A DNA stretch of 42,708 bases from Myxococcales bacterium (GTDB taxonomy: Bacteria; Myxococcota_A; UBA9160; SMWR01). This document shows positions 1 to 42,708 of this stretch, one piece after another. The stretch's first letter is position 1. Each line of letters starts with the position of its first letter. The DNA is taken from positions 1-42,708 of the forward strand of contig JABSQW010000026.1 in assembly GCA_013215605.1 (NCBI GenBank). The letters are read 5' to 3'. The position numbers and the translations under genes were made by a program. Under the pieces are notes generated by a model. That model made no database searches. It was not told the origin of the DNA and was given only the letters and a program-made list of their open reading frames with translations.

Positions 1-1
1 C

Positions 2-211
2 GGGCGCGACGAGCCCGCACAGCAGGAGCCACGCCTCGCGCAGCTCGCGCTGCTCCTCGCAGCGAACCTTCCCGAGGTGCAGCGCGCCTCGCGTATCGAT
101 CTTCGTTTTGCGGACCAGGCGGTCCTGCAGACGCCGCGTTTGAAAAGCGCGGCAACAGCGGCGGTGCGGCGTGGACGCGTCGCGCCGTCCAACGGAACGC
201 CGACCGGGTGA
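2..211 (+). CDS. ftsQ: Cell division protein FtsQ, C-terminal end (cut by window edge)
   Basis: This frame is open from the first bases of the window to a TGA at 209-211 and gives about 69 residues. It contains a segment reading RIDLRFADQAVLQTP, which matches the closing beta-strand region of the FtsQ/DivIB periplasmic domain, where 'DLRF...vvl' is typical. FtsQ is a single-pass inner-membrane divisome protein that connects FtsA/FtsZ-side proteins to FtsL/FtsB and the septal synthases. Its position directly before ftsA, with 32 bases between them, is the classical dcw order and supports the call. The rest of the gene, including the membrane segment and POTRA domain, lies outside the window. 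The fragment does not appear in the ORF track because its start is missing. Confidence 0.8.
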   Translation, partial: GRDEPAQQEPRLAQLALLLAANLPEVQRASRIDLRFADQAVLQTPRLKSAATAAVRRGRVAPSNGTPTG

Positions 212-243
212 TCCGGCGGTGCTCCACACAGGGGGGAACGACA

Positions 244-1482
244 ATGGCCAGAAGAGAAGACCTGATCATCGGACTCGACATCGGGACGACCAAGATCTGC
301 GTGATCGTGGCGGCCCAGACGGAGAACGGCGTCGACGTCGTCGGCATCGGCACGCATCCGTCGAAGGGCCTGCGCAAGGGTGTGGTGGTGGACATCGACG
401 CGACCGTCGATTCCATCAAACGCGCGGTCGAGGAAGCGGAGCTGATGGCGGACTGTGAGATCTCATCCGTCTACGCCGGCATCGCGGGCAGCCACATCCG
501 CGGCATCAACTCGCACGGCGTCGTCGCGGTGAAGGACCGCGAGGTGCGCGAGAGCGACGTGAACCGCGTGATCGATGCGGCAAAGGCGGTGGCGATCCCG
601 ATGGACCGAGAGGTGATCCACGTGATCCCCCAGGAGTTCATCATCGACGATCAGGATGGCATCCGCGAGCCGCTCGGAATGAGCGGCGTGCGGCTCGAGG
701 CCAAGATCCACATCGTGACCGCGGCCGTCGCCAGCGCGCAGAACATCGTGAAGTGCGCGAACAAGGCGGGCCTGAACGTCGTGGACATCGTGCTCGAGCC
801 GCTCGCGTCGGCCGAAGCCGCGCTGTCGGATGATGAGCGCGACCTCGGCGTGTGCCTGATCGACATCGGCGGCGGCACCACGGACATCGCGGCGTTCGCC
901 GACGGCTCGATCAAACACACGTCGGTGTTGGGCCTCGGCGGCTACCACATCAGCAACGACATCGCGGTGGGACTTCGCACACCGTTCGACGAGGCGGAGC
1001 GCATCAAGAAGCGCTTCGGCGTCGCGACGGCGCGCTACCTCACGAGCGACGACGTGATCAGTGTGCCGAGCGTCGGCGGACGCCGACCGCGAGAGGTCTC
1101 GCGCAAGGTCCTGTGCGAGATCATCGAGCCCCGCGTCGACGAGATCCTGACGCTCGCTCGCCAGGTGCTCGTGAAGGAGGGCCTCGAAGACAAGATCCCG
1201 TCGGGCGTCGTCCTTTCGGGCGGCTGTTCGGCCCTCGAGGGTCTCGCGGATCTCGCGGAGGAGATCTTCGAGGCGCCGGTCCGTTCGGGGACGCCGAGCC
1301 ACATCGGGGGCCTCCAGGACGTCGTTCGCGGACCCATGTTCGCCACGGGCGTGGGTCTCGCGCTCTTCGGCAGCAACCAGATGCACGGGCGCCCGTGGAC
1401 CCGTTTCCGAATCCGGGACGAGGGGATCTTCGGACGGGTCAAACAGCGCATGCGCGACTGGTTCTACGGGGATTTCGAGTAG
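244..1482 (+). CDS. ftsA: Cell division protein FtsA
   Basis: This 412-residue actin-like ATPase tethers FtsZ protofilaments to the inner membrane and recruits later divisome proteins. The N-terminal phosphate-binding loop GLDIGTTKICVIVA is at about residues 11-24. A second nucleotide-binding motif, CLIDIGGGTTDIA, lies in the middle, followed by the adenosine motif SGVVLSGGCSALEG. The C-terminus FGRVKQRMRDWFYGDFE is the expected amphipathic membrane-targeting helix, so the protein looks complete. I chose the ATG at 244, which has a GGGGGG ribosome binding site seven bases upstream. The GTG at 208 used in the ORF track overlaps the ftsQ stop and adds only 12 unconserved residues. The gene sits between ftsQ and ftsZ and is probably co-transcribed with them. 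Confidence 0.97.
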   Translation: MARREDLIIGLDIGTTKICVIVAAQTENGVDVVGIGTHPSKGLRKGVVVDIDATVDSIKRAVEEAELMADCEISSVYAGIAGSHIRGINSHGVVAVKDREVRESDVNRVIDAAKAVAIPMDREVIHVIPQEFIIDDQDGIREPLGMSGVRLEAKIHIVTAAVASAQNIVKCANKAGLNVVDIVLEPLASAEAALSDDERDLGVCLIDIGGGTTDIAAFADGSIKHTSVLGLGGYHISNDIAVGLRTPFDEAERIKKRFGVATARYLTSDDVISVPSVGGRRPREVSRKVLCEIIEPRVDEILTLARQVLVKEGLEDKIPSGVVLSGGCSALEGLADLAEEIFEAPVRSGTPSHIGGLQDVVRGPMFATGVGLALFGSNQMHGRPWTRFRIRDEGIFGRVKQRMRDWFYGDFE

Positions 1483-1599
1483 GGGTGGCGACTCTGAGTC
1501 CCCGGGGGGATCGGAAAGAGACGCTGCAAGGTCGCACAAAAAAACGGTTTCATGATACATTCCGCGCGGTCTGACGACTGCTCGGGGGGGGATTGAGTG

Positions 1600-3063
1600 A
1601 TGGCGAAGAAGACGCGTCGGAACGACAAAACGCGGGTTTCCAAGAAGGCGCTCGCTGGGAGTGCTCTGGGGGATGCTCAACACGCCGACCTGCTCGAGAT
1701 CGGCGACGATTTGGGCGACGGGCTGCTGGAGTTCGAGGACAACTCGATCCAGAAGGCGAGCATCAAGGTGATGGGCGTCGGCGGCGGCGGCGGCAACGCC
1801 ATCAACAGCATGATCACCGCCGGCCTGCAGGGCGTCGACTTCATCGCTGCGAACACCGATGCCCAGGCGCTCCAGCACAACCTCGCACCGATGAAGCTCC
1901 AGCTCGGAAGCGAGGAGACGCGCGGCCTCGGCTGCGGCGCCGACCCGACGAAGGGTCGCTCGTCGGCACTCGAGAATCGCGATCGTCTGCGCGAGGCCTT
2001 CGAGGGCACGGACATGGTGTTCGTGACGGCCGGCCTCGGCGGCGGCACGGGCACGGGTGCGGCACCCGTCGTAGCGGAGATCGCCCGCGAGGCGGGCGCG
2101 CTGACCGTCGGTGTCGTGACCAAGCCGTTCATCTTCGAGGGCAAGATCCGCATGCGGCACGCGGAGCGTGGGCTCGACGAGCTTCACCGTGTCGTCGACA
2201 CCGTGATCACCATTCCGAACCAGCGCCTGCTCGCTCTGGCCGGAAAAGGCACGGCCATGCAGGACGCCTTCAAGCTCGCAGACGAGGTGCTGTTCAACGC
2301 GGTGCGCGGCATCTCGGACCTGATCACGATCCACGGCCTCATCAACCTCGACTTCGCCGACGTTCGCACGATCATGAACGAGATGGGCGTGGCGCTGATG
2401 GGGACGGGTATCGCGACGGGGGACGAGCGCGGCGTGGATGCGGCGCGTGCGGCGATCTCGAGTCCGCTGCTCGAGGATCTGTCGATCGACGGCGCCCACG
2501 GCGTCCTGATCAACATCACCGGCGGGCCGGACCTGACGCTCTTCGAAGTCAACGAGGCGTCGACGTTGATCCAGGAGGCCGCTCACGAGGATGCGAACAT
2601 CATCTTCGGCGCGGTGATCGACGACACCATGCCCCAGGACGAGATGCGCGTGACGGTCATCGCCACGGGCCTCGACAGCGAACGCGTGCGCCGCGGTCGC
2701 GAGCGGGAACACGGCAGCGAGCGCCGCAGCGACGCCAGCTGGGACGACGTCGCCAACGTCACCCCACTTCGCCGCGAGTCGCCCCCGCCGTTCCAGGACA
2801 GCTGGGGCAGCACACCTGCCGGGGAACGCCGCTCGGCAGCGTCGCAGGTGGAGCTGGCGCCCATGCGCGATTCGGAGCCGCGGCACGACTCCGAGCTCCA
2901 CGCGGATCCGTCGCCCGAGCGGACGCAGAACGCGGGCGACGAGTTCCTCTCGCCGTTCGAGGACGAGCTCGACGTGCCGACGTTCCTGCGGCGCAGCGGA
3001 AAGACGGACGGCGACGACGACGACCGTGACGAGCCCGGGGTCCTGCGGCGTTCGGCGGACTGA
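1600..3063 (+). CDS. ftsZ: Cell division GTPase FtsZ
   Basis: This 487-residue tubulin homologue forms the Z ring. The core is fully intact: nucleotide loop [13 protein letters not shown] (about 59-71), NTDAQAL, the tubulin signature [13 protein letters not shown], and the T7-loop region [16 protein letters not shown] begins at residue 61, so there is a charged N-terminal extension of about 40 residues compared with E. coli. After the globular domain there is a long, arginine- and glutamate-rich linker. The conserved C-terminal peptide DVPTFLRR follows at about 458-465, which normally ends FtsZ and binds FtsA. Here another 22 residues follow, acidic and then ending [10 protein letters not shown] took ATG 1600 rather than the overlapping GTG 1597; GGGGGGG lies just upstream. 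A separate promoter in the 117-base gap after ftsA is possible. Confidence 0.98.
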
Positions 3064-3102
3064 CGGTCGGGCGGCGCAGCCTCTGGCGTCGCGGTGTTGA
3101 CG

Positions 3103-3131
3103 GCGGGCCCCGGGAAAATCCCGGGGCCCGC
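3103..3131 (+). terminator. Perfect 12-bp hairpin after ftsZ
   Basis: GCGGGCCCCGGG (3103-3114) and CCCGGGGCCCGC (3120-3131) are exact reverse complements around the loop AAAAT. The element starts 39 bases after the ftsZ stop and lies before the next start codon. There is no T-tract, so it may act as a Rho-assisted terminator or an mRNA 3' stabiliser rather than a classical intrinsic terminator. It plausibly marks the end of the division operon. Confidence 0.7.
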
Positions 3132-3195
3132 TGGCGTTCGGGGTGCGCGCGAGTGGGAGCTTGCCGGGCGGGCTCGGCTCGTGCAGTCTCGCCCG

Positions 3196-4005
3196 ATGCC
3201 GACCGCCCTCGTCCTCCTCGAACGCGACGGCGACGTCGCGACCCTCACCTTCAACCAGCCGGAACGCCTGAACGCGATGACGCGCGCCATGGGCGAGGCG
3301 TTCGCGGAGCGCGTCGCCGGACTTCGTGGCGACGAGTCGCTGCGCGCGGTGATCGTGACGGGGGCCGGTCGCGCGTTCTCGGCGGGCGGCGACAGGGCGA
3401 TGCTGGACAGTCTCGCCGACCGCGGTGCCGAGGGCGGCGACCGCGCGATCCAGCCGATCCGCGACACGATGCGCAGCTTCTACGGCCTGTTCCTCGCGGT
3501 GCGCGATCTCCCCTGCCCGACTCTCGCGGCGATCAACGGACACGCGATCGGCGCCGGGCTGTGCGTTGCCCTCGCGTGCGACATGCGCTTCGCAGCCGTG
3601 TCGGCGCGGATGGGCGCCAACTTCGGTCGCCTCGGCATTCACCCGGGCATGGCCGCCAGCTGGACGCTGCCGCGCATCGTGGGACCGGCCGTGGCCGCCG
3701 AGCTCCTCTACACGAGCCGCATCTTCGACGCGGAGGAGGCCGCTCGCATCGGGCTCGTGAACCGCGCATTCCCCGCCGACGATCTGCTCGGCGCGGTGAA
3801 CCGGATCGCCGCGGAGATCGCCAGCTGCGCGCCCGTGGCGGTCCGCGGAACGAAGCGCTCACTGGCGAGGAGCCTCGGAGCCAGCCTCACCGATCAGCTC
3901 GACACCGAGGCCAGCGAGCAGGGCCTCTGCTTCACCACGGCCGATATCCGCGAGGGCCTCGCCGCACTCGCGGAGAAGCGGGATCCGAGGTTCGAAGGCC
4001 ATTAG
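3196..4005 (+). CDS. Enoyl-CoA hydratase/isomerase family protein lacking both hydratase glutamates
   Basis: This 269-residue protein has the crotonase fold. The oxyanion-hole segment GAGRAFSAGGD and the core INGHAIGAGLCVALACDMRFA are clear, and length is normal for the family. In classical enoyl-CoA hydratase the two catalytic glutamates sit in GGGCELAMMCD and in QPEILLG. By hand alignment the corresponding positions here are Cys (GAGLCVALACD) and Phe (MGANFGRLG). Hydration by the usual mechanism is therefore unlikely. Isomerase, hydrolase or another crotonase-type activity on an acyl-CoA is possible, but the substrate cannot be read from sequence. I chose the ATG at 3196 (MPTALVLLERDGDVATLTFN). 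The upstream in-frame 34 residues run through the ftsZ hairpin and are not conserved-looking. It is probably transcribed separately from ftsZ. Confidence 0.85.
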   Translation: MPTALVLLERDGDVATLTFNQPERLNAMTRAMGEAFAERVAGLRGDESLRAVIVTGAGRAFSAGGDRAMLDSLADRGAEGGDRAIQPIRDTMRSFYGLFLAVRDLPCPTLAAINGHAIGAGLCVALACDMRFAAVSARMGANFGRLGIHPGMAASWTLPRIVGPAVAAELLYTSRIFDAEEAARIGLVNRAFPADDLLGAVNRIAAEIASCAPVAVRGTKRSLARSLGASLTDQLDTEASEQGLCFTTADIREGLAALAEKRDPRFEGH

Positions 4006-4079
4006 CGCCCGCGGCCAGCGAGCGCGGCGCTCGACCCCGCCGACTTGCGATCCCCCGGCCCTGCGAGCCGCCCCAGCCG

Positions 4080-4532
4080 TCACCCGCCGCCCGCAAGCAG
4101 CCGCTTGACCGCCTCGCTCACCCGCTTCCCATCCGCAGCCGCCCCCAGGCGCTCGAGGACGGGCCGCATCACCTTCCCCATGTCGCGGGGCCCGGTCGCG
4201 CCGACCTCGGCGATCACCTCGGCCACCACGCGCTCGACGTCCGCGGCGTCGGGCGCCGCCGGCAGATAGGCGAGCAGGATGTCCCGCTCGGACGTCTCTT
4301 TGTCGACCAGATCGCTGCGTCCCGCGGCCCCGTACTGCTCGATCGCGTCCGTGCGCTGCTTCACGAGGCTGCGGATCACCCGCTCGATGCCGCCGTCGTC
4401 GAGCTCGGAACCGTCTTCGATCTCCCGGTTCCGGACGGCGCCGCGCACGCTGCGGATGGTCTCGAGGCGCAGCGCGTCGCGGCTCTTCATCGCGTCCTTC
4501 ATGTCCGTGTCCAGGCGCTCCCGCAAACTCAT
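4080..4532 (-). CDS. yqeY: YqeY/GatB-like domain protein
   Basis: This 150-residue soluble protein of the GatB/YqeY family resembles the tail domain of the amidotransferase subunit GatB, which binds the tRNA elbow. Free-standing members are thought to act in tRNA-dependent amidation or a related RNA step, but the role is not settled. Family hallmarks are visible: the N-terminal SLRERLDTDMKDAMKSRD, then LETIRSVRGAVRNREIE, and the C-terminal GPRDMGKVMRPVLERLG segment. I chose the ATG at 4532, with GGGAGAGGGG just upstream; the 22 extra upstream residues in the ORF track are encoded by a terminator-like hairpin. It is often next to rpsU and dnaG in other genomes, but neither is here. It stands alone between a plus-strand gene and ndk. 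Confidence 0.9.
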   Translation of the reverse strand: MSLRERLDTDMKDAMKSRDALRLETIRSVRGAVRNREIEDGSELDDGGIERVIRSLVKQRTDAIEQYGAAGRSDLVDKETSERDILLAYLPAAPDAADVERVVAEVIAEVGATGPRDMGKVMRPVLERLGAAADGKRVSEAVKRLLAGGG

Positions 4533-4553
4533 TCGAAACCCCTCTCCCAGGCG

Positions 4554-4581
4554 CCCGGCCGCTGTCGGACGGGTTTTTTTT
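4554..4581 (+). terminator. Intrinsic terminator, plus strand, upstream of yqeY
   Basis: CCCGGCCG (4554-4561), loop CTGT, and CGGACGGG (4566-4573) form an 8-bp stem with one G-A mismatch, followed directly by eight T residues (4574-4581). This is a textbook Rho-independent terminator read on the plus strand. No plus-strand annotated gene ends just before it, so it would stop transcription running antisense through yqeY. On the minus strand it lies in the yqeY leader, 22 bases before the start codon. Confidence 0.65.
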
Positions 4582-4618
4582 GTGATGATGCTCACCAAAC
4601 GGCATTAGATCGTGTGCT

Positions 4619-4632
4619 AACACTCAAGTGTT
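4619..4632. repeat. Inverted repeat AACACT-CA-AGTGTT
   Basis: Six-base arms separated by two bases lie in the AT-richer part of the 422-base region between yqeY and ndk. The position, about 90 bases upstream of the yqeY start on the minus strand, would suit an operator. No regulator can be named. Confidence 0.35.
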
Positions 4633-4734
4633 CGCGAAAAAGTTCGAATCAGAGTGTGTACCCGAGCCCGCGCAGCAATTTTCGCTACGGCTCGAGGCTG
4701 TCGAACTCAGGATTCATGAGAGGGATCGCCACCC

Positions 4735-4821
4735 GTGTCACGCGCTCTTCGAAACCACAGCTTCTGGCTCACCCTCACGTACGTTGGCCTCATGCTCCTG
4801 ATGGCACGTACCTACGCCTGA
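4735..4821 (+). CDS. Possible 28-residue membrane peptide
   Basis: The yqeY-ndk gap is 422 bases long and the ORF track shows only shadow frames in it. One short frame starts at GTG 4735 and ends at TGA 4819-4821. It reads as a basic, aromatic start (SRALRNHSFW), a hydrophobic stretch LTLTYVGLMLLMA, and a short polar end. That is the shape of a single-pass small membrane protein. AGAGGG lies about ten bases upstream of the start. About 20 of 27 codons end in G or C, which is only slightly above background. I do not recognise a family, and the remainder of the gap (4822-4954) shows nothing I can assign. This is a candidate only. Confidence 0.3.
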   Translation: MSRALRNHSFWLTLTYVGLMLLMARTYA

Positions 4822-4954
4822 TCCGGCACCTCCGGGGCCTTCCCGCGGCCCACGGAACCTTCCGCCCCGACCCCAAGCTGGACGCGGATCCGCTGTACTC
4901 CGGGAGAAATCCGGGGGTTGGCCGCAGGTGAATGCCCGACGCGAGGCGAGGGAT

Positions 4955-5401
4955 TCAGGCGGGTAGCGCTGCCACCGGTGCCAGGATTTCGGTTGCGTTG
5001 AAGAAATACGCGATCTCGATGCGCGCAGTCTCCGGCGCGTCCGAACCGTGGCCCGCGTTGCGCTCGATGTCGGTGCCGAAATCGCCCCGAATGGTCCCCT
5101 TCGGCGCCTCGTTGGAATTCGTGGGCCCGAGCAGGTCGCGGTGCCTCGAAACGGCGTCGGGTCCCTCCAGCACGCTCACGACGACCGCTCCCGAGCTCAT
5201 GAACTCGACCAGGTCGCTGTAGAAGGGCCGCTCTTTGTGGACCGCGTAGAAGCCGCGGGCCTGCTCCTCGCTGAGCCGGATCTTCTTCAGCGCGAGGATC
5301 GACAGCCCAGCGTCCTCGAATCGGGACAGGATCGCGCCAGTGGCCCCCTTGCTCACGGCGTCGGGTTTGATGATCGAAAGGGTCCGCTCGACTGCGGCCA
5401 T
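4955..5401 (-). CDS. ndk: Nucleoside diphosphate kinase
   Basis: This 148-residue enzyme exchanges gamma-phosphate between nucleoside tri- and diphosphates in a ping-pong reaction through a phosphohistidine, balancing NTP and dNTP pools in the cytoplasm. The N-terminal [12 protein letters not shown] is standard. The active-site motif [12 protein letters not shown] places the phosphorylated histidine at residue 118. [18 protein letters not shown] is the expected nucleotide-binding segment. Length is normal, with a short extra C-terminal tail. AAGGAG lies about ten bases upstream of the ATG. It follows the quinone oxidoreductase on the same strand after 55 bases, so the two may share a transcript, although a palindrome lies between them. 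Confidence 0.97.
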
Positions 5402-5444
5402 CGCGTCCCGCTCCTTGTGGTCGGTGGTCTGCTGGGAAGGGGCA

Positions 5445-5458
5445 GAGCTATATAGCTC
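5445..5458. repeat. Perfect 14-bp palindrome GAGCTATATAGCTC
   Basis: The sequence equals its own reverse complement and overlaps the last codon of the quinone oxidoreductase gene, 44 bases upstream of the ndk start. It contains TATATA, so it could be part of an ndk promoter or an operator. There is no adjacent T-tract, and it is too short in loop to be a good terminator. Confidence 0.35.
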
Positions 5459-6434
5459 AAGTCACGAGCACGACCTTCCCAAAATGCTCACTCGCCTGCA
5501 GCACCCGGTGTGCCTCCATGGCGTCCGCCAGCGGGAGCGTTCGGTCGATGATCGGGCGGATCCGCCCCTCGCGAAGCGCCTCGCCGAAGCGGTCGACGAA
5601 GCCTCGGACGATCGCAGCCTTCTCTGCGACCGGACGAGCCCGCAGGGTGGAGCCGATCACCTGCAGTCGGCGCGTCAACAGGAGGCCGAGGTTGATCTCG
5701 CTCTGCGCGCCGCCCATCAGCCCGATGAGCACGAGCCGCCCGCCCAGGGCGAGGCTCGCGAGATTCTTCTCGAAGTACTTCGCCCCGATCGAGTCGAGGA
5801 CCACGTCGGCGCCGCGTCCCGACGTGTGCTTCGACACCGCCTCGACGAAGTCGCCCGAACGGTAGTTGACCGCGACGTCAGCGCCGAGTTCGAGGCATTG
5901 CGCGCACTTCTCGTCGGACCCCGCAGTCACCACGGACATCGCGCCCGCGCAGCGGATCAGCTGAATCGCCGCCGTACCGATCCCGCTGCCGCCGCCGTGA
6001 ACGAGCGCCGTCCCGCCCTCCGCGAGCCCACCGAGCTGGAACACGTTGAGGAAGACGGTGAGGAAGACCTCCGGGAGGGCGGCGGCCTGCTCGAGGGGGA
6101 GGTCGTCTGGGACCGAGATCAGCGAGCCCGCGTGCACGATCGCCTCTTCCGCGTATCCGCCTCCCGCGAGCAACGCCATCACGCGGTCGCCGACGGCGAA
6201 CCCGTCCACTCCCGCGCCGAGTTCGGCGATCGCGCCCGCGCACTCGAGGCCGAGCGTCTCGGGCGCTCCAGCCGGCGGCGGGTAGAGGCCGCGCGCCTGC
6301 ATCAGGTCGGCCCGGTTGACCGCCGACGCCACGACGCGGATGCGCACCTCACCCGGCCCGGGGCTCGGCTGCGGCAGCTCGGTGAGGCGGAGGACGCGCT
6401 CGTCGCCGTTCTTCTCGATCGTGATGGCTCGCAT
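5457..6434 (-). CDS. NAD(P)H quinone oxidoreductase, zinc-free MDR family
   Basis: This 325-residue protein is a medium-chain dehydrogenase/reductase of the PIG3/QOR type. It probably reduces quinones with NADPH. The GroES-like N-terminal half contains [25 protein letters not shown], typical of this group. The Rossmann half has the nucleotide loop [15 protein letters not shown]. The catalytic-zinc ligands of alcohol dehydrogenases and the structural zinc cysteine cluster are absent, which fits the quinone-reductase branch. The protein ends [10 protein letters not shown], the usual family ending. I chose the ATG at 6434 ([12 protein letters not shown]); the 26 residues upstream in the ORF track are low-complexity intergenic sequence. 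It is divergent from rnpB. The exact substrate is not determined by sequence. Confidence 0.9.
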
Positions 6435-6482
6435 GCCGCGCAGTCTAGCTTTGGAGACCCCATCCGGGCCCCGAAGCCCGGA

Positions 6483-6502
6483 TCGACCCGGCTTCGTTCG
6501 CC
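6483..6502. repeat. Intergenic 20-mer, copy 1 (TCGACCCGGCTTCGTTCGCC)
   Basis: The same 20-mer occurs at 14213-14232 with 18 of 20 bases identical. This copy is the right arm of a hairpin: CGAAGCC at about 6474 pairs with GGCTTCG. Both copies are in intergenic DNA, so this may be a dispersed genome repeat. Confidence 0.35.
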
Positions 6503-6563
6503 AAAGGCTCACTGGGCGCGCCTGCCGGCGCTTGCTATCGGGGACCCGGTCTCGGCGGACGGG

Positions 6564-6593
6564 TTGCCCCGGTGCGCACGGGGCGGTTAGCTT
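6564..6593 (+). promoter_or_regulatory. Possible rnpB promoter (TTGCCC, 18 bases, TAGCTT)
   Basis: A -35-like TTGCCC at 6564-6569 is followed by 18 bases and a -10-like TAGCTT at 6588-6593. Transcription would start near 6600, matching the inferred 5' end of the RNase P RNA. The match to the sigma-70 consensus is moderate. Confidence 0.4.
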
Positions 6594-6602
6594 TGTGTGT
6601 GC

Positions 6603-7043
6603 CGGAGGTGGATGGAGGATCGCCGGCGGACAAGCACCGTCCGCGGGAGGAAAGTCCGGGCTCTATAGGGCAGGGAGGTCGCTAACGGCGACCCGGGGCG
6701 ACCCGAGGGAAAGCGCAACAGAAACGACACCGCCGATGGCCGTTGAGGCCCGCACCCGTTGAGAGGCGGACCGGGCGGAGGCACAGGCAAGGTTGAAATC
6801 GTGGGGTAAGAGCCCACGCGCGACAGCCGGGTGACCGGCGGCGGAGCAAGCCCCTCCCGGAGCAAGCTCGAATAGGCAAGCTGTCGAGGGTGGCCCGCCC
6901 GATCGCAGTCCGCCGAGAGGCGGCTTGCGCAGCATGCGGGTGAGAGCGCTTGAGTGGCGCAGCAATGCGTCGCCTAGATGAATGATCCTCGCCGCGTCTC
7001 GGGCAACCGGATCGCGGAACAGGACCCGGCTTATAGTCCACGG
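6603..7043 (+). ncRNA. rnpB: RNase P RNA, bacterial type A
   Basis: This is the catalytic RNA that removes 5' leaders from pre-tRNAs. Conserved signatures are present in order: GGAGGAAAGTCCGGGCTC followed by TATAGGGCAGGG; a CGCCGATGGCC segment; GGGTAAGAGCCCACG (the P10-P12 area); CTCCCGGAGCAAGCTCGAATAGG; and CTAGATGAATGATC leading to ACCCGGCTTATAGTCC at the 3' end. GTGGAT at 6608-6613 can pair with GTCCAC at 7036-7041 as part of helix P1, which sets the approximate ends to within a few bases. The hairpin just before the 3' P4 strand (P18 position) is longer than in E. coli and is capped by a GCAA tetraloop. There is no clear terminator after it; the next gene is convergent. Confidence 0.95.
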
Positions 7044-7191
7044 ACGCCCGATTCCATCGGTCGTCACCCGGCGAGAAGAAGCCGAGAAATCGGCCACGCT
7101 CGCCGGGCTCCGGCACATTGCATCGCCGCGAAACTCGACGATCTCTGCACTCGGTTGGCTGACCGGGAATTCGACGAACGTCGCGTCCGCT

Positions 7192-9240
7192 TCACTCGAC
7201 GCCTTCCGCTGTTTCGCGCAGGGCACCTCGCACCACCCCCAACAACTCCTCCGGCAGGAACGGCTTCTTCAGGAACCCCGAGAGCTCCCGACGCGTGATC
7301 CGCCTCGCGGCGTGCTCCTCCGAGTAGCCGCTCACGAGCACGACGCGCGCCTCGGGATCTAGCGTGCGGATCGCCTCGAAGGCCTCCGCGCCACCGGTGA
7401 CCGGCATGGTGCGGTCGAGCAGGACGAGACGGATCTGGTCCTTGTGCTTGCGGAACGTCTCGATACCCTCGCGTCCGTCCGCCGCCGCAAGGACGTCGAG
7501 CCCGGCGCGGCTCAGGGTGTCTTCGGTGAACGCGCGAACCCCTGGGTCGTCTTCGATCACGAGCACGGTGCCGTGGGACGTCCACTCCCCGATCGGCGAT
7601 ACCGATTCGACGGGCGTCTCGCTGGCGGGCACCGCCGACGGCGGGAAGTACACGACGATGCGCGTCCCCTCGCCCCGCCTCGTGTCGATCTCGATGGCGC
7701 CCCCGTGCGTTCGGACGATGCCGAGCACCGCGGCCAGTCCGAGTCCACGCCCGGTGAACTTCGTCGTGAAGAACGGGTCGAAGATACGCTCGAGAGTGGC
7801 GGCGTCGATACCGCAACCGTCGTCGGCGACTTCGACGTACACGAAACGCCCGGGCTCGAGGGCGTCACCGAGCACGGTGTTGGCCAGCGTTTTGCGATCG
7901 AGCGTGACGGTGCCGGTTCGGATCGCGACCCGGCCTCCAGCGTCGTTCACCGCTTCGGACGCATTCGTGATCAGGTTCATGACCACCTGACTGAGCTGCG
8001 ACGCGTCTCCCTCGACACGCGGCAGCGAGTCGTCGAGCTCACACGTGACGACGGTCGAAGCGGGGGCCGAGCTGGCGAGCAGATCCGCGATCTCTTCCGC
8101 CAGCTCTCCGAGATCCACCGAGTCGATCGCCAGGGGCCCCTCGCCCGTGTAGGCGAGCATCTGGTTCGTGAGCGCCGCCGCGCGGTGCGCCGCTCTCAGG
8201 ACCTTCTCAGCCTGCCTGCGCGCCGGCGAGTCTTCGGGGAGTTCGCCCACCGCGAGACTCGCCTCGCCGAGGATCGGAGTCAGAACATTGTTGAAATCGT
8301 GGGCGATACCGGCAGCCATCACGCCGAGGCTCTCGAGCTTTTGCGCGTGCTGCATTCGCAGCTGCAGCTGCCTCCGCTCGATCTCGGCTTCGACCGCTTC
8401 CGTGACGTCCCGAGCCACGGTGAGGTAGGCGGTCTTGCCGTCGGCGCGCTGGTACGGCATTCCCGACCCCCGAATCCAGCGCCACGAGCCGTCGCTGTGG
8501 AGGACCCGATAAGGGCGCCGCAGCTCCATGCGTCCCCGGGCCATGCCTTCGGCGAAGACCTTGGCGGCATCCTCGCGGTCGTCGGGGTGGACCCTGGCAA
8601 AGGCATCTTCCCGAAGCTGCTCTTCCACCGGGATGCCGAACATGTCGGCAGCGATCGGGCTCAAGTAGAGCGGATTTCCGTGCTGATCCGATTCGGCGAT
8701 GATGTCTCGGCTCGCCTCGGCTACGCGGCGGTAGCGTTCTTCGCTCTCGCGCAGCTCCAGCGCCGCACGTCTGGACTCGGAGACATCGCGCGTGAACGAA
8801 ACACTGCGAACCTCGCCGTCGTCGGTTCGATACCGCAGCACCACCGTGGCATCGAGCCACACCCAATGGCCGTCGCGGTGGCGTATGCGAAAGAGCGCCT
8901 TCGGCCTCTGCTTCGGATCGCTCAGCTGTCCCGCGAAGTCGAAGAGAGATCCCAGGTCATCGGGGTGGACGCGTTCTAGCCAGTCGTCTCCGATCAGCTC
9001 GTCGGGTGTGAATCCCTGGATCGACTCGCTCGTGGCGCTCGCGTAGGTGATCCGACGGTCCGGACCCATCTCGACCATCATCGCGCCGGTCTGCTCGAGG
9101 ACGTAGCTGTGGTGCGCGTCGCTGTCTGAGGGATCGCCCAACGCCGAGGATGCCGTCGCCTCGAGGGCCTGGCTCAGCGTCCGGCGCGCCTCCGAGAGCT
9201 CCCGCGACAGCGAGTCCTTCGTCCGGCCGGGATTAGCCAC
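7192..9240 (-). CDS. Soluble PAS-PAS hybrid histidine kinase with receiver domain
   Basis: This 682-residue sensor kinase has no signal peptide or membrane segment, so it should sense a cytoplasmic signal. Order of domains: short coiled-coil-like start; PAS 1 (about 45-155), with a PAC-type ending FTRDVSES; PAS 2 (about 165-285); a HisKA-type phosphoacceptor AAGIAHDFNNVL with His314; an HATPase domain with the N box NLITNASEAV, the G1 box VADDGCGID, DPFFTTKF and GRGLGLAAV; and a receiver domain with EDD, phosphoacceptor Asp609 in LLDRTMP, and the conserved lysine in FLKKPFLP. The start is GTG with GGAG eight bases upstream. No cognate output regulator or phosphotransfer protein is adjacent, so it appears orphan; the single-domain receiver protein at 30.9 kb is one possible partner by inference only. 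Confidence 0.93.
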   Translation of the reverse strand: MANPGRTKDSLSRELSEARRTLSQALEATASSALGDPSDSDAHHSYVLEQTGAMMVEMGPDRRITYASATSESIQGFTPDELIGDDWLERVHPDDLGSLFDFAGQLSDPKQRPKALFRIRHRDGHWVWLDATVVLRYRTDDGEVRSVSFTRDVSESRRAALELRESEERYRRVAEASRDIIAESDQHGNPLYLSPIAADMFGIPVEEQLREDAFARVHPDDREDAAKVFAEGMARGRMELRRPYRVLHSDGSWRWIRGSGMPYQRADGKTAYLTVARDVTEAVEAEIERRQLQLRMQHAQKLESLGVMAAGIAHDFNNVLTPILGEASLAVGELPEDSPARRQAEKVLRAAHRAAALTNQMLAYTGEGPLAIDSVDLGELAEEIADLLASSAPASTVVTCELDDSLPRVEGDASQLSQVVMNLITNASEAVNDAGGRVAIRTGTVTLDRKTLANTVLGDALEPGRFVYVEVADDGCGIDAATLERIFDPFFTTKFTGRGLGLAAVLGIVRTHGGAIEIDTRRGEGTRIVVYFPPSAVPASETPVESVSPIGEWTSHGTVLVIEDDPGVRAFTEDTLSRAGLDVLAAADGREGIETFRKHKDQIRLVLLDRTMPVTGGAEAFEAIRTLDPEARVVLVSGYSEEHAARRITRRELSGFLKKPFLPEELLGVVRGALRETAEGVE

Positions 9241-9341
9241 GAGCAGGCTCCGGATGCGTGGCGCTGCGCCGTGCGCAGTAGCTGGGCATGGCCCCTTATA
9301 CCACGCGCTCCTTGCGGCTTCCTCTCAATCGGGGGCGTCGG

Positions 9342-10400
9342 CTACAGGTCGGTTGCGAGACAGCGGGCCTGCGAGCGACGCGCCGGATCGTAGTCGCGCC
9401 ACTTCTCCACGGGGACGCGGGAGGGGTCGACCTGGCGAAAGCCGTGGCGTTCGAAAAACGCCACCACGCGATCCGACGTCGTGCAGGCGAAGACGAACGC
9501 GCAGCCCTGGTCTCTCGCGCGATCGACGGCGAACCGGACGAGGTGCCCGCCAACGCCCTCGCCGACGAAACGGGTCAGTGTGTAGAGCGAAGCAATCTCG
9601 GCGACCGGCGGTCCGCCGACCTCCCACGGCAACAGCGCGCCGATGCCCGCGAGATGCCGCCCCTCGACGAACGCCCCGATCCCGCAGGCGAGCACCCGCT
9701 CGATCTCGAACTCAGTGCGCGGCGCCAGAAAGCCCTCCGCGACGCCGCGCGCGACGAGGTCCCAGGCGGCATCGAAGTCGTCGATGCCCAGCTGACGCAC
9801 CTCGACATAGCGCCGCACGGTAAAGAGGGTTCCCGAACCTTCGTAGGAAAAGAGCTCGTCGGCAAGTCCCTCGAGCGTGCAGAGGTTCACGGCCGGCAAT
9901 CCGGCCGAGAGCATGGCGAGGGTCTCTCGAAGCAGCGGCGTTCGCGAGTCCGCGGGTTCCCGCTCGAGCAGCGCCCGGAGCTCGTCGATGTCGACGAAGC
10001 TGTGTCGCCGGCCGTCATCGCGCAGAAGCGCGCCCCCCGCATCGATCCACAGGAGCTTCGATACGCGCAAACGCAGCGCGACATCTCGGGTGGTGGCCTC
10101 GAAGCCACCGGCGGCATCGGTCTCGACCCCGACACACGGCGATGCTGAGAGACCGCGCCACACGCGCCCTTCGAGTCGCGGCTCGTCGCCGCGAAGCGCC
10201 TCGGCGCCGGTCTGTGCGCGCAGCGCGTCGCCAGCGTTCGAGATCAGCACCACGCGCGTATCGTTCAGCTCGAGCTCCTTCAGCACGGACTCGAGTGCCG
10301 TAGCTTCGTGCAAGACCTCCTTCGGCGCGGCGATCGCAAGCGTTCGCCCGCGAAACTCCGCGAGGTAGAAGGCCTTCTCCGAGAAGGGAGCGGCGCTCAT
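9342..10400 (-). CDS. N-acetylglutamate-synthase-like protein with degenerate kinase-fold domain and GNAT domain
   Basis: This 352-residue protein has an N-terminal region resembling the amino-acid-kinase fold of ArgA and a C-terminal GNAT acetyltransferase domain. The ending VEKWRDYDPARRSQARCLATDL resembles the ArgA ending with 'RRSKV...KDL', and VAFFERHGFRQVD is the typical GNAT acetyl-CoA-side strand and helix. The N-terminus reads FRGRTLAIAAPKEVL where ArgA-like proteins have a lysine-glycine-glycine strand (about 'FRGKTxVIKxGG'), so the kinase-fold signature is lost. This argues for a regulatory or structural domain. Acetylation of glutamate, the first step of arginine synthesis, is the likeliest activity, but another amino-group acceptor is possible. 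I chose the ATG at 10400; no good Shine-Dalgarno site is visible. It is divergent from the permease gene. Confidence 0.72.
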   Translation of the reverse strand: MSAAPFSEKAFYLAEFRGRTLAIAAPKEVLHEATALESVLKELELNDTRVVLISNAGDALRAQTGAEALRGDEPRLEGRVWRGLSASPCVGVETDAAGGFEATTRDVALRLRVSKLLWIDAGGALLRDDGRRHSFVDIDELRALLEREPADSRTPLLRETLAMLSAGLPAVNLCTLEGLADELFSYEGSGTLFTVRRYVEVRQLGIDDFDAAWDLVARGVAEGFLAPRTEFEIERVLACGIGAFVEGRHLAGIGALLPWEVGGPPVAEIASLYTLTRFVGEGVGGHLVRFAVDRARDQGCAFVFACTTSDRVVAFFERHGFRQVDPSRVPVEKWRDYDPARRSQARCLATDL

Positions 10401-10527
10401 GCGCTGTTCGTTGATGTTCACCAAGACGCCGACAGTTTGGCGGATGTTCGTGTATCGTGCCGCGCTGCACCGCCACAACGACCTGGAGGTTCGCCCGAAC
10501 CTTCAAAATCGGGTCCCGGGGACGGAG

Positions 10528-12297
10528 ATGGACTGGCAGGGCTGGCTGACTCTCGCAGTGGTGCTCCTGGCATTGGTTGGGATGGTTCGCGAAGTCGCTG
10601 GGCCCGACCTGATCATGATGGCTGCGCTGTTCACGCTCGCCGCCTTCGGAATCCTCACCCCCGCGGAGACGTTTTCCGGTTTCGCAAACCCCTCTCTCGC
10701 AGCGGTGGGCGTCTTGTTCGTGGTCTCGGCGGCACTGCGCGACACGGGGGCGCTCGAGCTCACGGTGGGGCGCGTATTGGCTTCGGCACGCAGTGAGTGG
10801 ACGGGACTCGCGCGCATCTGCCCCCCGGTCGCCGCGTTCTCCGCGTTTCTCAACAACGCGCCGATCGTCGCGATGATGACGCCCGTGGTGATCGACTGGG
10901 CGCGGCGCCGCGGCCACTCGCCGAGCCGCTTCCTCATCCCACTGAGCTACTCGTCGATTCTCGGCAGCACGACCACCGTGATCGGCACGAGTACGACCCT
11001 CGTCATCGCGGGCCTCGTGATCGACGCCGGGATGCCGGAGATCGGATTCTTCGAACTCGCGAGCGTCGGCGTGCCGATCTCCATCGCCGGACTCGCGTAC
11101 CTGGTGTACGTCGCGCCGAAGCTCCTGCCCGACCATAAGCAGCTCGCAGACCACCTCGGCGCGCGCCGGCGCGAGTACACGGCGTCCATGATCGTCGAGC
11201 CCGAGTGTCCGCTGATCGGACAGACCATCGACGAGGCCGGGCTGCGCGCGCTGCCGGGTCTCTTCGTCGTCGAGATCGACCGCAGCAGTCACATCATCAC
11301 GCCGGTCGCGCCCGACGAGCTCATCGCCGCAGGAGACCGATTGGTGTTCGCCGGCGTGGTCTCGACGATCATCGAGCTGCAGCGCATCCGGGGGCTCGTT
11401 CCAGCGACGGAAACCGAGGTTCTGGCGCATCAGCCCGGCGACCACAACCTGATCGAGGCCGTGGTCTCACTGTCGTCGCCGCTCATCGGGCAGTCCATTC
11501 GCGGCGCCAACTTCCGAACGGTCTACGACGCTGCTGTGATTGCGGTGCACCGCAACGGCGAGCGCGTCCCCGGAAAGATCGGCGCGATCGAGCTCGAGGC
11601 TGGGGACACGCTGTTGATGCAGGCCGCGCCAGGTTTCCTGCGCGCGCACCGCAACAGCCCGGATTTCTACCTCGTGAGCGAAGTCGCCAGCGGTGTCACT
11701 CCGAGATACGAACGCGCCTGGATTGCGGGCGCGATCCTCGTCGCGATGGTCCTCGCAGCGAGCTTCGGCCTCTACCCCATCTCCATCGCCGCGTTCCTCG
11801 CGGCGGGCGCGCTCGTCGCGACCCGCTGCGTGAGTGGTCGCGAAGCACGCCGCAGCGTCCAGTGGTCGATCCTGATCGTGATCGGCGCGGGCTTCGGAAT
11901 CGCCGCCGCAATGGAGAAGAGCGGTGCCGCCAGGTTCGTCGCGGAGCTACTCACCGGAGCAGCGGGCGACTTCGGGCCGCTGGTCACCTTGGCGATGGTC
12001 TACGCCACGGCCCTCGTTCTCGCCGAGCTGCTCAACCACACGGCAGCGGTCACGATCATGTTCCCGATCGCCGTCGCAACGGCGGCCCAGGTCGGAGCGG
12101 CCCCACGGCCCTTCGTGATGGCGGTGGCCCTCGCCACGTGCTGCGCTTTCGCGTCGCCCGTAAGCTACCAGACCCACCTGATCGTCTACGGGCCCGGGGG
12201 CTACCGGTTCGGAGACTTCGTGAGGGTCGGACTGCCGCTCGACGTCCTGACTGCGGTGATCTCGCTACTGATCATTCCGATCGTCTGGCCCTTCTGA
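10528..12297 (+). CDS. SLC13/DASS-type permease with two central RCK_C (TrkA-C) domains
   Basis: This 589-residue integral inner-membrane protein has two hydrophobic halves flanking a soluble middle. The N-terminal half contains LVGMVREVAGPDLIMMAAL and the AFLNNAPIVAMMTPVV motif typical of the ion-transporter superfamily. SILGSTTTVIGTSTTLVIAG is the substrate/Na-site hairpin. Two RCK_C domains follow, at about 215-290 and 300-380, each with an 'ECPLIGQT' or 'SSPLIGQS' start. The C-terminal half repeats the fold with LLNHTAAVTIMFPIA. Transported solutes in this family include sulfate, dicarboxylates and phosphate; which one applies here is unknown. I chose the ATG at 10528, with CGGGGACGGAG upstream; the earlier in-frame start overlaps the divergent gene. 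Confidence 0.88.
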   Translation: MDWQGWLTLAVVLLALVGMVREVAGPDLIMMAALFTLAAFGILTPAETFSGFANPSLAAVGVLFVVSAALRDTGALELTVGRVLASARSEWTGLARICPPVAAFSAFLNNAPIVAMMTPVVIDWARRRGHSPSRFLIPLSYSSILGSTTTVIGTSTTLVIAGLVIDAGMPEIGFFELASVGVPISIAGLAYLVYVAPKLLPDHKQLADHLGARRREYTASMIVEPECPLIGQTIDEAGLRALPGLFVVEIDRSSHIITPVAPDELIAAGDRLVFAGVVSTIIELQRIRGLVPATETEVLAHQPGDHNLIEAVVSLSSPLIGQSIRGANFRTVYDAAVIAVHRNGERVPGKIGAIELEAGDTLLMQAAPGFLRAHRNSPDFYLVSEVASGVTPRYERAWIAGAILVAMVLAASFGLYPISIAAFLAAGALVATRCVSGREARRSVQWSILIVIGAGFGIAAAMEKSGAARFVAELLTGAAGDFGPLVTLAMVYATALVLAELLNHTAAVTIMFPIAVATAAQVGAAPRPFVMAVALATCCAFASPVSYQTHLIVYGPGGYRFGDFVRVGLPLDVLTAVISLLIIPIVWPF

Positions 12298-12409
12298 CCC
12301 TGCGCGCGTCGAGTCGCCCGAATTCGCTTCGTGGCGTTCACCCCTCGGTCGGAACTCACCGCTGTGAAACGGTTTTACGTCTTCTGCGGGATGACCCGGA
12401 TCACGTAGA

Positions 12410-12560
12410 ACGGCGACAAAGCGCCGATCAGAACCCATGGGGGATGAAAAAAAATACGATTCGTGGTTAAAATACACCAATAGGAAATTTATTGGCCAAA
12501 ACCCGTGAAAAATGCTGGAAATTTCAGGCTGGAGACTCCACTATTCTGGATCGTTTGGTG
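12410..12560. other. AT-rich patch in the 479-base gap before the sigma-factor gene
   Basis: The gap 12298-12776 holds no convincing gene. Its middle is strikingly AT-rich compared with everything around it: an A8 run near 12447, GGTTAAAATAC, and CCAATA (12477-12482) pairing with TATTGG (12490-12495) around a 7-base loop. GTGAAACGGTTTTAC at 12364-12378 is a near palindrome. Such composition before an RpoD-like gene suggests a promoter/operator region or a leader RNA. The last 200 bases of the gap are GC-rich again and show nothing clear. Two short frames here (12492 and 12505) look like chance. Confidence 0.4.
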
Positions 12561-12776
12561 CCCCCCAAGCATCCACCCGTTAGCCGCCCGCACCGGGAAT
12601 CCTCTGCCCGCACCCATGCGTCACGCGGGTATCCGGAAAGTTCACTTCGCACTCGGACCCATAGAGGCCGAGATCCATACGGGACGAGAGCGTCGCCATA
12701 GACGGCTGAAACCGATTTTCCTCCGCGGTATCCGACTTTGAGGGCGGTAGCGCAACGGCGAGTCGAAGGTAGGGAC

Positions 12777-14180
12777 GTGAAACTCGAAGACAAGCAGAAG
12801 AAGACTGCGTCTGCAGGCAAGACTGCAGGTGCGACTGGGTCCACCGCCACCCGACCGGCTCCGGGCGCTGCCCGCGCCGTAGCGGCGGAAGAACTCGATC
12901 CCGGCCGCGAGCGGCGTCCGCTCGAATCGTATTTCCAGGAGATCGGGGGAACCCGAACCCTCAAGCGAGAGGAAGAGGTCATTCTCGCGAAAGAGCTCGA
13001 AGCCGCGACGGCGGAGCTCCGCGAAGCTCTCTATGCGATCCCCTGCTGTGCGCGGCACGTCATCGCGCGATGGGACGCGCTGCGCGCACTGTCTCACACG
13101 GGCGCGAAGCTTTCCGAATCGGTGGGTGACGAAGAGACCGGCGAGATCGCCGCTCGTGTCGAGCGCGCAGTGAAGCGCCTGCGGACGCTGCTCACACAGC
13201 GCGACAAGGCCATCGAGGCCGGCGACGTAAAGGCCGTCGAGCGCATCGATGCCAGGGTCTCTCGCGAGATGAAGAGCGCGCACCTGTCGCTCGCCGTTCT
13301 CGCCGAGCTGCGTCAGAAGGTCTTGAATCTCGCCCGCGAGGCCAAGAGGGCGCGGCGGGGTACGCGTAAATTCAAGAGGGTCGAAGCCGAGGCGAACCTG
13401 TCGCGAGCGCGTCTCCTGGAGCTGGTCGAATGGGTGGAGAAAGCCCAGGACCGGATGACCACGGAGAAGAACCGCTTCATCGAGCACAACCTGAAGCTCG
13501 TGGTGGCCATCGCCAAGGACTACCGGAATCTCGGGCTTTCCTTCCCGGATCTGATCCAGGAGGGCAACCTCGGACTCATCCGCGCGGTGGAGAAGTTCGA
13601 CCACCGCCGGGGCTTCAAGTTCTCGACCTACGCGGTCTGGTGGATCCGCCAGGCTCTCGTTCGGGCGATCCAGAACCACTCGCGGACGATCCGGCTGCCG
13701 TCACACGTGCACGACCGCCTGCAGCGCAGCCAGCGCGTGCGGGCGGAGCTCACCGGGAAGCTCGGCCGCGAGCCCTCCCCCGCGGAGCTCGCGCCGGCGC
13801 TGGGTGCTGAGGTCAACCAGCTCGAAGCGCTCGATCTGCTTTCCCGCGAGGCGATCTCCCTCGAATCGTCCGTGGCGGGAACGGAGAAGCGCCTCGAAGA
13901 CTTCGTGTCGGATCCAACTTCGACCTCGCCCGACGGTGGACTCGACGGCGAGCGGATGCGCTCGGGAGTCGGCTACCTGATCGGCGTCCTGACCGCGCGA
14001 GAGCAACTCATCCTTCGCCTGCGCTACGGCCTGGGCGGCGAGGAGGAGCACACCCTCGAGCAGATCGGCCAGCAGCTCGGCCTGTCGCGTGAACGCGTGC
14101 GACAGCTCGAAGCGCGAGCGCTGAAGAAGCTCCGCGAGACGACTCCGGCGCAGAACCTGCACCCGATCCTCGAGCCGTAG
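12777..14180 (+). CDS. RpoD-like sigma-70 family RNA polymerase sigma factor
   Basis: This 467-residue protein directs RNA polymerase to -10/-35 promoters. Region 1.2 ([22 protein letters not shown]) is near residue 45. After it comes a roughly 150-residue charged helical spacer like the non-conserved region of primary sigmas. Region 2 is fully conserved ([55 protein letters not shown]). Region 3 follows, then region 4 ([37 protein letters not shown]). No acidic region 1.1 is visible; the N-terminus is a short Lys/Ala-rich tail. It is therefore either a group 2 sigma or a short primary sigma. I chose GTG 12777 because GAAGGTAGGG lies directly upstream; a TTG at 12738 would add 13 residues. 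Confidence 0.9.
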
Positions 14181-14212
14181 TCAGCGGGGAGCCGATCCAG
14201 GCGGAGTCTGGC

Positions 14213-14232
14213 TCGACCCGGCTTCGCTTGCC
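14213..14232. repeat. Intergenic 20-mer, copy 2 (TCGACCCGGCTTCGCTTGCC)
   Basis: This copy differs from 6483-6502 at two of 20 positions. It lies in the 91-base gap between two convergent genes. The preceding GAGCC...CCAG and CTGG...CTC can form a bulged hairpin that could act as a transcription stop for either gene. Confidence 0.35.
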
Positions 14233-14271
14233 GGCGGCGCGTTGGCCTTCGCGGTGCGGTCCCGGTGCGGT

Positions 14272-15063
14272 TCAGATTTGGCCCGTCGCGGTGAGCCAGA
14301 TCAGGAAGAGGGAGCCCAGGCCCCACGTGTAGTACGCGTAGCGGTGAAGGGCGCGGTTCTCGAGCATCCGGACGAACAGCCAGATGGCGCCGACCCCCGA
14401 TACGCCCGCGGCGACGCCACCGATCGCGTAGGAGAGGCCGGAGTCGGCGGAGACCAAGGCGAGGTCCGGCGCCGCGCGCAAGGCGGCGCCCGTGATCGCG
14501 ATGACACTCATCAGGAACGAGAACTCTGCCGCCTGGACGGGTCGAACGCCGAGGGCCAGGGCCATCGCCACCGTGGAGCCGCTTCGGGAGATGCCCGGCA
14601 GGAGCGCAAAGGCCTGCGCGCAACCGATCAGCAGGGCAGCCCGGAAGCTCGGCTCCCCCCCGGTCGCTCTGGGCGAGGTCGCGCGCGTGGTCCAGAGGAT
14701 CAGGCCGGTGATGATCAGGCAGAAGCCGGCCATGGACGGCGAGTCGAATTGGGCTTCGACGAAATCGCCGGCCAGCAACACCACCACGACCACGGGTAAC
14801 GTGGCCACGACCAGCTTGGCGAGATACCGCACCGCGTCGGGCTCGCGACGCAGGACACCCGTGGTCAGCGACGCGATCCGAGCCCGGTAGAAGATCAACA
14901 CCGAGACCAAGGTCGCAACGTGAACGGTGATCTCGAAGATCACCCCGTCTTCCCGGATCCCGAGCAGCGTCTGGAGCATGACCAGGTGCCCGGAGCTCGA
15001 GACCGGTAGGAATTCAGTGAGGCCCTGGACAACCCCGAGAAGCAGGGCGTCGAGCTCGTTCAC
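14272..15063 (-). CDS. uppP: Undecaprenyl-diphosphatase (BacA/UppP)
   Basis: This 263-residue inner-membrane enzyme recycles the lipid carrier for peptidoglycan and other envelope polymers by dephosphorylating undecaprenyl diphosphate. Overexpression of the family is known to give bacitracin resistance. Both signature motifs are present: [18 protein letters not shown] at the N-terminus (the glutamate-rich motif 1) and [19 protein letters not shown] (the arginine motif 2). About eight hydrophobic segments are visible, and length is normal. The start is GTG at 15063 with GGAGG about eight bases upstream. It is convergent with the sigma-factor gene. Functionally it belongs with the cell-envelope work of the ftsQAZ genes at the left end, but it is not linked to them in an operon. 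Confidence 0.96.
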
Positions 15064-15206
15064 GTTCGTTCGGCCTCCGCCGAGGATCCTACAGCTCTCT
15101 CGATTCCACGAGGGGGAGGTCCCGCCCGGCGGACTCTACCAAACCCCTGGCGATGTGATAGAAACCAGTCGCGCCGGCCGGAGGGGCTGGAGCCCCCCCA
15201 CGCGAT

Positions 15207-15249
15207 CCATCGGCCGTGCCAGCGCGAAGCGCGTGCAGCGGGCCGATGG
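15207..15249. repeat. Long-range hairpin CCATCGGCC...GGCCGATGG
   Basis: Perfect 9-base arms (15207-15215 and 15241-15249) enclose 25 bases that can themselves fold through GCGC-GAA-GCGC. The element lies in the 253-base gap between divergent uppP and thrH, about 70 bases before the thrH start. It could be a leader structure, but nothing identifies it as a known riboswitch. Confidence 0.35.
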
Positions 15250-15316
15250 CGAGCGCAGTCGGGTCGAACCGGGCCGATCCCGGATCGGGAACGCGACGAC
15301 CCGCACCGGAGATCCC

Positions 15317-15925
15317 GTGAAGATTGCGTGCCTCGACCTCGAGGGTGTCCTGGTCCCGGAGATCTGGATCAACGTCGCCGAACGTACCGGCATCGACGAA
15401 CTCCGGATGACCACGCGAGACGAGCCGGACTACGACGTCTTGATGAAGCGCCGGCTCGAGATCCTCGCGGAACACGAACTCGGCCTGCCCGACATCCAGG
15501 AGGTGATCGGCGGCCTCTCCCCACTGCCGGGCGCCGCAGATCTCGTCGCTTGGCTGCGCGAGCGATATCAGGTGATCATCCTATCCGACACCTTCTACCA
15601 GTTCGCAGCGCCCCTCATGAGGCAACTCGGGTTTCCGACGCTGTTCTGCCACCGCCTCGAGGTGGACGAGAAGGGCCGGGTGGTCGATTACCACCTGCGT
15701 ATCGACGATCAGAAACGCATGACGATCGAGGCACTGCGCGGGCTGAACTTTCGCACGATCGCCGTGGGGGATTCGTACAACGACACGAGCATGCTGGGCG
15801 CGGCGGACGCGGGAATCCTGTTTTGCCCACCGGACAACGTGATCGCGGAGTTTCCGCAGTTTCCGATCACGCGCACCTACGACGAGCTCCGCGAGGCGTT
15901 CCTCGCGGCGAATGAAGGGGAGTGA
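15317..15925 (+). CDS. thrH: ThrH: phosphoserine phosphatase / phosphoserine:homoserine phosphotransferase
   Basis: This 202-residue HAD-superfamily enzyme dephosphorylates phosphoserine and can transfer the phosphate to homoserine, linking serine and threonine synthesis. The sequence follows the Pseudomonas ThrH pattern closely: [17 protein letters not shown] with the nucleophile Asp7 and, in this subfamily, Glu9 instead of the usual second Asp; then [12 protein letters not shown] and [11 protein letters not shown]; the motif 2 strand [11 protein letters not shown]; and motif 4 [12 protein letters not shown]. Length is typical (about 205). I chose GTG 15317, which has GGAG six bases upstream; the much longer upstream frame in the ORF track (from 14927) runs antisense through uppP. 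No other serine or threonine gene is adjacent. Confidence 0.94.
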
Positions 15926-15988
15926 AGAGGAAGACCCTGACACGGGCGGCGTACGCGCCCTGATTCAAGGGCTTGCAGTGCGAGCCCG

Positions 15989-16816
15989 CTAGGCGCTGAC
16001 TCGCGCGTCCCGAACCTCGTCGACCTTGAACATGCGATGACCCGCGGGCTGGTAGGTAAGCACCACGGCCCGCCGCGGCAGGTTCGACGTGTTGGGCTCG
16101 GAACCGTGCACGGTGTGCGGACTGAAGAAGGCGAGGCTCCCGGCGGGCATGGCCAGCGGCACTTGAGCGTCGAGGTCGAAGTGAGCCGGATCCGTGAACA
16201 GCGGACCCAGCTCGCCCTGGCCCTCGAGGCCGGGCAGTGAGCCGCGTGTGTGACTCGCGCGAATCACGCGGAAACAGCCGTTGCGTTCGCTCGCGTCGTC
16301 GAGGGCGACCATCACGTTCGGCAACCGATCGACGTGATCGCAGAAGTGATTCCAGTAGGGCGAATCCTGGTGCCAACGGAATCCCGAGCCCTCCAGCGGT
16401 CGCTTCAAGTTGATCTTGTCGGTGAACAGCGCGACGCGTTCGCAACCGACGAGTCCGCACATCGGCTCGACGATGCGGAGATCGTCGATCAGCCGGTCGA
16501 AGCAGGCGTCGAGATGGTGGAACGGCTCGACCACCCGGATCGTCTTCGAATCGAACCGGTGCTCGAACTGCACGGTGCTGCCGGCGGCTTCGGCATAGCG
16601 ATTGCCATCGATGCGGTAGGTGTCGTCGCATACGTGAGCGGCCTCGCTGGCGTGCGCGCCAACGCGCTCTGCCGCCCGCCGCAGGGTTTCGACTTCGTCG
16701 GGCGCGAACACCGATCGACGGATGAAGAAGCCGTCCTCCGCCCAGGCGCGGCGCTCCTCCGGCGTCAGTGGAGCCGGCTCGTGGCTGCGCTGGATCGACG
16801 TCCTCGCGTCCGGCAT
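15989..16816 (-). CDS. Phytanoyl-CoA dioxygenase (PhyH) family oxygenase
   Basis: This 275-residue protein is a predicted Fe(II)/2-oxoglutarate-dependent oxygenase. The iron-binding facial triad is visible: HxD in RWHQDSPYW and the distal His in HTVHGSEPNTS. The arginine in LPRRAVVLTYQPA is in the right place to bind the 2-oxoglutarate carboxylate. Length is normal for bacterial PhyH proteins. The physiological substrate cannot be inferred; the family hydroxylates lipids, halogenates or modifies small metabolites. I chose the ATG at 16816 (MPDARTSIQRSHEP); the 56 upstream residues in the ORF track are lysine/arginine-rich intergenic translation. The divergent desaturase gene is 281 bases away, so the two may share a control region. 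Confidence 0.88.
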   Translation of the reverse strand: MPDARTSIQRSHEPAPLTPEERRAWAEDGFFIRRSVFAPDEVETLRRAAERVGAHASEAAHVCDDTYRIDGNRYAEAAGSTVQFEHRFDSKTIRVVEPFHHLDACFDRLIDDLRIVEPMCGLVGCERVALFTDKINLKRPLEGSGFRWHQDSPYWNHFCDHVDRLPNVMVALDDASERNGCFRVIRASHTRGSLPGLEGQGELGPLFTDPAHFDLDAQVPLAMPAGSLAFFSPHTVHGSEPNTSNLPRRAVVLTYQPAGHRMFKVDEVRDARVSA

Positions 16817-17097
16817 TGACTGGCCCTCGAAATCACCCGGTGAAGTACGCAGCTTGCACCCCTTCCGCCCGGATGTCGCGGCTGGGGCCGGTTGATTCTC
16901 CGGTTCCGTCGGTCGTCGCGCAAGGCCCCGCCGTGCCTGCCTAGAAAGCGGTCCCGGCAGCTTGGAAGAGTCGGTTTTACGCAATTTTCACATTGGTTTC
17001 GGTGCGTGGGTGCGATGGGAATCCTAGGGTGGCGGCATCACCGAAGACGCGCGACCTGCAATCTCCCACACCGGGCGCGTCGACCACGGAGTTCAAA

Positions 17098-18015
<918 letters not shown>

Positions 18016-18040
18016 TTTGGCTGGGGTTCGGGCCGCGCTC

Positions 18041-18553
18041 CTAGTGGCCGGGGCCGTCGGAAGCGTCCGTGCCAGCGATCGATGGCACGTGGACCGCGAC
18101 CTCGGCCGCCTGCGCGTCGACCTCGATGCCACCTCCGAAGTGACGCAGGACTTCCGTGGCGATCGCCCGCGTGAGGCCAACACCGGTGAGCGCCGGGGCC
18201 TCCTCCCCGTACGCGGCCGGGTGCACCCGAAACGCCACGACCTGCCCGCGTGCTTCTGCGGAGATGTCGACCGGGCCTTCGTGTTCGTCGAGCGCCGCGA
18301 AGACCTGCGTGAGCAGGACGTGGTGAAGTGACTCGCCGTTGGCCGACACGTCGGGGAGCATGGCCGCCGACTTCAGGTCGACGCGCAGCCGCGACGCGCA
18401 ATCCTCCTCCAGGCTGGAGCGCAGCCGATCGAGAACTTCGATGGGCTCGAGGGGCTCGATGGCCGCCGTCGCCGGCGCAAGAAGTGGCCGGATCTGGGCG
18501 ATGAGGGAGCCGCTACGTGCGGCGACGCTCGAGATCGTACCCCCCGCGGCCAC
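18041..18553 (-). CDS. Degenerate histidine-kinase-type ATPase (HATPase_c-like) protein
   Basis: The C-terminal two thirds of this 170-residue product look like a GHKL ATPase domain: SANGESLHHVLLTQVFAALDE at the N-box position and GVGLTRAIATEVLRHFGGGIEV at the G2 position (about 124-145). The N-box asparagines are replaced (LLTQVFAAL) and no D-x-G-x-G G1 box is visible, so ATP binding is doubtful. Residues 14-60 could be the remnant of a dimerisation helix pair; no phosphoacceptor histidine is evident. The start is uncertain. I placed it at GTG 18553, since the ORF upstream of that overlaps the divergent phosphatase gene. The gene is divergent from a PP2C phosphatase, as in some partner-switch systems, but no direct link can be shown. 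Confidence 0.55.
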   Translation of the reverse strand: MAAGGTISSVAARSGSLIAQIRPLLAPATAAIEPLEPIEVLDRLRSSLEEDCASRLRVDLKSAAMLPDVSANGESLHHVLLTQVFAALDEHEGPVDISAEARGQVVAFRVHPAAYGEEAPALTGVGLTRAIATEVLRHFGGGIEVDAQAAEVAVHVPSIAGTDASDGPGH

Positions 18554-18689
18554 GACCCCGCTTTCGGCGGCTGAATTTATACTACGTTTCGTCCGCGCCG
18601 CTGTGGAAACGTCGCCGAAGGCGGCCTTTTGGGGCGGTCCTGGGAAGCGCTCAGTGGGAGGGGGGGCTGCCCGCCGACCTGGGGAGACT

Positions 18690-19538
18690 ATGCGTTCCGG
18701 TCTGCTGAATGGTCGCGAACACACGCTTGTCGGTGGCTTCACGGCCATCGCCGAGGGCCCCACGGCGGTTGCGCTCTCGATCGGAGGAGCGAAGAAACAG
18801 TACTCGCACAAGGATCCGAACGAAGACGCCGCAGCATTCGCTGACGGACCCGGTGGCACGCTCATCGCGGTGGCGGACGGACACGGTGGATATCAGGCCG
18901 CTGAGATCGCCATCAGCGAGCTGCTCCGCGTCGCCGCCCCGATGTGGACGGGATCGGGCTCCCTCAACCTGCGGCCGAACTGGCACAGCGAGGCGTGCGG
19001 AGTCCTCTTCGATCTCAACACCGCGATCCTCGAGGCTGCGTTGAAGGGGGCTCCGAACGGCGCGCGCACGACCTTGGCAATGATCCTGGTGCGTCCCGAC
19101 GACGGCCTGCTCGCCTACCTCTCGATCGGCGACAGCCACATCTTCCACGTCGGCGCCACGGAGGTGGTCGACCTCGCGTTCGAACGCCGAAAGCAGTCCT
19201 TCTATCTCGGCTCGCCGTCGGAAACGCAGCAGACGCTCGAAGAGCGCTGCGTAGCGGGCTGCGAAGACCTCGCCGAGACGCGCGCAATCGTCCTCGCGAC
19301 CGACGGCTTCACCGAGGTTGAAATCGGCGTCGATCACCCCGAAGCCGCGATCATCGATTCGTACCGGAGAGCCGCACAGGCGAAGCCCGATCTTCGCCCG
19401 CTCCACGCGGCGCGATCCGTGATGGACCTTGCCCTCGCGTCGCATCGTCAACACCGCTCGGGCGACAACATCGCGTGCGGCGTGCTCTGGATGCACGGGG
19501 GCAGCGTCGATCTGGCGCCCCAGGCCGCCGTCGACTGA
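18690..19538 (+). CDS. PP2C-type (PPM) serine/threonine phosphatase
   Basis: This 282-residue metal-dependent phosphatase probably acts on phosphoserine or phosphothreonine in cytoplasmic proteins. PPM motifs occur in order: DPNEDAAAF (Glu45/Asp46, metal site), VADGHGG (Asp63), GARTTLAMILV, LAYLSIGDSHIF, VLATDGFTEVEIG, and SGDNIACGVLW near the C-terminus. All metal-binding aspartates appear intact. No membrane segment or extra domain is visible. I chose the ATG at 18690 directly after GGGGAG; the longer ORF-track start runs antisense through the divergent gene. No Ser/Thr kinase is encoded in the window, so its target is unknown. TATACT at 18578-18583 could be a -10 element for this gene. Confidence 0.88.
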   Translation: MRSGLLNGREHTLVGGFTAIAEGPTAVALSIGGAKKQYSHKDPNEDAAAFADGPGGTLIAVADGHGGYQAAEIAISELLRVAAPMWTGSGSLNLRPNWHSEACGVLFDLNTAILEAALKGAPNGARTTLAMILVRPDDGLLAYLSIGDSHIFHVGATEVVDLAFERRKQSFYLGSPSETQQTLEERCVAGCEDLAETRAIVLATDGFTEVEIGVDHPEAAIIDSYRRAAQAKPDLRPLHAARSVMDLALASHRQHRSGDNIACGVLWMHGGSVDLAPQAAVD

Positions 19539-19548
19539 CGGCGGTGGC

Positions 19549-20484
19549 TCAGAAATTCGCGCCGAACTCGCTCTGATAGCGCGCCTTCACGACCGCGAGG
19601 TCGATCGCGAGGCTCTGGGGTCCCTCGACGCCCACCTGCAGTGAGCCGAGTAGGCTGCCAATCCGCCCCGCGGTCTCCCACGGGTGGTTTCGGACGCGTG
19701 CGTGGAGGAGACCCGCGCGGTAGGCATCGCCGCAGCCCGTGGGATCGACGACCTGGTCCGCGGCCACCGGAGGGATCTCGATCGTATCCCCGTCGACGCG
19801 GATCTCGGAGCCGTGGTCACCCTTCGTGATCACGACGGCGTCGCAGCGGCGTGCGATCTCGTCCTCACCGAGCCCTGTCTGCTCGAGCGTCTTCGACCAC
19901 TCGTAGTCGTTCACCACGTAGCCCGCACAGCCGTCGATCAACTCGATCAGCTCATCGCGGCTGAGGACCGGAAGTCCGTGGCTCGGATCGATCCAGGTCG
20001 GCACGCCGCGACGTTTGAGCTCTCGGGCGTGCTCGACCATCGCCTCCCTACCGTTCGACGAGACGATGGCCTGCTCGATCGGCTGGGAGACGTCCTGCAC
20101 ACGGGCCTCGTGCGCGCGCGCCATGGCACCCACGTAGAACGCCCAGATCTGGTTGTCGTCTAGGTCGGTGGTAACGAAGCCCTGGGCGGTGCGGAGGTCG
20201 TCGATGATGCGGATCCCATCGCGCGAGATGGCATTGCGCTCGAGCCACTCGGCGTAGGGTCCGAAGTCGCTGCCCGCCGTGGCGAGGATCAGGGCGTCGT
20301 CGCCGAGCAGCTTCAACACGTAGGCGATATTGCCCGCGACACCACCGAAATGCGTTACGAGGCTCTCGATGTTGAACGACACGTTCAGCATATGGAGCTT
20401 GTCGGGCAGGATGTGTTCCTTGAAGCGGTCGGGAAAATACATGATGTGATCGAGCGCAACGGAACCGGAAACCAGGATCGACAT
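19549..20484 (-). CDS. PfkB-family kinase, adenosine-kinase-like
   Basis: This 311-residue ribokinase-fold enzyme carries the PfkB signatures: HFGGVAGNIAYVLKLLGDDALILATAGSDFG near the N-terminus and DPTGCGDAYRAGLL near the C-terminus, with catalytic Asp253. The opening SILVSGSVALDHIMYFPDRF and LPDKLHMLNVSFN is characteristic of a bacterial group usually annotated as carbohydrate or adenosine kinases. Adenosine kinase would fit the neighbourhood: it removes adenosine made from S-adenosylhomocysteine, while the divergent metF supplies methyl groups. GGAGG lies seven bases before the ATG at 20484. Substrate assignment is by family resemblance and context, so a sugar or other nucleoside substrate is not excluded. 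Confidence 0.82.
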   Translation of the reverse strand: MSILVSGSVALDHIMYFPDRFKEHILPDKLHMLNVSFNIESLVTHFGGVAGNIAYVLKLLGDDALILATAGSDFGPYAEWLERNAISRDGIRIIDDLRTAQGFVTTDLDDNQIWAFYVGAMARAHEARVQDVSQPIEQAIVSSNGREAMVEHARELKRRGVPTWIDPSHGLPVLSRDELIELIDGCAGYVVNDYEWSKTLEQTGLGEDEIARRCDAVVITKGDHGSEIRVDGDTIEIPPVAADQVVDPTGCGDAYRAGLLHARVRNHPWETAGRIGSLLGSLQVGVEGPQSLAIDLAVVKARYQSEFGANF

Positions 20485-20612
20485 GCAGAACCTCCGAGCG
20501 CGCAGTCTTGCGGTCCCCGCCAGACACGTCAATGCCCGGGGAGTGCCGCGTCGACGTCGAACGCCTCCGCGTCGCAGGTTCCGGGTGAGTTCGATGAGTT
20601 AGACTCCGCGCC

Positions 20613-21467
20613 ATGCGCATCAGCGAGCTCTTCGAACGGAATCAGCCGGTCTTCTCGTTCGAGTTCTTTCCGCCCAAGACCGACAAGGGCTTCAGGCTCC
20701 TCTACCGGACGATCGAAGAGCTCAAGCCTCTCGATCCCGGCTACGTCTCCGTCACCTGGGGTGCCGGCGGTTCCACGCGCCGCAAGACGGTCGACATCGT
20801 CATCCAGATCCAGAACGACATCGGCCTCACCGCGATGGCCCATCTCTCGTGCATCGGCTCGGGGCGCGACCAGCTGCGCGAGACCCTCGGCAAGCTCACC
20901 GAGGGCGGAATCGAGAACGTACTCGCGCTCGGCGGCGACCGACCCGAAGGCTACGAGCCGCCGCCCGACTCCTTTACCTACGCGAACGAGCTGGCTGCGT
21001 TCATCCGCGGTGACTTCGACTTCTCGGTAGGCGGCGCGTGCTACCCCGAGACCCATCCACTCGCGGAGAGCCCCGAAAAGGACCTCGCTCGGCTCGTCGA
21101 CAAGGTCAACGCCGGCGTCCACTTCCTCATCACGCAGCTGTTCTACGACAACGCCGACTTCTTCGCCTTCGAGGCGCGTGCGCGCGAAGCGGGCATCGAG
21201 GTCCCGATCGTTCCGGGCATCATGCCGATCATCAGCGCGGCCAACAATCGGCGCATCGCGAAGCTGTCGCAAGCCCGCATCCCCGAGGAGCTCGAGTCGC
21301 GACTGACAGAGGTGGAGCACGACGACGCTCTCACGATGGAGGTCGGCGTCGAGTGGGCCACGCTGCAATGTCGCGAACTCATCGAACGCGGCGTTTCCGG
21401 CATCCACTTCTACACGATGAACAAGAGCCCGGCGACGCGTCACGTGTTTCGGAACCTGCAGCAATGA
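20613..21467 (+). CDS. metF: Methylenetetrahydrofolate reductase
   Basis: This 284-residue FAD enzyme reduces 5,10-methylene-THF to 5-methyl-THF for methionine synthesis. The expected segments are all present: FSFEFFPPKTDKG at the N-terminus, YVSVTWGAGGSTR, MAHLSCIGS, LALGGDRP, GGACYPETHP, then ITQLFYDN and VPGIMPI for substrate and FAD contacts, with GIHFYTMNKS at the C-terminus. Length matches bacterial MetF. The start ATG 20613 is the only reasonable one, although its Shine-Dalgarno is weak. Its stop overlaps the purN start (ATGA), so the two folate-dependent genes are translationally coupled. No SAM riboswitch or MetJ-type repeat is visible in the 128-base upstream gap. Confidence 0.97.
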   Translation: MRISELFERNQPVFSFEFFPPKTDKGFRLLYRTIEELKPLDPGYVSVTWGAGGSTRRKTVDIVIQIQNDIGLTAMAHLSCIGSGRDQLRETLGKLTEGGIENVLALGGDRPEGYEPPPDSFTYANELAAFIRGDFDFSVGGACYPETHPLAESPEKDLARLVDKVNAGVHFLITQLFYDNADFFAFEARAREAGIEVPIVPGIMPIISAANNRRIAKLSQARIPEELESRLTEVEHDDALTMEVGVEWATLQCRELIERGVSGIHFYTMNKSPATRHVFRNLQQ

Positions 21468-22084
21468 GCGCACCCCTGCGACTCGCGGTCCTGCTGTCGG
21501 GCGAGGGCACGAGTCTCGAGAACCTCTTCGAACGCATCGAGAGCGGTGCACTCGAAGCTCGCGTCGAGGTGGTGATTGCCTCGAAGCGCAGCGCCGGCGG
21601 ACTCGCGCGCGCGGAGCGCCGCGGCGTCGACGCCTTTGCCGTACCGCGCCGCGAACACGACGAGGTCGAATCGTTCAACGACTCGATCCACGTGCTCCTC
21701 GACCGCTACGACATCGACCTCGTGCTCCTGCTCGGATTCCTGTCGATCTTCGAGACGCGGGGCAAGTTCGACGGGCGCACCATGAACGTGCACCCGGCGC
21801 TGATCCCGGGTTTTTCGGGGCAGGGCTACTACGGGCGCCGCCTGCACGAGGCCGTGATCGAAAGCGGGGTGAAAGTCACCGGTGCCACGGTCCACTTCGT
21901 CGACGCCGAGTACGACCACGGGCCGATCATCCTGCAGGAGAGCCTCCCGGTCCTCGACGACGACACCCCCGACGAGCTCTCCGCGCGCGTGCAGGCGCTG
22001 GAACGCGAGCTGGTGCCCGAGGCGATCCGACTCTTCGCCGAGGGGCGCCTGCGCCTCGAAGGCCGCCGCGTCCATCGGTCTTGA
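21464..22084 (+). CDS. purN: Phosphoribosylglycinamide formyltransferase (PurN family)
   Basis: This 206-residue enzyme transfers the formyl group of 10-formyl-THF to glycinamide ribonucleotide in purine synthesis. The phosphate loop is LLSGEGTSLENL near residue 10. The catalytic Asn-x-His is in TMNVHPALIPGFSG, and the catalytic Asp is in YDHGPIILQE, so all three key residues are present. The loop GEGTS replaces the more usual G(S/N)GTN or GSGSN, a small deviation. The start overlaps the metF stop by four bases. The stop codon lies inside the -35 hexamer of the imuA promoter, so transcription of the DNA-repair genes begins exactly at the end of this gene. Confidence 0.92.
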   Translation: MSAPLRLAVLLSGEGTSLENLFERIESGALEARVEVVIASKRSAGGLARAERRGVDAFAVPRREHDEVESFNDSIHVLLDRYDIDLVLLLGFLSIFETRGKFDGRTMNVHPALIPGFSGQGYYGRRLHEAVIESGVKVTGATVHFVDAEYDHGPIILQESLPVLDDDTPDELSARVQALERELVPEAIRLFAEGRLRLEGRRVHRS

Positions 22085-22110
22085 CAGAAAGGCGAAACTA
22101 AGGCGAATAT
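22081..22110 (+). promoter_or_regulatory. imuA promoter with two direct AGGCGAA repeats
   Basis: TTGACA (22081-22086) is a perfect -35 hexamer overlapping the purN stop. GAATAT (22105-22110) is 18 bases further and serves as -10. Between them lie AGGCGAA at 22090-22096 and AGGCGAA at 22101-22107, exactly 11 bases apart. The same arrangement occurs before dnaE2 (36796-36824). The expected start point falls at or next to the GTG of imuA, suggesting a leaderless transcript. Confidence 0.65.
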
Positions 22111-22116
22111 ACCGGG

Positions 22117-22908
22117 GTGTCCCCCTCCCCTCGCGTGACATCCACGTCTCGCACGCTGGCTCCCCATGCCGACGCTCCGCCGACGCCGCCGGAAGAGCGT
22201 TCGGTCGCTTCCCCGACCGCCATCGAGGCGCTGCTCGAAGAGCTCGGGCCACAGCTGCGGCTCGGCGGCGCTCCGGTCGAGTCCCTCCAGCGCTTCGCCA
22301 CCGGCATCGCGTCCATCGACGAGCTCACTGAGGGCGGGTTTCCGCGCGGTCGGCTCAGCGAGATCGCCGGTCCCGCCTCGTCGGGACGCACGTCCCTCGC
22401 CCTGGCCCTGCTCGCCGGCGCCACCGCCAGTGGCGAGATCGCGAGCCTCGTCGACCTCGCCGACGCCTTTGACCCCGCCTCGGCTGAAGCCGCGGGAGTT
22501 GCGCTCGAGCGGGTGCTGTGGGTGCGTCCTCCGGGCCTGAAAGAGGCCCTGACCTGCACGGAGCGACTCATCGATGCGTCGGGCTTCGCCCTCGTCCTCC
22601 TCGACCTCGCCACCGCGAAGGGCCTCGCCCGGAGCCCGGCTCCCGCGACGTGGCCCCGACTCACACGGGCCGCCTCCAGCACCGGCACTGGGCTCGTCGT
22701 GTTGTCCCACCAGCGGATCGCGGGATCCTACACCGAGCTGGCGATGGAGCTCGAACCCGCCAGGGCCCGTTTCTCCACGTCTCCCGCGCTTCTCGAAGGA
22801 CTCGAAACCGGGATCGCCCGGTTTCGCGGGGGATCGGCGGGCAAAGCCCACCTGCCCGCACGGCAGGCCTACGGCCTGCCTTCGTCGCGAATCAAGCATG
22901 CGGGCTAG
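22117..22908 (+). CDS. imuA: ImuA-like RecA-fold mutasome protein
   Basis: This 263-residue protein resembles ImuA, a RecA-related component of the ImuA-ImuB-DnaE2 translesion synthesis system. The core has GIASIDELTEGGFPRGRLSEI, typical of RecA-fold entry, and the P-loop-like GPASSGRTS at about 85-93, where the Walker A lysine is Arg. LVLLDLA stands where Walker B would be. Loss of the lysine suggests weak or no ATP hydrolysis. The N-terminal 35 residues are proline-rich and disordered-looking. GTG 22117 is used as start; it lies at the predicted transcription start and has no Shine-Dalgarno site. A GTG at 22135 is an alternative. The gene overlaps imuB by 11 bases. Confidence 0.85.
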   Translation: MSPSPRVTSTSRTLAPHADAPPTPPEERSVASPTAIEALLEELGPQLRLGGAPVESLQRFATGIASIDELTEGGFPRGRLSEIAGPASSGRTSLALALLAGATASGEIASLVDLADAFDPASAEAAGVALERVLWVRPPGLKEALTCTERLIDASGFALVLLDLATAKGLARSPAPATWPRLTRAASSTGTGLVVLSHQRIAGSYTELAMELEPARARFSTSPALLEGLETGIARFRGGSAGKAHLPARQAYGLPSSRIKHAG

Positions 22909-24661
22909 GCGTCCGGCGGCGCAGCGCACCCTCGCCCTCTCGATCGAGCCCTCGAACGACGAGGCCCCTCCGTCGCCTCCCGAACTCCCGTCCAAGCCTC
23001 CGCGACCGAAGAGCGAGCGCGGAGTGCGGGTCGCGTGTCTGCGCGTGCCCGACCTCCTCCTCGCGGCCGAGCTGCGCGCCAACCCGGAGCTTCTGGGAAG
23101 CGCGTTCGTGGTGGCGGCGGGAGATCACCCCCGCGCCGAGGTGGTGTCGATCTCACCGGAAGCGGATCGCCAGGGCGTACACCGGGGATCCTCCGTCGCC
23201 CAGGCACGCACGGTGTGCGGAACGCTTCGCGTCCGGGTGGCCTCCCCCGCCCTCGAACAGGCCACGCGCGACGCCCTGCTCGACGTCGCCCTCGCCTTCT
23301 CCCCTCGCGCCTGTCTCGCTCCTCGGAGCTCGGGCGCCTTCGGGAGCGAGGCCGCTGTCTTCCTCGACGCTTCCGGCGTCGACTCCCTCTTCCACTCCGA
23401 GGCTGGCTTCGCCGCGGCGCTCTCCGATCGTGCCGCCCGACTCGGACTCGCGGGAGACGTCAGCCTCGCCGCGTCCCAGGCAGCCGCCCTCGTCGTGGCG
23501 CGCCAGCTCGCCACGGGGCGTGCCCAGTCGTCGGCGCCCGGGTCGGCGCCCGGATGCGAGGTCCAGGTGCTCCCCGTCGGCGCGGACGCGAACTTCCTCG
23601 CGCCGCTGCCCATCGACGTCTTCGATCCGTCGGACAGTCTGGCCGAGGTGCTCACCCGCTTCGGCGTGCACCGGGTGCGCGACCTCCTCGCCCTGCCCCG
23701 GCGCTCGCTCGCAACACGGCTCGGCCCCGAGGCGATGCGCTTGATCGCCCTCGCCCGGGGCCGGGTGGAGGAGCCGCCCCTTCCGGTTCCCGAAGTGCTG
23801 AAGCTCACGGAGGCCATCGACCTCGACTATCCGGTCGAACGCCTCGAGCCGCTCGCCTTCGTCCTCCAGGGCCTGCTCTCGCGACTGTGCGAGCGCCTCG
23901 AAACGCGACGCCTGGCCTGCGGCGACCTCTACGTGAAGCTCACCACGGGAGGCGAGAGCGAGGGGCGGGACACGAGGCGTGTCGGGATCCCGGCGCCCAC
24001 CCTCGACCTCCGGGTTCTGATGCGCCTGCTCAGCCACGCCCTCGAGGCCCGACCTCCCGGAGGGCCGGTCACGGGGGCCAGCATCGAAACCGAGGGGCTG
24101 CCCGTCCACAGCGATCAGCTCGACCTGTTCCGCCCCGCCGGTCCCGCCCCGGCCGTCCTGGGCGCCACGCTCAGCGAGCTCGAATCCCTGTGTGGCAGTG
24201 GACGCGTCGGGACTCCCCAGGTGGCGGACGACCACCGCCCCGACGCCTATGCGATCGGCCCCTTTCGACCCGGGCGACCCGCGCACCCCAGTGCGCACAT
24301 GCCGTTCGAGGCCCCTTCGCCGGGGTTCGCCACCGGACCGCTGAATCCGCTTCAGACCGGGAGTGTGCGAGAGGCTCCACGCGCCCACGCTGGGCCCTCT
24401 CTGGCCATTCGCGCCCTGCGCCCTCCCGTACCCGCCCAGGTGCAGCTCCGCCACGGGCGTCCGGAACAGGTCCGCAGCGGCATCGCCAGCGGACGCGTGA
24501 TCCGGGTCGCCGGCCCCTGGCGCACCACGGGAGGCTGGTGGTCACGCGAGGGCCACTACGCCTACGACTGCTTCGATGTTCTCACCAGTGACGGAACGGT
24601 CTCGAGACTCCGCTACGACCACATCCAGAAGCGTTGGGACATCGACGCGATCTACGACTAA
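22898..24661 (+). CDS. imuB: ImuB, catalytically inactive Y-family polymerase homologue
   Basis: This 587-residue protein is the hub of the mutasome: family members do not polymerise DNA but bind the sliding clamp, ImuA and DnaE2. After a proline-rich start (1-42) comes the palm region RVACLRVPDLLLAAELRANPEL, aligned with ILHADMDAFYASIEQRD of DinB. The metal-binding aspartates are gone. The second site (LSLDEAFLD in DinB) is SEAAVFLDAS here, also without the Asp-Glu pair. QLDLF at 407-411 is a clear beta-clamp-binding motif. The C-terminal domain ends YDHIQKRWDIDAIYD, which looks like a normal ImuB end. The ATG at 22898 lies inside imuA, so translation is coupled. GC content is high even for this window. 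Confidence 0.92.
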   Translation: MRARRPAAQRTLALSIEPSNDEAPPSPPELPSKPPRPKSERGVRVACLRVPDLLLAAELRANPELLGSAFVVAAGDHPRAEVVSISPEADRQGVHRGSSVAQARTVCGTLRVRVASPALEQATRDALLDVALAFSPRACLAPRSSGAFGSEAAVFLDASGVDSLFHSEAGFAAALSDRAARLGLAGDVSLAASQAAALVVARQLATGRAQSSAPGSAPGCEVQVLPVGADANFLAPLPIDVFDPSDSLAEVLTRFGVHRVRDLLALPRRSLATRLGPEAMRLIALARGRVEEPPLPVPEVLKLTEAIDLDYPVERLEPLAFVLQGLLSRLCERLETRRLACGDLYVKLTTGGESEGRDTRRVGIPAPTLDLRVLMRLLSHALEARPPGGPVTGASIETEGLPVHSDQLDLFRPAGPAPAVLGATLSELESLCGSGRVGTPQVADDHRPDAYAIGPFRPGRPAHPSAHMPFEAPSPGFATGPLNPLQTGSVREAPRAHAGPSLAIRALRPPVPAQVQLRHGRPEQVRSGIASGRVIRVAGPWRTTGGWWSREGHYAYDCFDVLTSDGTVSRLRYDHIQKRWDIDAIYD

Positions 24662-24701
24662 CGCCCGTCTCGACCCGGGCGGTCTGTTCGTCCCCTACCC
24701 G

Positions 24702-24818
24702 GTGCGCGACCGCGTGGAGAGCCCGGGCCGCGAGGTGTTCGGCAGACCGCGCATCCAGAAGGAGCTGTTGAACGTTCCACCGATGCGCGTCTACCGCTGG
24801 GAGAAGGATCGGAGCTGA
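24702..24818 (+). CDS. Possible small protein (about 38 residues or slightly more) between imuB and dinB
   Basis: The 157 bases between the imuB stop and the dinB stop hold an open frame ending at TGA 24816-24818, which abuts the dinB stop codon. From GTG 24702 it encodes 38 residues with a basic end: FGRPRIQKELLNVPPMRVY, then RWEKDRS. Thirty-four of 38 codons end in G or C, clearly above background, and no gene overlaps on the other strand. Upstream the frame stays open (LDPGGLFVPYP...) with the same bias, so the true start may be earlier, for example at a CTG. No ribosome binding site is convincing. I do not recognise the family. It could be a small mutasome accessory protein or a conserved remnant. 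Confidence 0.4.
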   Translation: MRDRVESPGREVFGRPRIQKELLNVPPMRVYRWEKDRS

Positions 24819-26057
24819 TCATTCCTCGCGCTCGCCCCTCTTGATCTGGAGCGACAGCCCCGCTCGCTCCGGTTCGAGATTGCCGCGCAGGATCGCGCTC
24901 GATCCAAAACGGTCGCGCAGCTCGTCGAGTGCGCGGTTCAGCTTCGAGCGCCGCTCGACACCTCCCGGGCGATCGAACATCGAGAGCTGCTGCGCCGAGT
25001 GCGGTGCGCGCAGGATCCCGGTGACGCCGACCCCGAGCAATCGAATCGGCTCGGAGAGCGCGGCGCGATCGAGTAGCGCGAAGCCCGCGCGGGAGATCAC
25101 GTCACCGTCGTCGGTCGGCGTGTCGAGCGTGGTGCGACGCGTGAGCAGCGGGTAGCCGCGCGGACCCGGCGCGCGGCGGCGCGCGAGCTTGAGTTTCAAC
25201 ACGACCGTGCGCGCGCGCAGCTCGTCGTTGCGCAGACGCCGCGCCACCGATTCGGCGTGCGCGATGACCGTGCTCTCGAGCGTGCGCCGATCGGAGACAT
25301 CCTGCGAGAAGGTGTTCTCCTCGCTGTAGGATACGGGCTCGCGATACGGCTCGACATCGCTCACGTCTTCACCGCGCGCGAGATGCGCCACGCCGAGCCC
25401 CCACTCGCCGAGCGCCGCCTCGATGAGGCCGTCGTCGCTGCGAGCGACGTCCCCCACGGTCTCGAAGCCGGCCGCTGCTAGACGCGCCTGGGCCACGGGA
25501 CCCACGCCCCACAGCCGGCTCACGGGAAGCGGATCGAGAAACTCCCGAACCCGGTCGTCCAGAACCTCGATCAGGCCGTCGGGCTTCGCGACATCGCTCG
25601 CGATCTTCGCGACCATCTTCACCGGTGCGATCCCCACCGAAACCGCGAGCTGTGTGGTCTCGCGCACCTCGGCGCGCAGGCGATGGCCGAGTTCCGCCGC
25701 GGGGCCGAACAGGCGCTCGGTGCCAGATACGTCGAGGAAGGCCTCATCGAGGGAGAGGCCCTGCACCTTCGGCGTGAATCGGCGAAACACCTCGAAGATC
25801 GCCCGCGACTCGCGCGCGTAGCGCTTCATGTCGCCGCGTACGAAGATGCCATCCGGACAGAGCCGGCGGGCCTCGACGCTCGGCATCGCGGAGTGGACAC
25901 CGAAGCGGCGCGCCTCGTAGCTCGCCGCCGCGACGACGCCGCGATGGCCGTCGCCACCCACCATGACCGGCCGGCCGCGAAGCGCCGGACGGTCGCGTTG
26001 CTCGATGGACGCGTAGAAGGCATCCATGTCCGCATGCAGGATGACCCGTCGTCGCAC
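24819..26057 (-). CDS. dinB: DNA polymerase IV (Y-family translesion polymerase)
   Basis: This 412-residue error-prone polymerase extends DNA past lesions and mispaired ends. Catalytic residues are intact: ILHADMDAFYASIEQRD with two Asp, and LSLDEAFLDVSG with the Asp-Glu pair. The helix-hairpin-helix region SRLWGVGPVAQARL and the little-finger domain (SYSEENTFSQDV...) follow. QLSMF at about 357-361 is a clamp-binding motif, unusually 50 residues before the C-terminus rather than at it. The start is GTG at 26057. It faces imuAB convergently, and its leader lacks the AGGCGAA direct repeats seen before imuA and dnaE2, so it may be regulated differently. The divergent peptidase gene starts 94 bases away. 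Confidence 0.96.
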   Translation of the reverse strand: MRRRVILHADMDAFYASIEQRDRPALRGRPVMVGGDGHRGVVAAASYEARRFGVHSAMPSVEARRLCPDGIFVRGDMKRYARESRAIFEVFRRFTPKVQGLSLDEAFLDVSGTERLFGPAAELGHRLRAEVRETTQLAVSVGIAPVKMVAKIASDVAKPDGLIEVLDDRVREFLDPLPVSRLWGVGPVAQARLAAAGFETVGDVARSDDGLIEAALGEWGLGVAHLARGEDVSDVEPYREPVSYSEENTFSQDVSDRRTLESTVIAHAESVARRLRNDELRARTVVLKLKLARRRAPGPRGYPLLTRRTTLDTPTDDGDVISRAGFALLDRAALSEPIRLLGVGVTGILRAPHSAQQLSMFDRPGGVERRSKLNRALDELRDRFGSSAILRGNLEPERAGLSLQIKRGEREE

Positions 26058-26151
26058 CCCAGGATCTTATCGCGGTATCCTCCGGCGCCGGATCCGCGCG
26101 GGGGGGGGCTCACGACGGAATCCGCGTCTCTCTCGCGCACAAGGGGGAACG

Positions 26152-27966
26152 ATGACCGAGCCCGTGACCGAAGCCGCACCCGAGGGTGGAGCCGCCACCG
26201 GCGTCCGCTGGAACCTCGACGACCTCTACACGAGCGTGGACGATCCGAGCATCGACGCCGACCTCGACGCCGGGCTCGAACGTTCGACGGCATTCGCGAA
26301 GACGCACCGCGATCGCGTGCGCGAGCTCTCACCGAGCCAGCTCTCCCTCGCCGTCGACGAGCTCGAGGGGATCCACGAGCTCGTGGGTCGAGCGGCCGTG
26401 TACGCGAGCCTCCTGTTCGCAGCGGACACCTCGGATCCGCGCCACGGCGCCCTGCTGCAGCGCGTCCAGGAGAGGGGCACGCAGATCCGCAACGCGCTGC
26501 TGTTCTTCGAGCTCGAGTGGGTGTCGCTCGAGGACACTGCAGCGGACGCGATCCTCGCCGACGACCAGCTCGCGAAACGACGCCACTTCCTCCACTCCAT
26601 GCGCCGCTACAAGGCGCACGTCCTCTCCGAGGCGGAAGAGCGCGTCCTCGAAGAGGCTGCGAACACGGGCCGCCGCGCCTTCAGTCGCCTGTTCGACGAG
26701 TTCGTCGCATCGATGACGTTCTCCGTAACGCTCGAAGGCGAGACCCGGGAAATGGGCGAGGAAGAGGTGCTGTCGCTCCTGTACGCGCCCGAACGCCCCA
26801 TCCGCCGGGAGGCGGCGCGCGCGCTCACCACCGGCCTTCGAGACCACGCGCGGCCCCTCGCGTTCATCTTCAATACGCTCGTGCAGGACAAGGCCGTCGA
26901 CGACCGGCTTCGCAGCTATGCTGGCCCCGTCGCGTCGCGCAATCTTGCAAACGAGATCAGCGACGAGAGCGTCGACTCGCTGATCGAGGCCTGCGTTTCG
27001 CGCTACGACCTCGTCGCTCGCTACTACCGTTTGAAAGCGAAGATCCTCGGCATCGATTCCCTCGAGGACTACGACCGCTACGCACCACTCAGTGCCGCAG
27101 GGGCGACGCGCTCGTTCGACAACGCGCGCGACATCGTGCTCGGCGCGTACGGCGACTTCGCACCCGACATGGCGGCCATCGCGAAGCGTTTCTTCGACAA
27201 GCGCTGGATCGACGCAGAGCTGCGCCCGGGTAAGCGCGGCGGTGCGTTCTGCGCGTCGAGCCTGCCGAAGCTCCACCCCTACGTACTCCTGAACTACACG
27301 GGAAATCTGCGCGACGTGATGACCGTCGCCCATGAGCTCGGCCACGGCGTCCACCAGTTCCTCGCCGCCGAACAAGGCCTCTTCGAGCTCGACACGCCGC
27401 TCACCACCGCCGAGACGGCGAGCGTCTTCGGCGAGATGCTCGTCTTCCGCCGGTTGATGCGCGAGGAGAGCGACCCGTCGGTGCGGCTCGGCCTGCTGTG
27501 CGGAAAGCTCGAGGACGCGTTCGCCACCGTCTTCCGCCAGGTGGCGATGACCCGCTTCGAGCAGACCCTCCACACCGCGCGCCGCGAGGAGGGAGAGCTC
27601 GCGATTCCGCGCATCAACGAGCTCTGGATGGACGCCAACCGGCCGATGTTCGGCGACTCGGTCCACCTGTCCGACGACTATGCGTGGTGGTGGCTGTACA
27701 TCCCCCACTTCGTCCACTCGCCGTTCTACTGCTACGCGTACGCGTTCGGCGAGCTGCTCGTCCTGGCGCTGCTTCGCTGTTACGACGAGCAGGGAGACGC
27801 GTTCGTCCCCCGCTATCTCGACCTCCTGCGAGCCGGCGGCTCCGACACGCCCGAGGCCCTGCTCTCGAAGATGGGCCTCGACATCGCCGATCCCGACTTT
27901 TGGAAGGGCGGTTTGTCACTGCTCGAGGATCTTCTCGTGCAGGCCGAACAGCTGGCCAGCCAGTAG
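26152..27966 (+). CDS. pepF: M3-family oligoendopeptidase (PepF type)
   Basis: This 604-residue cytoplasmic zinc metallopeptidase probably degrades short peptides released by proteasome-like or other proteases. The thermolysin-type motif HELGHGVH begins at about residue 394 and contains two zinc histidines and the catalytic Glu. The third ligand is in the following TTAETASVFGEM helix. NLDDLYTSVDDPSIDADL at the N-terminus, the helical PepF N-terminal domain, and PHFVHSPFYCYAYAFGELL near the C-terminus are all family signatures. Length matches oligoendopeptidase F. AAGGGGGAACG precedes the ATG at 26152; the ORF-track start at 26026 overlaps dinB. There is no signal peptide. Confidence 0.95.
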   Translation: MTEPVTEAAPEGGAATGVRWNLDDLYTSVDDPSIDADLDAGLERSTAFAKTHRDRVRELSPSQLSLAVDELEGIHELVGRAAVYASLLFAADTSDPRHGALLQRVQERGTQIRNALLFFELEWVSLEDTAADAILADDQLAKRRHFLHSMRRYKAHVLSEAEERVLEEAANTGRRAFSRLFDEFVASMTFSVTLEGETREMGEEEVLSLLYAPERPIRREAARALTTGLRDHARPLAFIFNTLVQDKAVDDRLRSYAGPVASRNLANEISDESVDSLIEACVSRYDLVARYYRLKAKILGIDSLEDYDRYAPLSAAGATRSFDNARDIVLGAYGDFAPDMAAIAKRFFDKRWIDAELRPGKRGGAFCASSLPKLHPYVLLNYTGNLRDVMTVAHELGHGVHQFLAAEQGLFELDTPLTTAETASVFGEMLVFRRLMREESDPSVRLGLLCGKLEDAFATVFRQVAMTRFEQTLHTARREEGELAIPRINELWMDANRPMFGDSVHLSDDYAWWWLYIPHFVHSPFYCYAYAFGELLVLALLRCYDEQGDAFVPRYLDLLRAGGSDTPEALLSKMGLDIADPDFWKGGLSLLEDLLVQAEQLASQ

Positions 27967-28016
27967 CCGTGGGATCCGCGACCGACCGGCAATCGCGCCG
28001 GCGCGAGCGGGTCGAG

Positions 28017-28102
28017 CTTGGGGCAACTTGGGGACTTGGGGACGTGGTTACGTCCTGGCGACTTGGGGACATTCCTCGAATAGCGTGGGCGTGTCCCCGA
28101 GT
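28017..28102. repeat. Tandem CTTGGGG copies with an inverted end, REP-like
   Basis: CTTGGGG occurs at 28017, 28027, 28035 and 28062. The last copy is the left arm of an inverted repeat: ACTTGGGGACA (28061-28071) against TGTCCCCGAGT (28092-28102), one mismatch, 20-base loop. GACGT-GGTT-ACGTC (28041-28054) forms a smaller hairpin inside. The element fills the 176-base gap between pepF and the next gene. It resembles dispersed REP-type palindromes that are moved by RAYT transposases; no transposase is nearby. Confidence 0.5.
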
Positions 28103-28142
28103 TGTGTCGGCGGGGGGGCGGGAGGGCCGGTAGACTGACGCG

Positions 28143-29294
28143 ATGCCGGGACGCCCTGAACGGGCCGCTGCAGCCGAGGGGGCGGATCGCGGCGATCGGT
28201 TGTTTCGCGCGTCCGCGGCCGTGGCGCTCTTGCTTCACGCGTGGCTTCTCGCGAGTGCCGACGGTTTGCGCGGCGGTGTCGATCTCCTCGCTCACCTGCG
28301 TCTCATGGAGGCGATGGGCGCCGATCCCGCCCTCCGCAGCGTCTACGCGCCTGCGTTTCACGGGTTCGGTGCGGTGTTCGCACCGGTCGTGGGGCTCGAG
28401 ATCGTGCCGCGGATGTTCGCCTTCGTCGGCGCCTGCGCGTGGATCGGCGGGTTCCGCTTCTTCCAGCGCGCCGTCGGCCTGCCCGCCGAGTCTTCGGCGC
28501 TGTTCGCACTTGCGCCATACGCGTTTGGATTCAGCGCCTGCCTCCCGAAGGTCGAGGCGGCCGGCTACGGGTTTCTGTGCGTCGGACTCGGCCTGCTCCA
28601 CACCCGCCGTTACGTCGGCGCGGCGGTGGTCGTAGCACTCACCTTCTGGATCCACACGGCATCTGCGCTGCTGCTCGGGCTGGCGGGGGGAGTCCTCGCG
28701 CTCGCGTCGGGTGACCGGCGCGCTCTCGTCTCCCTCGCGGTCGGAGCACTTCTCGCTTCGCCGCTGCAGCTCGCGCACCTCGCCGCCGGCTGCTCGCTCC
28801 CGGAGGCGCTGCGCCTGACGCGCGTCGACTATCTGATCAAGGGCCGCACGAGCAACCTGGCGAACTGGGTACCGCTGCTCGTGCTCGCGAATCCTCTGGC
28901 CCTGATCGCCGCGGGCCTCGGCGCCCGGGCGCTATGGCGCTCTCAACGACCCATCGCCGTGCTCTCCGCGGTGCTCGCGGTGATCTATTTCAACGAGCTC
29001 TGGCTCGCGCCGTTCGGCCAGCGCATCTCCCTCGATCTCCTGCGCGGGCTCTCGGTGCTGGCACTTCCCGTCGCCATTGCGGGCGGCATCGGACTCGCGG
29101 CGCGCCGCAGCCTCGCGCCCTGGTGGATTGCGCTCTGCGTTCTGTGGGCGATCGGCGCTTCGATCAGCGCGGTGCCCCGCGTTTGCTTCACGCGCCCCAT
29201 CTCGCTCAGCGAGATCCGCGGCCTGGAAGTGTCGCGCTGCAGCTTCTCCTGGCGCGGGCCGAACGTGCAGCGACCGGAACGGATGCGCCGGTAG
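28143..29294 (+). CDS. Multi-pass membrane protein, function unknown
   Basis: This 383-residue protein has about nine to ten hydrophobic segments, starting with FRASAAVALLLHAWLLASA and ending before the soluble C-terminal tail ISLSEIRGLEVSRCSFSWRGPN. An acidic residue in the first loop (GGVDLLAHLRLMEAMGAD) recalls polytopic glycosyltransferases of the GT-C fold, but I see no clear DD or ExD motif, so this is only a structural comparison. The C-terminal tail with a Cys pair would be periplasmic or cytoplasmic depending on topology. I used ATG 28143; no strong Shine-Dalgarno is present. It is followed 52 bases later by a broken SDR gene. I do not assign a function. Confidence 0.7.
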   Translation: MPGRPERAAAAEGADRGDRLFRASAAVALLLHAWLLASADGLRGGVDLLAHLRLMEAMGADPALRSVYAPAFHGFGAVFAPVVGLEIVPRMFAFVGACAWIGGFRFFQRAVGLPAESSALFALAPYAFGFSACLPKVEAAGYGFLCVGLGLLHTRRYVGAAVVVALTFWIHTASALLLGLAGGVLALASGDRRALVSLAVGALLASPLQLAHLAAGCSLPEALRLTRVDYLIKGRTSNLANWVPLLVLANPLALIAAGLGARALWRSQRPIAVLSAVLAVIYFNELWLAPFGQRISLDLLRGLSVLALPVAIAGGIGLAARRSLAPWWIALCVLWAIGASISAVPRVCFTRPISLSEIRGLEVSRCSFSWRGPNVQRPERMRR

Positions 29295-29346
29295 TGCAAT
29301 CGCCGCGCGGTTTCATCCGGAGCCGCGGTAGAGCAACGAGGCGGCG

Positions 29347-29529
29347 ATGGGCGAGCTGCGATTCGAAGATCGCGTGGTGTTGGTGACGGGGGCCGGTGGT
29401 GGTCTCGGTCGCGCGCACGCGCTGCTGCTCGCGAAGCGCGGGACTCGCGTCGTCGTGAACGACATCCTGCTCTTCCAGGCCGGTTTCGCGGCCGTCGGCG
29501 CGCGCGTGAAGGAGTTGGAGAGCGACTGA
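29347..29529 (+). pseudogene. Truncated short-chain dehydrogenase (SDR) remnant
   Basis: The first 40 residues are a perfect SDR start: [20 protein letters not shown] gives the glycine-rich NAD(P) loop and is followed by [14 protein letters not shown], the end of the second beta strand. A whole SDR should continue for about 200 more residues with the Ser-Tyr-Lys catalytic triad. Instead the frame goes to [20 protein letters not shown] and stops. The junction is near base 29464, so an internal deletion joined the start of the gene to another short sequence. GAGG precedes the ATG, so the remnant may still be translated as a 60-residue peptide. The parent resembles the 3-hydroxyacyl-CoA-type SDRs of the 17-beta-HSD4 group. 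Confidence 0.6.
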
Positions 29530-29533
29530 TCGA

Positions 29534-30910
29534 TCAGCAGCGAAGCGCGGCCGACCCCTCGGTTCGCGCGGCTGCGAACTCGCGAGCAATTCGCGTGGCG
29601 GCGCGCATACCGCTCGTGACGCCGCCCTCGACGTCCGGCGCCACGAGGTAGTCACCGGCGAACGCGACGCGCGGAGTGCGATCGATGCGATCGACGAAGC
29701 GCTCGACCCGGGTTGGATGACCGACCGAGAAGAGCGGGACGGCGTTGGGGCGACGTGAGACGCGCGCGTCCCGCACCGCGATCCGACCGATCGGCGTGCG
29801 CGACAGATCACGGAGCGCTCGCTCCACGAGCGCGCCATCGCTCGCGCGAAGATCGTCCTCCACGACCGCGGGTGACGACCAGAGCGTGAGCACGGTGGTG
29901 CGCTGACCCTCGTCGTCAGCGCGGAGACGACCGATCCGGATCGAGATCGACGCGTGCCCCTCCCGGCGCGGCAACACGAAGCTCCTGTTCAACAGAGGCG
30001 CCGGCAGCGGCGCCAATACGAGATGGACGCCCAGCCGGGGTGCGTAGCGAACGGACTCGAAGAACCCCGCCTCGTCGGGAGTGAGCTTCGCACAGACCCG
30101 GGACACGTGCGCAGCCGATACCGCGACGACGACGGCGTCGGCCAACGCGTTTCGCTCGTCGCCGCGCACGCGGTAGCGAACGCGCGCGCCGTCGGTCTCG
30201 GATTCGACCGCAACGACCTCGCACTCGCGACGGACGCGCACGCGCGCGGCGAGGGCGTCGACCAGCTCCCGCCCGCCGCGCGCGAAGGCGATCGGCCTGC
30301 CGGGAAGCCACCAGCGAAGCCCTGCCTCTAGGGCAAAGGCGCGAGAGAGCTCGTATGTTGGGCAGCTCGTGGCCGCTTCGGCCACCGGGCCGAGCACGAG
30401 CTGTGCCGCGTCGCGGCCGGCGAACCGAAGCGCATCTTCGGCGTAGCTCGTCGTGTCGAGTCGCTGCACCCACTCGGCGCGCGCCATTCGCAGCCGCCGC
30501 CCCCACAACAACGCGCGCGCTCCATAGCTCGCCAGGCCGAGTCGCGCACCGAGCGGCAACAGCGACGTCGCGAGATATCCGACGAGACCGCGCCCCCGTT
30601 CCCCGTACAGGCGTCCATCGCGCAGGACCGCGACGTCGGCGCGGTCCCTCGCGTGGGGGGCGCCCGCCGAAACAGGTTGCCGTACCCCGCCGACGTCGAG
30701 CTGCTGGGCCAGGCGCAGCGTGTTGACGTCGAAGCGCTCATCGAAGCTCTCACCGGTGTCGATCTCCGGTTCGTCCGCGTCGACAACACCGAGGTGACCG
30801 CCCGGCTGATCGGACGCCTCGAGAACCTCCACCTGATGGCCGGCGCGCAGGAGTCGCCACGCGCAGGTCAGTCCGGCCAGCCCGCCGCCGACGACGACGA
30901 TGGACGCCAC
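29534..30910 (-). CDS. FAD-dependent amine-oxidase/protoporphyrinogen-oxidase-like protein
   Basis: This 458-residue flavoprotein has the N-terminal dinucleotide fold IVVVGGGLAGLTCAWRLLRAGHQVEVLEASDQPGG, as in monoamine oxidase, phytoene desaturase and HemG/HemY-type enzymes. The C-terminal FAD-binding segment VAFAGDYLVAPDVEGGVTSGMRAA closes the fold, so the protein is complete. The middle, more variable substrate-binding part does not allow a specific substrate to be named; oxidation of an amine, porphyrinogen or isoprenoid are the main possibilities. The start is GTG 30910. It lies two bases after the stop of the response-regulator gene on the same strand, which suggests a two-gene operon. 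GAGG is about ten bases upstream. Confidence 0.85.
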   Translation of the reverse strand: MASIVVVGGGLAGLTCAWRLLRAGHQVEVLEASDQPGGHLGVVDADEPEIDTGESFDERFDVNTLRLAQQLDVGGVRQPVSAGAPHARDRADVAVLRDGRLYGERGRGLVGYLATSLLPLGARLGLASYGARALLWGRRLRMARAEWVQRLDTTSYAEDALRFAGRDAAQLVLGPVAEAATSCPTYELSRAFALEAGLRWWLPGRPIAFARGGRELVDALAARVRVRRECEVVAVESETDGARVRYRVRGDERNALADAVVVAVSAAHVSRVCAKLTPDEAGFFESVRYAPRLGVHLVLAPLPAPLLNRSFVLPRREGHASISIRIGRLRADDEGQRTTVLTLWSSPAVVEDDLRASDGALVERALRDLSRTPIGRIAVRDARVSRRPNAVPLFSVGHPTRVERFVDRIDRTPRVAFAGDYLVAPDVEGGVTSGMRAATRIAREFAAARTEGSAALRC

Positions 30911-30912
30911 GT

Positions 30913-31305
30913 CTAGGGAACCTCGAGGATCTGTGACTCGCCGACAGCGCGCAGCAGCGCCTCGGGCGGGAACGACTTGCGGAGAAAGACTCCGTCGTGG
31001 GACTTCAAGAGCTCCCGCAGCGGATCGTCGAGCGCTTCCCCACTCGTGAGCACGAGCCCCACCTCGCGCTGCAGCGCGGCCACGGCCCTCGCAATCTCAC
31101 CGGCGCCGCGGGGGACGATCGCTGCGTCGAGCACCGCGACGCGAATCTCGGAGCCCCGCTCCGCGCAGATCTGTTGCGCGGCGTCGCCATCGCTGGCGCT
31201 CACCACAGCGTAGCCGGCGCGCAGCAGCAACCGCTCGACGAGCCGGAGCAGCTGCGGCTCGTCCTCTGCGACGAGGACCAGCGGTCCATCGACGGTGGGA
31301 CTCAC
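30913..31305 (-). CDS. Single-domain response regulator
   Basis: This 130-residue protein is one receiver domain without a DNA-binding or other output part. Glu14-Asp15 form the acidic pocket, Asp60 in VAVLDAAI is the phosphoacceptor, the conserved Thr/Ser position is in LTSG, and the lysine is in LRKSFPP. All residues for phosphorylation are therefore present. The start is placed at GTG 31305; the ORF-track start adds 15 residues. It directly precedes the FAD oxidoreductase gene. CheY-like stand-alone receivers usually act by protein contact or as phosphate carriers. The hybrid kinase at 7.2-9.2 kb is a possible partner, but only by inference. Confidence 0.85.
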   Translation of the reverse strand: MSPTVDGPLVLVAEDEPQLLRLVERLLLRAGYAVVSASDGDAAQQICAERGSEIRVAVLDAAIVPRGAGEIARAVAALQREVGLVLTSGEALDDPLRELLKSHDGVFLRKSFPPEALLRAVGESQILEVP

Positions 31306-31410
31306 GCGCGGAAGATACCGAAATGCCGACGGCTGGCTTCGCCCCTCCACCCCAATCGGCTGGGGCTTCCCGTCGCGGGCGCGAAGGTCTCGCCCCGCGC
31401 ACCCTCCGAC

Positions 31411-32652
31411 CTACTCGATGTGCCGGAGCGTGCTCAGCATCCCAACGCTCGCGACGACGAGGAGCATCGCAATTCCCAGCAGCCCGAGGCTCTGCTCGGG
31501 ACCGAAGCGCGCCACCAACGCACCCGACAGCGGCGCACCCACCACCCCCGCGGCGCCCATGAAGCCAAATGTGTAGGTCGCGAGCACACGACCACGTGAC
31601 GCCGCAAGTGCGCTCTCCTGAAAAGTCGTGCGGCCCGCGATCATGAAGACCGAGCCGAAGATCCCCCACAGCCAGATCCCGAAGACCGTGCCCCAGAGTG
31701 GAAGCCCCGAGGCCAGAACGAGGAGAACAACCGCGCCGCCGCCCAGCGCTGCGAGCTGCGAGCGCCCCTTCCGTCGCAGCCCGCCGCGTGCGACGATCGC
31801 GAGCGACCCGGTGATCGTTCCGAAGGGGAACATCGTGCTCACGAGGGCGATCTCGAAGACGCCACCGCCGTAGGTATCCCGCATCATCAGCGGCAGTACC
31901 ACCTGAAAGGGTCCAACGAACAGGATGCCGACGGCCATCACGAGCACGAGCGTCGGGAGTAGCACCGACGATCCCGCCACCTCGCGAATTCCGGTGAACA
32001 GCGAACCCACCGAGAGTCGTTCCGAAGCCGTCGACGCTCGGCCGATCGCAGCGGGCAGCCGACTCAGCGCGGGCGCACCAGTGAAGAGCAGAAAACTCTG
32101 CACCACCAGCATCGCCGCGGGGCCGACGAAACGCGTCGCACTCGCAAGGAGCGCTCCGAGCGCCTGGCTGCCCCACTGCGTGACGTTCATCGACGCCACG
32201 GCACGACCCAGATCGTCGCCCGCCACTTCCGAGAGCAGCGAGTCGCGCGCCGGCAGGATGAACGCCTGCAGGGTTCCCATTGCAAGCGCGTAGCCGATCA
32301 GTACGCCGTACGCGAGTCGACCGGTCGCGACCATCGCGGCGAGACCCAGCACCAGCACGCCCGCGACGATGTGGAGCGTCATCAGAAGCCGCCGCCGATC
32401 GGATCGATCCGCGAAGGCACCGCCGAACAGAACCAACACGACGGACGGCAACATGAGCGCGCTCTGCGCGGCTCCAACGCGCGACGGCGTCTCCTCGAGC
32501 TCCACGACGAGCAGGGTCGAGAAGAGCACCGCCTGCAGGCCGAACGAGCCGAACCAACCGGCCGCTCCGAGGAGGAACGGCAAGAGCAGCGGCGCATCCG
32601 CGGATTCCGCTTCGGGAACCCCGGGCGGGGACTCGGGAGCGGGCTCGGACAT
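31411..32652 (-). CDS. Major facilitator superfamily transporter (MFS_3/enterobactin-exporter type)
   Basis: This 413-residue inner-membrane carrier has twelve predicted hydrophobic segments in two halves. GGAFADRSDRRRLLMTLH is the loop 2-3 motif (GxxxDRxxRR) of the MFS. LLPFLLGAAGWFGSFGLQAVLFSTLL opens the membrane domain, after a soluble acidic start of about 27 residues. The overall pattern is that of the drug- and siderophore-exporter subgroup. The cargo cannot be named. I chose the ATG at 32652 (MSEPAPESPPG). The gene is in the same direction as the response regulator, with 105 bases between them, and is divergent from the DapB-like gene. Confidence 0.88.
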   Translation of the reverse strand: MSEPAPESPPGVPEAESADAPLLLPFLLGAAGWFGSFGLQAVLFSTLLVVELEETPSRVGAAQSALMLPSVVLVLFGGAFADRSDRRRLLMTLHIVAGVLVLGLAAMVATGRLAYGVLIGYALAMGTLQAFILPARDSLLSEVAGDDLGRAVASMNVTQWGSQALGALLASATRFVGPAAMLVVQSFLLFTGAPALSRLPAAIGRASTASERLSVGSLFTGIREVAGSSVLLPTLVLVMAVGILFVGPFQVVLPLMMRDTYGGGVFEIALVSTMFPFGTITGSLAIVARGGLRRKGRSQLAALGGGAVVLLVLASGLPLWGTVFGIWLWGIFGSVFMIAGRTTFQESALAASRGRVLATYTFGFMGAAGVVGAPLSGALVARFGPEQSLGLLGIAMLLVVASVGMLSTLRHIE

Positions 32653-32780
32653 CGCGGCATTCTGCCACGGGTCGGGTGGCGACGCGCGGGCTTCGGTTAG
32701 AGTGGGCATAACGGCTGTGAGCGGCGGTGGGCAGCGTCCCGACCCCGAGTGAAGAGGCGAGCGAAGGGAGGGGAAGTGGG

Positions 32781-33815
32781 ATGACGGGCTCGAAGCTTCG
32801 GGTCGTTCAGTGGACGACGGGAATCGTCGGCAAGGCCGCGGTTCGCGCCATGGCCGAGCACCCGCTCCTCGATGTCGTCGGTGGCTTCGCGTACAGCGCT
32901 GAAAAGGTGGGCCAGGATGTCGGCACCTTGTGCGGCATCGGCCCGCTCGGCGTCGTCGCCACGTCGGACGTCGACGCGCTGATTGGACTGAAGCCGGACT
33001 GCGTACTCTACAACCCTCTCTTTCCGGATATCGACGTGATGGAGCGCATCCTCGCGGCGGGCATCAACATCGTGTCGACGTCGTTCATCATCAGCGGACG
33101 CGCGTTCGGCGAAGTGGATCGCGGTCGCCTCGACGACGCCGCGCGGCGCGGCGGCGTCTCGCTCTACGGCTCGGGGGTGAATCCGGGCTTCGCCAATGTC
33201 TTCGCGCTGATCTCCACCGGAGTGTGTCGCAACGTGCAGCGGGTGTCGGTGCTCGAGTCGGTCGACTGCACCCACTACGCATCGGCCGAGAGCTGGGAGC
33301 AGTGCGGTCTCGGTCTGCCGATCGACCACCCGGACATCTCATCGATGGCGGAGAAGCTGACGAGTGTGTTTCAGGACGCGGTGGAGATGATGGCGCGCGC
33401 ACTGGCGGTCGACATCGATGAGATCCGCTACGACGTCGAGTTCGCCGAGGCCACAGAGAAGGTCGAACTCGGCTTCATGACCATCGAGAAGGGCTGCGCG
33501 ACGGGACTGCGCCACTGCTGGTCGGGCCTGGTCGGCGGGCGCCCGGTCATCGAACTCCCGATCATCTGGAAGCTCGGTTACACGATGACGCCCGACTGGC
33601 CCCTCGAGAACGGCTACGTGATCGAGATCGACGGCACGCCATCGGTGCGCAGTCGCATCGAGATGATCCACCCCGAGGGCTGGGACGCGCCAGACTTCGG
33701 TACCGTCACGGCGATGCCGGCCGTGCACGCGATTCCCGCGGTCTGCGACGCCCCGCCGGGCATCGTCCTGGCCCACGAGCTGCCGCTGATCGTGGCGGCT
33801 CACGTCACCGGGTAG
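32781..33815 (+). CDS. NAD(P)H-dependent dehydrogenase of the DapB-like/amine dehydrogenase family
   Basis: This 344-residue protein starts with a Rossmann fold, VVQWTTGIVGKAAVRAMAEHPLLDVVG, and has a DapB-like C-terminal domain. Proteins with this 'WxTGxVG' start are often labelled dihydrodipicolinate reductase-like; some relatives are 2,4-diaminopentanoate dehydrogenases or other amine dehydrogenases. The true substrate is not visible. GSGVNPGFANVFALISTGVC matches the second conserved block of this family. I chose the ATG at 32781, preceded by GGGAGGGGAAGTGGG. The gene ends 17 bases before the formate dehydrogenase, which is convergent. Functional connection to neighbours is unclear. Confidence 0.83.
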   Translation: MTGSKLRVVQWTTGIVGKAAVRAMAEHPLLDVVGGFAYSAEKVGQDVGTLCGIGPLGVVATSDVDALIGLKPDCVLYNPLFPDIDVMERILAAGINIVSTSFIISGRAFGEVDRGRLDDAARRGGVSLYGSGVNPGFANVFALISTGVCRNVQRVSVLESVDCTHYASAESWEQCGLGLPIDHPDISSMAEKLTSVFQDAVEMMARALAVDIDEIRYDVEFAEATEKVELGFMTIEKGCATGLRHCWSGLVGGRPVIELPIIWKLGYTMTPDWPLENGYVIEIDGTPSVRSRIEMIHPEGWDAPDFGTVTAMPAVHAIPAVCDAPPGIVLAHELPLIVAAHVTG

Positions 33816-33832
33816 GGGACGCCCTCGCGGGC

Positions 33833-36625
33833 TCAGCCGGCAGCACTCACGCGCACGGCGCAGAACTTGAATTCGGGGATCTTCCCGTCGGGGTCGAGCT
33901 CGTCGAGGGTCAGGAGGTTCGCCGCAGCCTCGCGAAAGTGGATCGGCATGAAGACGGCGCCGCGACACTCGCGGGTCGTGAGGCGCAGACGCAGCGTCAC
34001 GCTGCCGCGTCGGCTCTCGACCGTTACGTTGTCGCCGTCGGAGAGGCCGTTGGCGGAGCCATCGTCGGGGTGCATGGCGACGAACGCCTCGGGCGCGATG
34101 GCGTCGAGAACGCGCGTGCGCCGGGTCATGACGCCGGTGTGCCAGTGTTCCAGGAGACGGCCCGTGTTGAGGACGAAGGGGTAGTCGTCGTCCGGAAGCT
34201 CGCGCGCGGCGGTCCACTCCGCGGGAACGAACTTTGCGCGGCCGTTCTCGGTGGGGAAGGCGTCGTCGAACAGCACGACGGGACCATCGTCGCGCTCGGG
34301 ATCCGGGTTGGGCCAGAGCTTGCCCACGGCACCGAGGTTGTCGTGAGAGAGCGTTGCGTACGCGTTCGTGAGGCCCGCGAACTCGTCGAAGATCTCCGAG
34401 GGCGACGCGTAGTCCATCGGGAAACCCATGCGCGTCGATACGTCGCAGACGACCTCCCAGTCGAGGCGAGCCTCGCCGGGCATCTCGAGTACCGGGCGGC
34501 CGATCTGCACGCGGCGGTCGGTGTTCGTGTACGTGCCGAGCTTCTCCATGTAGGAGCTCGCGGGCAGGATCACGTCGGCGAACTCCGCCGTCTCGGTGAG
34601 GAAGATGTCCTGCACGACCAGGAAGTCGAGATTCGAGAGCGCCTTGCGGACCTTGTTCACGTTGGGGTCGGAGAGGAAGGGGTTCTCTCCCATGATGTAC
34701 ATGCCCTTGACGCTGCCCTCGAGGGCCGCGTGGGCGATCTCGACGACCGTGAGCCCGCGCTGCGGCGAGAGCTCCCGCCCCCAGGCGCTCTCGAACTTCT
34801 CGCGAATCGCCGGGTCCTCGACCGACTGGTAGTCGGGGTAGACCATCGGGATGAGACCCGCGTCGCTTGCGCCTTGCACGTTGTTCTGCCCGCGCAGCGG
34901 GTGCAGCCCGGCGCCGGCCTTTCCGATGTTTCCCGTCAGCAGCGCGAGTGCGATGAGGCAGCGGGCGTTGTTGGTGCCGTAGACGTGCTGTGAGATGCCC
35001 ATGCCCCAGAACACGATCGCGCTGTCCGCCGAGCCGAAGGCGCGCGCGACGGCGCGAATATCGTCGGGCTCGACGCCGCAAATCGCCCCGGCACGTTCGG
35101 GGGGATAGTCGGCCACCAGCGTTGCGAGCGCGTCGTAGTTCTCGGTGCGCTCCTCGATAAAGGCGCGGTCGCCGAGCTCCTCCTCGATGATGACCTGCAT
35201 CATCGCGTTGTAGAAGGCGACGTCGGTGCCGGGCTTGATGCGGCAGTAGTGATCGGCGTGCTCGGCGATGGCTTCGCGGCGCGGATCGACCACGATGAGC
35301 TTCGTGCCGCGCTTGCGGGCCTCCTTGAAGAACGTCGCCGCTACCGGGTGATTGGCCGTAGTGTTCGTGCCGGCGAGAAGCGCGGCGCCGGCGTTGGCGA
35401 TGTCGCCGTAGGTGGTGGTGACCGCACCGCTCCCGATGCCCTCGAGCAGCGCCGCCACGCTCGACGCGTGACACAACCGCGTGCAGTGGTCGACGTTGTT
35501 CGTCCCAAAGCAGGCGCGCACGAGCTTCTGGAAGAGATAGGCCTCCTCGTTCGAGCACTTGGCGCTCCCGAAGCCCGCCAGGGCGTCTGGGCCGTCGCGG
35601 TCGCGAATCGTGGAGAGCCGTTCTGCCACGAGGTCGAGGGCTTCGTCCCAGGTCGCTTCGCGGAACGCGGGCAGCACCTCATCGTAGTCCACGATGCCGC
35701 CGGGCTTGCGCCGGCCGTCGTGCTCGCCGCGCACGTCCTTCGACAGCGCGCCCTTCGGATAGGCGTCGTCGCGCCGGATCAGCGGCACGCGGAGGCGCTG
35801 CGGGTGGGCGGCGTAGTCCCAGCCGTAGCGCCCCTTGACACAAAGGCGCTGCCGGTTGCCGGGACTCTCGCGCCCCTCGGCAAACACGATGGCGTTGCGC
35901 TCGCGGTCGACGTGGTAGGTGAGCGCGCAGCCGACGCCGCAGTACGGGCACACACTGTCGACGGCTTCGAGCTCGTCGCGCGGTCGCAGCTCGGGACCGA
36001 TGGCAACGTCGACGAGCGCGCCGGTGGGACAAACCGCCGCACACTCGCCGCAGGACACGCACGTGCTCTGGCCCATCGGAACGTCGAGGTCGAAGGCGAT
36101 GCGCGAGTCGTGACCCTTCCCCGTGCGACCGATCACCTCGTTGTTCTGCAGCTCGTCGCAGGCGCGGATGCAGCGGTCGCACAGGATGCAAGCCTGGTGG
36201 TCGACGTGGATCACCGACGAACTCGTGTCGTCGGCCCGTCCTCCGCCGCGGGGCAGCGAGTCGCCCCAGGCGTCGTAGCGCCTCGCGCAGGCGAGGAGCG
36301 CATTATCGCCAAAGGCGCGCTCCCGGCGGTCCGCTTCGTGGTCGGCCGGCTGCTCGGACATCAGCAGCTCGGTGAGCACAGCGCGGTCGGCCTCGATGTC
36401 CGACGTGTTCGTACGGACTTCCATGCCCGGCTCGCAGCGTCGCACGCAGGCCGCGGCGAGCACGCGCTCGCCCACGTCGACGACGCACAGGCGGCACACG
36501 CCCACGGGGTCGAGGCGAGGGTCGTGACACAGCACGGGAATGTCGATCCCGGCCGCACCAGCGGCATCGAAAATCGTGGCGCCCTCGCGGGCTTCGATCT
36601 CGCGTCCGTCGATCGTAATGCGCAT
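33833..36625 (-). CDS. Formate dehydrogenase alpha subunit (cysteine-type, molybdopterin, Fe-S)
   Basis: This 930-residue enzyme oxidises formate to CO2, or reduces CO2, at a bis-molybdopterin site. The N-terminal 2Fe-2S ferredoxin domain has Cys33, Cys44, Cys47 and Cys60. A two-cluster 4Fe-4S ferredoxin domain follows (CILCDRCIRAC and CVSCGECAAVC, about 146-200), then the cluster motif VCPYCGVGC. In NNVDHCTRLCHASSVAAL, Cys385 takes the place of selenocysteine in E. coli FdhF, followed by the conserved His386. The C-terminal molybdopterin-binding domain is complete. The subunit resembles the FdsA type of soluble NAD-dependent enzymes, but no FdsB/G/D homologue is in the window. I chose the ATG at 36625 (MRITIDGREIEARE). 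It is divergent from dnaE2. Confidence 0.93.
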   Translation of the reverse strand: MRITIDGREIEAREGATIFDAAGAAGIDIPVLCHDPRLDPVGVCRLCVVDVGERVLAAACVRRCEPGMEVRTNTSDIEADRAVLTELLMSEQPADHEADRRERAFGDNALLACARRYDAWGDSLPRGGGRADDTSSSVIHVDHQACILCDRCIRACDELQNNEVIGRTGKGHDSRIAFDLDVPMGQSTCVSCGECAAVCPTGALVDVAIGPELRPRDELEAVDSVCPYCGVGCALTYHVDRERNAIVFAEGRESPGNRQRLCVKGRYGWDYAAHPQRLRVPLIRRDDAYPKGALSKDVRGEHDGRRKPGGIVDYDEVLPAFREATWDEALDLVAERLSTIRDRDGPDALAGFGSAKCSNEEAYLFQKLVRACFGTNNVDHCTRLCHASSVAALLEGIGSGAVTTTYGDIANAGAALLAGTNTTANHPVAATFFKEARKRGTKLIVVDPRREAIAEHADHYCRIKPGTDVAFYNAMMQVIIEEELGDRAFIEERTENYDALATLVADYPPERAGAICGVEPDDIRAVARAFGSADSAIVFWGMGISQHVYGTNNARCLIALALLTGNIGKAGAGLHPLRGQNNVQGASDAGLIPMVYPDYQSVEDPAIREKFESAWGRELSPQRGLTVVEIAHAALEGSVKGMYIMGENPFLSDPNVNKVRKALSNLDFLVVQDIFLTETAEFADVILPASSYMEKLGTYTNTDRRVQIGRPVLEMPGEARLDWEVVCDVSTRMGFPMDYASPSEIFDEFAGLTNAYATLSHDNLGAVGKLWPNPDPERDDGPVVLFDDAFPTENGRAKFVPAEWTAARELPDDDYPFVLNTGRLLEHWHTGVMTRRTRVLDAIAPEAFVAMHPDDGSANGLSDGDNVTVESRRGSVTLRLRLTTRECRGAVFMPIHFREAAANLLTLDELDPDGKIPEFKFCAVRVSAAG

Positions 36626-36795
36626 GCGTCGGTGGGTCCGTCTCCGTTCGACTGCCCTCGCCACGTGGAGGTCCGGGCGAAGAGCACCTGGGGCGAGATC
36701 TCGCGGACCCCGCTCCTGGACCGAAACGGGGCAGCGGGTTGCCTTGCCCTGGGCGACGTTCGACAGGATGCCAGAACGACAGGGGAATCGGACGA

Positions 36796-36824
36796 TTGAC
36801 AGGAAGCGAAAACAAAGCGAAAAT
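36796..36824 (+). promoter_or_regulatory. dnaE2 promoter with two direct AAGCGAA repeats
   Basis: TTGACA at 36796-36801 is a perfect -35 hexamer. GAAAAT at 36819-36824 follows after 17 bases as -10. AAGCGAA occurs at 36804-36810 and again at 36815-36821, exactly 11 bases apart, filling the spacer. The element matches the imuA promoter in hexamer, repeat core, period and placement. An inverted repeat CGATC-CCC-GATCG (36825-36837) follows at the expected transcription start. Confidence 0.65.
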
Positions 36825-36866
36825 CGATCCCCGATCGCGAGTCCCCCAGCTCACCCCCCAGGAGAT

Positions 36867-39800
36867 GTGTCCCCCTCGGAAGCCGACTACATCGAGCTGC
36901 GCTGCCGCAGTGCGTTCTCGTTTCTCGACGCCTGCTCGAACCCGGAAGACCTGGCCGCGCGGGCCGCCGAACTCGACTACCCCGCCGTCGCCCTGGGAGA
37001 CCGGGACGGCTTCTACGGGAGTCCGCGCTTCCACCAGGCCGCGAAGAGTGCCGGCGTACACGCCATCGTGGGCGCTCAGCTGCGCGTGGGCGACTGCCTG
37101 CCCCCGTCCCGGCCACCGGGGGTCGGCGCCGCGCGCGCGCCCAGCATCGCCGCGGACGTCCCCAGCCTGCTCCTGCTCGTCGAGAGTCGCCAGGGCTACC
37201 GCGACCTCTCACGCCTCATCACGCGCGGCCACACGCGCGGTGCCAAGGGGGAGTGCCAGGTCACGTGGGACGAGGTCGAGGAGCACAGCGGCCACGTCAT
37301 CGCCCTGCTGCGCGGCAACGCCTCACTCGAACGCGTCCACCTCGACCGCGCCCTCGCCGCCTTGGGGAGCGACCGCGTGCGGGTCGACGTCTCGCGTCAT
37401 CTCGACCGCGAGGCCGAGACCGCCGCCCGTCGCAGCGCGCACCTCGCCGAGTCGCTCGGCGTCCCGGTGGTCGCGACGAACGACGTGCGCCACGCGCTGC
37501 CCGAGGGACGACGCCTGCTCGACGCGCTGACCTGCCTGCGCCACAAGACCAGCCTCGACCGCGCGGGCCGCAAGCTCGTGAAGAACGCCGAGCGCCACCT
37601 GCGACCGCGGCGTGAGATGATCGAGCGTTTCGCCGATCACCCGGAGTGGATCACGGCTACGCGCGCCGTCGCCGAGCGCTGCGCGTTCCACCTCGAAGAC
37701 CTCGGCTACCGCTTCCCCGAGTTCCCCGTACCCGCCGGCGAGACCCAGTCGACGGCACTGCGCCGCCTCTCCGAGCAGGGGGCCGGCGAGCGCTATGGGC
37801 GTCCCGTGCCGCCGAAGGCCCGCGCACAGATCGAGCACGAGCTCGCGATCATCGAGAAGCTCGATCTCGCGGGCTACTTCCTCATCGTCCACGACATCGC
37901 GCGCTTCGCGCGCGAGCAGGGCATGCTCGCCCAGGGTCGCGGCTCCGCGGCCAACAGCGCCGTGTGCTACGCGCTCGGCATCACCGCGGTCGATCCCGTC
38001 GCCATGGAGCTCTTGTTCGAGCGCTTCCTGTCGGAGGAGCGCGGCGAGTGGCCCGACATCGACATCGACCTCCCCTCCGGCGACCAGCGCGAGAGCGTCA
38101 TCCAGTACGTGTTCGAGAAGTACGGCCACTTCGGCGCTGCCATGACCGCCGTCGTGATCACCTACCGCACGCGCATGGCCGTGCGCGAGATGGGCAAGGT
38201 GCTGGGCCTCGGCACCGACGCCATCGACCGCCTCGCGAAGACCCTCTCGGGCCTCGAGCACCGCGACGATCTCGACGAGTTCGAGGCCACGCTGTCCCAC
38301 GCGGGCATCGACGCCAACGGCCCGCGCATCGCCGAGCTCTTCGATCTGGTCGAGCAGGTGCGTGGACTGCCGCGCCACCTGGGACAGCACAGCGGTGGCA
38401 TCGTCATCGCCGCCGGTCGGCTCGACGAGGTGGTGCCCATCGAGCCCGCCTCGATGGTCGACCGGCGCGTCGTGCAGTGGGACAAGGACGACTGCGCGGA
38501 CCTCGGCATCATCAAGATCGATCTGCTCGGCCTCGGCATGCTCGCCGCCATCGAGGACACCCTCGAGCTCGTGCGCGACGCCGAGGACATCGAGGTCGAC
38601 CTCGCCCACCTTCCCGCCGATGACCCGATCACCTACGAGATGATCCGCCGCGCCGATACCGTCGGCACGTTCCAGATCGAGAGCCGCGCGCAGATGGCCA
38701 CGTTGCCGCGCATGAAACCGGAGCGCTTCTACGACCTCGTCATCGAGGTCGCGATCATCCGCCCCGGCCCGATCACCGGCAAGATGGTGAATCCCTTTCT
38801 CGAACGGCGCGCGGGCCGCGAGCCCATCCGCTACCCGCACCCCTCTCTCGAACCCATCCTGAAGCGCACGCTCGGCGTGCCGCTCTTTCAAGAACAGCTG
38901 CTGCGCGTGGCGATGACCGCTGCGGGGTTCACGGGGGGCGAGGCCGAGGAGCTGCGCCGCGCGATGGGCTTCAAGCGCTCGGTCGAGCGCATGGACGACA
39001 TCGCGAAGCGCCTGCGCAACGGCATGAACGCGCGCGGCATCACGGGAGAGAACCAGGACGAGATCCTGCGCGGCATCACGTCGTTCGCGCTCTACGGTTT
39101 CCCGGAATCCCACGCGGCGTCGTTCGCGCTGATTGCCTATGCGTCCGCCTACTTGAAAGCCCACCACCCGGCCGCCTTCCTCGCGGGCCTCCTGAACGCC
39201 TACCCCATGGGCTTCTACAACCCCTCGACGCTCGTCAAGGACGCGCAGCGCCACGATGTCGAGGTGCGCGCGATCGACGTTGCGCACTCCGACTGGCGCT
39301 GCACCCTCGAGCCGCGCCTCCCCGAAGCCGGCGCGAACCACGCGCCGCAGCCCGCCGTGCGCCTCGGCCTGCGCTACGTGGCTGGCCTGCGCCAGGAGAC
39401 CGGCGAGCGACTCGAAGCTGAACGCGCGCGCGCTCCCTTCAGCGACGCCGCCGACCTCGCGAAGCGCGTCGCTCCAAGGCGCAGCGAGCTCGACACTCTC
39501 GCCGAGCTCGGCGCCCTCGCGTCGACCGACGTCGCCGCGCGCACGCGGCGTTCAGCGCTCTGGCAGGTGGCCGCCATCGAGCGTGACCCGAACTCGCTGT
39601 TCGCCGGCCAGAAGCCGTCCCCCGAGCCCTCCCCGCTTCCGGAGACCACGCCGCTCGAAGACACCCTCTCCGACTACCGCGCGAGCGGCATCACCGTGGG
39701 TCCCCCGCTCATGAGCTACCTGCGCCCGGAGCTCGACGCCCGAGGTGTGCTCACCGCGGCCCAGCTCCGCGAGGTTCCGAGCGGCCGCTTCGTGCGCACC

Positions 39801-40061
39801 GCAGGCCTCGCCATCGTACGCCAGCGCCCGGGCACCGCGAAGGGCTTCTGCTTCATCACCCTCGAGGACGAGACCGGCATGTCGAACGGCATCCTCACCC
39901 CCGCCTACTTCAGCCGCCTGCGCCGCGAGCTCCACTCCGGCGCCATCCTCGAGGTCGCGGGTCCGCTGCAGAACGTCGACGACGTGATCCACGTGCGCGT
40001 CAAGGAGCTGCGGGCGCTGGCGGGGCGCGGGGGATTGCCGCATTCGCACGATTACCACTGA
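36867..40061 (+). CDS. dnaE2: Error-prone DNA polymerase DnaE2
   Basis: This 1064-residue C-family polymerase performs damage-induced mutagenic synthesis with ImuA and ImuB. The N-terminal PHP domain begins YIELRCRSAFSFLDACSNPEDL and includes GDRDGFYGSPRFHQAA, typical of DnaE2. The polymerase core contains AQGRGSAANSAVCYALGIT and the catalytic acids in EWPDIDIDLPSGDQRE, then LRRAMGFKRS. A C-terminal OB domain reads GRFVRTAGLAIVRQRPGTAKG, and the end LPHSHDYH matches DnaE2 proteins. Length is usual for DnaE2 and shorter than replicative DnaE1. I chose GTG 36867, preceded by AGGAG; the longer ORF-track start runs through the divergent formate dehydrogenase. The gene is separated by 12.2 kb from imuB instead of forming the common imuA-imuB-dnaE2 operon. 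Confidence 0.97.
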   Translation: MSPSEADYIELRCRSAFSFLDACSNPEDLAARAAELDYPAVALGDRDGFYGSPRFHQAAKSAGVHAIVGAQLRVGDCLPPSRPPGVGAARAPSIAADVPSLLLLVESRQGYRDLSRLITRGHTRGAKGECQVTWDEVEEHSGHVIALLRGNASLERVHLDRALAALGSDRVRVDVSRHLDREAETAARRSAHLAESLGVPVVATNDVRHALPEGRRLLDALTCLRHKTSLDRAGRKLVKNAERHLRPRREMIERFADHPEWITATRAVAERCAFHLEDLGYRFPEFPVPAGETQSTALRRLSEQGAGERYGRPVPPKARAQIEHELAIIEKLDLAGYFLIVHDIARFAREQGMLAQGRGSAANSAVCYALGITAVDPVAMELLFERFLSEERGEWPDIDIDLPSGDQRESVIQYVFEKYGHFGAAMTAVVITYRTRMAVREMGKVLGLGTDAIDRLAKTLSGLEHRDDLDEFEATLSHAGIDANGPRIAELFDLVEQVRGLPRHLGQHSGGIVIAAGRLDEVVPIEPASMVDRRVVQWDKDDCADLGIIKIDLLGLGMLAAIEDTLELVRDAEDIEVDLAHLPADDPITYEMIRRADTVGTFQIESRAQMATLPRMKPERFYDLVIEVAIIRPGPITGKMVNPFLERRAGREPIRYPHPSLEPILKRTLGVPLFQEQLLRVAMTAAGFTGGEAEELRRAMGFKRSVERMDDIAKRLRNGMNARGITGENQDEILRGITSFALYGFPESHAASFALIAYASAYLKAHHPAAFLAGLLNAYPMGFYNPSTLVKDAQRHDVEVRAIDVAHSDWRCTLEPRLPEAGANHAPQPAVRLGLRYVAGLRQETGERLEAERARAPFSDAADLAKRVAPRRSELDTLAELGALASTDVAARTRRSALWQVAAIERDPNSLFAGQKPSPEPSPLPETTPLEDTLSDYRASGITVGPPLMSYLRPELDARGVLTAAQLREVPSGRFVRTAGLAIVRQRPGTAKGFCFITLEDETGMSNGILTPAYFSRLRRELHSGAILEVAGPLQNVDDVIHVRVKELRALAGRGGLPHSHDYH

Positions 40062-40224
40062 CTTCTTCAGCCCGGGGTCTTCCAGCATCCCGACGACCCT
40101 CACCCCGGGTGCGCGACCCACTGGCGCCGATGGCGGCAAGAGTCGGGGGGTGGTTGGGGTCGCTGTCCGACCTTTGCACAGCGAAGGGGTACTCTTCTGC
40201 CATCGCGAAGCCAGGGGAAGCACC

Positions 40225-40998
40225 ATGAGCGAAGTTCCCTCGTCGATCCTCGACGAGGAGCAGAGAGACCTGGCGTATCCGCCGGGAACCGAGTTCCACT
40301 TCTGGAACCAGAGCCGCTGCCACATCCTGTTCGACAAGCTGCCGCCACTCGACCCGGACGCCCTCGTGATCGACGTCGGCTGCGGGCCGGGAGCCACCGT
40401 CAAATACCTGCGCGCGAAGGGGCTCGACGCGATCGGCTGCGACCTCGCGGCCTATCGCGAGCCCGACCCCGAGCTCGCACCGCACGTCCACTACGCGCAG
40501 GACGCCTTCGATCTGCCCGTCGAGACGCGTCGCCGGGTGAAGCTCGTGCTGCTGCTCGACGTTCTCGAGCACATGGAAGACCCCGAGAGCTTCCTGTCAC
40601 GCTGCATCGAGGGCTTCGAGAACCTCGAGCACGTTCTGTTGATGATGCCCGCGCGGAGCGAGCTCTGGACGGGCTTCGACGACTACTACGGACACGTGCG
40701 CCGCTACGACGGCCCGAGTCTGCGCGCGCTGTGCGGAGAGGCACGCCTCGAGATCTCCGCCATGGGCTACTGCTTCCACGGCCTCTACCTCGCCGTGGGG
40801 GCGTCGAAGCTTCTGTGGCGGAGCCGTACGATCGGCGTGAAGCCCATCGCCCACCACTGGGCGCACGGGCTGCTCGCCCGGCTCTTCCACCTCGAGGAGA
40901 AGCTGCTGCCCGGAAGTCTGCCGGGGACCACCATCTGGGCGACCACGAGTGTCGCGAGCCGCCCCGCGCGTTCGGAACGCGATCAGCCGAGTCGGTAG
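40225..40998 (+). CDS. Class I SAM-dependent methyltransferase
   Basis: This 257-residue protein has the methyltransferase motif I LVIDVGCGPGATVKYL (about 48-62), followed by the acidic end of strand 2 in IGCDLAAYREPD and a post-I motif VLLLDVLEHMEDPESFL. These match the Methyltransf_11/23 group, often acting on small molecules or lipids. The substrate is unknown. The C-terminal part contains aromatic and basic residues (RSRTIGVKPIAHHWAHGLLARLFH) that could touch a membrane or lipid head group. AGGGGAAG precedes the ATG at 40225. The last 16 bases overlap the end of the convergent amidohydrolase gene. Confidence 0.88.
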   Translation: MSEVPSSILDEEQRDLAYPPGTEFHFWNQSRCHILFDKLPPLDPDALVIDVGCGPGATVKYLRAKGLDAIGCDLAAYREPDPELAPHVHYAQDAFDLPVETRRRVKLVLLLDVLEHMEDPESFLSRCIEGFENLEHVLLMMPARSELWTGFDDYYGHVRRYDGPSLRALCGEARLEISAMGYCFHGLYLAVGASKLLWRSRTIGVKPIAHHWAHGLLARLFHLEEKLLPGSLPGTTIWATTSVASRPARSERDQPSR

Positions 40999-42152
40999 AG
41001 CTCCAGCGCATTGCCGCAGATCATCCGGTACTGATCGGCCGGATCGACGCCCGCCATGCTCTCGGCGATGATGCGTCGGCTGTACGGCCAGTCGTGGCGG
41101 TGATGCGGGTAGTCGTTCGACCACAGGAGGTTCTCGACACCGAACCAGCCCCGGTTCTGCACGGCGAAGGGCTCGCGGATGAACGACGCCTTCCAGTTGT
41201 TGTGGAAGTACTGGCTGGGCAGGTGCTTGATCTTCGACTCCGACCACACGCGGTTGCGCCACCAGTGGTCGTCCATGTGCTCGATGCAGTGTGGGATCCA
41301 GCCGGCGCCGCACTCGGCCATCACCATCTGGAGCTTCGGATAGCGGTCGAACATGCCCGAGTAGATCATCTTCGAGAACATCCCCGAGAACTCGGCGACC
41401 GCGCCGCCCATGAGCTGGAGAGTCGGCGTCGCGAACTCCACCTGGTGCTTGGCGTCCCGCACCTTGGGAATCTCCCCCATGGCCGCAGCGCCCGCGTGCC
41501 TGAGACCCGCGTGAATGTGCACGGGCAGCTCGTTCTCCTCTGCGGCGGCCCAGAACGGCTCGTCCTCGTCGGAGAGGTCCTTGTTCCCGGACGGAAGCGT
41601 GGAGATGATCACGCCGCGCGCACCGAGCTTCTTGGCCTGCTTCAGCCGGTCCACCGCCGTCGCGACGTCGACGCCGGGAATCTGGTAGAGGCCGATCAGC
41701 CGCGAGCGGTCGGCCGCGGAGAAGTCCTCCCACATCCACTGGTTGTACGCGTCGACGCCCGCGACGTGGTACTCGTCGTCGGGCTGGGCCATGAACGCGG
41801 CCATGGTGCGCTGCGACGGATACAGGACTTCCGCGGAAATGCCGTCGTAGTCCTGCTCATCGAGCCGGGCCTTGCCGTCGAAGGCGCCCTGGCGCATCGA
41901 CTCGTAGGTCGTGCCGAACCAGCTGTTGTCCTCGTACCGCTTGCCGAACTCGCCCTCGTTCGTGACGAGTCCGATCGGCATCACGGGCTGACCGGGGACC
42001 AGCTCCCAGGCGTCGCCGCCTTTGGGGTCCTTCACGAGCCTCGGGATCTGGCCGTGGTACTTCTTGGGCAGGAACCGCTCCCACATGTAGGGCGGCTCGA
42101 TGGTGTGACCGTCGGCCGAGATGATCCGGTAGGTATTCTTCGTGTCGCTCAT
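40983..42152 (-). CDS. Metal-dependent amidohydrolase (Amidohydro_2 family)
   Basis: This 389-residue TIM-barrel hydrolase starts RIISADGHTIEPPYMWERF, with the metal-binding Asp14-x-His16. Other ligand positions are in PVHIHAGLRH and in the C-terminal NLLWSNDYPHHRHDWPYS, where the Asp closes the metal site. The family includes decarboxylases and hydrolases such as ACMSD and related aromatic-compound enzymes, and many uncharacterised mycobacterial and environmental proteins with this same opening. The substrate cannot be given. GAGGAAG lies just before the ATG at 42152. The gene is complete and convergent with the methyltransferase gene, with which it shares 16 bases at the stops. Confidence 0.9.
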   Translation of the reverse strand: MSDTKNTYRIISADGHTIEPPYMWERFLPKKYHGQIPRLVKDPKGGDAWELVPGQPVMPIGLVTNEGEFGKRYEDNSWFGTTYESMRQGAFDGKARLDEQDYDGISAEVLYPSQRTMAAFMAQPDDEYHVAGVDAYNQWMWEDFSAADRSRLIGLYQIPGVDVATAVDRLKQAKKLGARGVIISTLPSGNKDLSDEDEPFWAAAEENELPVHIHAGLRHAGAAAMGEIPKVRDAKHQVEFATPTLQLMGGAVAEFSGMFSKMIYSGMFDRYPKLQMVMAECGAGWIPHCIEHMDDHWWRNRVWSESKIKHLPSQYFHNNWKASFIREPFAVQNRGWFGVENLLWSNDYPHHRHDWPYSRRIIAESMAGVDPADQYRMICGNALELYRLG

Positions 42153-42278
42153 CGCTTCCTCTCGCTGTCTGGGAATGCAGACATGTTACCGCATTCGCCG
42201 ATTCGCCTGCCTCCGCTCGCCCGTGGAAACTCCGACTATGCAACCGATCACAGCTCGTTAGACTGACGTAGGAACGTC

Positions 42279-42708
42279 ATGACGACCTGGTACCTCGACG
42301 GACTGCGATTCACTTGCACGCGCTGCGGCAACTGCTGCACCGGCGCGCCTGGGACGGTCCGGGTGAGTGATGTCGAGATCGGCGCCCTCGCAGATCACCT
42401 CGGGGTGGACGAGGATCGGTTTCGGCGCGACTACACGGGGCGTCTGCGCGGCGGCGGCGTGAGTCTCGTCGAAAAGCCGAATCGCGACTGCGTGTTCTGG
42501 GACCGTCGCGAGGGCTGCACGGTGTATCCGGTGCGCCCGAAGCAGTGCCGCAGCTGGCCGTTCTGGCGCGCAGTCGTCCACTCGGAGGAACGCTGGGCGG
42601 AGGAGGCGAAGGGCTGTCCCGGGATGAACCGCGGCGCGCTTCACGACGTGGCGCGAATCGATGCCCTCGCCGACGACGACGGAACCTCGGACTCGTCTCG
42701 AGAATCCA
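42279..42708 (+). CDS. YkgJ-family cysteine cluster protein, N-terminal part (cut by window edge)
   Basis: This frame starts at ATG 42279, with TAGGAACGTC upstream, and stays open to the window end, giving 143 residues. CTRCGNCC near residue 14 is the CxxCGxCC motif of the YkgJ/UPF0153 family. A second group, CVFW...GCTVYPVRPKQCRSWPFW, and KGCPG complete the typical pattern. The cysteines probably bind a zinc ion or an iron-sulfur cluster. The function of the family is not well defined. It is absent from the ORF track because no stop codon is reached. It starts 126 bases upstream of, and divergent from, the amidohydrolase gene. Confidence 0.85.
   Translation, partial: MTTWYLDGLRFTCTRCGNCCTGAPGTVRVSDVEIGALADHLGVDEDRFRRDYTGRLRGGGVSLVEKPNRDCVFWDRREGCTVYPVRPKQCRSWPFWRAVVHSEERWAEEAKGCPGMNRGALHDVARIDALADDDGTSDSSRES

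Follow-up and report, generated by a model that had tools for sequence, protein, structure and literature searches.

In Caulobacter and other alphaproteobacteria, LexA binds a direct repeat, GTTC-N7-GTTC (PMC9578287 Table 1, PMC8565304). The LexA box of Acidobacterium capsulatum (Mazon et al. 2006) is cited among the direct-repeat cases as well (PMC7739468), and the title of Mazon et al. has lexA acquired laterally from Alphaproteobacteria (cited in PMC7739468, PMC1978210). Comparative genomics found another direct repeat, TTACACATATTTTWTACATA, for the LexA of Balneolaeota (PMC7739468). In Bacillus and the Gram-positive bacteria the box is CGAAC-N4-GTTCG (PMC9578287). Reported LexA motifs also include TTAC-N3-GTAA and GGTT-N10-AACC.

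Here we analyzed a repeat, TTCG-N7-TTCG, found in two promoters of the window, meaning the whole stretch of 42,708 nucleotides. Like the alphaproteobacterial box it is a direct repeat with an 11-bp period placed within promoters, while its half-site is TTCG[C/T] and not GTTC. The first-pass annotation had drawn the same likeness and the same distinction, and both the N7 spacing and the TTCG core were confirmed. The alphaproteobacterial box itself was absent from the lexA locus of this genome and from 30 Acidobacteriota lexA promoters. By its title and the way it is cited, the A. capsulatum case is similar in being a direct repeat and in coming from the Acidobacteriota, where the present repeat also occurs (see below). 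As here, the regulon of the Balneolaeota, an understudied phylum, contains translesion polymerases and a radical SAM protein, but the half-site differs and, unlike here, recA is regulated (PMC7739468). The Bacillus box has TTCG and CGAA at its ends as ours does, but it is a palindrome rather than a direct repeat. Boxes of the Myxococcus type are found in the same phylum and at LexA-linked promoters; they differ in having GTTCAG and a LexA with the helix STNGVNDHLKAL. A literal literature search for spellings of TTCG-N7-TTCG found none, a provisional result above all for the Acidobacteriota. The earlier suggestion of an undescribed operator is thus best divided: the half-site and its spread over several phyla were, provisionally, not found described, but a LexA direct repeat with an 11-bp period was already known.

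The two promoters span 22081-22110 (imuA) and 36796-36825 (dnaE2). In each a TTGACA, perfect as the first-pass annotation had read it, precedes two CGAA half-sites repeated with an 11-bp period (Table 1). The direct copies also lie where they had been placed, AGGCGAA at 22090 and 22101 and AAGCGAA at 36804 and 36815. One correction concerns the spacing: 3 bp lie between TTGACA and the box in the imuA promoter, and 2 bp in the dnaE2 promoter. On the minus strand the two boxes share the form TTCGCYTTnnTTTCGCY. No consensus sigma-70 promoter was scored at imuA, in agreement with the weak -10 noted before. The imuA -35 element overlaps the end of the preceding gene, as the TGA stop codon (22082-22084) of the purN ORF (21038-22084) lies inside TTGACA. 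The dnaE2 gene starts with GTG and has an AGGAG ribosome-binding site at 36860. A polymerase IV gene beside imuAB on the opposite strand (24819-26057) has no box, the loose repeat being present on the whole contig only at the imuA and dnaE2 sites.

Table 1. Coordinates of promoter elements, putative operators and genes in the window
Feature	Position	Strand	Remarks
-35 element TTGACA of imuA promoter	22081..22086	+	read from sequence
Putative LexA operator of imuAB	22090..22107	-	AGGCGAA-N4-AGGCGAA on +, TTCGCCTTAGTTTCGCC on -
imuA, RecA-like	22117..22908	+	NF033429 ImuA match, below cut-off
imuB ORF, Y-family-like, IMS domains	22574..24661	+	true start probably near the imuA stop at 22908, because the IMS domain begins near 23063
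-35 element TTGACA of dnaE2 promoter	36796..36801	+	read from sequence
Putative LexA operator of dnaE2	36804..36821	-	AAGCGAA-N4-AAGCGAA on +, TTCGCTTTGTTTTCGCT on -
dnaE2, error-prone DNA polymerase	36867..40061	+	NF004225, 1252.7 bits, cut-off 939

Perfect matches to the promoter repeat were limited to these two sites in the 42.7-kb window, and TTCGYYTTNNTTTCGCY with up to two mismatches returned the same two and no others. Shuffled windows gave a mean of 0.32 such matches. Two matches were reached in 3 of 100 shuffles, a result that leaves some room for chance similarity of the two promoters. Taken by themselves, the window statistics thus make the pair weakly significant and only suggestive; what makes the support for it decisive is the genome-wide scan and the relatives.

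The genome encodes a single LexA (C344, L001:1498-2100). The first-pass annotation had remarked that the regulator was not visible in the window, rightly so because lexA lies on another contig. The protein is a canonical LexA: it matches TIGR00498 at 179 bits (cut-off 111) and has both the N-terminal winged-helix DNA-binding domain (PF01726, 67 bits) and the S24 peptidase domain (PF00717, 97 bits). Alignment with E. coli LexA places the cleavage site at Ala86-Gly87 and the catalytic dyad at Ser121/Lys159. Its own promoter, TTGACTTTCGCTTCTGTTTCGTTAAAAAT, carries the direct repeat, which adjoins the -35 element without a gap 35-55 bp before the start codon, in the orientation opposite to that of the imuA and dnaE2 boxes. 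A second, inverted box follows just downstream (TTCGTTATTTCTTCGCC on the minus strand).

We therefore read the repeat as the predicted SOS box of the LexA that this genome encodes, through which lexA, imuA(-imuB), dnaE2 and a radical SAM gene of the PA0069 family would be repressed, and we put the probability of this reading at roughly 0.9. LexA binding, repression and induction by damage are inferred here from sequence. A LexA dimer would sit on two direct TTCG half-sites one helical turn apart. With the operator in the spacer between -35 and -10, bound LexA would block RNA polymerase; this repressor-site mechanism is proposed from the position of the box and by analogy with alphaproteobacterial LexA. 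Upon DNA damage, RecA filaments would promote self-cleavage of LexA and the mutasome genes would be turned on together. The output of LexA indicated for this group is induced mutagenesis through ImuA-ImuB-DnaE2, not recombination through recA. The earlier proposal of an SOS-type operator is thereby largely supported, given the box at lexA, its genome specificity and its conservation, although the kind of operator is not itself undescribed.

To measure specificity we used a strict pattern, WTTCGYYTYNNTTTCGYY, with the same pattern read backwards as the control. In the 6.7-Mb genome the strict pattern has exactly three matches, at imuA, dnaE2 and lexA, and the control has none; random scatter, which would have spoken against the operator, is not what the genome contains. 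Across 61 genomes of the order there were 87 matches compared to 10 for the control. Loose patterns alone are not specific. With two mismatches, ARGCGAA-N4-ARGCGAA gave 152 matches in the genome versus 164 in the control, and TTCGY-N6-TTCGY gave 130 versus 31. Regulon calls were therefore based on strict matches together with conservation.

Conservation was examined in 30 relatives of the same order per gene, our own genome included, by searching for TTCG-N7-TTCG within 300 bp upstream. The repeat was found before lexA in 29 of 30, before imuA in 28 and before dnaE2 in 27, and so is kept in relatives at both promoters of the window as had been claimed. Some of the exceptions are one-base variants (TTCGCCTTTTGTTCTC). 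Other spacings from N2 to N15 upstream of the three genes gave 0-7 matches, N7 alone standing out, and within gene bodies, the control, the N7 spacing was found in 0 of 30. Such fixed-spacing conservation, seen across some 60 genomes as well as other phyla, refutes chance similarity, to which we give almost no weight. Chance had been called unlikely from the outset; that judgment holds on conservation, with the window statistics adding only a suggestion.

While imuA and dnaE2 have the box on the minus strand, lexA has it on the plus strand, and a TTGAC element is nearly always beside it. Among minus-strand sites at imuA, 25 of 29 have a hexamer matching TTGACA in at least five of six positions and starting 11-12 bp before the first CGAA; over nearly all imuA sites of the relatives, a TTGACA-like hexamer begins 11-13 bp ahead of the first half-site core. 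Of the plus-strand sites before lexA, 20 out of 27 have TTGACT/C immediately next to the first half-site. This nearly constant company of the -35 element is what a constitutive or sigma-factor promoter feature, an extended spacer motif and no operator, would have in its favor. We consider that very improbable, as the only three strict sites in 6.7 Mb are all at SOS-type genes, and the repeat occurs in both orientations to transcription, an arrangement incompatible with a sigma contact. The inverted second copy downstream is also present in many of the relatives' lexA promoters.

Those relatives of this LexA that have a name come from MAGs of uncultured Myxococcota or 'Deltaproteobacteria'. The GTDB class indicated by the SMWR01 record is UBA9160. 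LexA relatives at a greater distance (45-60%) are found in the Acidobacteriota, Gemmatimonadota and Krumholzibacteriota, and 51 of 55 loci from these three phyla have the same repeat upstream of lexA. In these promoters it takes up the 17-bp spacer exactly, e.g. TTGACT-TTCGCCTGACTTTCGCC-TACCTT. In one Acidobacteriota family all 30 lexA promoters have TTCG-N7-TTCG, while in the Gemmatimonadota the lexA operator is spelled TTCGG. The error-prone polymerase genes of these phyla have the repeat in 12 of 22 cases versus 1 of 8 DnaE1-like controls.

The situation differs in other Myxococcota (L251-L267), in which TTCG-N7-TTCG was not found at lexA, the lexA promoters contain GTTCAG, and helix 3 of LexA is STNGVNDHLKAL instead of the SSVATVHKHV of the present class. 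Within the present class there are some Myxococcota whose annotated lexA start has no clear box nearby (L268). With GTTCAG and another helix in other members of the phylum, the present class is more like the Acidobacteriota in its LexA and its box than like those other Myxococcota. Lateral transfer, retention and the placement of the phylum are all possible origins of the likeness. Since the lexA promoter and helix 3 both differ among its members, LexA specificity appears from these sequences to have changed inside the Myxococcota, which adds one more example to the turnover already known for LexA binding motifs.

Within helix 3, position 44 aligns with E. coli Glu45, which is among the DNA-contacting residues of E. 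coli LexA (PMC3091678). Residue 44 is Glu at all 29 loci with a first half-site TTCGG and is not Glu at any of the 61 others, nearly all of which have Lys. Lys44 thus pairs with TTCG[C/T] and Glu44 with TTCGG. A contact of Lys with G, and of Glu with C on the opposite strand, is chemically feasible and would be a plausible basis for the pairing. On a quick tree the Lys/Glu and C/G states require two changes, but forcing a single clade was not rejected (p-AU 0.763). As a single change fits the tree, we make no claim of repeated co-evolution, and the correlation may reflect one historical change. Residue 44 is a possible specificity residue, suggesting a one-residue switch of LexA specificity. 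With moderate confidence, we favor TTCG-N7-TTCG as an unrecognised class of LexA operator present in at least four phyla (one Myxococcota class, Acidobacteriota, Gemmatimonadota and Krumholzibacteriota), in which residue 44, Lys or Glu, would set the fifth base of the half-site, a pyrimidine (mostly C) or G, and the core regulon in this Myxococcota class would be the mutasome without recA. The motif can be used to search for SOS regulons in phyla abundant in soil and sediment and almost uncharacterised for their control of DNA damage responses.

The further targets proposed earlier fared unevenly, as lexA carries the box but recA, a rejected candidate, had the repeat in 0 of 27 upstream regions of relatives (L271-L297). 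Control of recA by LexA is usual in many groups, though not universal. A recA gene without a box is also what might be expected if another damage regulator, a WYL/PafBC-like activator or a second repressor, bound the repeat and lexA were merely a target. LexA-independent regulation is known elsewhere, from what is reported of a WYL-domain activator in mycobacteria (PMC10693628) and, going by a title, of induction in Myxococcus xanthus (cited in PMC8565304). We regard such a regulator as improbable here: the site fills the -35/-10 spacer, the position of a repressor; in several phyla the lexA promoter itself has the repeat as its element; the half-site base varies together with LexA residue 44; and the Myxococcota with a different helix have a different lexA box.

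For the predicted LexA regulon, strict sites in relatives pointed to the PA0069-family radical SAM gene (NF033668, 461 bits) as a recurrent fourth target. Its box is close to the start codon in 10 genomes, our own included, and in several it is 1-2 bp before the ATG. In our genome the box (G000:C99:6963-6978; locus L245, about 1500) is 11 bp before a GTG start and fits the loose pattern but not the strict one.

A box also precedes DUF222/HNH-like ORFs in a few relatives (L320, L333, L334 and L350). These four loci cluster by BLASTP and were named by eye, Pfam giving no hit for the one tested. Another site, G000:C556:22035-22050 (locus L356, minus strand), has promoter and box in perfect form, ATTGACTTTCGTTTTTCTTTCGCGTATGCTG, but lacks a convincing ORF directly downstream. 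It is possible that a small RNA or small peptide is under LexA control at this site.
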